50,817 nt of DNA, taken from Rhodospirillales bacterium (GTDB taxonomy: Bacteria > Pseudomonadota > Alphaproteobacteria > Rhodospirillales > Defluviicoccaceae). This document shows positions 1 to 50,817 of the stretch, in pieces (the first letter of the stretch is position 1; the number at the start of each line of letters is the position of its first letter). The stretch spans positions 1 through 50,817 of the forward strand of contig JALOTH010000009.1 in NCBI GenBank assembly GCA_025458035.1. The letters run 5' to 3'. The notes under the pieces are model-generated. The model searched no databases, was not told the origin of the DNA, and saw only the letters and a list, made by a program, of their open reading frames with translations. Position numbers and translations under genes: made by a program.

Positions 1-75
1 CGGCCTCCTGCTCATCGGTCCACCCCCACGGAATCACAGAAGACTCAACCGATTCAATACCTTTCCGGACAGACA

Positions 76-264
76 CTAATGTCGTTGGGCTTCGTCGAAA
101 GACTGTTTGATCAGTCCGAACAGAAAAAGCACAGCGGCGATAAAAAAGACAATCGCTGTGTAATGCATGATCCGTTCTTCGGCACCCGCCGCCATGAACA
201 GCGCGCCCAACGCACACACACCGGCAACGAAGCCAATGATCCATCGGCTGAGATTTCGCGGCAC
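76..264 (-). CDS. Small two-helix membrane protein, function unknown
   Basis: A 62-residue protein with two hydrophobic segments, about residues 9-27 and 37-53, separated by a short charged loop (AEER), so probably a small inner-membrane hairpin protein. I start it at a GTG because a GGAGG sequence lies 7 bases before it on the minus strand; the frame is open further upstream but that part looks non-coding. The C-terminus is hydrophilic and charged (QSFDEAQRH). No family was recognised. It is separated from the next gene, which is on the other strand, by about 190 bases. Confidence 0.55.
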   Translation of the reverse strand: MPRNLSRWIIGFVAGVCALGALFMAAGAEERIMHYTAIVFFIAAVLFLFGLIKQSFDEAQRH

Positions 265-452
265 CGCCGTTCCTCCGTCACTTCCTTGATGCAGTGCACA
301 ATTCCTTGCCGATTGCCGGGCAGAAGGCAAGGCCGTTTTCGATCCGAGATCATCCACCGTTGCGGCCTTGTCGCAAAGCCTGCATAGTCGCACTTGATAA
401 TGCGAGGCGGAATGACTGTCTGTAGCCGCCTAACGGTCATGGGAGAGCCGTC

Positions 453-638
453 ATGCGTTTTGCGACCCTTGCAATGATTGCATTAACAGGCGCCGTAGTG
501 ATGCTTCCGGTTGCCGCGGAGGCATGCTCCGGTGCGCAAAAGTCAGTGTCTCTACCGGTACAGACCGCGCAAGCCGGGGTGCCCACGCCGGCGATGTCAA
601 CCGCACCCGCTCCGTCAACCGTCGGTTCGGGTCAATAA
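453..638 (+). CDS. Small secreted protein, function unknown
   Basis: A 61-residue protein beginning with a typical Sec signal peptide (basic MR, a hydrophobic core to about residue 20, then AEA before a cysteine at about residue 25). The mature part is only about 37 residues and rich in Pro, Ala, Ser and Thr. The residue pattern before the cysteine (AEAC) is not a good lipobox, so I favour a soluble periplasmic peptide over a lipoprotein. A GGGAG sequence precedes the ATG at suitable spacing. It could be a chance frame, but the signal peptide argues for a real gene. Confidence 0.5.
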   Translation: MRFATLAMIALTGAVVMLPVAAEACSGAQKSVSLPVQTAQAGVPTPAMSTAPAPSTVGSGQ

Positions 639-813
639 CGGCGAACGGCGCGATCGTGGTCATCGCCGCGGTCGCGCCATGCGGCGTTCCCGTCGCATAT
701 TGCGTGCATGACGGCACACGACCATGTCATCGTGAGGGAAGCGGGGAGGGTTGTCTTGGCGCCGACCAAGGCTTTCCAACTTGCCCCACCCACCTCGTTC
801 AGGAGTGGTGACG

Positions 814-1317
814 ATGAGCCGGTTCGTAACTCCGTCCTTGTTGGCAGTGGCCACGGTTGCCTTGGTTGCCTGCGGCACCCCATCCGCATCCCGGTATCAG
901 GCCACTGATGTTGGTAAATCCATTCAAACGGCGCGTGGCGTCATCGTCTCCTCGCGCCCTATCGAGGTTGCGGGCGAGACCAGCCCATGGGGACCGGCGG
1001 CCGGTGGTGCGCTCGGCGGCGCCGGTGCCTACGGGGCGTTTGGATCGGGGTGGACGTCGGTCATCGGCGGTGTGCTCGGCGCCGGCATCGGCTACGCCGC
1101 TCAGGAGGCTTTGAACAGCCGCAGCGGCTATGAATACATCGTGCAGATGGACGACGGTCGCATGGTCACGGTGGCGCAGAATCGTGAGAGCAGTTCTGAA
1201 ATCCCGCTGCCGCCCGGCGCGCGCGTTCTGGTGCAAACTTCCGGCAGCTACAATCGTGTCATCGCCGATCCCACTGCCGCCGCGGCACCGTCGGCGGTCG
1301 CGCCGCCACTGAATTAA
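814..1317 (+). CDS. Outer-membrane lipoprotein with glycine zipper (SlyB / 17 kDa antigen type)
   Basis: A 167-residue lipoprotein. The start is the ATG 8 bases after AGGAG. Residues 1-19 form a signal peptide ending in the lipobox LVAC, giving a lipidated cysteine. After a short linker there is a Gly/Ala-rich stretch with repeated GxxxG spacing (roughly residues 65-100), typical of the glycine-zipper 2TM region of the SlyB / Rickettsia 17 kDa antigen superfamily, followed by a small beta-rich domain with QMDDGRMVTV. Members of this superfamily sit in the outer membrane and are often linked to envelope stability; the specific role here is inferred. It converges with the L,D-transpeptidase gene. 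Confidence 0.75.
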   Translation: MSRFVTPSLLAVATVALVACGTPSASRYQATDVGKSIQTARGVIVSSRPIEVAGETSPWGPAAGGALGGAGAYGAFGSGWTSVIGGVLGAGIGYAAQEALNSRSGYEYIVQMDDGRMVTVAQNRESSSEIPLPPGARVLVQTSGSYNRVIADPTAAAAPSAVAPPLN

Positions 1318-1373
1318 CGCACGGCGGGAACTCACACGCGGGTTCGTGGTGCTTTCGTCTCAGACCACTATGA

Positions 1374-2621
1374 CTACCGGGTGATCCGAACGGGAATCCC
1401 TTTCCGTTCCGCCAATGCGCGGTCGATTGCCGCCCAGTCAAGCCGCTCGCGATCATCGCCGGCCAGCAGCAAAATGGCATCGGTCTGATCGGCAAGCGGT
1501 TCTGGCTTCGCCGTTCTCTCCAGTTCAAGCTGATCGATTTGATCGAGGGATGGGTGTACCTCGATGTAAACGTGGCCGTTGCTACGGCCGACCTTCACCG
1601 GCTCGACGACGGTCCTGACCGGCGTGCCGACCGGCACCCGGCGGTAGAGAAAAGCGATGTCTTCTGGGTACATGCGGATACAGCCGCGGCTGACGCGCCG
1701 CCCGACACCGTCCGGTTTGTGCGTGCCGTGGATCAGGTAGGTTGGCCAGCCAAGATAAACCGCGAACTCGCCGAGCGGGTTATCCGGTCCCGGCGGTACC
1801 GCCGCCGGCAGTGTCGGGTCATCGGCGCGCTTCCCGGCCGTTGGATACCAGGTCGGATCCGCCGCCTTGCGGGTGACCTTTGTGCTACCGACCGGTGTGC
1901 CGAAGCCGTCACGGCCGACACCGATGGGGAAGGTCATCGGCCCGCGCTCGGGGTCATAGTAGTAAAGGCGCAATTCGGCGAGGTTCACGACGATGCCCTG
2001 ACGCGGACCGCTGGGAAGGATGTGGGCGCTCGGCAGGACGAGCTCGGTTCCCGCTCCCGGCAGCCAGGGATCGACCCCGGGATTGGCGGCGATGATCTCG
2101 ATCAGTCCGAGGTTTTCGGCGCGGGCAATGTCGAGAAGGTTATCGGTTTTCCACGTCACTGTTTGCCGCAGCTCGCCAAGGATATCGCCGTGCAGCCGAG
2201 ATGATCGGGGGAATGGTTCATCGCCCATCGGCGGCGATGGCGGCGACGCGCCCGGCGAGACGGGCGCCTGGGGTATCGTCGATGCCACCGCGTTGCCACC
2301 GCTCGCCGCTGTCTTCGACGCGGCCGCACGCGGCGCGGCGGTGTCCGCCGCCGGCTTTGCCGGACTCGTCTGCGGTTTGACGGCACCTGCCGGAGGCTTC
2401 GCTGCCGGTGTCGCTACGGATGCCGAAGGCGCAGAACGTGGGGCCGCGGGTGTCGGCAGCATGACCTTTGCCGGCTCTGCCAGCGCGGAAGCCGCGCCAA
2501 CCACAAAGACCAGCGCGGCGGTCATCAGTCCCAGCCGGGACTGCGAAAGCTGCCGCTGGCGCCGCATCGGCGTCGCTGCCACGGGGTGCCGTGATCGATC
2601 CTGTTGAAAGCTTCCGCTCAT
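1374..2621 (-). CDS. L,D-transpeptidase (YkuD / ErfK-YbiS family)
   Basis: A 415-residue exported enzyme expected to make 3-3 peptidoglycan cross-links or attach proteins to peptidoglycan in the periplasm. An N-terminal basic region and hydrophobic segment (about 30-46) act as signal or anchor, followed by a long Ala/Pro-rich linker, a LysM-like segment (DNLLDIARAENLG to ELVLPS) and the YkuD domain. The active-site region shows HGTH and, 12 residues on, SRGCIRM with the catalytic cysteine. The ATG chosen leaves a 76-base gap to the penicillin-binding protein gene upstream; the frame stays open into that gene, which I consider spurious. The two wall-synthesis genes probably form an operon. Confidence 0.88.
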   Translation of the reverse strand: MSGSFQQDRSRHPVAATPMRRQRQLSQSRLGLMTAALVFVVGAASALAEPAKVMLPTPAAPRSAPSASVATPAAKPPAGAVKPQTSPAKPAADTAAPRAAASKTAASGGNAVASTIPQAPVSPGASPPSPPMGDEPFPRSSRLHGDILGELRQTVTWKTDNLLDIARAENLGLIEIIAANPGVDPWLPGAGTELVLPSAHILPSGPRQGIVVNLAELRLYYYDPERGPMTFPIGVGRDGFGTPVGSTKVTRKAADPTWYPTAGKRADDPTLPAAVPPGPDNPLGEFAVYLGWPTYLIHGTHKPDGVGRRVSRGCIRMYPEDIAFLYRRVPVGTPVRTVVEPVKVGRSNGHVYIEVHPSLDQIDQLELERTAKPEPLADQTDAILLLAGDDRERLDWAAIDRALAERKGIPVRITR

Positions 2622-2697
2622 GGCTTGCGTTGCAATCCTCTTGCCCTGGCCGTGGCGCGCTGGCGGCGTTCCGGCTGCGCGTCGTTCGATGTTAGAT

Positions 2698-5600
2698 TTA
2701 GTGGATAACCGGACCAGTGGTAGCGACAACGTTTGGCAACGGTGCCGGACGTTGCGGCTCGCCATCGATGAGTGGTTGCAAGGCCGGCGCCAGCGATTTC
2801 AGCACCTGCGTCGGCAGCGCGCTGGTGAATTTGAACTCTCCGACCCGGTCGCCGGGGACGTGGGCGGTGACGACGCCGAAGAAGCGGCTCCCGATAAAGA
2901 AGACGAAGGCGGCGCTGCGGCTGACCTCCTTTTCGCGGGCCGCCGCCGAGCCGCGGGCGTAACGGTCGGCCATTTCGTCACCGGTTCCAGTCTTGCCACC
3001 CACCGCAACCCGCGTTCCATTGGCGCCGGTGAACGCACCGGCAATACGCCGCGCCGTGCCGTTTTCGCCGACGTCAACAAGCGCCTTGCGCAAGGTTGCC
3101 GCCACCTCGGCGGGCAGCAGGCGTTCGCCCTCGGCCGGCGCGCGCACCATGTGCGTCTCGAAGGGTGTCCGTTCCGCGAAGTGGACGGCATCAACGCGAA
3201 TGGTGGGCAGTCGGACGCCATCGTTGAGGATGATGCCGATCAGTTCGGCAAGCGCTTGCGGCCTGTCGGCCGAACTGCCGATGGCGGTGGCTAGCGACGG
3301 CACCAGCGTCGGAAACGGATAGCCGAGGGCTTCCCAGGTTTGATGCAGCCGGGCGAACGCCTCCTCCTCTAGGAGGATCCGAATGCGTGAATCGGCGGCA
3401 CCCTTGCGTTTGGACTTCAACAACCACGCATACACCTCCTGGCGCTCGGCAACGCTTGCCGCCATCACCTCGCCGCGGCTTGCCGCCGGCTGCCGCTGCA
3501 GATAGGCAACCAGCCACAGTTCCAGTGGATGCAGACGTGCGATGTAGCCGCGATCGTGCAGGTTGAACCGGTCGATGCCATATCCGCTGTAAAGCTTCGC
3601 CATCTCCGCGTCGCTCAAACTGGCGGCCGGCAGCCGCCGCCGCATGAAGCGGGCGAAGGCGTCGAGGCCGTCGTCCGGGCGGACCGAACGATAGACGGTG
3701 GCGAGCCGGTGCGCGGCCGGGCGCGTCCGACCGGCAAGAAGTTCGAGGCTTTCATTGGGCGTCTTGCCGCGGTAGCGGGCGTAAAACCGGCTAATGAAGA
3801 CGCGCCCTTCCTTGTCGGCGAAGCGGCGCAGATAGTCCTGCCGCGCCGGGTGGTCGCCATCCTTCAAGATCTCCGTGCCCGCGCCGTCACCGGCCGCTGC
3901 CATATGATAGCGCACGATGTCACGCATCATGCGGATGAACGGCAGGTTAACGGAATACCGAAAAGCTTCCCACACTGTCATAATGCGGGTGTCGTGGGTC
4001 TTATCAAAGTTGGCGAAGGTGTGAAGACCCGATCCGGTGAAGAACGCTTCGCCTGGACTGGCTGAATATCGCCGTTCCATCGCGGCGTCAACCAATCCCT
4101 GCAAAGATCGATCGGCATTCTGCTGTAAATATTGTATGGCCCAGCGGCTAAGCGGGTCAATCGCGTCGCCGGCTGCTTCGCCCAGCTCGGCCCGGCTCAT
4201 CTGTGCATAGGTTTGGTGCAGTTCCGCGATGACTTGCAGGTACGAGGTGAGCGTGCGCAGCTTTGCGGTCGACCCGAGATCGAGTTTGCCGCCTTCGTTC
4301 AGGTCGAGCGGGCGATCGAGGGTATCGGCTTGAACCCGCACATAGTTGGCATCACGCCCGCGCTCGTACAGCGTCAGGCTGTAAACGACCCCCGCGACCT
4401 GCCGCTTGTCCAACAGCCGTTCGCCGATCAGGCCGAGCTGAGCCGCCTGCTCGGGATCGTTCAATCGGCGCAGAACATCGATAACCGCCTGTTGCGTGGG
4501 CAGGTCGAGGGTCGCTTCGGCGCGGAGATCGAGCCGGTCCAGATCGTAGAACCGACGGACGCCGAGCAGCGACGATAAATGGGCACGAATCGCGTTGGCA
4601 GCTTTGCGATCGAGGAAGGAGATCTCCGTCGGCGCGGGCGGTTCTCGGCGGAACTCAAGGTCGCTGGCGATGGCGTCGTCCCGCAAATCAGTATCGATGA
4701 TTCCGGCATCGGCCAACAAACGAAGGTGGGTGTCGGTCAGCAGGCGCAAGTCGTCGCGGCCCGCCAGCAGGTAGTATGAGGGACGGCGTTGCGCCAGCAT
4801 CAGGCTGAGCGCCTGCTTATAGACGGTAGCACGGGCGAAGCGGTCCGCCGGTGTCCGGGCGTCCCGACCGAACAGGCGGACGACCTCGTTCAGGTCGGTG
4901 CCATACCAGGCCCACAACCCGTCACCGAGCCCGATGATTTCGCCAAAGCCCGGCCGCGCCGACAAGGGTGTTGAATTCATGTAATCGAGAACGATGCGAT
5001 GGCGCGCGGCGAATGTCTCCGGTCCGTCGGCGTAGGCGCGGACGCTCGCCGACAGCATCTGCTGCAGCTTCTCCCCAGCCGAGCCGGTGCGACCCGAAGG
5101 GGAATGGCGATACTTCTCGATCTGCGTTGCCAAGGTTGAGCCGCCGAACCGATGGCTCGACAGGCTCAGCTTGTCGGAGAGAGCGTTGACGGACGCCAGC
5201 GCGAAGCGATCCCATTCGATCGCCGGGTTGCGCGTCGGGTAAGTCGCATCCAGCAACTCGCGGTTCTCGACGAACAGCAGCGTTGCGACAAACATCGGCG
5301 GAATGGCCGAGAAGCTCGGGAACAGCCTTTCCGGGTGGCGGGAGAGGTAAATCTCGCGCCCACGTTGATCATAGATGCTCAGGCCCGCTTGCGCTTTTTC
5401 AGGGAAGATCGGAAAGCCGCCGAGGTCGATAAATCGCGCCATGGCCGGCGACAACCGCGCCTGCCGATCGATGATGAAATCATCCGCCTTGAGGGCCTCG
5501 ATGAACGCCGGCAGCTGACTGTAACCAAGCCGGTCGTCGTAGGGGCCGCTAGCGGGAAAGCGGGACGTCACGCTTTCGCCAGGCACCATGCTGTACTTCA

Positions 5601-5739
5601 TCTGATCGGCGAGGCGGGAGAAAATCCGCGCTTGAACCGGCGAGGCCTCGATCTCGGCACTGATCGCCCACGCTCCGAGCAGGGCCGCGACAACCATGCC
5701 GCAGACCCCGACGCAGCTCTGCCACGAGGGCACACGCAT
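2698..5739 (-). CDS. Large bifunctional penicillin-binding protein (GT51 transglycosylase + transpeptidase)
   Basis: About 1013 residues. An N-terminal membrane anchor (about residues 8-27) is followed by a GT51-like glycosyltransferase region with a divergent catalytic motif, ENREL (Glu about 158) in place of the usual EDxxF, and the second motif GGSTLATQ (about 199). The penicillin-binding region carries STAK (Ser about 490), YSVN and KTGTGD (Lys about 916), the three classical motifs. It should polymerise and cross-link peptidoglycan. I start at an ATG 11 bases after GGAG; a TTG-initiated extension of 34 residues is possible. It is longer than a standard class A PBP (700-850) and belongs to an atypical GT51 lineage. 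Confidence 0.85.
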   Translation of the reverse strand: MRVPSWQSCVGVCGMVVAALLGAWAISAEIEASPVQARIFSRLADQMKYSMVPGESVTSRFPASGPYDDRLGYSQLPAFIEALKADDFIIDRQARLSPAMARFIDLGGFPIFPEKAQAGLSIYDQRGREIYLSRHPERLFPSFSAIPPMFVATLLFVENRELLDATYPTRNPAIEWDRFALASVNALSDKLSLSSHRFGGSTLATQIEKYRHSPSGRTGSAGEKLQQMLSASVRAYADGPETFAARHRIVLDYMNSTPLSARPGFGEIIGLGDGLWAWYGTDLNEVVRLFGRDARTPADRFARATVYKQALSLMLAQRRPSYYLLAGRDDLRLLTDTHLRLLADAGIIDTDLRDDAIASDLEFRREPPAPTEISFLDRKAANAIRAHLSSLLGVRRFYDLDRLDLRAEATLDLPTQQAVIDVLRRLNDPEQAAQLGLIGERLLDKRQVAGVVYSLTLYERGRDANYVRVQADTLDRPLDLNEGGKLDLGSTAKLRTLTSYLQVIAELHQTYAQMSRAELGEAAGDAIDPLSRWAIQYLQQNADRSLQGLVDAAMERRYSASPGEAFFTGSGLHTFANFDKTHDTRIMTVWEAFRYSVNLPFIRMMRDIVRYHMAAAGDGAGTEILKDGDHPARQDYLRRFADKEGRVFISRFYARYRGKTPNESLELLAGRTRPAAHRLATVYRSVRPDDGLDAFARFMRRRLPAASLSDAEMAKLYSGYGIDRFNLHDRGYIARLHPLELWLVAYLQRQPAASRGEVMAASVAERQEVYAWLLKSKRKGAADSRIRILLEEEAFARLHQTWEALGYPFPTLVPSLATAIGSSADRPQALAELIGIILNDGVRLPTIRVDAVHFAERTPFETHMVRAPAEGERLLPAEVAATLRKALVDVGENGTARRIAGAFTGANGTRVAVGGKTGTGDEMADRYARGSAAAREKEVSRSAAFVFFIGSRFFGVVTAHVPGDRVGEFKFTSALPTQVLKSLAPALQPLIDGEPQRPAPLPNVVATTGPVIH

Positions 5740-5993
5740 AGGAATGCGCACTCCGCACGGCTGACCGGCGGGGCCTGAACCGCTTGGACACTTCACCGTG
5801 CGATTATGCGGGGTGAGCGTATCCGGCGAGGTGCTCCGCAATCAGCGAGATTTGGTTGTGAGTAAGTATACCTTCGTTGTCGGTTCAGCAGAAGGAGCCG
5901 GCGGGACTGGACCGCGATGCCGTTTCCTCGATGTGACAGTGCGTCAAAAAAGGTACAGTTTCATCCCGCGCGGATCGCTCCGTTCGACCATAT

Positions 5994-7439
5994 TCAACTT
6001 TTAAGTGTTGAGAAGGCCGCCAGCGCACGGTCCCGCGCTGTGCCGTGATCGACGATCGGCGCCGGATAGTCGATACCGATTCGCACCTTTGCCGCAGCGA
6101 GCGAAAGCGGCGGCGCTAGCCAAGGCTTATGAACGAAGCGAGGTTCGATACCGGCGAGTTGCGGCAGCCAGCGTCGCACGTAGCGCCCCTGTGCATCGAA
6201 CTTTTCGCCCTGCATGACGGGGTTGAAAATTCGAAAGTAGGGGGCGGCGTCGACGCCGCAGCCGGCGACCCACTGCCAGCCGCCCGCGTTGCTGGCAAGG
6301 TTGGCGTCAACGAGGGTATCCCAGAACCATCGCTCGCCGGCCTGCCAAGGCTGCAACAGGTGTTTGGTCAGGAAGGAGGCGACGATCATCCGCACCCGAT
6401 TGTGCATCCAGCCGGTTTGCCAGAGTTCACGCATGCCGGCGTCGACGATGGGGTAACCGGTCTGTCCGGCGCTCCAAGCATCGATGAGCGAGGGGTCGTC
6501 CCGCCAGGGGAAGCCGGCAAACCGCGGCTGTAGCGGATCATCGGGCATCTCCGGCCGCGCCAGCAGCATCGCCGCACAAAACTCCCGCCAGCCGATTTCC
6601 CGCAAAAAGGCTTCGGCGCCGGCGGCAAAGCCGGGCTCACCAGCGCACCGCAGGTGCGTTGCGTGCCAGATCTGCCGTGCCGAGACTTCTCCCCAATGCA
6701 GGTAGGGCGACAGACGAGACGTGCCGTTGATGCCCGGATCGTTGCGCTGATCGCGATAGCGGGCAACGCCATGGTCGAGAAAGCTGGCGAGCCGCTGCTG
6801 AGCCGCCGTCTCCCCTGGCTGCCATGTGGCGGCTAGTCCGGTTGCCCAATCGGGATGGGTTGGCCGTAGCCGCCATGCCGCGAGGCTGTCTCCCGGCGGG
6901 ATCGTTAAGGGAGCGCGCAACGATGGCGGCGGCGGCAGCGGCATCGCCGGTGGCGGGGCGGCGAGGCAGGCGCGCCAGAATGGCGTAAAGACGCGCGGAA
7001 CTTCGCCGCTGCGCCCACGGATGGCACCGAAGGCGAACAGCAATTGTCCGTCGCAGGCATGGCCGGCAACGCCAAGGGTGGTGAGTCGTTTCTGAAGCTC
7101 CGCTTCGGCCGTCCGCCAATGGGGTTCGATGTGCCGGTTCCAGTAGACCGCTGACGCGTTGGTCTGGCGGACAATGGCCAGCACGCTGTCGACGCTGGCA
7201 CCGCGCCGGAGTGTGAGATGGCCACCGCGATCCGCAAGGTCCGCTGCCAGCGAGGCTAGCGACCCGTGGAGCCACCAGCGGCTGGCTCCGCCGAGACGCC
7301 AATGGCCCGGCGTTGCGTCATCCAGGACGAAGACGGCGAGAACTGGCTGGCCAGTGGCGGCAGCGGCGGCGAGCGCCGGCTGATCCGCGGTGCGCAGATC
7401 CTGGCGAAACCAGACGATGACCGGTCGGTCGATGCTCAC
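5994..7439 (-). CDS. phrB: Deoxyribodipyrimidine photo-lyase (class I)
   Basis: A 481-residue FAD enzyme that uses blue light to split cyclobutane pyrimidine dimers. The N-terminal photolyase-homology Rossmann domain (VIVWFRQDLRTADQPAL) covers about residues 1-130. The C-terminal FAD-binding domain has the expected signatures GTSRLSPYLHWGE, WREFC, GYPIVDAGMREL, TGWMHNRVRM and the Trp-rich NAGGWQW, then PYFRIFNP. Length is normal for the family. Signature spacing fits a CPD photolyase, though a cryptochrome-like relative cannot be excluded by eye. It is divergently arranged with queC, with about 250 bases between the two starts. Confidence 0.93.
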   Translation of the reverse strand: MSIDRPVIVWFRQDLRTADQPALAAAAATGQPVLAVFVLDDATPGHWRLGGASRWWLHGSLASLAADLADRGGHLTLRRGASVDSVLAIVRQTNASAVYWNRHIEPHWRTAEAELQKRLTTLGVAGHACDGQLLFAFGAIRGRSGEVPRVFTPFWRACLAAPPPAMPLPPPPSLRAPLTIPPGDSLAAWRLRPTHPDWATGLAATWQPGETAAQQRLASFLDHGVARYRDQRNDPGINGTSRLSPYLHWGEVSARQIWHATHLRCAGEPGFAAGAEAFLREIGWREFCAAMLLARPEMPDDPLQPRFAGFPWRDDPSLIDAWSAGQTGYPIVDAGMRELWQTGWMHNRVRMIVASFLTKHLLQPWQAGERWFWDTLVDANLASNAGGWQWVAGCGVDAAPYFRIFNPVMQGEKFDAQGRYVRRWLPQLAGIEPRFVHKPWLAPPLSLAAAKVRIGIDYPAPIVDHGTARDRALAAFSTLKS

Positions 7440-7686
7440 GGCAGGCGCGGATGCTCTATCATGTTGGCAGGTACGCGCTTAAGGTTCCTGCGGATGAGGG
7501 GCGGAAGATCACGGCTCCGCGTGTCATCACGGTGCGGCGGTTTGGCGGACCCGTCGGCTCGCGCCGGTTGCCTCGCGCCCAGCACGACGTTATGTGTCGC
7601 GAGTCGGCAGGACGCAATATCCGGCCACAATGCAAGTCTCAGGTGCCGATCTGCCAATGGATGACCGTGACGGCGACTGATCATTG

Positions 7687-8439
7687 ATGATGGGAAGATC
7701 CGAGCAGGAGTCGTCTGCGGCGCTGGTTCTGTTTTCGGGGGGGCAGGACTCGACGACGTGTCTCGCCTGGGCGCTTGCCAGGTTTCCGAGGGTGGAAACC
7801 TTCGCGGTGGACTACGGGCAGCGCCACGCCGTCGAACTGCGGACTCGGATCCGGATTCTGTCCGAAATCCGCAACCGCTACCCCCGCTGGGCGCCGCGTT
7901 TGGGTCCTGATCATGTCGTTGCGCTGCCGGCTCTCGGCAGCCTCAGTGAAACGGCGCTGACCCGCGATGCCGAAATCCGCCTCGGGCAGAATGGCCTGCC
8001 GACGACCTACGTGCCCGGGCGCAACATCGCGCTGCTGACGTTTGCCGCTATCGTTGCCTACCGCCGAGGATTGCGCCATCTGGTGGGGGGAATGTGCGAG
8101 ACCGATTATTCCGGCTATCCGGACTGTCGAGATGATGCGATCAAGGCGCTGCAAGTGGCCCTCAACATCGGCATGGATAGTGATTTCGTTATTCACACAC
8201 CGCTGATGTGGCGGGACAAATCCGAGATATGGCGGCTCGCCCGCCATCTTGGTGGCGAGAAGCTGATCGCACTGATTGTCGAGCATTCCCACACCTGTTA
8301 TCTCGGCGATCGCGATATCCGCCATCCCTGGGGCTCTGGCTGTGGTACGTGTCCCGCCTGCGAACTGCGGGCCGCTGGCTATCGCCGCTTTCGCGGCGAC
8401 GATGGTTTGATGTCACAGGCATCCGAGCATGATGATTGA
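7687..8439 (+). CDS. queC: 7-cyano-7-deazaguanine (preQ0) synthase QueC
   Basis: About 250 residues. QueC converts 7-carboxy-7-deazaguanine to preQ0 with ATP and ammonia in queuosine tRNA-modification synthesis. The N-terminus has the PP-loop SGGQDSTTC (about residues 17-25), and the C-terminus has the zinc-binding set Cys204, Cys219, Cys222, Cys225 (GCGTCPAC). The start is ambiguous between two adjacent ATGs and an upstream TTG; no clear Shine-Dalgarno sequence precedes any of them. The stop overlaps the start of the VUT-family transporter gene by 11 bases, giving a queuosine mini-operon. Confidence 0.93.
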
Positions 8440-9025
8440 CGATCGACGCAGCGGTTGCGCAGGTTCGAAGACCAGTGTCGGCCGGCGCGAGGGGTTTGTT
8501 TTTCTTACCCTCTTTACCTTGAGCATTCCGGCCGCCAACTGGCTGATCGGCAACGTCGGCACCAGCTGTGTGCCGCAGGGGCCATGCCTGATCCCGGTCG
8601 GCTTCGGGCTGATGGCACCCTCGGGGGTGATCACTATTGGGCTCGCCTTCGTTCTCCGCGACCTCGTACAGCGGCGATTGGGGGTGAATTGGGCGGTGCT
8701 GGCAATCCTCACCGGCGCGGCGTTGTCGGCGTGGCTTGCGCCGCCGGCGCTGGTTGTCGCCTCGGCCGCCGCATTCCTGTTGTCGGAGGTGGCCGACCTC
8801 GCCGTGTACACGCCATTGCAGCGGCGACGCCTTCTCGCCGCCGTAGCCGCCAGCAGTATCGTCGGCCTGATCATCGACAGCGCCGTGTTCCTGTGGCTCG
8901 CGTTCGGCTCGCTTGCCTATCTGCCGGGGCAGGTCGTTGGCAAGCTATGGATGGTGCTGCTGGCGCTGCCGTTCGTCTGGTGGCTGCGGCAACGGGACCT
9001 GCGCGTCGGCCTTGGACCCGCCTGA
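8429..9025 (+). CDS. VUT-family transporter, probable queuosine precursor (preQ0/preQ1) importer
   Basis: A 198-residue integral membrane protein with about six hydrophobic segments, matching the VUT (YhhQ) family whose E. coli member imports queuosine precursors. Visible features are a conserved first helix with [34 protein letters not shown] in the second to third helix, and [13 protein letters not shown] in the middle. The gene overlaps queC by 11 bases, so the two are almost certainly co-transcribed and translationally coupled, which supports the substrate assignment. Having both de novo synthesis (QueC) and import would be redundant but is seen in other bacteria. The next gene converges on it from the opposite strand. 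Confidence 0.85.
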
Positions 9026-9044
9026 TCGGCGATTCCTGCCGCGA

Positions 9045-9305
9045 TCAGATGCGCTTGATCACGCCAATCACGAAGATCAACAGCATCGCGCCAACCGTTG
9101 CCGTAGCCAGATCACCGATCAGACCACCGGCGGAAACATTGAAAAAGCGCAAGAAGAATGGGCCGATATAGGCGCCGATGACGCCGACGACGAGATTGCC
9201 GATCAGCCCGAGGCCCCGGCCACGAACGATCAGCGAGGCAATCCAGCCTGCGGCGAGGCCGATAACGAGAAACAGCGCGAGGTTGACCAGGCCGATGTCG
9301 GTCAT
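9045..9305 (-). CDS. GlsB/YeaQ/YmgE-family stress-response membrane protein
   Basis: An 86-residue protein with three hydrophobic helices and the family hallmarks [23 protein letters not shown] and a glycine-rich second helix ([12 protein letters not shown]). The family is often labelled transglycosylase-associated protein, but no enzymatic activity follows from that name; members are small inner-membrane proteins linked to stress. It overlaps the argH stop codon by 4 bases (ATGA), so it is probably translated from the argH message. Confidence 0.88.
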
Positions 9306-10768
9306 GGCGAGGCGCTTTCGGCATGGCGACCGTCGATGAACCGTCGGCGGGCAGCGGCGGCGGCGGTGCGGACGTTGGCTGGCGCGGTGCCACCCTCGGA
9401 GGTGCGGCTGGCGACCGAGGATTCGATGCCCAGCACGCCGGCGATGGTGGCGTCGATCTCCGGGGCGATGGCCTGCATGGTGGCGAGGGGCAGCGCGTCC
9501 AGCCGGCAGCCGGCAGCCTCTGCCGCCTTCACCAGCGCGCCGGTGACGTGATGGGCGCGGCGGAAGGGCATGCCCTTGACGCGAACCAGCCAGTCGGCGA
9601 TGTCGGTGGCTGCGGCGAAGCCGAGATCGGCGGCCGCGCGCATCCGCCTTCGATCGAAGGTGGCCGTCGCCATCATGCCGGTCATCGCCGCGAGAGACAG
9701 CGCCAGCGTGTCGGTGGCCTCGAACACCGGCTCCTTGTCCTCCTGCATATCCTTGGCATAGGCGAGCGGCAGTCCCTTCATGACGATCAACAGGGCGTTG
9801 AGCGCGCCGATCAGCCGGCCCGCCTTGGCCCGCACCAGTTCGGCCGCGTCCGGATTGCGCTTTTGCGGCATGATGGAACTGCCGGTGGAAAACTCATCGG
9901 CCAGCCGCACGAAGGCGAACGGCTCGCAGCTCCAGATGACAATCTCTTCGCCGAGCCGCGACAGATGCACCGCGAGAATGGCGCCGGCGGCGAGGAATTC
10001 CAGCGCGAAGTCGCGGTCGGAGACGGCGTCAAGGGAGTTGGCGCAGGGCGCGCGGAAGCCGAGGGCGTCGGCGGTGGCGCGGCGGTCGATAGGAAACGAC
10101 GTGCCGGCAAGGGCAGCCGCACCAAGCGGACACTCGTTAACTCGAAATCGGGCGTCGGCGAGACGGCCGCGGTCGCGTCCCAGCATCTCCACATAGGCCA
10201 GCAAGTGATGTCCCAGTGTGACCGGCTGCGCCGTCTGCAGGTGGGTGAAGCCGGGCATGATGGCGTCGGCGTAGGCCTCGGCCTTGTCGATCAGCGCGGC
10301 CTGCAGCCCGCGGATGGCGTCATCGAGGCCGTCGATGGCGTCCCGTACCCACAGCCGGAAGTCGGTTGCCACCTGATCGTTGCGCGAGCGCGCGGTATGC
10401 AGGCGCCCCGCCGGTTCGCCGATCAGTTCCGCCAGTCTCGCCTCGACGTTCATATGAACGTCCTCGAGGTCGTGCCGATAGGCCAGCGATCCCGCCGCCG
10501 CCTCGGCGCGTATCTTGGCCAGGCCATCAAGGATGGCATCCCCATCGGCTTGCGATATGATGCCCTGACGAACCAGCATTTCACAGTGAGCGCGCGAAGC
10601 GGCGATATCCTGGGCGATCAGCCGGCGATCGAAATCAACGGAGACGTTGATCGCGGCCATGATGGCGCTGGGTCCGGCGGCGAACCGTCCACCCCAAATG
10701 GGGCTAGGCTCGGCATCGCCGCGGGCGGCCGCCTCGGCGGTCATACTGGGCTTCGCGGGTTCGCTCAT
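9302..10768 (-). CDS. argH: Argininosuccinate lyase
   Basis: A 488-residue cytosolic enzyme that cleaves argininosuccinate to arginine and fumarate, the last step of arginine synthesis. It carries the fumarase/aspartase superfamily signature [12 protein letters not shown], the [10 protein letters not shown] substrate loop and the HLQTAQP region. The N-terminal 25 residues ([20 protein letters not shown]) are an extension before the usual IWGGRF start and may indicate a later true start. It is divergently transcribed from the TlpA-like gene, an arrangement known from other alphaproteobacteria, and its stop overlaps the following membrane-protein gene. argG and argJ lie 4.4 and 9 kb away. Confidence 0.96.
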
Positions 10769-10803
10769 GGGCGAGGACAGGCTCGAAAGGGTGAGTGAGT
10801 GGG

Positions 10804-11373
10804 ATGACCCGGTCGATCGTAATCAGCGTGGCTCTGGGCGTCATTCTGCTGATCACCGCTCCAGACGCAAGCGCCGCCGCGGCTTGCACCGCACCGCCGG
10901 CATCGCTCGGCCGCTGGCAGCCGGCGGCGGCCGGCGCCGTTGCCCCCGATCAGCCGTGGTTTGACGAGAGCGGCGGCGAACGTCGGCTTGCCGACAGCGC
11001 TGGCAAGGCGACGATCGTCAACTTCTGGGCGACATGGTGCGCGCCTTGCGTCAAGGAGATGCCGGCGCTGGATCGCTTGGCGGCGGCGGTCGCCGGCGAT
11101 GGCATTGTCGTGCTGCCGCTGTCGGCGGATCGCGAGGGCGTTCCCGTCGTGCGCAAATTTTACGCGGCGAACCGCTTGCAACATCTGCCGGTTGCCGTCG
11201 ACCGGATGGGACGGGTCGCCCGCGCCCTCCGCGTCGGCGGTCTTCCGACAACGATCCTCCTCGATGCCACGGGACACGAGGTTGGCCGTGTGGTTGGCGT
11301 GGCGGAATGGGACGCGGCGGACGCCATCGCCTTCCTTCGCCGCTGCCTCAAGCCCGCTGGCGGTGCGGGCTGA
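10804..11373 (+). CDS. TlpA-like periplasmic thioredoxin
   Basis: 189 residues. A signal peptide (about 1-24) is followed by a thioredoxin-fold domain with the redox motif WCAPC (Cys79, Cys82) in the context [17 protein letters not shown], and the cis-proline loop [10 protein letters not shown] near the C-terminus. TlpA-type proteins reduce disulfides in the periplasm, notably on cytochrome oxidase assembly factors and apocytochromes; the partner here is not visible. I place the start at ATG 10804; a GTG three codons upstream is equally possible. The adjacency to argH is a recurrent alphaproteobacterial arrangement. The next gene starts 5 bases after its stop. Confidence 0.85.
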
Positions 11374-11378
11374 GGACG

Positions 11379-12395
11379 GTGTCGGCCAACCTCCGCGCCC
11401 TGCCGCTGCGGATCGCCACGTTCAACATGGAGAACTTCGGCGGCGTCGACGGCAACGAGACGGGAACGGCGGCGCGCACCACGCTGCAGGAACGCATCCG
11501 CTTGTTGCGCCCGCAATTGATGCGCCTGCGCGCCGATGTGCTCTGCCTGCAGGAGGTGGATGGTCAACGCCGGGGCAGCAGCCGGCGCCGGGCGCTGGAT
11601 GCCCTCGATTTGCTACTCGAAGGCACCCCGTACAGCGATTTTGTACGCGCCTCCACTGTGAGTCGTACGCGCGGGACGCCGCGCGACAAGCACAACCTGG
11701 TGATCCTCAGCCGTTTCCCCATCGCCGATGAGCGGCAGATTCTGCACGAACTCGTCGCCCCGCCACGTCATACCCGTGCCGCCGGCGAGACGGTGGCGAT
11801 CGAATGGGACCGACCCTTACTATGTGCGACGGTTCACCTGACACCGGCGGTGAAAGTGCACGTCATCAATGTCCATCTGCGTGCGCCGCGCGCCGCCTTT
11901 GTTCCCGGAGGCAAGACGAGCGCCCGCACGTGGCGGTCGATGGCCGATTGGGCGGAAGGTTTTTTCGTCGCTGCCGTCAAGCGCGCCGGTCAGGCGCTGG
12001 AAGCCCGCCGTCTGATTGATGGAATCATGGACGACGACGCCGGCGCCCTCATCGTCGTTTGTGGCGACTTCAATGCGGAACTCAATGAAATTCCAATACG
12101 GACGATCCGCGGTGACGAGGAGGATGCCGGCAATCCCCATCTCGCCTATCGCACGCTGGTTGCGGTCGACCGGTCGGTCGCCGATTCTCGGCGTTTCTCG
12201 GTGGTCCACCACGGCCGGCCGCAAATGCTCGATCACGTCCTCGTCTCGCGACCGCTGCTGGCGTGGTTCCGCGGCGCCGAGGTCCATAATGAGGCGCTCG
12301 GCGACGAACTGGTGACGCCGCAAGTCGTCGCCGGGTCGCCAGAGTCGTTCCACGCACCGGTGGTCGCCGAATTCCTCGTCGAAACCGGCGCCTGA
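11379..12395 (+). CDS. Endonuclease/exonuclease/phosphatase (EEP) family hydrolase
   Basis: A 338-residue metal-dependent phosphohydrolase of the DNase I / exonuclease III fold. Catalytic motifs appear in order: ATFNMENF (metal-binding Asn), LCLQEVDG (Glu), NVHLRA (His-associated strand), VVCGDFNAEL (Asp/Asn pair) and MLDHVLVS (Asp-His pair). No signal peptide is seen, so a cytosolic role is likely; whether it acts on DNA, lipids or nucleotides cannot be told from the sequence. I start at a GTG 5 bases after the TlpA stop; the frame is open upstream but overlaps tlpA and reads as a GC-rich shadow. Probably co-transcribed with the thioredoxin gene. Confidence 0.8.
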   Translation: MSANLRALPLRIATFNMENFGGVDGNETGTAARTTLQERIRLLRPQLMRLRADVLCLQEVDGQRRGSSRRRALDALDLLLEGTPYSDFVRASTVSRTRGTPRDKHNLVILSRFPIADERQILHELVAPPRHTRAAGETVAIEWDRPLLCATVHLTPAVKVHVINVHLRAPRAAFVPGGKTSARTWRSMADWAEGFFVAAVKRAGQALEARRLIDGIMDDDAGALIVVCGDFNAELNEIPIRTIRGDEEDAGNPHLAYRTLVAVDRSVADSRRFSVVHHGRPQMLDHVLVSRPLLAWFRGAEVHNEALGDELVTPQVVAGSPESFHAPVVAEFLVETGA

Positions 12396-12418
12396 TCTTG
12401 TGAGGAGAATAAAAAGCC

Positions 12419-12784
12419 ATGCGCACCAGATGTCGATGGACGGGGAGGAACGGGGCAACGGGCCAGCGGGCGGCGGCCGCGGCGAGCTTGGTGCTGCTGT
12501 TGGCGGTTATGGGATGCGCCAGCGAAACCGCCGGGGAATGGGAAAATCCGACAAAGCCGTTCGAGGCCTGGGGCAGAGATCGCGCCGAGTGCAGGCAATT
12601 GGCAACGGAACGCGCCGAGCAGGAACTGGCAAGCGCGCAGACAGAACAAGTGCCCACGAACTGGTCACGGACGGCCACCTTTGAACAATCGATGAACCGC
12701 TTCGAGGCGGGGCGGCGCCGCGACGATCTGTTCGCGCGGTGCATGACCGAGCGCGGCTACCGCCTCGTGCCTCGTGCCAATTAG
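12419..12784 (+). CDS. Small lipoprotein, function unknown
   Basis: A 121-residue protein. A long basic N-region is followed by a hydrophobic core LVLLLAVMGC that ends in a plausible lipobox, with the lipidated cysteine near residue 33. The mature part is helical and charged with two further cysteines (RAECRQLAT and LFARCMTERGYRLV), a pattern seen in small proteobacterial envelope lipoproteins. AGGAG precedes the ATG by 11 bases. No family was recognised with confidence. It converges with the next small gene. Confidence 0.65.
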   Translation: MRTRCRWTGRNGATGQRAAAAASLVLLLAVMGCASETAGEWENPTKPFEAWGRDRAECRQLATERAEQELASAQTEQVPTNWSRTATFEQSMNRFEAGRRRDDLFARCMTERGYRLVPRAN

Positions 12785-12794
12785 GCTCAAACGC

Positions 12795-13034
12795 TTACGC
12801 GGAACGCGGCTGCCGGCTCTGCAGCAGCGCTGTCGCCGGGAGCTTTCGACGCTGCCAGCCGAACATCGGTGCAAGCAAACTGACGAGCGTCGTCGTGCAT
12901 CGCTCGGCGGCACCGCGGATGATTGCACCCGCGGCATGATCGCGGCGTTGGCGAGCCGCCCACACCGCCGCTTCGATCTCCGCCCGCCCGGCGTTGAATG
13001 ATGCTGCCGAGGTTTCCAGCACGGGGTTGTTCAT
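12795..13034 (-). CDS. Small conserved-looking protein, function unknown
   Basis: 79 residues. The start is well defined: AAGGAG lies 6 bases before the ATG. The sequence begins with a hydrophilic amphipathic region (SFNAGRAEIEAAVWAARQRRDHAA), then a semi-hydrophobic stretch ending in LLAPMFGWQRR and a basic tail. It is too hydrophilic for a clear membrane helix. The strong ribosome binding site and protein-like composition support a real gene; I do not recognise a family. Confidence 0.55.
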   Translation of the reverse strand: MNNPVLETSAASFNAGRAEIEAAVWAARQRRDHAAGAIIRGAAERCTTTLVSLLAPMFGWQRRKLPATALLQSRQPRSA

Positions 13035-13128
13035 CACCATCTCCTTGCGCCTTATGCCTGTGTTCTGGCACGGGAGCAATTATAGCGTGTCCCAGCCCGA
13101 TCTCGGATGATAGTGTTGCATTGCACAA

Positions 13129-15093
13129 TTGCCTTCGACGCATAACCACCCGCAATTTTCTTGCGGGAGCACGTCGGCCAACCTAGGTTGGATTGAGTGC
13201 TGTTCACCGTCCGTAAACGAGGGCACAATTCTCGCCAACCTTCAGCCCGCCCTCCCGCCCCTGGCGACCGACGCATCGAAGACGGGTGCGGGGAACCTGC
13301 CAGCGCCGGAGCGCCTAGCGGCTTTGCGGCGGGAAATGCGGCGCCTTCGCCTCGCCGGCTATGTGATTCCCCACGGTGACGAACATCAGAACGAGTATGT
13401 GCCGGCTTCGGCCGAACGATTGCGCTGGCTGACCGGTTTTTCCGGTTCGGCGGGAAGCGCCATTGTCCTGCGGGAGCGGGCGGCCGTGTTCGTCGATGGC
13501 CGGTATACCGTGCAGGCTGCGGCTGAGGTGGCTGCAAGCGCGTACGAAATCCGCCATGTCAGCCGCGAGCCGCCCGCCGACTGGATCGCCGAGCACCTGC
13601 CGGCGGGTGGGCGTCTCGGCTATGATCCCTGGTTATTCACACCCGCACAGGTCGCCGCCCTCGAAGCTGCCTGCCACGATGCGGAGGCGCGCGCCGTGGC
13701 GGTTCCCGCCAACCTGATCGACACCATCTGGCGGGACCGGCCACCGCCACCGGTGGCGCCTATGGCCGTGCACCCGTTGTCTATCGCCGGGCAATCGGCC
13801 GCGGACAAGCGCGCCCAAATCGGCGAGATGCTGCGTGAACGGCGTCAGGACGCGGCGGTGCTGAGTGCGCCCGACAGCATCGCTTGGCTGCTCAATATCC
13901 GTGGCGGTGACTTGCCGCACGTGCCCGTGACGTTGGCGTTCGCCATCATCACCGCCGACGGAAGCGTCACGCTGTTTGTCGACCCGGGCAAGGTGACGCC
14001 GGCGGTGCAATCCCACTTCGCCAGCGAGGGGGGCATTTCGCTGTCCGAACCGACCGCGTTGCCGAATGCTTTGCGGCGGCTGGGCGAGGAACGGCGGCGG
14101 GTGCGGATCGACCCGGAACGGAGCCCGGCGGCGATCAAGCAACTGCTGAAGACCGCGGGCGGCATCGTTGTCTCGGGGCCGGACCCCTGCCTTAAGCTGA
14201 AGGCGATCAAGAACCCGGTGGAACAGGACGGGATGCGCGCCGCGCACCGCCGCGATGGCGCCGCCCTAGCCGCTTTCCTGGCTTGGCTCGCACAGGCAGC
14301 GCCGTCGGGCGCGGTGTCGGAAACGACGGCGGTGGCGCGGCTGGAAGCCTGCCGCCGACGCGACCCGCTGTACCGAGGGCCGAGTTTTCCGACGATCGCC
14401 GCGGCCGGGCCGAATGGGGCTGTCGTTCACTATCGGGTCACTGCCGCCACCGACCGCCCGCTTGTTCCCGGATCGCTGTTTCTCCTCGACTCCGGGGGAC
14501 AGTACGCCGACGGCACGACCGATGTCACACGCACCGTCGCTATTGGTGCGCCAACGGCGGAAATGCGCGAACGCTTAACCCTCGTTCTCAAGGGGCACAT
14601 CGGCATCGCCACCTTGCGCTTTCCGAAGGGGACCACCGGCACGCAGATCGACGCGTTCGCCCGCCTCGCCCTGTGGCAGGCTGGCCTCGATTATGACCAC
14701 GGCACCGGTCACGGCGTGGGGGCCTACCTCTCCGTGCACGAAGGGCCGCAGAGCATTTCGAAAATGCCCAACCGGACCGCGCTCGAGCCGGGCATGGTGC
14801 TGTCGAACGAGCCGGGGTACTACAAGACGGGTGCCTATGGCATCCGCATCGAGAACCTGGTGCTGGTCAGTGAAGCGTTCACGCCGGAAGGCGGCGAGCA
14901 TGAGTTGCTCAGCTTCGAGACGCTGACGCTGGCGCCGATTGATCGCGCCCTGATCCTTGCCGAGATGCTGACGCCGGCCGAACGCGAGTGGCTCGACGCC
15001 TACCACGCGCGGGTGCGCGCGACGATGACGCCGCTGGTTGACAGGGCGACGGCCGCGTGGCTCAGCGAGGTGACCGCGCCGCTTGCCGGCTGA
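13129..15093 (+). CDS. pepP: Xaa-Pro aminopeptidase (M24B)
   Basis: A metalloaminopeptidase that removes N-terminal residues preceding proline, of the long (about 600 residue) form with two N-terminal creatinase-like domains and a C-terminal pita-bread domain. Metal ligands are visible: LLDSGGQYADGTTDVTRT (Asp pair), GTGHGVGAYLSVHE (His) and LSNEPGYY / GIRIENLV (Glu pair). The start is uncertain: similarity begins near PERLAALRRE (about position 13300) and the upstream frame contains no ATG with a ribosome site. The given start is a TTG that is probably too early; an internal TTG (13324) or ATG (13336) may be used, or a non-standard codon. The symbol is by family only. Confidence 0.85.
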   Translation: MPSTHNHPQFSCGSTSANLGWIECCSPSVNEGTILANLQPALPPLATDASKTGAGNLPAPERLAALRREMRRLRLAGYVIPHGDEHQNEYVPASAERLRWLTGFSGSAGSAIVLRERAAVFVDGRYTVQAAAEVAASAYEIRHVSREPPADWIAEHLPAGGRLGYDPWLFTPAQVAALEAACHDAEARAVAVPANLIDTIWRDRPPPPVAPMAVHPLSIAGQSAADKRAQIGEMLRERRQDAAVLSAPDSIAWLLNIRGGDLPHVPVTLAFAIITADGSVTLFVDPGKVTPAVQSHFASEGGISLSEPTALPNALRRLGEERRRVRIDPERSPAAIKQLLKTAGGIVVSGPDPCLKLKAIKNPVEQDGMRAAHRRDGAALAAFLAWLAQAAPSGAVSETTAVARLEACRRRDPLYRGPSFPTIAAAGPNGAVVHYRVTAATDRPLVPGSLFLLDSGGQYADGTTDVTRTVAIGAPTAEMRERLTLVLKGHIGIATLRFPKGTTGTQIDAFARLALWQAGLDYDHGTGHGVGAYLSVHEGPQSISKMPNRTALEPGMVLSNEPGYYKTGAYGIRIENLVLVSEAFTPEGGEHELLSFETLTLAPIDRALILAEMLTPAEREWLDAYHARVRATMTPLVDRATAAWLSEVTAPLAG

Positions 15094-15180
15094 CTGTGAC
15101 GCCGCCTCAGTCGCGCCTTGCCAGTCGACCGTCTTGACCTATACTCCCGCGCTTTCAAGGCGAGCGAGGAGCGGATGACC

Positions 15181-16386
15181 ATGGGCAGGGGCGTAAAAAA
15201 GGTCGTGCTGGCCTACTCTGGCGGCCTTGATACCTCGGTGATCTTGCGCTGGCTCCGGGATGTCTATCGCTGCGAGATCGTCACCTTCACCGCCGACATT
15301 GGCCAGGGTGAGGAGGTTGAACCAGCCCGCGCGAAAGCGGAAATGCTTGGCGTCAAAGAGATTTTCATCGAGGATCTGCGCGAAACCTTCGTCCGCGACT
15401 ACGTTTTTCCGATGTTTCGAGCCAACGCGCTGTACGAGGGCGCCTACCTGCTCGGCACGTCGATTGCTCGCCCGCTCATCGCCAAGCGCCAGATCGAGAT
15501 CCTCGATGCCACCGGCGCCGACGCCGTTGCTCATGGCGCCACCGGCAAGGGTAATGATCAGGTTCGTTTCGAGCTGACCTATTACGCGCTGAAACCGGAC
15601 GTGCATGTGATCGCGCCGTGGCGGGAATGGGATTTGAATTCGCGCGCTGCCCTTATCGAGTACGCGCGGCAACACCAGATCCCGATTCCCGCCGACAAGG
15701 AGGGTGAGCCGCCGTACTCAATGGACGCCAACCTCCTGCACATCAGTTACGAGGGCAAGGCGCTTGAGGACCCCTGGGTGGCTCCTGACGAAGCGATGTT
15801 CCGGCTGTCCGTGGCACCGGAGGCGGCGCCGGACCAGCCGACGGAGATCGTCATTGATTTCGAACACGGCGATCCCGTTGCCGTTGACGGTGAGCGGCTG
15901 ACGCCGGCGGCGCTGCTGGCACGGTTGAACCGGCTGGCGGGCGCCAACGGCATCGGCCGCCGCGACCTCGTCGAGAACCGCTTCGTCGGCATGAAATCGC
16001 GCGGCGTCTATGAAACGCCTGGGGGTACGGTTCTTCTCGAAGCGCGCCGGGCGATGGAAAGCTTGACCCTCGATCGCGGTGCCGCCCACCTGAAGGACGA
16101 GCTGATGCCCCGGTATGCGGAACTGATCTACAACGGTTTCTGGTTCACGCCGGAACGCCAGGCGCTGCAAACGTTGATCGACGGGACGCAGGAGAAGGTC
16201 ACCGGCAGCGTGCGCCTGAAGTTGTACAAGGGTAACGTCATCGTCACCGGGCGCCGGTCTCCCTACAGCCTCTATGACCAGGAGATCGTCACCTTCGAAG
16301 CCGACCGCGTGTATGACCAGCGGGATGCGGAAGGCTTCATCCGCCTGAACGCGCTTCGCTTGCGCGTCGGCGCCCGCCGACGCTGA
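15181..16386 (+). CDS. argG: Argininosuccinate synthase
   Basis: About 401 residues. It joins citrulline and aspartate with ATP to give argininosuccinate. The N-terminal PP-loop is [13 protein letters not shown]; family signatures [26 protein letters not shown] and [18 protein letters not shown] are all present and the length is standard. I prefer the ATG 9 bases after AGGAG; another ATG two codons upstream is only 3 bases from that site. It is a single-gene unit followed by a convergent small gene. Confidence 0.97.
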
Positions 16387-16416
16387 GCGTTCGTCCGGCC
16401 GGAGTCGGTGTTGGTG

Positions 16417-16722
16417 TTACGGCGCGTCCCGATCCAAAAGGACGGCGATTTCCTCCGCCGTAAGGTCAATCAGCGGCCCGTCGTCACCACTGGGATCGTA
16501 GGCGCCCACTGCGGTGAACAGCGGCGCCAGCGCCTCGCGCCGGCGATCGCTGCCGGAGCGCCGGTCTTCGAAGGCGCGAAATCCGTAGGGGCGCGGCGTT
16601 GCCGACGGCGGCAGCCGTTCGCCCGACTGACGACGGTCCGTCTTTCGGCGTCGGTCGGGGTGGAGTCGTCGGTCGTCAAGATAGGTGACGAGCAGGCGGT
16701 CATCGGATGGAAGGGTGTTCAT
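16417..16722 (-). CDS. Arginine-rich protein with DRR repeats, function unknown
   Basis: 101 residues from the ATG at 16722. The middle is strongly basic with repeated DRR units (LDDRRLHPDRRRKTDRRQ and, later, FEDRRSGSDRRRE), and the C-terminus is acidic (DDGPLIDLTAEEIAVLLDRD). Such alternation of Asp and Arg suggests a disordered or nucleic-acid or partner-binding segment; there is no signal peptide or membrane helix. I do not recognise a family. Only a weak GGGA stands in for a ribosome site, so the start is tentative. Confidence 0.5.
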   Translation of the reverse strand: MNTLPSDDRLLVTYLDDRRLHPDRRRKTDRRQSGERLPPSATPRPYGFRAFEDRRSGSDRRREALAPLFTAVGAYDPSGDDGPLIDLTAEEIAVLLDRDAP

Positions 16723-16847
16723 GGCTGATGTCCCAACCCGGGTGACGGACGCGGCCGCCGCCGGGCTCCACATTTATCCGTTGCCGGCATTATACCGTAA
16801 AAGTGGCGTTAATGCCATAGCGCGCGCAATGCGTGCAGTCGGCTTCT

Positions 16848-17579
16848 TTACCAACCTCGCGAAAGGATGCGCTCCACGTACGCGGGCACCACGTCCGTTG
16901 CCGGGCCGAGGACGGTTTCGGCGAACATCGTTGAACCCGAGGTCGGTTCCAGATTGAGCTGGACGGTGTGGGCGCGCGTATACATGCGCACGTGGCTGAC
17001 GAAGCCGGCTGCCGGGTAGACGTTTCCCGATGTGCCGATGGACATGAACAGGTCGCAGCGATTGAGGGCATCGTAAATGACATCCATCGCCAGCGGCATT
17101 TCCCCAAACCAGACAACGTGTGGACGCATGCGACCGACGCTGCCGCAACGTTCACACGCATCGCTCACGCTCAAATCCATCGTCCAGGAGACCACCTGCT
17201 CACAGGCGGCGCAGCGCGCCTTGTTCAACTCGCCATGCATGTGCATCAGGTTGCTGGAGCCGGCGCGTTCGTGCAGGTCATCGATATTCTGCGTCACCAG
17301 CAGCACATCACCCGGCCATTCCCGTTCCATGCGGGCAAGCGCGTGATGTCCGGCGTTGGGCACGACCGCAGGATCACCGAGCTTCGCGCGCCGGGCGTTG
17401 TAGAAATCGTGGACGAGTTCCGGATTGCGGCTGAAACCTTCCGGCGTCGCCACATCTTCGAGGTTGACGCGCGACCAGATCCCGTCAGCGCAGCGGAAGG
17501 TATCCAGCCCCGATTCCTTCGAGATGCCGGCGCCGGTCAGGATGACGATCCGCCGTTCTCCAGCGTCTCGCTGGACCAT
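16848..17579 (-). CDS. cobB: NAD-dependent protein deacylase CobB (Sir2 family)
   Basis: 243 residues. Sirtuins remove acyl groups from lysines using NAD. Visible motifs are ILTGAGISKESGLDTFR (NAD-binding GAG), TQNIDDLHERAG, the catalytic histidine in MHGEL, and the structural zinc site CAAC...CERC. The segment FYNARR contains the Tyr-x-x-Arg pair that, in SIRT5 and E. coli CobB, binds succinyl or malonyl lysine, so desuccinylase activity is likely. The ATG is 34 bases from the divergent phosphatase gene. A longer open frame upstream overlaps that gene and is rejected. Confidence 0.92.
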   Translation of the reverse strand: MVQRDAGERRIVILTGAGISKESGLDTFRCADGIWSRVNLEDVATPEGFSRNPELVHDFYNARRAKLGDPAVVPNAGHHALARMEREWPGDVLLVTQNIDDLHERAGSSNLMHMHGELNKARCAACEQVVSWTMDLSVSDACERCGSVGRMRPHVVWFGEMPLAMDVIYDALNRCDLFMSIGTSGNVYPAAGFVSHVRMYTRAHTVQLNLEPTSGSTMFAETVLGPATDVVPAYVERILSRGW

Positions 17580-17613
17580 CGCTGTTGCCCCGCCTATCTG
17601 GAGTTGAAAACGG

Positions 17614-18123
17614 TTGTGCACCGAGGTTAATGCGGATTTGCCGGCGGTCAATGTCCTCTTCGTCTGCCTTGGCAACATTTGCCGTTCACCCACCGCGGAG
17701 GGGGTGTTCGCGGCCGCCAGCGCGCGGGCCGGCCTTGCCGGCCAAATTGGCATCGACAGCGCCGGCACCCACGTCTGGCAGGTCGGGCGGCCGCCGGAGC
17801 CACGGGCGCAAGCCATCGCGAAAGCCCGCGGCGCTGAACTCGGCCACCTGCGGGCACGGCAGGTCCGCTCCGAGGATTTTCAAACCTTTGAGTACGTCAT
17901 CGCGATGGACCGGCGCAATCGCGCCGATCTGGCGGCGATATGCCCCGCCGGCTATGAGGATCGCCTGCATTTGCTGCTGGATTTCGCCGACGGAACGCCC
18001 GTGCGCGATGTTCCCGACCCCTTCGGCAATAGCGAGGCGGCCTTCGAACGGACCTTCGAGCTGATCGAGGCGGGGGTGGCGGGATTGCTCGCCCATATCC
18101 GCAACGCCCACTTCCGCCGCTGA
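17614..18123 (+). CDS. Low-molecular-weight protein-tyrosine phosphatase
   Basis: 169 residues in the arsenate reductase / LMW-PTP family. The P-loop is CLGNICRSPTAEG (C-x5-R-S), followed by IDSAGTHVW, and the general-acid loop VPDPFG near the C-terminus; normal length is about 155. Start at a TTG 10 bases after GGAG; a second TTG at 17638 would remove eight residues and is also possible. It is divergent from cobB with only 34 bases between starts and is followed by a HAD hydrolase gene 11 bases later, suggesting an operon. Confidence 0.88.
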   Translation: MCTEVNADLPAVNVLFVCLGNICRSPTAEGVFAAASARAGLAGQIGIDSAGTHVWQVGRPPEPRAQAIAKARGAELGHLRARQVRSEDFQTFEYVIAMDRRNRADLAAICPAGYEDRLHLLLDFADGTPVRDVPDPFGNSEAAFERTFELIEAGVAGLLAHIRNAHFRR

Positions 18124-18134
18124 GGGGAGAGCGC

Positions 18135-18824
18135 GTGACGCCGCTTGATCTGCTGATCTTCGATTGCGATGGGGTGCTTGTCGACACCGAACCCATCGCC
18201 GCCCGCGTTCTCGCCGAAGCGGCCAGCGAGCTTGGCCTTGCCCTCAGTCCCGAAGATTGCATCGCGCGCTTCACCGGCATCAGCCTCGGCGCCGTGATGC
18301 GGGCGCTGGAAACGGACCTGGGCCGCCCGCTGCCCGCCAGCTTTGCCGAGGACATCGCGGCACGCGACCGCGCAGCGTTCCGGCGGGATTTGCGCGCCGT
18401 CGCGGGTGTGCGCGAGGCGATCCTGCGGTTGCCGTGGCGGCGCTGTGTGGCGTCGTCCGGCACCCACGAAAAGATGCGCTTCACCCTTGGTCTTACCGGG
18501 CTGCTGGCAATGTTCGAGCCACATCTTTTCTCGGCGACGGAGGTCGCACACGGCAAGCCGGCGCCCGATCTCTTCCGTCATGCCGCTGCCCGCATGGGCA
18601 CAACGCCCGCCACCTGCCTCGTCATCGAGGATGCGGAACCGGGAATCGCCGCGGCGCGGGCGGCCGGCATGCGCGTGTTCGGCTTCGTCGGCGGCACCCA
18701 TCGCCGGGCGGGCGAGGCCGACCGGCTGTTCGCCGCCGGTGCCGAACGCGTGTTCGGCGCTATGGCCGAATTGCCGGCTCTTCTCGGCATCGACGGGCTT
18801 GGTGGTGACGTCCCAGCGCCGTAG
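18135..18824 (+). CDS. HAD-superfamily hydrolase (subfamily IA, phosphoglycolate phosphatase-like)
   Basis: 229 residues. Motif I is FDCDGVLVDTE with nucleophile Asp10 and Asp12; motif II is the Ser/Thr of ASSGTHE; motif III is the Lys of HGKPAPDLF; motif IV is VIEDAEPGIAAARAAGM. An alpha-helical cap lies between motifs I and II, as in beta-phosphoglucomutases and phosphoglycolate phosphatases. The substrate is not determined by the sequence: small phosphorylated metabolites are likely. GGGGAG precedes the GTG start. It lies just downstream of the LMW phosphatase gene and just upstream of a CZB-domain gene on the same strand. Confidence 0.88.
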   Translation: MTPLDLLIFDCDGVLVDTEPIAARVLAEAASELGLALSPEDCIARFTGISLGAVMRALETDLGRPLPASFAEDIAARDRAAFRRDLRAVAGVREAILRLPWRRCVASSGTHEKMRFTLGLTGLLAMFEPHLFSATEVAHGKPAPDLFRHAAARMGTTPATCLVIEDAEPGIAAARAAGMRVFGFVGGTHRRAGEADRLFAAGAERVFGAMAELPALLGIDGLGGDVPAP

Positions 18825-18875
18825 CATGCAGATTGAGGAGCTTGGTCATGGCCGAGGCGAGGAAAGACCGGCGAC

Positions 18876-19253
18876 ATGGTGGATGACCCGGTATTGCGCA
18901 TGGCGCTGGCCGCGCATACGCAATCGATCAAAGCGTTGATGGACTATGTCGATGGCCGTGACCCGGCGCTGCCGGGGTTCCTGCGCGACGACGGCTGCTG
19001 CGGCATCGAGCGCTGGCTTGACGGCGATGGCACGCGCTACGCGGCGCTGCCGTCGTATGAACGAGCACGAACGCTCCACGATCAGTTCCACCGGATCATC
19101 CGCGAGATCGTGGCCCTTCTCGACGCCGGCAAAAAGGCCGAGGCGATGGCGAGACTGCGCGGCGGCGGGCCGTTCGCCCGGCTGTCACGGCAGATGCTGA
19201 TGGCCTTCGAGGAACTGTCGGAGGCGATCGCTGCGCAGCCGCCGTCCGGCTGA
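18876..19253 (+). CDS. Stand-alone CZB (chemoreceptor zinc-binding) domain protein
   Basis: A 125-residue protein that is almost entirely one CZB domain. CZB domains bind zinc through three His and one Cys; here His14, Cys41 or Cys42, His68 and His72 fit the pattern, with the diagnostic core CCGIERWLDGDG, ALPSY and HDQFH. In chemoreceptors and diguanylate cyclases this domain senses zinc or hypochlorous acid through the cysteine. Here no output domain is attached and no receptor gene is nearby, so the partner is unknown. It may be read with the HAD gene 51 bases upstream. The family call is from motif reading. Confidence 0.75.
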   Translation: MVDDPVLRMALAAHTQSIKALMDYVDGRDPALPGFLRDDGCCGIERWLDGDGTRYAALPSYERARTLHDQFHRIIREIVALLDAGKKAEAMARLRGGGPFARLSRQMLMAFEELSEAIAAQPPSG

Positions 19254-19268
19254 CGCCGGCCAGCCGCT

Positions 19269-19751
19269 CTACAGAAAATCGCGGAGCATGGCGACGAGCG
19301 GCGTGTCGGCGGGCAGCAGCTTGTCCTGCCGCGCCAGGTCGAGGGGACGCAGCCATTTCAGCGATTGTCCCTCTGCCGGCCGCGGCGTGCCACGCCAGAC
19401 CCGGCACAGGTACAGCATCATCAACAGGTGAAAATCCTCGTAGGCGTAGGACGTGAAGGTGAATGGTGCGAGGCAGCTTTCACTGATATCGATGCCCAGC
19501 TCCTCGCGGAGTTCGCGCACCACCGTCGCCTCCGGCGTCTCCCCTTGGTGAATCTTGCCGCCGGGAAACTCCCACCAGCCCGGCCACGATTTGTCGGCCG
19601 GCCGTTGCTGCAGCATTACCCGGCCGTCCGCGTCGATCAGCGCCGCCGAGGCAACGAGAACGAGCGGCAACGTCGCGTCGCGGCGTCGATCGGCAATCGC
19701 GAGACAACCGTGATCAGGAACGGTAGCTGGCATTGACGTCGATGTAGCCAT
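19269..19751 (-). CDS. mutT: 8-oxo-dGTP diphosphatase (MutT, Nudix family)
   Basis: 160 residues. MutT cleans the nucleotide pool of oxidised dGTP to prevent transversions. The Nudix box (G-x5-E-x7-REUxEExGU) begins at GGKIHQGE and ends ELREELGI; the preceding WPGWWEFPGGK is typical of MutT. Its start overlaps the end of argJ by 38 bases if the first ATG is used; an ATG at 19733 would reduce that to 20 and remove six residues. The argJ-mutT pair is common in alphaproteobacteria, implying one transcript. Confidence 0.9.
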   Translation of the reverse strand: MATSTSMPATVPDHGCLAIADRRRDATLPLVLVASAALIDADGRVMLQQRPADKSWPGWWEFPGGKIHQGETPEATVVRELREELGIDISESCLAPFTFTSYAYEDFHLLMMLYLCRVWRGTPRPAEGQSLKWLRPLDLARQDKLLPADTPLVAMLRDFL

Positions 19752-20964
19752 GCGTCAGGTCGCAGGTCCATACCGTGGCGGCGCCGCCGCCGACGCCCAC
19801 ATCGACGGCGATTTCCACCTCGCGTCCCTGCATGTGGCGGCTGACCGGGGCTTCGTCGTAGCCTGGCGGCGCTCCGCCCTCGCGGGCGACGACGACGCCG
19901 CCAATCGCGATTTCCAGCCGGTTGCGGTCGATGCGTTCTCCCGCCTTGCCGACCGCCATGACGATGCGGCCCCAGTTGGCATCGGCGCCGGCGATCGCCG
20001 TCTTCACCAACGGCGAGTTGGCGATGGTCAGCGCGATGCGGCGGGCGGCGCCATCGTCCGCCGCGCCGCTCACCCGCACGGTCACGAACTTCGAGGCGCC
20101 CTCGCCATCGCGGACGATCTGCTGTGCGAGATCGAGCAGCACGCCATCGAGGGCGGCGATGAACGGACCGAGGCGGGGATCATCGGCGGTGTTGATCGGG
20201 TCATGGGGCGCGGCGCCGGTGGCGAACATCAACAGCGTGTCGTTGGTGGAGGTATCGCCATCGATGGTGATGGCGTTGAAAGAGCGATCGGCGCCGGAAC
20301 GCAGCAGCGTCTGCAAGGCCGCCGGGGCGATCGCGGCATCGGTAAACACGAATGCCAGCATCGTCGCCATATCGGGGGCGATCATGCCGGCGCCCTTGGC
20401 GATGCCGCTGATGGTGACGGCAACGCCATCGATGCGGGCGGTCGCCGTCGTCCCCTTCGGAAAGGTGTCGGTGGTGGCGATCGCGGCGGCGGCCCGCCGC
20501 CAGTCGTCGCTGTCGTTCTGCTCGTCGAGGCGGTCGGCGAGGTGCGGGATGAGGTCGCAGATTCTTTGCGCCGGCAGCAGCTCGCCGATGACGCCGGTGG
20601 AGGCGACGAAGACCTCATCGGTGGCGCAGGCGAACTGCCCGGCGGCGGCGATCACCGTGCGCTCCACCGCCTGTTCGCCGGCGCGCCCGGTGAACGCATT
20701 GGCATTGCCGGCGTTGACGAGGAGGGCACGGGCGCGGCCGCGCACCAGCGCGCTGCGGCACCAGAGAACGGGCGCCGCAGCGGTCTGCGACTGGGTGAAA
20801 ACGCCGGCGACGGCGGTGTTGGCAGGGAACGCGACCAGCAGCACATCGTCGCGGTCGCGGTAACGGATTTGCGCCGCGCCGGTGGCGAGGCGTACCCCGC
20901 GCACCGGCGGCATCGCCGGGAAGGCGCAGGGGGCCAGTGGCGAGACAGCGTCGGCGGCGGGCAT
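19714..20964 (-). CDS. argJ: Bifunctional ornithine acetyltransferase / N-acetylglutamate synthase
   Basis: 416 residues. ArgJ recycles the acetyl group between N-acetylornithine and glutamate and in bifunctional forms also makes N-acetylglutamate from acetyl-CoA. The self-cleavage site is in KGAGMIAPDMATM, with Thr201 becoming the N-terminal nucleophile of the beta chain; VNAGNANAFTG and SFNAITIDGDTSTND are further signatures. I start at the ATG just before VSPLAP, the usual N-terminus; a GTG 15 codons upstream is possible. With argG and argH it makes three arginine genes in 12 kb. Confidence 0.95.
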   Translation of the reverse strand: MPAADAVSPLAPCAFPAMPPVRGVRLATGAAQIRYRDRDDVLLVAFPANTAVAGVFTQSQTAAAPVLWCRSALVRGRARALLVNAGNANAFTGRAGEQAVERTVIAAAGQFACATDEVFVASTGVIGELLPAQRICDLIPHLADRLDEQNDSDDWRRAAAAIATTDTFPKGTTATARIDGVAVTISGIAKGAGMIAPDMATMLAFVFTDAAIAPAALQTLLRSGADRSFNAITIDGDTSTNDTLLMFATGAAPHDPINTADDPRLGPFIAALDGVLLDLAQQIVRDGEGASKFVTVRVSGAADDGAARRIALTIANSPLVKTAIAGADANWGRIVMAVGKAGERIDRNRLEIAIGGVVVAREGGAPPGYDEAPVSRHMQGREVEIAVDVGVGGGAATVWTCDLTHGYIDVNASYRS

Positions 20965-21290
20965 GGCGCGTTCATCCACGGTTAAGGGACTGGCGGGGGC
21001 ATGTTGCACACCCGGCCGGTGCTGGCAAGCGCCGGTGCGCGGCAGCGGCGGGTCCGACGCTGTGGCAGTTCAAACCGACCTGCACCCTTGGCGATCACGT
21101 CAGGCATCTCGAGGAGCAACACGATAGCCCGTCCGATCCGCCGTCCTTCAGCGTGGAAGGTCAAGGAGACGAGGCCGCGTCAATCGACGCGGTAACGGCC
21201 GGCGCTCTTGCCAAACGCCTTTGCTCCGCTAAAGATTGTCCGGGGAACTTCCGGACGGCGATAAGGCAGGCATAGCGGGAGGCGATAAGG
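20965..21290. other. Intergenic region between argJ and a divergent oxygenase gene
   Basis: About 326 bases between two divergently transcribed starts. Short open frames cross it in several registers but none has a ribosome site or recognisable protein. I see no tRNA, terminator or clear palindromic operator; it presumably carries the promoters of both neighbours. The last bases, GGAGG followed by 8 bases and ATG, are the ribosome site of the downstream gene. Confidence 0.5.
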
Positions 21291-22190
21291 ATGCCGGCGA
21301 TCACCCTCGACCCAAGGCTGCCCGACTTTTTCGTCGAACTGGACTGGCGCGAGCGTAAGCGGCTGGGACAGGTGTTCGATGACAATCTCGTTCGCCATTA
21401 CGAGGCGGGAGATGTCATCCTCCTGAAAAATCCGCCGTTCCGCATCGCGTCGGATGTCTTCCGGCGGGTCAGTTTTCCGCCCGGCGTCGATTACAAAAAG
21501 CTGCACGCGCGCTCCCTGACGCGCCCCAAGCTGTACAAGCCGAAGGTGGTCAAGTTTCTCTATGGCGTATTTGGCGCCGATGTCGTCGGATATCTCCGCT
21601 TTCGCCGCGCCGTCCGCGATCTGACAGCGCAGCTGACGGAATTCTGCCACCAGGTTTTCCGGACGTATCGGTTTCTGCAGCATGACGTGAACTGGCGATT
21701 CACTCCCACCGGTCCGGAACCGCTCCACTTCGATCACCTGCGCAGCAAGGACGACCGGCAGTACGTGCGGGTGTTCCTCAACCTCGATGAGACGCCGCGC
21801 ATCTGGCGGGTCGGCCCGCATCTGGAGGAGATGATGGAGCGCTTCTACGATGAAGCGGGCCTTGCCGACATGCAGGGCGCGCACGCCAACGAGGTCTGCT
21901 ACCGAATGACCTATCAGATCCTGGAACGCTGGCAGGAGGTGGCGGACGGATCGGTGCCACGCCATCACGTGGAGTTCCAGCCGGGCGAGGTCTGGCTGTG
22001 CGAGAGCCGGATCAACAGCCACGAGATTTACTCCGGCAAGCGGGCGGCGATCACCCACTTTCATGCCGACCCGCAGAGCATGCTCAATCCGGAACTGAGC
22101 GTCGGCAATCGCGTTGCCCGTGCCCTGGCCCGCCGCCGGTTGCCGGCGAACGCTTCGCCACAGTCCGGCTTGCCACCCGTCGCCGCCTGA
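21291..22190 (+). CDS. Putative Fe(II)/2-oxoglutarate oxygenase, Kdo-hydroxylase-like
   Basis: 299 residues, soluble. A facial triad is visible: His146-x-Asp148 in PLHFDHLRS and His244 in INSHEIYSGKRAAITHFH, with Arg251 in the position that binds 2-oxoglutarate. Between them is VRVFLNLDETPRIWRVG, which resembles the region of Kdo hydroxylases (KdoO family), enzymes that hydroxylate the inner-core sugar of lipopolysaccharide. I recognise that resemblance from memory only; a general 2OG oxygenase is the safer call. GGAGG precedes the ATG by 8 bases. The gene stands alone, divergent from argJ and 174 bases before a cytochrome gene. Confidence 0.6.
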   Translation: MPAITLDPRLPDFFVELDWRERKRLGQVFDDNLVRHYEAGDVILLKNPPFRIASDVFRRVSFPPGVDYKKLHARSLTRPKLYKPKVVKFLYGVFGADVVGYLRFRRAVRDLTAQLTEFCHQVFRTYRFLQHDVNWRFTPTGPEPLHFDHLRSKDDRQYVRVFLNLDETPRIWRVGPHLEEMMERFYDEAGLADMQGAHANEVCYRMTYQILERWQEVADGSVPRHHVEFQPGEVWLCESRINSHEIYSGKRAAITHFHADPQSMLNPELSVGNRVARALARRRLPANASPQSGLPPVAA

Positions 22191-22364
22191 CGGGATCGCC
22201 GGCGGCCGGCGTCGCCAGCGTCCACACCTATCAACGCCCCATTCGGGTTGCTGTCAGGCGTCAATCGCGTTACGGACAGAGGAGGGACCGGCAGCGCTGG
22301 CCCTGCGCCGCTGGCGCCATGCTGGCGGCGACGGGTGGCAACAAACCGAGGTGGAGGGCAGGGC

Positions 22365-24140
22365 ATGCGCACGATGACGCTGACAACGCGGGTGTTGCTC
22401 ATTGCTGCCATCGTCAGTTGCACCGCGGTCGAACCGGAACCGCCCGCCGTCAGCCGCACGCTCTGGCTTGACCAGAACTGGAGTGCCGAGCAGCGGCAAT
22501 GGTATCATCACGCTTCGCAAGGCACGGCGACGTTCGGCATTCCCTACGAATGGTTCGTCGCCCTCGAACGGCCGTCGCTATCGCCGCTGCCGGCGGGCCT
22601 CCTCGCCGATCCGGACTACCTTTCGCAGTTCGGCTTCATCGCCAGTCCGCGCGGACCCTATAATCCGAGCGGACTGCCAGTGGGCTTCGCCCGCGGCGGC
22701 GAGAAGATCGATCCCGCCTCCGGCGAGGCGTGGCTGAATCCCGCCACCGGCGCGGCGCTGACCGATGTCGGCCTGACCTGCGCCGGCTGCCACACCGGCC
22801 GCATCGATTATGAAGGAACGGCGATCCTCATCGATGGCGGCGCGGCGATGACCGACCTTGGCGCGTTTCGCGACCGCCTCGGTTATGCCATCGGCCTGAC
22901 CGAGGCGCTGCCGTTACGGTTCTCGCGCTTTGCCACCCGTGTCCTCGGTGCCGATGCCGACGCTGACGCCAGGGCGGCGTTGCGCCGGCAGCTCGCGGCG
23001 GTCGTTGAAAAGGGCAAAGCAAGCCGCGCTCTCGAAGATCAGGTGGCGGCGCAAAGCCCGGCGGAGGGGGTGGGGCGTCTCGATGCCCTCAACCGCATCG
23101 GCAACGAAGTGTTCTCGGCGCAACTGGGCGAGGCCGCCAACTTCGCGCCGAAATCGGCGCCGGTCGCCTACCCGCACATCTGGGACGTCTCCTGGTTCGA
23201 CTGGGTGCAGTACAACGGCTCGATCGAACAGCCGATGGTGCGCAATGCCGGCGAGGCGCTGGGGGTGCGCGCGCTGGCAAACCTCCGCAATCCGCAACGC
23301 CCCCTGTATCAGTCGACCGTGGATGTCGAGAACCTGCACGCCATGGAGACGCTGCTGGCGGGGGATGCGCCGCCGCGCGCCACCGGGGCGTTCCGCGGAC
23401 TGACGGCGCCGAAGTGGCCCGAGGACGTGCTGCCTCCCATCGACCGCGAGCGGGCGGCGCGTGGCGCCGTTCTCTACGCGGAGTTGTGCCAGGGCTGCCA
23501 TCGGCCGCCGGTCGGCAGCGAAGCGTTCTGGGACGCGCGTCATTGGACGCGGCCCAACGCGGCCGGTCAGGAGTATCTGAAGATGCCGATGATTGCGTTG
23601 AGCGAAATCGGCACCGATCCGGCGGCGGCGGCGGACATGATGGCCCGCAAGGTGGCGACGCCCGCCCATCTCGCCCTCGGCACGGACGCCTACGGCCCGG
23701 CCCTCGGCATCGTCGTCGAGAGGGTGGTGAGCTACTGGTATGACACGCGCCAGCTGCCGGCGGTGGAGCGCGAACGGATGAACGGCTTTCGCGCCAACGG
23801 CATTCGCGCGCTGCCCGCCTACAAGGCGCGGCCGCTCGACGGCATCTGGGCGACACCGCCCTACCTGCACAACGGCTCGGTGCCGACCCTTTATGCCCTG
23901 CTCTCGCCGGTAGCGGAACGGCCAGCGCGATTTTCCCTCGGCAGCCGCCGGTTCGATGCCGAGGACGTCGGCTACCACTGGCGGGACTTGGAGGTTGGCT
24001 TCGTCCTCGATACCTCCATCCGCGGCAACCGCAATACCGGCCATGAGTTCCGCGATGGTCCCACCGGCGGCGGTGTCATCGGCCGCGGCCTCAGCGTCGA
24101 CGAACGGCGGGCGCTTGTCGAGTACCTGAAAACCCTCTGA
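22365..24140 (+). CDS. RoxA-like di-haem cytochrome c lipoprotein
   Basis: 591 residues. The N-terminus is a signal peptide with lipobox IVSC (Cys19), so the protein should be lipid-anchored outside the cytoplasm. Two haem c sites are present: CAGCH at 139-143 and CQGCH at 375-379. The C-terminal block LDGIWATPPYLHNGSVPTL is typical of the di-haem peroxidase / RoxA (rubber oxygenase) superfamily. Substrate and physiological electron partner are unknown; rubber cleavage should not be assumed. The ATG follows GGAGGG by 6 bases; the frame is open upstream but lacks coding character. Confidence 0.8.
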   Translation: MRTMTLTTRVLLIAAIVSCTAVEPEPPAVSRTLWLDQNWSAEQRQWYHHASQGTATFGIPYEWFVALERPSLSPLPAGLLADPDYLSQFGFIASPRGPYNPSGLPVGFARGGEKIDPASGEAWLNPATGAALTDVGLTCAGCHTGRIDYEGTAILIDGGAAMTDLGAFRDRLGYAIGLTEALPLRFSRFATRVLGADADADARAALRRQLAAVVEKGKASRALEDQVAAQSPAEGVGRLDALNRIGNEVFSAQLGEAANFAPKSAPVAYPHIWDVSWFDWVQYNGSIEQPMVRNAGEALGVRALANLRNPQRPLYQSTVDVENLHAMETLLAGDAPPRATGAFRGLTAPKWPEDVLPPIDRERAARGAVLYAELCQGCHRPPVGSEAFWDARHWTRPNAAGQEYLKMPMIALSEIGTDPAAAADMMARKVATPAHLALGTDAYGPALGIVVERVVSYWYDTRQLPAVERERMNGFRANGIRALPAYKARPLDGIWATPPYLHNGSVPTLYALLSPVAERPARFSLGSRRFDAEDVGYHWRDLEVGFVLDTSIRGNRNTGHEFRDGPTGGGVIGRGLSVDERRALVEYLKTL

Positions 24141-24478
24141 CGCACGGTTCCACGGCGTCGCCGCATCTCGCCGCCCGCGTGTGACGGGCGGCGGCTCGCG
24201 TGCGCCCGTACGGTGGCGCGGCCGACCGGTACGGCTGCCGCTTTCGCCAGCGGCGGGGCGCGCTCGCGGGTCGGTAGGCGTGACCTATCGGCGCGCTCGC
24301 TATGGTTACATCGTCCGCAAAAATTCGTTGCTAAATTCTCTTAAAAGTAGCATATTACACGCATGGGTGGTTTACGGACTTTTGTATTCTCGGGATCGAC
24401 CCCCCGCCGCGCGGCCTACACCACTATGGAGATAGTGGTGCCGGTGGCGACAACAGGAACTCGTTTGGAGGATCTGCG
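24141..24478 (+). promoter_or_regulatory. Leader/promoter region of the VPLPA-CTERM protein gene
   Basis: 338 bases without a gene. The first 150 are GC-rich; positions 24315-24390 are markedly AT-rich (including ttgctaaattctc and gcatattacac), the likely promoter zone. Further down a perfect hairpin (24419-24440) precedes the ribosome site GGAGG, which is 7 bases before the ATG of the next gene. I could not fix a -10/-35 pair with confidence. Confidence 0.5.
24419..24440 (+). repeat. Perfect 9-bp inverted repeat in the leader of the VPLPA-CTERM gene
   Basis: CACCACTAT, a four-base loop GGAG, then ATAGTGGTG. The arms match perfectly. It ends 38 bases before the start codon. As RNA it would form a stem-loop in the 5' leader whose loop sequence itself resembles a Shine-Dalgarno core; as DNA it could be a repressor site. 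Neither role is shown by the sequence alone. Confidence 0.7.
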
Positions 24479-25393
24479 ATGAAGGCACTGACTTTCGCCA
24501 TTCTGGGGGCGACGACGGCACTGGCGCTCACCAGCGGCCCCGCGGCGGCGCATATGGCGATGATCTACGATTCAACGCCGCAGCAGCAAACCTATTCCCA
24601 TATCGAGAGGTGGTCCAAGTTGACCCCCTTGAACAACTGGGTCGACGAACTCGGCGGCGGCACCGGCGCCAACAGCTTTCGCAGCGGCGGCATCGGTGTC
24701 GAGTGGGGCTTCACCAACACCGCCATTTCGAGCGTCAAGTTCACCCTCTATACGAATTTCGGCCTGTCCGGAGCGACCGTCAACAACACGTATGTCGGGT
24801 TCGCCGATCTGTTCATCGACCTCGGCAACAATGGCACGCCAGCGGCGCCCGACTTCGACTACGCCATCGATTTCAAGTCGGAGTTCCTGAACCAGACGCC
24901 GGATGGCAGTGGCCAGGCGCAAGCCAACGTCGCCAAGCTGGTCAACCTCGGCGCGCCCGGGATCGGCTATCAGACCAGCCAGCAGATCCTCGGCACCGTC
25001 AACGGCATCGAGTACGGCGGGCTCACCAACATCTGTTCCGGATCCACCGATGCCGCCTGTCAGGCGGGGTCGCGGGCGCCGGAAACCAAGGTTACCGGCA
25101 ACTCAACCTATGACCTGACGGTCACCGACGCCGCCGGCAGCGTGACGCTGAACCCGCCGCCGGGTTCGACCGGTTCGCCGGAGACCTATACGTTCGCCTA
25201 TTCCGTGGTTCTCAGCGGCATTGACTTCACCGGCTGGGACACGCTGCGGCTGTTCTGGGGCACCGGCTGGTGTTCCAATGACTCGGTTGAAGGCACCGCG
25301 GTGGTGCCGGTGCCGGCGGCGCTGCCGATCCTCGCTTCGGCCCTCGCTGGCTTCGGTTTCGTCGGCTTCCGGCAGCGCAAGCTCGCTGCCTGA
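24479..25393 (+). CDS. Exported protein with VPLPA/PEP-CTERM-type sorting signal
   Basis: 304 residues. A signal peptide (cleavage near residue 24, PAAA) leads into a beta-rich Gly/Asn/Thr domain of unknown family with a cysteine pair (ICSGSTDAAC). The last 29 residues form the tripartite sorting signal: VPVPAALP, a hydrophobic helix LASALAGFGFVGF and a basic end RQRK. In bacteria with an exosortase, such proteins are processed at the membrane and often go to the surface or extracellular polysaccharide. No exosortase gene is in the window. The gene has its own leader with a hairpin and its own terminator. Confidence 0.8.
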   Translation: MKALTFAILGATTALALTSGPAAAHMAMIYDSTPQQQTYSHIERWSKLTPLNNWVDELGGGTGANSFRSGGIGVEWGFTNTAISSVKFTLYTNFGLSGATVNNTYVGFADLFIDLGNNGTPAAPDFDYAIDFKSEFLNQTPDGSGQAQANVAKLVNLGAPGIGYQTSQQILGTVNGIEYGGLTNICSGSTDAACQAGSRAPETKVTGNSTYDLTVTDAAGSVTLNPPPGSTGSPETYTFAYSVVLSGIDFTGWDTLRLFWGTGWCSNDSVEGTAVVPVPAALPILASALAGFGFVGFRQRKLAA

Positions 25394-25420
25394 CATCCGG
25401 CAACACCACGCAGCCTTCCG

Positions 25421-25446
25421 CGGGCGGCCCCCTATCGGGCCGCCCG
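25421..25446 (+). terminator. Hairpin terminator after the VPLPA-CTERM gene
   Basis: A perfect 10-bp GC-rich stem, CGGGCGGCCC and GGGCCGCCCG, with a six-base loop, 27 bases after the stop codon. There is only a short TT after the stem, so it may be a weak intrinsic or 3'-end stabilising structure. Confidence 0.65.
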
Positions 25447-25612
25447 TTCGCGTGCCGGCCTGCCGCCAAACAGGCGTGTGATAGCAATTCCCACTGATCA
25501 TGACGGATGGGCCCAGTCGCGGAGGCCGATGGTGATGATGTCGTATCTGGATTTCAAAACAAAGAGACGCACGAAGTCATCGTCAAAACAGGATCGGCTC
25601 GCAGCAACAGCT

Positions 25613-25859
25613 TGACCTGCCCCCCGATGTCCCGCCTCGGATTTTTAGGGTGTCCTGCCGCTGGTTGCATCCTCGTGGTCTGTGGAGCGACGGGGCGGGG
25701 CGCGGAGCCCCCGGTGAGCTCAGGCGACCCGCCCCGTCGCATCGCGGGGTCGCTGAGCAGGGCGTATGCGATCGGCGTCCGGTTGCCCAGGCTCCAGTGT
25801 GGGCGCGTCGCATTGTAGTCGATCCGCCAGTCGGCGATCAGCCGGCGCGCTGGCCGTCC
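25613..25859 (-). mobile_element. IS3-family insertion sequence remnant (3' end of transposase)
   Basis: On the minus strand, immediately after the hisI stop, the frame reads ARRLIADWRIDYNATRPHWS followed by LGNRTPIAYALL, the well-known C-terminal end of IS3-family OrfB transposases (DDE integrase core, after the catalytic Glu). About 80 codons of that frame lie within the remnant and no catalytic residue remains. The other edge begins TGACCTGCCCCC (from 25613), which resembles the terminal inverted repeat of IS3-family elements of this group. The other end of the element and both target-site duplications are absent. The open frame runs on to a stop at 25554, beyond the element. Confidence 0.78.
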
Positions 25860-26348
25860 TCACAGCCGCGTCGGGTTCGGTGCATCGCCGTACACCGCCT
25901 TGGGATCGAAAACCTTCTCGGCCTCGACGAAGCGCAGGGTGAGGTCCGCCGACGGCGGTGCGCCAACCGGCACCGTCCGATAGAAACAGGAACGATAGCC
26001 GACGTGGCAGCTGGCGCCGCCTTCGATGCGCACGCGCAGCCACAGCGCGTCCTGGTCGTCGTCGATCCGCATTTCGACCACCCGTTGAATCAGGCCGCTG
26101 GTGGCGCCCTTGTGCCACAGGCACTGCCGGCTGCGGCTCCAGTAGACCGCTTCGCCAACGGCGATGGTGCGGGCGAGCGCCTCAGCGTTCATGTAGCCGA
26201 GCATGAGGACCTCGCCGCTGTCGGCGTCGGTGGTCACCACCGGCAACAGCCCGTGCTCATCAAAGCGGGGGGCGAGTTCGCGGCCCTCCTCGACCTGCTC
26301 GACGCTGGTGCGCCGGGCGAATGCCGGCTCGGTTGGTTCGGCGCCCAT
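25860..26348 (-). CDS. hisI: Phosphoribosyl-AMP cyclohydrolase
   Basis: 162 residues. It opens the purine ring of phosphoribosyl-AMP, the third step of histidine synthesis. Metal-binding features are visible: LWHKGATSG and [12 protein letters not shown] with the paired cysteines, and GYMNAEAL at the substrate side. It lacks the pyrophosphohydrolase (HisE) half, as usual in alphaproteobacteria. GGAG stands 7 bases before the chosen ATG. Its stop codon TGA is directly followed, in the same frame, by an IS3 transposase remnant, so the extreme C-terminus may have been altered. It is a solo gene, divergent from rpmF. Confidence 0.93.
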
Positions 26349-26517
26349 CCACAATCTCCACTTGCTTTCAGCTCCAGACTTGTCATATCCCATGGCCGCA
26401 GGCGCCTCGCAAGGGACGAGGTCTGTTTATGGCCCCGGCCAGGGCCGGCAACGGCGGACTGGCCTTCGCGCCGCGCTACGGTTCACGGCGGTGCGCGTTC
26501 GATAAGGATCAAGGTGG

Positions 26518-26694
26518 ATGGCTGTACCAAAGCGAAAAACCTCGCGCATGAAGCGGGGACAGCGCCGCGCCCACAAGGCGCTGCAAGCGCCGTCGTACAT
26601 CGAGGACAAGAGCACGGGTGAGTTACGCCGACCCCATCACGTTGATCTGATCAGCGGCATGTATCGGGGCCGCCAGATCCTCGAGCCGAAGTGA
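26518..26694 (+). CDS. rpmF: 50S ribosomal protein L32
   Basis: A 58-codon gene. The protein begins [20 protein letters not shown], the hallmark of L32, and continues with a histidine pair in [13 protein letters not shown], a segment that ends many proteobacterial L32 proteins. The cysteine-free form is seen, so no zinc is bound. AAGG upstream serves as ribosome site. It is a component of the large ribosomal subunit near the peptidyl-transferase exit region. It is divergent from hisI and followed by a DUF2934 gene on the same strand. Confidence 0.96.
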
Positions 26695-26740
26695 CCGGCT
26701 GCCGCTGACGCGACCCGCGCCGGCGCCACACATCCCCCGC

Positions 26741-26947
26741 ATGACCGGTCAACCGTCCGAGCCGCCGGGGCCCGAGGACCTGCAGGCGCGCATCCGCAAG
26801 CTGGCCTACGCGATGTGGGAGGCGGGCGGCCGGCAGCATGGTCGCGCGCTCGAATATTGGCTGGAAGCCGAACGGCGTCTGCTGACGATGGAAAGCGACG
26901 ATATCCCGCCGCCGCCGCCGCGAGGGAAGCCGTCGGATCGCCCGTAG
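26741..26947 (+). CDS. DUF2934 domain protein
   Basis: 68 residues. The core IRKLAYAMWEAGGRQHGRALEYWLEAERRLL is the short two-helix motif of DUF2934 proteins (AYxxWxxaGxxxGxxxEhWxxAExxL). The C-terminus is a proline-rich tail. The function of the family is unknown; members are common in Rhodospirillales and Rhizobiales, often near stress genes. It starts 46 bases after rpmF and might be read with it. It converges with the TAXI gene. Confidence 0.8.
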   Translation: MTGQPSEPPGPEDLQARIRKLAYAMWEAGGRQHGRALEYWLEAERRLLTMESDDIPPPPPRGKPSDRP

Positions 26948-26965
26948 CCTCGTGTCGTCACCGTC

Positions 26966-28303
26966 TTAAGGCAGCGCCACCGGCCGCGGCGCCGCATCCG
27001 CGGCCATCGCCAGCGGTCCTCGCAACAAGGCGGATCGCCGCTCCTGCAGCAGCTGCGCCGCGACATACCAGGCAAGGGTAAACCCCTGGATCGATGCCGG
27101 GGTGATCCGATCCTCATCGAGATCGGAGAACACTTTGCGGAACACCAGGAACAACTGGTTCCGCAACGCATCCAGATCGTCAAGGGTTTCAACGCGCTGT
27201 ACCTGTTCTGCGAGCCCGATCACTTGCGCGTTGTAGTTGTCGGCGCGGTTCTTGCTGTGCCGGTCAGCCTTCAGCTTGATCGCCCAGACCCATGAGCCCA
27301 GCAGCAGGAGGATCGACATGCCAACGCCGATGGGCTCGGCATACTCGACGAAGAACCAAGGCCGATCGCGTTCATAATAGTCGACGGTGCCGGGGTGCAT
27401 CGGCAGACCCTGGTCGAGCGGCGGCACCGCAGGCTCGGCCATGAACACCGCTGACAGATTATCGGCAATGAAGTCTTTGCGCCGTTCATGCATGATGCGC
27501 ACGGTTTCATAAGCGCTGGTCGCATCAACGGCGCCATTCGAAACGAGCATCATCCGCACCGCAACCGTCGGCAGGTCCCGGGGCGGGATCGGCGGCGCAC
27601 CGCGATACGTGCCCTTGGGGATTTCACTCTCTTCGAGGAATGGCGCGCCGAGGCGCAGCGCCGCCGCTTGGTCGATATCGATGAGGCTCGCCGAAGCCCT
27701 GTCGATGATGTACTGGGTGGCGCGAGCATCGAGGGCGATGACGAGGAAATAGGCGTCGATGGTGCCCCGCCGCAACGCCGCAGCGGCTTCGTGCGGCAGC
27801 AAGGTGACCACCTTCACATCATCGCGGCTCAGCCCGTAATGTTGGGCAATGGGCCAGAACAGGGCCCGCGATGTACTGCCCTCTGGCAGCAGGCCAATCG
27901 TGCGGCCGTTCAGATCGGCCATCTCCGTGATCTCCGCGCCCGGTCTCACCAGAAGGTGCACCATGTCCGGGAACAACACATCGACTACGCGCATCTCCAG
28001 AGACAACGGCACGTCTCCGGAAATGAGCGCGAGTTGCACCGTGCCGTCGGCGAGCAGTTCGCGGTTTTCCTGGGAGCCGTTCGTCTCGATGACACGCATG
28101 GTCAGTTTGTCGGAACCGGCGGCGACGAGCTGTGCCAAGCGCTGCCCGAAGGCATAGGCGTCCGTGTCCCGTGGTCCAGTGGCCAGCACCAGCACCCGTT
28201 CGCGACGTTCCGCCTCGTACCAACGCCAACCGAGGACGCCGGCACTGGCCACGCTGGCGAAGATCAGGATTGCAATCAAGAGGCGCCGGAAGACGTGCAG
28301 CAT
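26966..28303 (-). CDS. Orphan TAXI-family (TRAP-type) solute-binding protein, membrane anchored
   Basis: 445 residues. An N-terminal hydrophobic segment (about 7-27) is followed by a periplasmic binding domain of the TAXI family (ATGPRDTDAYAFGQRLAQL, NGSQENRELLADGTVQLALI, TIGLLPEGSTSRALF). Near residue 330 there is a second membrane helix (VGMSILLLLGSWVWAIKL), then a charged, probably cytosolic, coiled tail of about 100 residues. No TRAP permease (DctQ/DctM) gene is nearby. The two-anchor architecture suggests a sensor-like or complex-forming role rather than a diffusible binding protein; this is inference. The ATG follows a weak GAGAGA. Confidence 0.82.
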   Translation of the reverse strand: MLHVFRRLLIAILIFASVASAGVLGWRWYEAERRERVLVLATGPRDTDAYAFGQRLAQLVAAGSDKLTMRVIETNGSQENRELLADGTVQLALISGDVPLSLEMRVVDVLFPDMVHLLVRPGAEITEMADLNGRTIGLLPEGSTSRALFWPIAQHYGLSRDDVKVVTLLPHEAAAALRRGTIDAYFLVIALDARATQYIIDRASASLIDIDQAAALRLGAPFLEESEIPKGTYRGAPPIPPRDLPTVAVRMMLVSNGAVDATSAYETVRIMHERRKDFIADNLSAVFMAEPAVPPLDQGLPMHPGTVDYYERDRPWFFVEYAEPIGVGMSILLLLGSWVWAIKLKADRHSKNRADNYNAQVIGLAEQVQRVETLDDLDALRNQLFLVFRKVFSDLDEDRITPASIQGFTLAWYVAAQLLQERRSALLRGPLAMAADAAPRPVALP

Positions 28304-28453
28304 TCTCTCGTCGTGCACCAGCGGCAGAGCGATGGCTCAAATTGCAATATATCGATAATCATTTTGAATTGATGCCGACGCTAATATCTCCTCATGATTA
28401 CCAAATTCTGCTTGAAATCATCCAGTGACAAAATGATTGCGCCCCTGCCGGCG

Positions 28454-28470
28454 TTGTCACGAAATATTCA
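28454..28470 (+). promoter_or_regulatory. 17-bp motif, copy 1 (TTGTCACGAAATATTCA)
   Basis: Lies 98 bases before the DUF3141 start codon in an AT-rich intergenic stretch. It matches a second site at 30861-30877 in 16 of 17 positions. Its position upstream of two genes of one cluster suggests a shared regulator binding site. The regulator is unknown. Confidence 0.5.
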
Positions 28471-28478
28471 TTTCATTG

Positions 28479-28518
28479 ACCTGCCAAAGTACCGCTGCCA
28501 TGCCACCATATGGCAGGT
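28479..28518 (+). repeat. Overlapping inverted repeats in the DUF3141 leader
   Basis: ACCTGCCA (28479-28486) is the reverse complement of TGGCAGGT (28511-28518). A second CTGCCAT at 28495-28501 can also pair with ATGGCAG at 28510-28516. The right arm therefore has two competing partners, as in switching RNA leaders or double operators. It ends 50 bases before the start codon. Confidence 0.5.
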
Positions 28519-28568
28519 GAAGAGGTCTCGGCGCCGTACGCCGGAACCATGGATAGGGAACACGAGCC

Positions 28569-30803
28569 ATGGCACTGGACATTCCAGCAGATTCCCTGCC
28601 GGGTGTAACGGCAGGCACACCGGGCGCCGCCGCCGACGCCCTGACCGCGGCGATGGCCTTCCCGCCGGTGGTGCAGCACGCCAGCGAATACTGGATCGAC
28701 AGTGTGCAGCGGATGATCCTGTTCTGGGATACGATCCGCGAACGGGGGAACATCTTCAACGAGCACCGGGCCAAAGGCGCGCCGCCGGTGCTCGACTTCG
28801 CCTATGATGTCATCCTTGACGGCCGCAGCCTGCCACGTCCCTGCAACTACATGCTGTTGCAGATCCGGCCGAAGCCGGGGATGACGGTCGATGCGAAAAA
28901 GCGGCCGTTCGTCATCGTTGATCCCCGTGCCGGCCACGGCGCCGGCGTCGGCGGGATGAAGGAGGACAGCCAGGTCGGCGTCTCGCTGCGCGCCGGCCAT
29001 CCCACGTATTTTGTGGCCTTCACGCCAATGCCGGTGCCTGGCCAGACGCTGGCCGACATCGCCGCCGCCGAGGCGAAGTTCATTGAAACCGTTCGGCTGC
29101 GCCACCCCGAGGCCGACGGCAAGCCGGCGGTCATCGGCAACTGCCAGGCGGGTTGGGCGGTCATGTCGTTGTCGGCGGTCGAACCGGGCCTGATGGGGCC
29201 GGTGATCATCTGCGGCTCGCCCATGTCCTACTGGGCCGGCGCCGACGGCAAGAACCCCATGCGCTACATGGGCGGGCTGATCGGTGGCGCCTGGATCACT
29301 TCGCTGATGAGCGATCTGGGCGGGGGCATCTTCGACGGCGCCAACCTCGTCGCCAACTTCGAGCGACTGAACCCGGCGAACACGCTGTGGGCCAAAAACT
29401 ACAACCTCTACGCCAGTATCGACACGGAGGCCGAGCGCTTCCTGGAGTTCGAGCGCTGGTGGACCGGCTTTTTCCTCATGACGAAGCCGGAAATGACCCG
29501 GATCGTCAACGAGTTGTTCGTCGGCAACAAGCTGGCGGCCGGCCGCATCCGGACGGAGAGCGGCGCCTACATCGACCTTAAGGATATCGCCGCGCCGATC
29601 GTCGTCTTTGCATCGGGTGGGGATAACATCACGCCGCCGCAGCAGGCGCTGAATTGGATCGTTGACGTCTACGGTAGCGAGGAAGAGATCAAGATTCACG
29701 GCCAGACGATCGTTTATGTTCTGCACCGGGATATTGGTCACCTCGGCATCTTCGTGTCCGGCAAGGTCGCGAAAAAAGAACATTATGAAATCAACGAGGC
29801 CATAGACTTCATAGACGTGCTGCCGCCGGGCCTTTACGAAATGGTTGTCGAAAAGATGCCGGCGGACGCAGCGGATCGTCCCGAAGATCTCTATCTGACT
29901 CGTTTCGAGGCGCGCACAATTAACGACATTCGCCGCCTTGATGACCAACAGAAAGACGTCGAGTATTTCCCATCTTCGAAGCTGGTGTCCGAGATCAATG
30001 CCAAGTTCTACGATGTGTTTGTCGGACCGTGGGTGAAGATGATGGTGACCGAGCCAGTCGCCGACGTGCTGCGCGAGTTGCACCCGCTGCGCATTCAGCA
30101 CCGCATGCTCTCCGACAAGAACCCGTTCGTCATGCCGCTGAAAGGCCTTGCCGCCGCAGTGCGGGAAGCCAGGCAGCCGGCATCCCCGGACAACATGTTC
30201 GTCGCCTGCGAAAGACAGGTCTCGGAGGCCATCATTGGCATCCTTGATCACTATCGAGACGTGCGTGACCGGATGCAGGAGCAAACCTTCAAGGCGATCT
30301 ACGGTCCCAAAGCGCTCGGCGCGTTTTTCTACACGGAAGACGACGTGGAGGCCGCGAAGTTCGCGCCGATCGTCCGCACGAAGCGGGAGCAGGCGGAACT
30401 GGACGCCACCATCGAACGGCTGAAGTCGCGCATCGAACGGGGCGGCTTCGTGGAAGGCTGGGCGCGCATCGTCGCGGCCTTGATGCTGGGATCGGGCGGC
30501 ATCAACGAGAGGGAACTGGAGGCGGGCCGGCAGGTCCGCGAGCAGGATCCTCGCCTCAGCGGGCTGTCGGTGGCGGAACGCAAGCGGTTGCTCAAGGAGC
30601 AGGCGCACATGCTGCAGGTGGACGAGGATCGGGCACTGCGCGCGTTGCCGAAACTTCTCACATCATCGGAGGAGCGGCGTCAAGCGTGGACGATCGCCAA
30701 GCAGATCGCGCTCGGAGACGGCGTCGTCGACGACCGGCAGCGGGTGACGCTGGACCGTATCTCGAAAGCGTTGGCGCTCGACGCCGCTGCGGCAGCGGAG
30801 TAA
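28569..30803 (+). CDS. DUF3141 protein: PHA-synthase-like alpha/beta hydrolase with C-terminal TerB-like domain
   Basis: 744 residues, no signal peptide. The alpha/beta-hydrolase core has a cysteine nucleophile elbow GNCQAGW (Cys192), an acid in FASGGDNITPP (Asp352) and a histidine in HRDIGHLGIF (His391), the order and type of triad found in polyhydroxyalkanoate synthases. The last 120 or so residues (AALMLGSGGINERE to ALGDGVVDDRQRVTLDRIS) look like a TerB/DjlA-type helical domain. DUF3141 proteins are related to PHA synthase by sequence but their activity is not established. The gene leads a cluster with a MaoC-Pta fusion, acetate kinase and fabI, pointing to acyl-CoA chemistry. Confidence 0.82.
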   Translation: MALDIPADSLPGVTAGTPGAAADALTAAMAFPPVVQHASEYWIDSVQRMILFWDTIRERGNIFNEHRAKGAPPVLDFAYDVILDGRSLPRPCNYMLLQIRPKPGMTVDAKKRPFVIVDPRAGHGAGVGGMKEDSQVGVSLRAGHPTYFVAFTPMPVPGQTLADIAAAEAKFIETVRLRHPEADGKPAVIGNCQAGWAVMSLSAVEPGLMGPVIICGSPMSYWAGADGKNPMRYMGGLIGGAWITSLMSDLGGGIFDGANLVANFERLNPANTLWAKNYNLYASIDTEAERFLEFERWWTGFFLMTKPEMTRIVNELFVGNKLAAGRIRTESGAYIDLKDIAAPIVVFASGGDNITPPQQALNWIVDVYGSEEEIKIHGQTIVYVLHRDIGHLGIFVSGKVAKKEHYEINEAIDFIDVLPPGLYEMVVEKMPADAADRPEDLYLTRFEARTINDIRRLDDQQKDVEYFPSSKLVSEINAKFYDVFVGPWVKMMVTEPVADVLRELHPLRIQHRMLSDKNPFVMPLKGLAAAVREARQPASPDNMFVACERQVSEAIIGILDHYRDVRDRMQEQTFKAIYGPKALGAFFYTEDDVEAAKFAPIVRTKREQAELDATIERLKSRIERGGFVEGWARIVAALMLGSGGINERELEAGRQVREQDPRLSGLSVAERKRLLKEQAHMLQVDEDRALRALPKLLTSSEERRQAWTIAKQIALGDGVVDDRQRVTLDRISKALALDAAAAAE

Positions 30804-30860
30804 CAGGGGGGCGGTTTCTGAGGGTCGCCGCCGCCCCTCGGCGGCGGGACCAGTCGGCAA

Positions 30861-30877
30861 TTGTCACGAAATGTTCA
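30861..30877 (+). promoter_or_regulatory. 17-bp motif, copy 2 (TTGTCACGAAATGTTCA)
   Basis: Lies 58 bases after the DUF3141 stop and 191 bases before the MaoC-Pta start, in the 265-base gap between them. It differs from copy 1 at one base. The gap is otherwise without a gene and probably holds a second promoter in the cluster. Confidence 0.5.
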
Positions 30878-31068
30878 CGGCAGCGGCGCGGCGACTGTCG
30901 GCAAGCGACGCCACCATGATCGAACGCGGTCCGGTCGCAACGTGGCTCAAGGTCCGGCATCGGCACCACCGAGTTGGCGCCGCTTGGCAATGAGCGTTCA
31001 ACCAACCGTCGTGGACAGCGTGGTCACGGGCCACCTTCCCACCCATGCCCTAAGGAGGAGAGCTTTCC

Positions 31069-32484
31069 ATGTCGCCGGTCATCGAAAACAAGACTTTCGA
31101 CGAGATCGCCATCGGCGAGACGGTCAGCGTCACGCATGTGTTGTCGGCGGAGGATGTCGAGACGTGGGCGGCGGTCACGGGCAACCTGAATATCTTCGAT
31201 CTCGATCCGGGCCCCGCCGATACCTCGATGTTCGCCCAGGGCGGCGGTCAGACGATGTGGGGGGCGACGTTGTTCTCGACGATCGCCGGCACCAGCCTGC
31301 CGGGACTCGGTTCGATCACCCGCGCCGTCAGCCTCGACTTCCATCAGCCCGTGCAGATTGGCGTGCCGGTCACCGCGACGATGACCGTCGCCGACAAGCT
31401 CCCGGACAACCACGTCATCGTTTTTGCCTGCCGGCTCACCGGCGTTCTCGGCACCGTGCTGATGGATGGCACGCTGCACGTCTCCGCGCCCGCTACCAAG
31501 CGGCGCTATGAACAGAAAGATCTGCCGAAGGTGCAGTTGCGGCGCGAGGATCGCTACCGGGACTTAGTCCGCATGTGCGAGGACCTGCCCACGCTCAGTT
31601 GCGCCGTCGTCCATCCGTGCAGCGATGACGCGCTGAAGGGCGCGATCGAGGCCGCGGCACTCAAGCTGATCAGGCCGATCCTCGTCGGACCGGCGAAACG
31701 GATCGAGGAAGTGGCACATGCCACGGGTCTCGACATCAGCGGCTGCGAGGTCATCGATACCGAACATTCCCACCACTCTGCGGAGGTTGGGGTCGCACTC
31801 GTGCGCAGTGGCAAAGCGCAGACCCTGATGAAGGGCAGCCTGCATACCGACGAGCTCCTCGCCGAGGTCGTCCGCAAGGAGACGGGCCTGCGCACGGAGC
31901 GCCGCTTGAGTCACTGCTTCCTCATTGCCGTGCCCACCTACCCGCGACCGATCATCGTCTCCGACGCGGCGATCAACATCCTCCCCGATCTCGCGGCGAA
32001 AGCCGACATCGTTCAGAACGCCATCGAACTGGCCAAGGCGATCGGCATCGCAGTGCCGAAGGTGGCGATCCTGTCGGCGGTGGAAACGGTCACCCCAAAG
32101 ATCCCATCGACGCTGGAAGCCGCGGCGCTGTGCAAGATGGCCGACCGTGGCCAGATCAAGGGCGGTATCCTCGACGGCCCGCTCGCCTTCGACAACGCCA
32201 TCGACGAGGGCGCCGCGAAAACCAAGGGCATCGTCTCGCCGGTCGCTGGCAAGGCCGATATTCTCATCGTGCCCAGCCTCGAAGCCGGCAATATGGTGGC
32301 CAAGCAGTTGACGTTCATGGCCAACGCCGAAGCGGCCGGCCTCGTCATCGGCGCCCGCGCGCCGATCGTGTTGACCAGCCGTGCCGACAGCGACACCGCG
32401 CGCCTCGCCTCCTGCGCGCTCGCCGTGCTTTTCGCCCATGCGCAAAACCAGGGCGCGGCGCTGTTGAAAGCGGCGGCGGAGTAG
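31069..32484 (+). CDS. MaoC-like domain fused to phosphate acetyl/butyryltransferase
   Basis: 471 residues. Residues 1-150 are a MaoC-type hot-dog domain, the fold of R-specific enoyl-CoA hydratases; residues 150-471 are a phosphate acyltransferase (PTA/PTB) domain with LPTLSCAVVHPCSDDALKGA, TLMKGSLHTDELL and DGPLAFDNAIDEGAAKTKG. This fusion is known as bifunctional enoyl-CoA hydratase/phosphate acetyltransferase. The expected hydratase motif G-D-x-N-P-x-H reads GNLNIFD here, so the catalytic Asp and His are Asn39 and Asp44. The Pta half would interconvert acyl-CoA and acyl phosphate. AAGGAGGAG precedes the ATG and ackA follows 5 bases after the stop. Confidence 0.88.
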   Translation: MSPVIENKTFDEIAIGETVSVTHVLSAEDVETWAAVTGNLNIFDLDPGPADTSMFAQGGGQTMWGATLFSTIAGTSLPGLGSITRAVSLDFHQPVQIGVPVTATMTVADKLPDNHVIVFACRLTGVLGTVLMDGTLHVSAPATKRRYEQKDLPKVQLRREDRYRDLVRMCEDLPTLSCAVVHPCSDDALKGAIEAAALKLIRPILVGPAKRIEEVAHATGLDISGCEVIDTEHSHHSAEVGVALVRSGKAQTLMKGSLHTDELLAEVVRKETGLRTERRLSHCFLIAVPTYPRPIIVSDAAINILPDLAAKADIVQNAIELAKAIGIAVPKVAILSAVETVTPKIPSTLEAAALCKMADRGQIKGGILDGPLAFDNAIDEGAAKTKGIVSPVAGKADILIVPSLEAGNMVAKQLTFMANAEAAGLVIGARAPIVLTSRADSDTARLASCALAVLFAHAQNQGAALLKAAAE

Positions 32485-32489
32485 GGGCG

Positions 32490-33680
32490 ATGGCGAATGC
32501 GATCCTGGTCCTGAATGCCGGCTCGTCCAGCATCAAGTTCGGTGTATTTGCCACCGGCATCGGCACCGGGGGCGAGACAGACCTGGCCTTTCGCGGCCAG
32601 ATGGAAGGGATCGGCAGCGATCCGGCGTTCGCGGTGAAGGATGCTCAAGGCGCGACGATCTTCGAACATGACGAATGGCCGCGCGGCTCAACCCTCACGC
32701 ACCTCGGCGCCGTCCGTTTCATTCTCGAATACCTGAAGGACCGGTGCGCGGACATGCCCATCGTCGGCGCCGGCCATCGCGTCGTCCATGGCGGTCTCGC
32801 CTATGACCGGCCGGTGGTGGTCACCCCCGAGGTGATCGAGACGTTGACCTCGCTGGTGCCGCTGGCGCCGCTGCACCAGCCGCACAACCTCGCCGCCATT
32901 CGCGCCATCGCGGAATTGGACCCGAACCTCCCGCAGGTGGCGTGCTTTGACACGGCCTTTCACAGCACGCAGCCACGCGTCGCCCAGCTGTTCGCGTTGC
33001 CCTGGCAACTGACCGACACCGGCATTCGCCGCTATGGGTTCCATGGATTATCCTATGAATACATCGCCCAACGGCTTTCCGGGTTCGATCCCAACGCCAG
33101 ACGGGTGGTGGTTGCCCACCTCGGGTCCGGCGCCAGCATGTGTGCGATCCGCGATGGCAAGAGCATCGAGAGCAGCATGGGCTTCACCGCCGTCGATGGC
33201 CTGCCCATGGGCACCCGCACGGGGGCCCTCGATCCTGGCGTCCTGCTCTATCTGATGCGGGAGCGCCGCTACGACGCGGCGGCGATCGAGCGGCTTTTGT
33301 ACAAGGAATCGGGACTGCTCGGCGTGTCGGGGGTTTCCAACGACATGCGCCATCTTACCAGCAGTAGCGATCCCCGCGCCGCCGAAGCCGTCGAGCTGTT
33401 CATCTACCATGTCGGCAAGTTTCTCGGAGCGCTGACGGCGGCCCTTGGCGGCATCGACGCCTTCGTGTTCACGGCCGGCATCGGCGAGAACGACCGTCGA
33501 TTGCGCGCGCGGGTCTGTGAGCAGGCGGCTTGGCTGGGTATCGCCCTCGATCCGGAGGCCAATGAGTGCAACGGCCCGCGCATCTCAACGGCGGACAGCG
33601 CCGTCTCGGTATGGGTCATCCCGACCAATGAAGAGGGGATGATTGCCCAACATACCGCCAGCCTCGTGGGCTTGCCCTGA
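32490..33680 (+). CDS. ackA: Acetate/propionate kinase
   Basis: 396 residues. Makes ATP from acetyl (or propionyl) phosphate, or the reverse. ASKHA-fold signatures are present: NAGSSSIKFGVF at the N-terminus, GHRVVHGG, FDTAFH, YGFHGLSYEY, HLGSGASM and FTAGIGEN. The true start is the ATG 5 bases after the stop of the MaoC-Pta gene, preceded by GGGG; the frame is open further upstream but overlaps that gene. With the preceding phosphotransacylase it forms the Pta-AckA pathway in one operon. Substrate chain length cannot be told by eye. Confidence 0.94.
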   Translation: MANAILVLNAGSSSIKFGVFATGIGTGGETDLAFRGQMEGIGSDPAFAVKDAQGATIFEHDEWPRGSTLTHLGAVRFILEYLKDRCADMPIVGAGHRVVHGGLAYDRPVVVTPEVIETLTSLVPLAPLHQPHNLAAIRAIAELDPNLPQVACFDTAFHSTQPRVAQLFALPWQLTDTGIRRYGFHGLSYEYIAQRLSGFDPNARRVVVAHLGSGASMCAIRDGKSIESSMGFTAVDGLPMGTRTGALDPGVLLYLMRERRYDAAAIERLLYKESGLLGVSGVSNDMRHLTSSSDPRAAEAVELFIYHVGKFLGALTAALGGIDAFVFTAGIGENDRRLRARVCEQAAWLGIALDPEANECNGPRISTADSAVSVWVIPTNEEGMIAQHTASLVGLP

Positions 33681-33741
33681 GATTTGCGCAGTGACCAAGC
33701 TTGAGCTTTTGCCGATCACCTAGACAAACGGAGCGGGTATC

Positions 33742-34578
33742 GTGAACGACGCCGACCTCAACACGGAAGACTTCTTTGCCAAGGTTCGTGAGCGCATCTT
33801 GGGGCCGGACGGGCCGCTCGAAGGAAAAAAAGCGTTCATTCTTGGCATCGCCAACGATCAATCCATTGCCTACGGTTGCGCGATGGCGATGAAGGCCTTC
33901 GGCGCTGAAATTGCCATGACCTATCTCAATGAAAAGACAAAAAAGTTCACGCAGGGCATCGCCGAGAAGTTAGGCGTTGCGCCGGAATTGTATCTGCCGT
34001 GCGACGTCACCCAGGAAGGCCAACTTGAGGCCGCGTTCGCCGCCATTGAAAAGCACTGGGGCAAGCTTGACATCGCCCTGCATTCCATCGCGTTTGCGCC
34101 GCGTGAGGACCTGCACGGACGCGTCATCGATTGCTCGCTCGAAGGATTTACGGTGGCGATGCAGGTCAGCTGTTATTCGTTCATCCACATGGCGCGACTG
34201 GCCGAACCGCTGATGACGGACGGCGGCGCCCTCGTCACCATGACCTACCACGGCGCCGATCGGGTCATCGATCACTATAACGTCATGGGTCCGGTGAAGG
34301 CGGCGCTGCAGTCGGCGGCACTCTACCTCGCCGCGGAACTCGGGCCTAAGGGCATCCGCGTTCACCCGATTTCCCCCGGCCCGTTGAAGACGCGCGCGGC
34401 CTCGGGCATCAGTCATTTCGACGAACTCATGGAAATGGCAGCGTCAAAGGCGCCGGCGCGGGCACTGTCGACGATCGAAGACATCGGCATGGCGACCGCC
34501 TTCCTGTGCACCGACTACGCCAGGATGATCACCGGTGATATCATGTACATCGACGGCGGCTTTCACATCGTCGGCTGA
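33742..34578 (+). CDS. fabI: Enoyl-[acyl-carrier-protein] reductase (NADH), FabI
   Basis: 278 residues. Reduces the trans-2-enoyl bond in fatty acid elongation. The NAD-binding segment is GIANDQSIAYG (35-45) and the FabI catalytic set is Tyr169, Tyr179 and Lys186 with the family spacing (TYHGADRVIDHY-NVMGPVK). SPGPLKTRAASGI and GDIMYIDGGFHI complete the match. The N-terminus is some 20 residues longer than E. coli FabI. The start is a GTG. It lies 61 bases after ackA on the same strand; whether it is the housekeeping reductase or a cluster-specific paralogue cannot be decided from this window. Confidence 0.93.
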   Translation: MNDADLNTEDFFAKVRERILGPDGPLEGKKAFILGIANDQSIAYGCAMAMKAFGAEIAMTYLNEKTKKFTQGIAEKLGVAPELYLPCDVTQEGQLEAAFAAIEKHWGKLDIALHSIAFAPREDLHGRVIDCSLEGFTVAMQVSCYSFIHMARLAEPLMTDGGALVTMTYHGADRVIDHYNVMGPVKAALQSAALYLAAELGPKGIRVHPISPGPLKTRAASGISHFDELMEMAASKAPARALSTIEDIGMATAFLCTDYARMITGDIMYIDGGFHIVG

Positions 34579-34681
34579 GAAGCCAACCGCCGGTGCGGCG
34601 GGCGTGCTTCGCATTGGCATCGGCGCGATCGGCTCGTTACCACCCGAGGGATCGCGCTGGTGACACGGCGGGGCAAACGCG

Positions 34682-35653
34682 ATGGGCACCGAACTGCTGG
34701 ACAACAAAGGGCTGATCTGTGGGTTCCTGCTGCCGCCGGCCGGACCCGCGATCAGCATCGGGATGGACGGCGTCGATGCGCTGGCACCGCCGTCAACGCC
34801 GGTCTGGCTCAACTTCAACATCAATGATTCGCGCGCGCGCGACTGGTTGGCGACCTGCGGCTGGCTCAACGAGGAGGGGCGCGAGACGCTGTTGTCGAAA
34901 CATCACAACATCCGTTTCGAAGCCTACGGCGCCTCGCTGGCTGGCGTTCTTGCCGACGTTTATGCCGACGAACCCGACGCCTATGGCGTTTTTCACCTGT
35001 TTGCCGATGCCCACGGCCTGATCACGGCGCGGCGCCATCCGCTGACGGCGGCGGCGCGATTGCATCAGGATCTCGTCAATGGCGTGTCCGTGGACGGCAG
35101 TCGTGATGCCTTGCAGCGTCTGCTCGGTTACATCGCGGAGTCCTTTGACCGGACGGTCCTCGCCTATGCCGAGCGGATCGATGACGCCGAGGAAGCCGTT
35201 TTTGCCGGCCACATCGCCCAGTTGAACCTCGGCCAGCACCGGCGGGAGATGGCCCGCCTGCGCCGGCATGTGTTCGCCAACCGCCATGCGGTGGTCCAGG
35301 TTTCGCAGGACCTGCCGTCGGCGCAGGTGGCACCGATCGTCAAGGGCTTGCAGCGGCTCGCCGCCGCCCTGACCCAGATCAGCCAGGACCTGGAACTGGT
35401 TGAGGAGCGGGCGCGCCTGGTCAGCGAGGAGATCGACAGCCTTCTCGCCGCACGAACCAACCGCAATCTTTACTTCGTATCGCTGGCCGCCGTCGTGTTT
35501 CTGCCAATCACCGTGATCTCCGGCATCTTCGGCATGAATGTCGCGGGACTGCCGTGGACCGAGGATGAGCACGGTTTTATCAATGCGATCGTCCTGATGC
35601 TGATCGCCGTCGTTGTCGCTGGTGCGCTCATTCGCTGGCGACGAATGTGGTAA
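34682..35653 (+). CDS. zntB: CorA-family metal transporter, ZntB type
   Basis: 323 residues. CorA architecture: a large N-terminal cytosolic domain with long helices (to about residue 260), then two C-terminal membrane helices (FVSLAAVVFLPITVISGIF and AIVLMLIAVVVAGALI) with the signature GMN directly after the first (FGMNVAGLPWTEDEHGF). The GMNVxGLPW context is that of the ZntB subgroup, which transports zinc with protons; magnesium transport cannot be excluded. It stands alone, 103 bases after fabI, and converges with the SLC13 gene. Confidence 0.88.
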   Translation: MGTELLDNKGLICGFLLPPAGPAISIGMDGVDALAPPSTPVWLNFNINDSRARDWLATCGWLNEEGRETLLSKHHNIRFEAYGASLAGVLADVYADEPDAYGVFHLFADAHGLITARRHPLTAAARLHQDLVNGVSVDGSRDALQRLLGYIAESFDRTVLAYAERIDDAEEAVFAGHIAQLNLGQHRREMARLRRHVFANRHAVVQVSQDLPSAQVAPIVKGLQRLAAALTQISQDLELVEERARLVSEEIDSLLAARTNRNLYFVSLAAVVFLPITVISGIFGMNVAGLPWTEDEHGFINAIVLMLIAVVVAGALIRWRRMW

Positions 35654-35695
35654 CCGCGGTCCTGGCGCACCCCCGCCGGAGACGGCGCCCCGTCG

Positions 35696-37531
35696 TCAGC
35701 GGGCCGGCGGAGATAAGGGGTACAAGATCCCGACCATGATCACGGTGATGATCAGCGAGAGGGCGAGCAGCGGCAGGCCGACCTTGACGAAATCAACAAA
35801 GCGGTACCGGCCTGGCTCGAGTACCAGCGTGTTGACCGGCGACGACACCGGCGTGACGAACGCGCAGGATGCGGCGACGGCGACGGTTACCGCGAAAGCA
35901 TGGGGCGAGACGCCCAGATCCTGGGCCGCACCGATCGCCACCGGAGCGATCAGCAGCGCCGTTACCGTGTTGGAAATGAACAGACCGACGACGGAGGTTA
36001 CGAGGAACAGCACGGCCAGCATGCCGTAAGGACCGACATCGGCCAGCGCCTGCGTCAGCGCGGCCGCCATGCTCTCCGTCAGTCCGGTTTTTTCCAGCGC
36101 CGTCGCGAGGGGCAGCATGCCGGCGATCAGGACGACCGTCGACCAGCCAATGCCGCGGTAGGCGGCCTTGCCGTCCACGCAACCGGTGCCGACGACCGCG
36201 AGCGCCGCAAGGAGGACGGCGATGACGTTTGGCAGCAGGCCGAAGGTCATGATGGCGACCATGGCGGCGACAATGGCGAGCGCGACCCGCGCCTTGGTGC
36301 GCTTCGGTGCGATGGCTTTCAGTTCCTCCGGCAAGCGCAGGACGACGAACTCGCCGGCGTGTGCCTGCAGTCGCGCGATCAGATCCCAACCGCCGGCGAC
36401 CAGGATCAGATCCCCGAATTTCAGCTTCGTGTCGATCAGATTGCCGCCGATCACCGTCCCCCGCCGCTTGATCGCGAGGACGGTCAGTCCCCGGCGCCTG
36501 CGAAAGGCGGCTTGCCGCAACGTCTTGCCGATCAGCGGGGCATCCGGTGCCAGCATCACCTCGGCCAGTCCAACCTCACGAACGGCGGCCAGCCTTAATC
36601 GTTCGTCGAACGCCTCTTCCATCAGGTCGTTGGCGGCAACGAAGGCATCGATGGCGGCGCACTCGGCGGTCACCGCGATCAAATCCCCGCGCCGCAACGC
36701 CATGTTGTCCAGCGCCGGCGAGACGCCGAACTCACGCCCGCGCTGACGAATGATGGCGACCAGCGTCACGCCGAAACGGGTCCGCACCTGCGCCTCGGCG
36801 ACCGTCAGTCCGGCGAGCGGCGAGTCGGACCCGACGCGAAGGGCGCGAAAGGTGCCGGCCAAGCCGTAGGCTGTCGCCAGTTCGGCGACCGAAACACTTG
36901 GTGGTTCCGGCTGCGTCTCCGGCCGCGTCAGCAGGCGGCGACCCACGGTCACCATGTAGGCGATGCCGACCACGAGGATGACGATACCGATCGGTGTGAG
37001 TTCAAAGAATGCCAGCGGCTTGAAGCCCCTTTCCGCAAGCGCGCTGCTGACGACGAGGTTGGGAGCGGTTGCGATCAGCGTCATCAGCCCGCTGATCAGA
37101 GCCGCGACCGACAATGGCATCATCAGCCGGCCGCGGCTGAAACCCGTTTGAGCCACGATGCCCAGCACGACGGGGATGAAAATGGCAACGATGCCGGTGG
37201 AGCTCATGAACGATCCGACCGTCGCGACGACGACCATGAGCAGGGCGATCAACCGGACTTCGCTGCCGCGGCCGGCCTTCGCCAGCCAAGCGCCGAGGGC
37301 GGCGGCAACGCCGGTGGCGATCAGGGCTTCGCCGACGACAAACAGCCCGGCGATCATCAGCACCGAGGAGTCACTGAAGCCGGCGATCGCTTCGCCAGAG
37401 CTGACCACGCCGGACACCGCCAGTGCCAGCATGACGGCGACGGCGACGGCGTCGACACGAACCCGGTTGCTGACGAATGCGGCGATGGCCCCCGCGAGGA
37501 CGGCGATGACGATCCATCCGTCTGCGCTCAT
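35696..37531 (-). CDS. SLC13/DASS-family permease with two TrkA-C domains
   Basis: 611 residues. Two halves of membrane helices flank a central cytosolic part made of two TrkA-C (RCK_C) domains, about residues 215-300 (GSDSPLAGLTVAEAQVR) and 305-385 (PDAPLIGKTLRQAAFRRR). This is the layout of bacterial sodium-coupled anion permeases of the SLC13 type, commonly for sulfate or dicarboxylates; the substrate is not evident. The start ATG overlaps the stop of the upstream carboxypeptidase gene in ATGA, so translation is likely coupled. Confidence 0.87.
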   Translation of the reverse strand: MSADGWIVIAVLAGAIAAFVSNRVRVDAVAVAVMLALAVSGVVSSGEAIAGFSDSSVLMIAGLFVVGEALIATGVAAALGAWLAKAGRGSEVRLIALLMVVVATVGSFMSSTGIVAIFIPVVLGIVAQTGFSRGRLMMPLSVAALISGLMTLIATAPNLVVSSALAERGFKPLAFFELTPIGIVILVVGIAYMVTVGRRLLTRPETQPEPPSVSVAELATAYGLAGTFRALRVGSDSPLAGLTVAEAQVRTRFGVTLVAIIRQRGREFGVSPALDNMALRRGDLIAVTAECAAIDAFVAANDLMEEAFDERLRLAAVREVGLAEVMLAPDAPLIGKTLRQAAFRRRRGLTVLAIKRRGTVIGGNLIDTKLKFGDLILVAGGWDLIARLQAHAGEFVVLRLPEELKAIAPKRTKARVALAIVAAMVAIMTFGLLPNVIAVLLAALAVVGTGCVDGKAAYRGIGWSTVVLIAGMLPLATALEKTGLTESMAAALTQALADVGPYGMLAVLFLVTSVVGLFISNTVTALLIAPVAIGAAQDLGVSPHAFAVTVAVAASCAFVTPVSSPVNTLVLEPGRYRFVDFVKVGLPLLALSLIITVIMVGILYPLSPPAR

Positions 37532-39036
37532 CCGCCCGCTTCCCTCTCGTTACCAGTTCCTACCCGGTCCCGCACTGCCTTAGAGGAGGACGAACGGCGT
37601 GCCAAGCATGGCCGACGGCACGGCTCCATGGGGATGTCCTCCGGCCTTCGGGCCGCGGCGCGCGAATACGGCGGAATTCCTGGGCGAAGCCGGCTGTCGC
37701 CGCCGGCCTGAGCGAGACTAGCCGCCTTCGGGCAGGCCTTGCTTGCCTGCTGCTTATCGACGCCCTTGCCCGCGGGCTTGCTCCGTGGCGCCGTCTTCGT
37801 TACCGCCTGCGCCTTGGCTTTGGTCGAGGTGATGGTGGCTGCGTTTGCCTTGGCGGCGACCGCCGTGCCGGTCTTGATCTTCGCCGGCGCCTTGGTCGCG
37901 CCGATGACCATGAGTTTGCCGGCGGGAGACGGTGCCGCGCCTCTCGCCGCGAGGGATGCGAGGGTGAGCGGCTTATCCTTCGTGCGAGCGCCCGCCGTCG
38001 CCCGCTCAGCCGCCGGTTTTCTGGCGGCGGTGGACTTCGCCAGGGTCGCGGATTTCGCCTGAGCCGCGGATTTTGCCACCACCGTCTTGACCTTTGCCGT
38101 GCCAACGACGGCCGGGCCGGCTGCCGGACGGTTTGACTTCTTCGATGGCGCCACTGCCGCTGCCGCCATCGCCGCCGGCGCCTTTACCAGCGCCGCCTCG
38201 ACGAACGTGCCCGTGTTCAGGGCCTCAAAGCCGCCGTCCAGCAGTGCAGTCATGATCCGTGCCCGTTCCGCTGAAGACCGCGCACCGAAAACAACGCCGA
38301 CGAGGCGTCGGTTATCGCGCTTTGCCGACGCCACAAGGTTGAAGCCCGACGCGTTGATAAAGCCGGTCTTGATGCCGTCAACGCCGTCGTAGGTGGTGAG
38401 CATCCGATTATGGTTGCGGTGGGAAACGCCGCCGTACTGAAAGCTTCCCGTCGAGAAATAGGGATAATAGTGCGGGAAGCGGTGAAGCAGCGCCAGCCCC
38501 AGCGTTGCCATGTCGCGGGCCGTCGTAATCTGGCCCGTGTCCGGCAGGCCCGAGGCGTTGCGGAAATAGCTGCTGGTCATGCCAAGTGCGTGGGCGCGGG
38601 CGGTCATCCGATCGGCGAATGTGCTCTCGCTGCCGGCGATGTGCTCCGCGAGCGCGGCGGCGGCGTCGTTGGCTGACTTGGTGACCAGCGCCAAGATGGC
38701 GTTCTCAACGGAGATCTCGTCGCCGGGGTCCAAGCCGAGCTTTGACGGCGGTTGCGACGCCGCGTGATAGGAGACCCGGATGCGATCCGACGCGCCGATC
38801 CGGCCCGCATCAAGCGCCTCGAACGCCATGTACAGGGTCATCATTTTCGTCAGGGACGCGGGATAGCGCGGCTGGTCGGCATCGATGCCGTAGATCACCT
38901 CGCCATTGGCGCTGTTCACCAGGATGGCCGCATACGGGCCTGCCTGGGCGATGCCGGAAACCGCCAGCAGGACAGCCATCAATGCAGCCGCGACGGCGGT
39001 CCGCAACGGCGGTACCGCGTGCCAGACTCTCTTCAA
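37528..39036 (-). CDS. D-alanyl-D-alanine carboxypeptidase (PBP5/6 type) with long Ala/Lys-rich tail
   Basis: 502 residues. Trims the terminal D-Ala from peptidoglycan stems in the periplasm. Active-site motifs: SLTK (Ser61, Lys64), SAN (121-123) and KTG (223-225), after a signal peptide cleaved near residue 32 (GIAQA). I start at a TTG 5 bases after GGGGAGG, which gives a normal signal peptide; an upstream extension of 105 residues has no such support. After the catalytic domain (to about 285) there is no PBP5 C-terminal or SPOR domain but some 210 residues rich in Ala, Lys, Pro and Thr, reminiscent of histone H1-like tails. The last 60 residues look different and may reflect a late frame change. 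Confidence 0.85.
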   Translation of the reverse strand: MKRVWHAVPPLRTAVAAALMAVLLAVSGIAQAGPYAAILVNSANGEVIYGIDADQPRYPASLTKMMTLYMAFEALDAGRIGASDRIRVSYHAASQPPSKLGLDPGDEISVENAILALVTKSANDAAAALAEHIAGSESTFADRMTARAHALGMTSSYFRNASGLPDTGQITTARDMATLGLALLHRFPHYYPYFSTGSFQYGGVSHRNHNRMLTTYDGVDGIKTGFINASGFNLVASAKRDNRRLVGVVFGARSSAERARIMTALLDGGFEALNTGTFVEAALVKAPAAMAAAAVAPSKKSNRPAAGPAVVGTAKVKTVVAKSAAQAKSATLAKSTAARKPAAERATAGARTKDKPLTLASLAARGAAPSPAGKLMVIGATKAPAKIKTGTAVAAKANAATITSTKAKAQAVTKTAPRSKPAGKGVDKQQASKACPKAASLAQAGGDSRLRPGIPPYSRAAARRPEDIPMEPCRRPCLARRSSSSKAVRDRVGTGNEREAGG

Positions 39037-41006
<1,970 letters not shown>

Positions 41007-41167
41007 AGCCTTTCCACGGAGTGCTGCAGCCGGCGCGCCGCCGGGCCGATTGCCGCCCGCCGGCCGCCGGGCTTGCGGTGGGTGGCCGAGGCCAGCGGAG
41101 CGAGGGGCTTGACGGGACGGCGACGGACGCTCAAGAAGAGGCGATAGGGACCAAGCCGAGAGGATGA

Positions 41168-41386
41168 ATGACTAAGGAAGACGTGATCGAGTTCACCGGT
41201 GTCGTCACCGAATTGCTGCCGAATGCCATGTTCCGCGTCAAGCTCGATAACAATCATGAAATTCTTGCCCACACGGCGGGAAAAATGCGCAAGAACCGAA
41301 TCCGGGTCCTTGCTGGCGACAAGGTCAACGTCGAGATGACGCCTTACGATCTGACCAAAGGTCGGATCACATTCCGTTACAAATAG
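41168..41386 (+). CDS. infA: Translation initiation factor IF-1
   Basis: 72 residues, full length. The S1-like OB fold is evident ([51 protein letters not shown]). IF-1 occupies the ribosomal A site during initiation. GAGAGG lies just before the ATG. It heads the conserved alphaproteobacterial run infA-maf-rng-yacG, with maf starting 13 bases after its stop. Confidence 0.98.
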
Positions 41387-41398
41387 CGGGCCGGGGCC

Positions 41399-42055
41399 GT
41401 GGCCGGCACGGCGGCGGACCCCGTAGATGGCGCCGTTGGGCGGAGACTTGCGCTCGTTCTCGCTTCGGCGTCGCCCCGGCGCCGCGACTTGCTGGCACAG
41501 ATCGGCATCCACCCTGACGTCGTGCTGGCGACGGACATCGATGAGGCAGCGCTGGCCCGCGAGTTGCCCCGCGCTCATGCTCTGCGCCTCGCCGCCGCCA
41601 AGGCCGAGGTCGCACGCCTGCGCGTGCCCGGCGCGGTTGTTGTCGCCGCCGACACGGTGGTGGCGCGTGGCCGGCGGATCCTGCCGAAACCGACCGACGG
41701 TGACGCGGCGAAACGCTGCCTTGAGCTGTTGTCCGGCGGCCGCCACCGCGTCTATGGAGCCGTCGCCGTCATCGATGCCGAAGGGCGGTGCCGCACCCGC
41801 CTCGCGACCACCGCTGTTACGTTCAAGCGGTTGTCGCCGAGCGAGATCGACGCCTACGTCACCGGTGGCGAGTGGCGGGACAAGGCGGGCGGCTATGCCA
41901 TTCAAGGCCGGGCGGCGGCGTTCATCCGCATGATCATCGGCTCGTACTCAAATGTCGTTGGGCTGCCCCTTTATGAGACGGCGGCGCTGCTCGCCGCCGC
42001 TGGTATCTCCAGCCCTCACCCGCGCGAAGACGCAGGCGTCGATGCCGGACCGTGA
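41399..42055 (+). CDS. maf: Maf-family nucleoside-triphosphate pyrophosphatase
   Basis: 218 residues. Hydrolyses non-canonical or specific NTPs (dTTP/UTP class or m7GTP class) to the monophosphate. Motifs are LASASPRRRDLL at the N-terminus, VVVAADTVVARGR, and GGEWRDKAGGYAIQG toward the C-terminus. The start is a GTG after GGGG. Its 3' end overlaps the RNase G-type gene by 14 bases, implying coupled translation. Confidence 0.93.
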   Translation: MAGTAADPVDGAVGRRLALVLASASPRRRDLLAQIGIHPDVVLATDIDEAALARELPRAHALRLAAAKAEVARLRVPGAVVVAADTVVARGRRILPKPTDGDAAKRCLELLSGGRHRVYGAVAVIDAEGRCRTRLATTAVTFKRLSPSEIDAYVTGGEWRDKAGGYAIQGRAAAFIRMIIGSYSNVVGLPLYETAALLAAAGISSPHPREDAGVDAGP

Positions 42056-43268
42056 ACTCGTCATCAGCGGCACGGCGGCAGATCGGCGCGCCGCCCTTTG
42101 CGTCGGCGGAACGCTCCTTCGCGTCGCTGTCGACGATGACGAGCGGCTACCGCGCGCGGGCGATGTCATCCTCGGCCGGGTGCGCAAGGTGAACGCCGAC
42201 CTCGGCGCGGCGTTCGTCGATATTGGCGATGACCGCGATGGCCTGCTCATGCGCGCCGACTGGCACGGCGGCGCGAACGCTGGCGGGCCGGCCGTCATCG
42301 AGGGCGCCGCGCTGGTGGTGCGGGTGCTGCGAGCACGGACGTCCGGCAAGGGCGCCAAGCTGCGCAGTGTCGTGCCACCCCCGCAGATGGCCTCGTCCCT
42401 GCAACCGCCAGCGATCCTTTCGCGCGCCCCGTCGCCGGTCGACAGCCTGCTCGCAACCGCGCTGGCGACCGGCGTCGATGCGGTGATCTGCGATGATCGG
42501 GACACGGCCACGGCGTTGCGTCGCGTCGCCGGCCTGGCCGATCGGGTCACGCTGCTGCCCGCCGCTGGATCGGCTTTCCGCGCCACGGGCGTCGATGCGG
42601 AACTTGAGGCGGCCCTCGCGCCGGTGATTGCCCTGCCGAGCGGCGGGCGCGTCACCATCGCCGAGACGCCGGCGCTGATCGCCATCGACGTGGACACCGG
42701 CGGAGCCCACGGCGGCGGCGCGCCGCGCACGACGCTGATGGTGAATGCGGAAGCGGCAACGGCGATCGGCGTCGCCATCCGCCTGCGCGATCTTGCCGGC
42801 ACCATCGTCATCGACTTCGTGCCGATGACCCGCGCCGATCATCGGGCCAAAATCACCGCATCGCTGCGGAGCGCCATCGGCGCCGACGATCGTCAAGTGC
42901 ACGTCGCCGGTTTTACCCGGCTTGGTCTGTTCGAACTGCGCCGGCAGCGGTGCGGGCCGTCCTTGGGCGAGATCCTGCTCGACCGCTGCCCCGTCTGCGA
43001 CGGCTCCGGCCGGATCGCCGCGCCGGCTGAAACCGCCCGCCGCGCCATTGCCGCCCTCGCGGACGGCATCCGCGGCCGCGCCACCGGGACGCCCCGCATC
43101 ATCGCCGCGCCACCGGTCGCCAAGGCCCTGCGCACCCGCAGCCGCGCCCGGCTGCTGGCGGCCGCGGCTGCGCTCGGGCGGGAGATCGAGATCGTGGAGG
43201 ACGCGGCATTGCCACCCGACGGGTTTCGCCTGGATGATGGTGCGGGTGGAGGAGGACGGGCGCCATGA
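42042..43268 (+). CDS. rng: Ribonuclease E/G family protein (RNase G type)
   Basis: 408 residues. An endoribonuclease expected to process rRNA or mRNA. An embedded S1 domain ([20 protein letters not shown]) lies near the N-terminus; the catalytic aspartates are those of [11 protein letters not shown] and [10 protein letters not shown]; the zinc-link motif is CPVCDGSG. E. coli RNase G is about 490 residues, so this one is a short version, as in other alphaproteobacteria at this locus. The frame continues upstream into maf, but the ATG at 42042 gives a standard N-terminus. Confidence 0.9.
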
Positions 43269-43477
43269 GCGCGGCCGGTTCCGGCGTCCGGCGCTGTGCC
43301 ATCTGCCGGCGGCCGGTGGATGCGCGCTGGCGGCCATTCTGTTCGAAGCGCTGCGCCGACATCGACCTCGGGCGCTGGCTCGGCGAAACCTATCGTATCC
43401 CGGCCGAAGACGCCCCCGGTGATGAGATGTCGGACGACGGCGGACAGGCAGAGGACGACGTGCCGCCGCGGTCGTGA
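43265..43477 (+). CDS. yacG: DNA gyrase inhibitor YacG
   Basis: 70 residues. A small zinc protein that binds GyrB and inhibits gyrase in E. coli. The zinc site is CAIC and CSKRC, followed by the conserved [16 protein letters not shown]. The C-terminus is acidic. It overlaps the rng stop by 4 bases (ATGA). It is the last gene of the infA-maf-rng-yacG run and converges with the S49 peptidase gene. Confidence 0.94.
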
Positions 43478-43487
43478 TCGCCCGCCA

Positions 43488-44363
43488 TCACGCGCCGAAA
43501 CGGCTCCACATCAGCCGCGCCTCGACGGCGTCCAGCAAACCGGCGGCGAGGCCGGCACCGGCCTCCTGGGCAGCCGGCGGCGTTGCATGCAAGCCGAGGC
43601 TACGGCGCCAGACGCTGCGCCGTTCGCCAATGACGACGAGCCGAACTTTCTCACCGAAGCGCTCGCGCATCACCGAGCGCAGATCACCGATGCCATCGAT
43701 CAGCCCGAGCCCGACGGCGGCCTGCCCGGCCCAGAAGCGGCCCGAGAACAGCTCGCCTTCGTCGCCCTTCAGCTTGCCTTGCCGGCGCGCCCGGACCTCG
43801 GCACAGAACACCGCGTGGATGTCCGCCTGGATGGCTTTCAGGTGCTCGATCTCGTCCGGCTTTTCCGGCTGGAAGGGATCGAGACCGTCCTTGTGCGCGC
43901 CGGCGGTATAGACCCGCCGCTCGATGCCCGCCCGCTTCAGCAGGTCGGGAAAGCCAAAGCCGGCGGAAATCACCCCGATCGAGCCGATGATCGAGCTGTC
44001 ATCGGCGAAGACCTCATCCCCGGCGCACAGCAGCCAGTAGCCGCCGGAGGCGGCGACATCCTCGGCGAATGTGAAGACCGGCTTTTTGTGCTCCGCCGCC
44101 AGCGCGCGGATGCGGCGGGCGATCAGCGCCGACTGTACCGGCGAGCCGCCCGGAGAGTTGACGGCGAGGGCGACGGCTTGCGCCTCGGGCATGCGAAACG
44201 CCCGCTCCAACGTCGGCGCCAGCGTCGCCAGGGTCAGTCCGGCGCGCAGGGCGCCCAGGCGGCCGATGATGCCGTGAAGGCGGACAACGGGGACGAGGGG
44301 CGGGGGATGGCGAAGGCGCTTGACCGGCATGAACGGCCGCAACCAGCTTGGGATGGTCAGCAT
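43488..44363 (-). CDS. S49 family serine peptidase (SppA/SohB-like)
   Basis: 291 residues. Peptidases of this family degrade signal peptides or membrane protein remnants. Family features are VNSPGGSPVQS, the nucleophile Ser in EDVAASGGYW, SIGVISAGFGF, and the region HKDGLDPFQPE supplying the catalytic Lys. The N-terminus has a short hydrophobic part but no strong transmembrane anchor, so localisation is uncertain. It is the last gene of a minus-strand run (DUF2007, methyltransferase, S49) that is conserved near ispB in alphaproteobacteria. Confidence 0.9.
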   Translation of the reverse strand: MLTIPSWLRPFMPVKRLRHPPPLVPVVRLHGIIGRLGALRAGLTLATLAPTLERAFRMPEAQAVALAVNSPGGSPVQSALIARRIRALAAEHKKPVFTFAEDVAASGGYWLLCAGDEVFADDSSIIGSIGVISAGFGFPDLLKRAGIERRVYTAGAHKDGLDPFQPEKPDEIEHLKAIQADIHAVFCAEVRARRQGKLKGDEGELFSGRFWAGQAAVGLGLIDGIGDLRSVMRERFGEKVRLVVIGERRSVWRRSLGLHATPPAAQEAGAGLAAGLLDAVEARLMWSRFGA

Positions 44364-44414
44364 GGTACCCTTGGCGTTGTCATCGGTATTGGCCGTTCAG
44401 ATGATGGCGCGCGC

Positions 44415-45176
44415 TCACCACGGCAACGGCGCGGCGTGACGAAGGATCGCCTCCGCCGGTTCGGTAAAGCTGCCATCGGCCGCATGCAGCACCAGGCCTG
44501 GCAGCAGCCGCAGCGGTCCGGCGACACCCCGCCGGCCGCGCACCAGCACCCGCTTTGCCGCCTTTTCCTCGCCGCCGCCCCCCGGCCAGAACGGGTATAC
44601 GGTCAGTTCGCCGAGGCGGCCATCCAGCGCCGCGAGCACCTGGTGGAGCCGGTCGGCCCGGTGAATGACTGTCACCAAGCCCTTCGGCCGCGTCATCTTG
44701 ACGCAGAACTGCAACCATTCCGCCAGCAGCACGTCGCCTTCGATCGTCGATTGCGCCTTCTGCGCGGTGGCTGGCAACTGGCCCGTGCCCTCGGCCAAAT
44801 GCGGCGGGTTGGTGATGACATGGTCGAAGATCCCCGGCGATAGACGCACCGGCAGCGACCTGAGGTCACAGATAAAAAACTGCGCCCGATCGCCGACACC
44901 CGTCGCCTGCGCGTTGGCGGCGGCAAGGCCGACACTGGACCGGTCCTGCTCCAAGCCGGTGACCAGCGCGCCGGCAATGCGCACGGCAACGGCCAGCGCC
45001 GCGGCGCCGACACCGGCACCGACGTCGAGCACGCGATCGCCGGCGCGGGCGGTTACCGACGCGGCCAGCAGCAGCGGATCGATGCCGACCCGGTAGCCGT
45101 CGGCGGGCTGGCGGATGACGATGCGCCCACCCAGCAGCCGGTCCTCGGTGAGCGCGGCCTCAGTCGCCACAGGCAT
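44415..45176 (-). CDS. SAM-dependent methyltransferase, TrmN6-like
   Basis: 253 residues. The SAM-binding motif is VLDVGAGVGAAAL, followed by GLEQD and the catalytic NPPH (DHVITNPPHLAEG) of N6-adenine/N5-glutamine methyltransferases. The N-terminal block GGRIVIRQPADGYRVGIDPLLLAA is the hallmark of the tRNA1(Val) adenine-37 N6-methyltransferase (YfiC/TrmN6) group. The substrate is inferred. GAGGCGG lies right before the ATG, and the start overlaps the DUF2007 gene by 17 bases. Confidence 0.87.
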   Translation of the reverse strand: MPVATEAALTEDRLLGGRIVIRQPADGYRVGIDPLLLAASVTARAGDRVLDVGAGVGAAALAVAVRIAGALVTGLEQDRSSVGLAAANAQATGVGDRAQFFICDLRSLPVRLSPGIFDHVITNPPHLAEGTGQLPATAQKAQSTIEGDVLLAEWLQFCVKMTRPKGLVTVIHRADRLHQVLAALDGRLGELTVYPFWPGGGGEEKAAKRVLVRGRRGVAGPLRLLPGLVLHAADGSFTEPAEAILRHAAPLPW

Positions 45177-45381
45177 CCGCCTCGATGCTGGCGAGCACCT
45201 GCAATGCCGCCCCGCGATCCTCATCGGCGACCATCATGCGGCTGGCAACGGCGGCGAGCGCACCCCCATATGCCGAAGCGGTATGGATATCGAAGACGAA
45301 GCAGCGGATGCCGGCGGCTTTCAGTGCGGCATCCAGGCGGGAGATCAACACCGGGTCGCTGTTGCGCAGCAATTCGAACAT
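45160..45381 (-). CDS. DUF2007 domain protein
   Basis: 73 residues from the ATG at 45381. The fold signature is MFELLRNSDPVLISRLDAAL, AGIRCFVFD and MMVADEDRGAALQVLA, as in DUF2007 (GlnB-like putative signal-transducing) proteins. Function is unknown. An upstream ATG (45465) would add 28 Gly/Pro-rich residues. The gene is divergent from the polyprenyl synthase and overlaps the methyltransferase gene. Confidence 0.87.
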   Translation of the reverse strand: MFELLRNSDPVLISRLDAALKAAGIRCFVFDIHTASAYGGALAAVASRMMVADEDRGAALQVLASIEADACGD

Positions 45382-45500
45382 GGCCCTCGCATCACCCGCC
45401 GGAACCGTTGCCGGCGCACCGCCGAGCGGCAGCGGCCAATCGGCTTGACCACCGGAACCGGCCATTCCTATGCTGCGGTGGCGGCCGTGGAGCCGTCAAG

Positions 45501-46538
45501 ATGAAGATTTCGGAGGTCTGTTTGAGCGTCGCCGTGGATGTCGTGAGCCCGTACGGCCGCAAAGCCTCCCTCGACCCCCTGATGCTGCTGGTCAGCGACG
45601 ACCTTCAGGGCGTCAATCAGCTGATTCTAGAGCGGATGCAGAGCCCGGTGGCGCTCATTCCCGAACTGGCCGGGCACGTCATCGCCGCCGGCGGCAAGCG
45701 GTTGCGGCCAATGCTGACGCTGGCCTCGGCGCGGCTGTGCGGCCATGCGCAGCGCCGCCACATCGCGCTCGCGGCGTGTGTCGAGTTCATTCACACGGCC
45801 ACCCTGTTGCATGACGATGTCGTTGACGATTCGGAGTTGCGCCGCGGCCACGCCTCGGCGAACACCGTGTGGGGGAACAAGGCGAGCGTCCTCGTCGGCG
45901 ACTTTCTGTTCAGCCGTGCCTTCGAGTTGATGGTGGAGGACGGGTCCATCGAAGTGCTGGCCATCTTGTCGCGCGCGTCGTCGATCATCGCCGAGGGCGA
46001 AGTGATGCAGCTGATGACGACCGGCGACACGACGACCACCGAGGCGCAGTATTACGCGGTGATCCGCGCCAAGACGGCACAACTGTTCGCCGCCGCCTGC
46101 CGCATCGGCGCGGTGATCGCCGGCCGGCCGCCGGCGGAAGCGGAGGCGCTGGATGGCTACGGCCTCAACCTTGGGATCGCCTTTCAGATCGTCGACGACA
46201 TTCTCGATTATTCGGCCGAGCAAGCCCGCCTCGGCAAAACCATCGGCGATGACTTTCGCGAAGGCAAGATGACGCTGCCGGTGGTGCTTGCCGTCGAGCG
46301 GGCGGACGCCGCCGATCGCGAGTTCTGGCGGCGGACGCTTGAGACGCTGGACCAGCAGCCGGGGGATTTCGAGGCGGCCATCGAGCGGATGCAGCGGACC
46401 GGCGCTTTGGCTGACGCCATGGCGAGGGCCCATCACTATGCGGGAGAGGCGGCGCGGGCGCTCGACGGGTTCCGCGACGGTGCCGAAAAGTCGGCTTTGA
46501 AAGAGGTCGCCGCCTACTGCGTCGAGCGGGTTTCGTAG
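45501..46538 (+). CDS. ispB: Polyprenyl diphosphate synthase (octaprenyl/decaprenyl type)
   Basis: 345 residues. Elongates allylic diphosphates with isopentenyl diphosphate to make the ubiquinone side chain. The two Asp-rich motifs are LLHDDVVDD (with RRG) and FQIVDDILDYS; GGKRLRPMLTL and GEVMQL are further signatures. The ATG follows GGAG by 8 bases; the open frame upstream overlaps the divergent DUF2007 gene and is not real. Product chain length (often C50 in alphaproteobacteria) is not determined by eye. Confidence 0.93.
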   Translation: MKISEVCLSVAVDVVSPYGRKASLDPLMLLVSDDLQGVNQLILERMQSPVALIPELAGHVIAAGGKRLRPMLTLASARLCGHAQRRHIALAACVEFIHTATLLHDDVVDDSELRRGHASANTVWGNKASVLVGDFLFSRAFELMVEDGSIEVLAILSRASSIIAEGEVMQLMTTGDTTTTEAQYYAVIRAKTAQLFAAACRIGAVIAGRPPAEAEALDGYGLNLGIAFQIVDDILDYSAEQARLGKTIGDDFREGKMTLPVVLAVERADAADREFWRRTLETLDQQPGDFEAAIERMQRTGALADAMARAHHYAGEAARALDGFRDGAEKSALKEVAAYCVERVS

Positions 46539-46597
46539 CGCCTGCACTCGCCGGCTTGCCGAAACCACCCGCGCGAGATTATAAGAGCGGCTCGGTC

Positions 46598-46674
46598 CGG
46601 AGTGTAGCTCAGCCTGGTAGAGCACTGTCTTCGGGAGGCAGGGGCCGGTGGTTCGAATCCACTCACTCCGACCA
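46598..46674 (+). tRNA. tRNA-Pro(CGG)
   Basis: 77 bases including encoded CCA. The acceptor stem CGGAGTG/CACTCCG pairs perfectly; the D arm is GCTC-AGCCTGGTA-GAGC; the anticodon stem CTGTC/GGCAG encloses the loop TTCGGGA with anticodon CGG; a five-base variable loop and the T arm with TTCGAAT follow. It reads CCG proline codons, frequent in this GC-rich genome. Confidence 0.96.
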
Positions 46675-46779
46675 GACCGTCAGCCTCCGCGGCGCCCGGC
46701 GGCGGCACCCCCTCCCGCCGCCCGATCGATCCTCACCCTATCCGGCTCGGATCGATCGCCTCAGCGTCGGAATGGAGCC

Positions 46780-47769
<990 letters not shown>

Positions 47770-47815
47770 CTATCGCGGCGCCGCACTGACCCGGTTGCAG
47801 GCCGCAGCGGCGGGG

Positions 47816-47843
47816 CCGGGAGCGGTTTCGGCGCCGCTCCCGG
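47816..47843 (-). terminator. Hairpin downstream of the PEP carboxykinase gene
   Basis: Perfect 10-bp stem CCGGGAGCGG/CCGCTCCCGG with an eight-base loop, located 45 bases past the pckG stop. On the minus strand no T-run follows, so termination may be assisted or it may mainly protect the 3' end. It insulates mdh from pckG. Confidence 0.6.
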
Positions 47844-47856
47844 AAACAACCCTGCC

Positions 47857-47874
47857 GCCCGGCTTCAGCCGGGC
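47857..47874 (-). terminator. Second, closer hairpin after the PEP carboxykinase gene
   Basis: GCCCGGC and GCCGGGC with the loop TTCA, 13 bases past the pckG stop. Together with the next hairpin it forms a tandem 3' structure. Confidence 0.5.
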
Positions 47875-47887
47875 CGGCGGGCGGTCG

Positions 47888-49750
47888 TCACGCCGCCGGT
47901 CTGACCACGTCTTCGTGCGCCATCTCCCAAACCTCCGGCGACCGCCATAGCCGCGAGCGCAGCAGTTCGCGCTCGAAGATGAACTCCTTCGGTAACCGGT
48001 CGAAGAAGGCGTCGAACTGTTCCTCGTGGGCGTGCGCCTCGGCGGCACCGGCCGTGCGCCCCACCGCCATCAGCTCGTAGAAAGTCTCGGCCGGGTAGGC
48101 GAGGCCGGACCAGGTGATGTCCTCGTGGCGCGGCATCCAGCCGATCGGGCTTTCGACGGCGTAGCCACGGCCGTGCACGCGATCGACGATCCACTTCAGC
48201 ACCCGCATGTTCTCGCCGAACCCGGGCCACATGAACTTGCCATTTTCGTCCTTGCGGAACCAGTTGACGCGGAAGATCCGCGGCGGGTTGTTGACTTTGC
48301 GCCCGACGTTGAGCCAGTGGCTGAAGTAATCCGCCATGTTGTAGCCGCAGAACGGCAGCATCGCCATCGGGTCACGGCGCATCGCCGCCTGGCCGATCGC
48401 GGCCGCCGTGCCCTCCGAGCCCATGGTCGCGGCGAGGTAGACGCCGTGGCTCCAGTTGAAGGCTTGGAAGACGAGCGGCATCTCCTTGCTCATGCGGCCG
48501 CCGAAGACGAAGGCGGCGATGGGCACACCCGCCGGGTTTTCCCACTCGGGGTCGATGCTCGGGCATTGGCTCGCCGGCGCGGTGAAGCGGGCGTTCGGAT
48601 GCGCCGCCGGCCGGCCGCAGTCGGGCGTCCAGTCCTCTCCCTTCCAGTCGATCAGGTGGGCCGGCGGCTTGTCGGTCATGCCCTCCCACCAGATATCGCC
48701 GTCATCGGTCAGCGCGGCATTCGTGACGATGACGTTTTCCGTCAGGCTGAGCATGGCGTTGGGGTTCGATTGCATGTTGGTGCCGGGGCCGACGCCGAAG
48801 AACCCCGATTCCGGATTGATTGCCCGGAGTTCGCCGCCCGGTCCTTGCTTGATCCAGGCGATGTCGTCGCCGATGGTGCGGATCTTCCAGCCCTCGAAGC
48901 CCTTGGGCGGCACCAGCATGGCAAGGTTCGTCTTGCCGCAGGCGCTGGGAAAGGCAGCGGCGATGTAGGTCTTCTCGCCCTCCGGCGACTCGAGCCCCAT
49001 GATCAGCATGTGCTCGGCCAGCCAGCCCTCGTCGCGGGCCATGCATGAAGCGATGCGCAGCGCCAGGCACTTCTTGCCGAGCAGGGCGTTGCCGCCGTAG
49101 CCGGACCCATAGGACCAGATCTCGTAGGTCTCGGGGAAGTGGACGATGTACTTGCGCTTGATGTCGGGCTCGCACGGCCACGGGACGTCCTTCTGCCCCG
49201 GCGCCAGCGGTGCGCCGACGGAATGCAGGCACGGGATGAAGGAGCCGTCGTCGCCGAGGACGTCGAGCACCGCCTTGCCCATGCGGGTCATGATCCGCAT
49301 GTTCACGACGACGTAGGCGCTATCGGTGACCTGGATGCCGATCTTGGCGATGGGCGAGCCGAGCGGCCCCATGCTGAACGGAATGACGTACATGGTGCGG
49401 CCGCGCATGCAGCCATCGAACAGGCCGCGCAGGGTCGCCCGCATTTCGCCCGGCGGCGCCCAGTTGTTGGTGGGCCCGGCATCCTCCTTGTTGGTTGAGC
49501 AGATGAAGGTCCGGTCTTCCACCCGGCCGACGTCCGACGGATGGGAACGGGCCAGATAGGAGTTGGGCCGCTTCTTCGGGTTGAGACGGATGAAGGTTCC
49601 GCCGTCGACCATCATCTGGCAGAGGCGGTCGTATTCCTCGACGGAGCCGTCTGCCCAGACCACCCGCTCCGGCTTGCATAGGGAAACCATTTCATCAACC
49701 CAAGATAGCAGCTTGCCGTGGGTTGTTGGCGCACTCAACGTCACGTCCAT
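47888..49750 (-). CDS. pckG: Phosphoenolpyruvate carboxykinase (GTP)
   Basis: 620 residues. Converts oxaloacetate to PEP with GTP (or the reverse). It is the GTP type: the reactive-cysteine P-loop is [12 protein letters not shown], with the substrate segment [14 protein letters not shown] and the guanine-side [11 protein letters not shown]; the ATP-type enzyme is unrelated in these regions and about 530 residues. GAGGAG lies 6 bases before the chosen ATG; the frame is open 41 codons further but lacks support. mdh follows on the same strand. Confidence 0.96.
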
Positions 49751-50164
49751 TGATGTCTCCTCTCCCGGCATCGGGCCCGTGGCCCCAAATGGCCTGCCTG
49801 TTGCTGGTTCATTGAACGGCGATAGCGTGATTGGAAGAGCCACTGAAAGCGGGGCTCTGATCTCGCCCGCCAACTTCGATTTAAGCTAGACTGAGGGGCG
49901 CAAAAACGCAATATGGATTGAGGTCGTTACTGTAATTTTCCCATTTTTGGCAAAAATAGTATTTAAGAATGATCATTAAATATTTCGTATCGCCATAAAT
50001 AATTATGATCGCCACGGAGGCATCGCGAGCCCGATGATCGATAGCGAAGCAATAGTAAGCATGCTTATTATTATTAAGCTTACGGACAGCGGCGACGGTG
50101 TTCGCTTGCCGCGATGGCACCATTCGCGCTGGTGCCGCGGCTTTCCTCGGCGGAGAATGGCACG
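49751..50164. promoter_or_regulatory. AT-rich divergent promoter region of pckG and a MarR gene
   Basis: 414 bases without a convincing gene; 49930-50085 is far richer in AT than the rest of the window. It holds several palindromes: ATTTTTG-g-CAAAAAT (49943-49957), AATGATCATT (49968-49977), TAAGCATGCTTA (50056-50067) and TAAGCTTA (50075-50082). The open frame that crosses the region on the minus strand has no ribosome site. These palindromes are candidate sites for the adjacent MarR protein or for a carbon-metabolism regulator. Confidence 0.6.
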
Positions 50165-50671
50165 ATGATTATCCACGAAGAAGATAAGGGCTTCGGCTTC
50201 CTCCTCACCGATAGCGCCCGGCTTCTCAGCAAGCTCATCGACCGGCGGCTGCAGCCGTTCGGACTGACCCGGGCGCAATGGGCGGTACTCGCCATTCTCA
50301 ACAGCCGCGACGGCCTGTCGCAGTCGGAGCTGGCGGACGACCTCGAAATCGAGAAGTCCACGGTCGGCCGACTGATTGACCACGTCGAGGCCAACGGTTG
50401 GATTGAGCGGCGGCCGCTGCCGTCGGATCGGCGGCTCTGGCTGGTCCATCTGACGGATCGGGCGAAACCCTTGATCGAGACGGTCACGAAGGTCATCCTC
50501 GCGACCCGCGCCGAGATGCTGCGCGGGATGACGGTGGAACAGCAAAAGCAATTGGGGCACGGCCTCGCTTCGCTGAAGGGCAATCTGCAGGCGGCGCTGG
50601 CGGCGGAAGCGCCCCGCTTGAAAGGCGGCGAGCCGGCACCAGTGCCGTCCTCTGCCCCGGATCACCCCTGA
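50165..50671 (+). CDS. MarR-family transcriptional regulator
   Basis: 168 residues. A winged helix-turn-helix with the MarR pattern: LTRAQWAVLAILNSRDGLSQSELADDLEIEKSTVGRLIDHVEANGWIERRP in the DNA-binding part and the wing SDRRLWLVHLTDRAKPL, flanked by dimerisation helices. Such dimers bind 16-20 bp palindromes and release them upon ligand binding. GGAG is 9 bases before the chosen ATG; an upstream ATG adds 17 residues. The gene is divergent from pckG, with palindromes between them, so autoregulation and control of pckG are plausible. Confidence 0.9.
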   Translation: MIIHEEDKGFGFLLTDSARLLSKLIDRRLQPFGLTRAQWAVLAILNSRDGLSQSELADDLEIEKSTVGRLIDHVEANGWIERRPLPSDRRLWLVHLTDRAKPLIETVTKVILATRAEMLRGMTVEQQKQLGHGLASLKGNLQAALAAEAPRLKGGEPAPVPSSAPDHP

Positions 50672-50817
50672 ACCGGGACGCCCCTGGTCACCGGATGGGC
50701 GTGGATCGGCGGTGTCTGCGCCCCGCCCGTTCCGTCCACCTGCGCGGCGGCGCGTGGCGTTCGAGCGCCCGGCGTGCCGCTTCGACCCGCCTCTTGCCGG
50801 TCATCGCCGCCATGCCC

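Follow-up and report, generated by a model that had tools for sequence, protein, structure and literature searches.

What does a DUF3141 protein do next to a phosphotransacylase, an acetate kinase and an enoyl-ACP reductase? The question is raised by a locus in the window, as we call the whole stretch of 50,817 bases analysed here. A first-pass annotation had described four genes in a row on one strand, encoding a DUF3141 protein, a MaoC/phosphotransacylase fusion (MaoC-Pta), an acetate/propionate kinase and FabI, and both the order and the shared plus strand are borne out. So is the tight spacing of the kinase: the ATG of ackA lies at 32490, and the stop of the fusion gene 5 bases earlier. 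The start given for the region, 28454, opens a PHO-box-like site; the DUF3141 reading frame itself begins 115 bases later. The features, with profile scores, are as follows.

28454..28471, + strand: PHO-box-like site 1 (TTGTCACGAAATATTCAT), 18-base pattern upstream of DUF3141
28569..30803, + strand: DUF3141 protein, 744 aa; PF11339, 840.6 bits (cut-off 29.7), profile positions 1-576 of 582 covered
30861..30878, + strand: PHO-box-like site 2 (TTGTCACGAAATGTTCAC), between DUF3141 and MaoC-Pta
31069..32484, + strand: MaoC-Pta fusion, 471 aa; NF006045, 654.3 bits (cut-off 282)
32490..33680, + strand: acetate/propionate family kinase AckA, 396 aa; TIGR00016, 363.6 bits (cut-off 293.4), and PF00871, 365.8 bits
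33742..34578, + strand: enoyl-ACP reductase FabI, 278 aa; NF005717, 412.4 bits (cut-off 337)

With four families in one same-strand run, the locus has the gene arrangement of the S. meliloti type of orf/DUF3141-pta-ackA-fabI operon. AckA and FabI are separated by 61 bases, DUF3141 and MaoC-Pta by 265. Because the longer gap contains the second PHO-box-like copy, DUF3141 and MaoC-Pta may be transcribed separately. In a simple scan, no terminator-like site turned up between the two.

The DUF3141 protein has a PhaC-like fold

The PHA-synthase-like core ascribed to the DUF3141 protein is confirmed by fold and triad. A PhaC-like alpha/beta-hydrolase core spans approximately residues 57-417 and is followed by a helical C-terminal tail. 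With the AF2 model (pLDDT 89, pTM 0.89), Foldseek returned PhaC chains at all of ranks 1-11, and VIA placed PhaC at ranks 1-7 with Z scores of 25.2-23.3, the next fold scoring 21.6; the top seven structures (PDB 9knl, 9knk, 9knj, 5xav, 6k3c, 5hz2 and 5t6o) share 14-17% identity with the protein. Cys192, Asp352 and His391 are invariant in all 81 sequences compared and form a Cys-Asp-His triad with a G-x-C-x-G box, as in PhaC, where the equivalence of the Asp comes from alignment and that of Cys and His from motif reading. Sharing its fold and a Cys triad with PhaC is no proof that DUF3141 carries out PHA chemistry. The protein shares the fold, the G-x-C-x-G box, the Asp and the His with the class I PHA synthase PhaC, but unlike it carries a long helical C-terminal extension and neither PhaC_N nor PHBC_N, the sole match in the profile search being PF11339. 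Its score with the class III PhaC model TIGR01836 is 23.5 bits, below the cut-off of 365.3. We therefore do not class DUF3141 as PhaC, and dropped this assignment: PhaC_N is absent and the model cut-off is missed. Of the "TerB-like tail" in the first-pass annotation, the helical tail is present, while TerB (PF05099) scores below threshold (18.4 bits, E 0.0027, cut-off 24.4); folded alone, the tail reached a pLDDT of 51.5, too poor for a structure search.

The MaoC-Pta fusion has lost its hydratase dyad

The fusion joins an N-terminal PhaJ-like hot-dog domain to a C-terminal Ptb/Pta-type phosphotransacylase, with matches to the phosphate butyryltransferase 7vg9 (2.3e-65) and the hydratase 5cpg (2.8e-16). 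Its 310.1 bits with the phosphate butyryltransferase equivalog TIGR02706 lie below the cut-off of 410.5, and far over the 67.7 bits obtained with the pta model TIGR00651. The fusion is real, but its first half is altered: the PhaJ catalytic Asp and His, five apart, are missing in the MaoC domain, which has Asn39 and Asp44 there. Since the catalytic dyad is gone, the MaoC domain of the window copy is unreliable as a hydratase; judged by these residues it is probably not catalytic, and the dyad loss removed it from our candidates for a working hydratase. Among 24 fused MaoC-Pta proteins, both residues are kept in 13 and lost in 10, with a gap in 1. The FabI translation contains YNVMGPVK, which we take to be the Tyr-x6-Lys motif. 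A second FabI, 46% identical, is encoded on contig C153 of the same genome, making the FabI of the window an extra copy.

The gene set is a conserved proteobacterial module

The first-pass annotation had proposed a survey of DUF3141 neighbourhoods as a check, and co-occurrence held up in it. Eighty named loci were compared, the best 80 of at least 588 confirmed stretches, 13 of them from Bradyrhizobium; partners were called by similarity to the proteins of the window with score limits, a procedure that misses diverged partners. At least one of Pta, AckA and FabI lies within 5 kb of DUF3141 in 51 of these best 80 loci, and the complete trio in 34. The full set occurs in 15 of 50 lineages represented among the best 80, as labelled by hand from record titles. 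In a survey of the alphaproteobacterial class, Pta and AckA stand beside DUF3141 in 8 of 11 other full-length loci, joined by FabI in 7, in the shuffled orders D-P-A-F, F-D-P-A and D-P-F-A. The gene set is a conserved proteobacterial module, beyond chance. Since no partner lies within 5 kb in 29 of the best 80 loci, DUF3141 also operates without the module in many lineages, including Deltaproteobacteria MAGs and Duganella. In at least three partnerless loci (L098, L126, L163) the contig breaks off no more than 1 kb downstream.

The combination of genes thus recurs, as claimed earlier, but next to DUF3141 the fusion is the rarer form: a single MaoC query at E 1e-4, which diverged MaoC domains could escape, matched 0 of the 41 Pta ORFs at the 80 named loci. 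Starting from the fusion instead, we compared 20 MaoC-Pta loci, 20 of 24 long matches, the remaining four lying in G000 (2) and G053 (2). In three of the 20 (L178, L181, L183), a true PhaC with PhaC_N replaces DUF3141 beside MaoC-Pta and AckA. The PhaC candidate of the window's own genome sits on another contig.

Related operons

A gene set of this kind is already known from rhizobia. Summers et al. are said to have described, in 1999, an S. meliloti orf-pta-ackA-fabI operon that is induced by phosphate starvation through PhoB. The single run of DUF3141, Pta, AckA and FabI in S. meliloti CP050559 is very probably this published PhoB-controlled operon, and gene order suggests that its orfA is the DUF3141 gene. 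All four families recur in the window in unchanged order, with 50% identity for DUF3141 and 59% for FabI; Pta is standalone in S. meliloti, whereas the window has MaoC-Pta preceded by the gap with the second PHO-like site. The first-pass view that no function is established therefore overlooks this operon and data from Bradyrhizobium, and holds for DUF3141 itself.

According to extracts from a study of Bradyrhizobium diazoefficiens (PMC10888616), blr3456-blr3459 is a four-gene operon with putative PhaR sites that is repressed by PhaR; in microoxia, a phaR mutant shows strong induction of pta (blr3457) and ackA (blr3458), and this mutant has less PHB. The operon shares pta and ackA with the window, and other Bradyrhizobium loci have DUF3141, Pta, AckA and FabI, so blr3456 is presumably the DUF3141 gene. 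Further relatives have a true PHA synthase. Extracts on Burkholderia (PMC8231600) list phaC, a phaJ-pta fusion, ackA and fabI in group D1/D2 clusters. As in the window, a PHA-synthase-type protein is accompanied there by a MaoC(PhaJ)-Pta fusion, AckA and FabI; these clusters have true phaC, however, whereas the window has DUF3141 and a lost MaoC dyad. In Cobetia marina and Halomonas, gammaproteobacteria, excerpts of the report (PMC8686332) give the set as phaC1, fabI, bi-pta and ackA, including the bifunctional MaoC-Pta, but with a true phaC1 and another gene order.

Candidate regulatory sites

But which stress induces the module? Low oxygen, as suggested in the first-pass annotation, fits the relatives. 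Within 300 bases upstream of DUF3141 these have 24 FNR/FixK boxes against 1.5 expected, with 80 matches in 1.30 Mb; a box is present in 21 of the best 80 of at least 588 loci and, outside Bradyrhizobium, in 9 of the 67 remaining among these 80 (11 matches). The same box was also the top dyad in a de novo search. Together with the place of the Bradyrhizobium operon in a PhaR-controlled microaerobic response, as given in the extracts, these predicted sites support a low-oxygen role in relatives, where in Bradyrhizobium and others the inducing signal would act via FixK/FNR. The window differs from the Bradyrhizobium relatives with their FixK boxes: the same pattern (TTGA-N6-TCAA type) occurs 0 times in its 50,817 bases, and a low-oxygen box was dropped from its features. 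Little weight attaches to this absence: the surroundings of the genome's own ccoN (L204) have no TTG[AC]N6[TG]CAA either, even though that genome has six above-cut-off CRP/FNR-type HTH matches.

For the window copy, the stress is probably phosphate limitation acting via PhoB, to judge from its two PHO-like sites. They share 16 of 18 bases, a likeness equalled in 0 of 60 shuffles, and 0 of 1000 shuffles scored at least 11.7 in both gaps. The 18-base pattern fits only three places in the genome, the two window sites and a third that lies upstream of a pstS homologue; having been composed from these three after the sites were known, it is rare in a partly circular sense. Neither window site was found with a strict PHO consensus allowing three mismatches, and a matrix of E. 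coli PHO sites gave as its best window match a different, AT-rich 18-mer at 28342. Across relatives the hits of this matrix were not significant (7 of 87 upstream regions with p <=0.05, mean p 0.47). Since the matrix also finds no significant site at the copy in S. meliloti (p 0.3), its results carry little weight in either direction; with this poor matrix, PHO control as a module-wide rule was rejected.

PhaR-type TGCN3GCA sites before DUF3141 were not enriched (17 against 13.1 expected), and neither were RpoN, EcfG or RpoH sites. The sole PhaR candidate of the window's genome is a weak partial match (46.7 bits, cut-off 109.45).

Discussion

How could these four proteins work together? We give roughly even chances to the reading that the window holds a conserved module that, under stress, connects short-chain acyl groups, most likely derived from PHA or bound to it, with acyl phosphate and ATP; its reactions, flux direction and inducing stress are all inferred. 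In such a module, DUF3141, with its PhaC fold and Cys nucleophile, would transfer (hydroxy)acyl groups between CoA and a PHA chain, ACP or water. With its phosphotransacylase half, MaoC-Pta would convert acyl-CoA to acyl phosphate, releasing CoA, and AckA would use acyl phosphate and ADP to form the acid and ATP. FabI, with NAD(P)H, would reduce enoyl intermediates and thereby discharge reductant. To the known gene sets, our analysis adds the PhaC fold and triad of DUF3141 with its exchange for PhaC, the FNR/FixK enrichment in relatives and the loss of the MaoC dyad.

Pta and AckA are both reversible, which would also allow the opposite flux: AckA and Pta could activate acetate or propionate to acyl-CoA for PHA, with DUF3141 as synthase or helper and FabI supplying lipid. 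Published proposals point the same way, at least in the extracts that we cite, namely storage of excess acetate for the Burkholderia cluster of phaC, phaJ-pta and ackA (PMC8231600), and a tie of ackA and pta to propionyl-CoA supply in Cobetia (PMC8686332). We nevertheless consider this direction unlikely, as it has no clear place for FabI, and breakdown or overflow fits better than storage both with the FNR/FixK boxes in relatives and with the induction in a phaR mutant that has less PHB, as excerpted (PMC10888616).

The module might instead serve phosphate stress with no link to PHA, a PhoB-induced Pta-AckA pair balancing CoA, acetyl phosphate and phosphate while DUF3141 and FabI adjust fatty acids in lipid remodelling. 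The reported PhoB control in S. meliloti, the two window sites and the one at the pstS homologue all suit this idea, as do a Rhodobacter CZR27 copy near ugpBAEC and PPK2 family genes near 9 of the best 80 of at least 588 loci. It appears rather improbable all the same: relatives are enriched for FNR/FixK and not PHO-like sites, albeit by a matrix that also missed the S. meliloti copy, and other operons have a true PhaC in the same run. Very unlikely, in our view, is an identity of DUF3141 as an unrelated esterase or thioesterase whose substrates are membrane lipids or toxic acyl-CoA and which only shares a promoter with Pta, AckA and FabI. Generic lipases do come close behind PhaC in fold score (21.6 against 23.3), and the 29 partnerless loci among the best 80 would be expected of such an enzyme; against it stand a co-occurrence that survives shuffled gene orders and a nucleophile that is Cys in 81 of 81 sequences.

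Returning to the module that yields acyl phosphate and ATP, a more specific and quite unlikely form of it is a fermentation in which PHB ends up as butyrate or another short acid. Thiolysis of the polymer by DUF3141 or PhaC would free 3-hydroxybutyryl-CoA, a MaoC/PhaJ activity would dehydrate it, and FabI would reduce the enoyl product, discharging NADH. A Ptb-like phosphotransacylase would then form butyryl phosphate, from which the kinase would gain ATP. With its MaoC dyad lost, the window would need another protein for the hydration step. If true, stored plastic would be an electron sink and an ATP source without oxygen.

Given its fold, its invariant Cys triad, the recurring partners and the replacement by PhaC, the question of what DUF3141 does comes down to a few assays in tractable rhizobia. 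Should the low-oxygen reading hold, nitrogen-fixing and soil bacteria could obtain both ATP and redox balance from acyl groups, stored or in surplus, at times of limited respiration or phosphate. A single module under FixK-type sites in certain lineages and PHO-like sites elsewhere would also be a clear example of rewired control.

The module and its conservation

All four genes named in the first-pass annotation are present on the plus strand, each over its family model cut-off. Upstream lies a divergent gene for a TAXI-type TRAP binding protein, downstream one of CorA/ZntB type.

Features of the module in the window
28454: PHO-like site 1, TTGTCACGAAATATTCAT, before DUF3141
28569-30803, + strand: DUF3141 protein
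30861: PHO-like site 2, TTGTCACGAAATGTTCAC, before MaoC-Pta
31069-32484, + strand: MaoC-Pta fusion
32490-33680, + strand: AckA
33742-34578, + strand: FabI

Successive genes are 265, 5 and 61 bases apart. The genome itself (3.1 Mb, 239 contigs, 96% complete), of which the window is contig C218, carries another DUF3141 gene on contig C225 (L002, 3,522 bases); it is preceded by a FabI gene that runs off the end of the contig, which makes a second module or half-module probable.

The claimed recurrence of this combination was borne out. Among 289 alphaproteobacterial genomes including this one, full-length DUF3141 (over 600 bits) was found at 13 loci in 11 genomes. Pta and AckA adjoin it in 8 of the 11 loci from other genomes; FabI also adjoins in 7 of the 11 and lies about 6 kb away in the eighth Pta-AckA locus. 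The order of DUF3141 (D), Pta (P), AckA (A) and FabI (F) varies (D-P-A-F, F-D-P-A, D-P-F-A, D-A-P), which argues for a functional linkage of these genes. A wider set, the best 80 of at least 588 confirmed stretches, spans Alpha-, Beta-, Gamma- and Deltaproteobacteria and single MAGs labelled Chloroflexales and Planctomycetaceae. Here, all three partners lie within 5 kb of DUF3141 in 34 of the 80 loci, FabI alone in 9, FabI and Pta in 3, AckA and Pta in 2, AckA and FabI in 2, and Pta alone in 1, while 29 have none of the three within this distance: DUF3141 is often solitary, without the module.

The Chloroflexales- and Planctomycetaceae-labelled MAGs (L097, L118) have DUF3141 followed by FabI, reflecting either transfer or mis-binning. 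Near the module, mostly on the opposite strand, 13 loci have CoA-transferase subunit genes and 7 have a standalone MaoC gene; L115, L145 and further Bradyrhizobium loci show this. DUF3141 is also found on 137 plasmid records, in several as a shorter form of about 73% of the query; plasmid copies (L088, L089, L091) occur with FabI in Sulfitobacter, adjoin an extra ATP synthase set in Legionella fallonii and adjoin a proton-efflux P-type ATPase gene in Acidiphilium.

DUF3141 and true PhaC

Fold ranking and an invariant Cys-Asp-His confirm the PHA-synthase-like core first ascribed to DUF3141. With an AlphaFold2 model from 56 aligned sequences (pLDDT 89, pTM 0.89), Foldseek ranks 1-11 are all PHA synthases, which also take VIA-align ranks 1-7 (Z 25.2-23.3) ahead of the first other protein, gastric lipase (Z 21.6). 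Cys192, Asp352 and His391 are conserved without exception in 81 of 81 sequences. A published hydrolase classification likewise places DUF3141 among proteins with the PHA synthase triad, C-D-H. Family models do not assign it to PhaC itself; a separate PhaC-type protein of this genome is encoded on contig C190.

What, then, might DUF3141 do? In 20 neighbourhoods fetched from the 24 long MaoC-Pta matches of the class survey, AckA adjoins MaoC-Pta in 19 and FabI is near in 7. Three runs (L178, L181, L183) contain a true PhaC matching the PhaC_N and PHBC_N models; that of L183, unlike the other two, gives no DUF3141 cross-match. The same partners likewise accompany true PhaC in Burkholderia clusters (PMC8231600) and Cobetia/Halomonas (PMC8686332). 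The Pta-AckA-FabI set thus goes with either PhaC or DUF3141, and this sharing of partners is the main reason, though not proof, to think that DUF3141 may perform PhaC-type chemistry. Of the 20 loci, L188 (genome G128) comes nearest to the window in its MaoC-Pta, AckA and FabI (FabI 75% identical); the 16 kb fetched there gave no match to DUF3141.

The MaoC-Pta fusion

Of 24 fused proteins, 13 retain the catalytic Asp/His dyad of PhaJ and 10 have lost it; in one it could not be read. The dyad is absent from the window copy, and the nearest of the 20 fetched fusions, that of L188 (591 bits), has lost the Asp too. Judged by these residues, the window's MaoC is more likely a structural or binding domain than a hydratase. 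The Pta half scores 310.1 bits with TIGR02706 (phosphate butyryltransferase), below that model's cut-off, versus 67.7 with TIGR00651 (acetyl-type Pta); its best solved structure is 7vg9. It is thus closer to phosphate butyryltransferase, a likeness that assigns no substrate. A 64% identical paralogue, also dyad-less, lies on contig C67 (L076: 6230-7645, minus strand) beside Mla-type transporter genes (MlaE, ABC, MlaD); no AckA was found near it.

Upstream sites and control

Among the same best 80 of at least 588 loci, TTGA-N6-TCAA, which we take to be the FNR/FixK signature, has 80 matches in 1,296,665 bases, 24 of them in the 24,000 bases directly upstream of DUF3141, where 1.48 would be expected. 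It also came out as top motif when dyads were sought de novo, in 20 of 80 regions (0.87 expected). It marks 21 of the 80 loci, 12 of them Bradyrhizobium, and 8 of 50 lineages; 16 of the 34 full modules carry it, as does 1 of the 29 solitary loci. This placement points to control by oxygen in relatives, where it supports the earlier low-oxygen idea. The 50,817 bases of the window contain no such box.

The window instead has two PHO-like sites, identical at 16 of 18 bases, one before each possible transcription unit. A pattern built from both and the upstream site of a pstS homologue matches just these three places genome-wide, and 0 of 1000 shuffles reach a score of at least 11.7 in both gaps. 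With moderate confidence, we read the two as putative PHO boxes.

In S. meliloti CP050559 (L083), a FixK-like box with one position broken (TTGACGCAGATCAC, 9841-9854) lies 88 bases before DUF3141 with a PHO-like site, TTGTCAAACCGCCGTAAC, nearby; this copy may respond to both FixK-type and PHO-type signals. A phosphoketolase gene follows about 4.5 kb downstream of FabI. The S. meliloti orf-pta-ackA-fabI operon was reportedly described in a 1999 study. ORF-pta-ack-fabI is stated to be co-transcribed and raised in phosphate starvation via phoB (PMC8231600), with the same statement for pta and ackA elsewhere (PMC7793946, PMC5789663), and Mimosa root exudates induce the four genes about twofold in a Burkholderia and a Rhizobium (PMC5789663). 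Work on a microoxic B. diazoefficiens phaR mutant reports pta blr3457 and ackA blr3458 strongly up and lists blr3456, with two unlabelled values of 7.2, in operon blr3456-blr3459 with putative PhaR sites (PMC10888616). Our literature search found no paper uniting ackA, fabI, pho box and PhoB, or phosphoketolase, acetate kinase, phosphate starvation, rhizobia and fabI; it did find three that name DUF3141 and one that mentions FixK2, ackA and Bradyrhizobium together.

Proposed function

Pta converts acyl-CoA and phosphate to acyl phosphate and CoA, and AckA turns acyl phosphate into acid and ATP. In the module, the Pta half would form acyl phosphate with release of CoA, and AckA would then yield acid and ATP. 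A stress module tapping PHA-linked or surplus acyl-CoA for ATP while freeing CoA and reductant fits best, its reactions and their direction being predictions. We favor it because the set includes a PhaC-type acyltransferase and an enoyl reductase, and because one relative is under PhaR control and many have FixK-type sites. We give it an even chance, no higher since we know of no enzyme activity for DUF3141. The original interpretation of the locus survives in part: the conserved module, the PhaC fold and the boxes in relatives speak for it, the missing box and lost MaoC dyad of the window against. The module is of an already known kind; the copy in the window is a variant form, marked by a MaoC that is fused and dyad-less, by predicted split promoters and by PHO-like in place of FixK-like sites.
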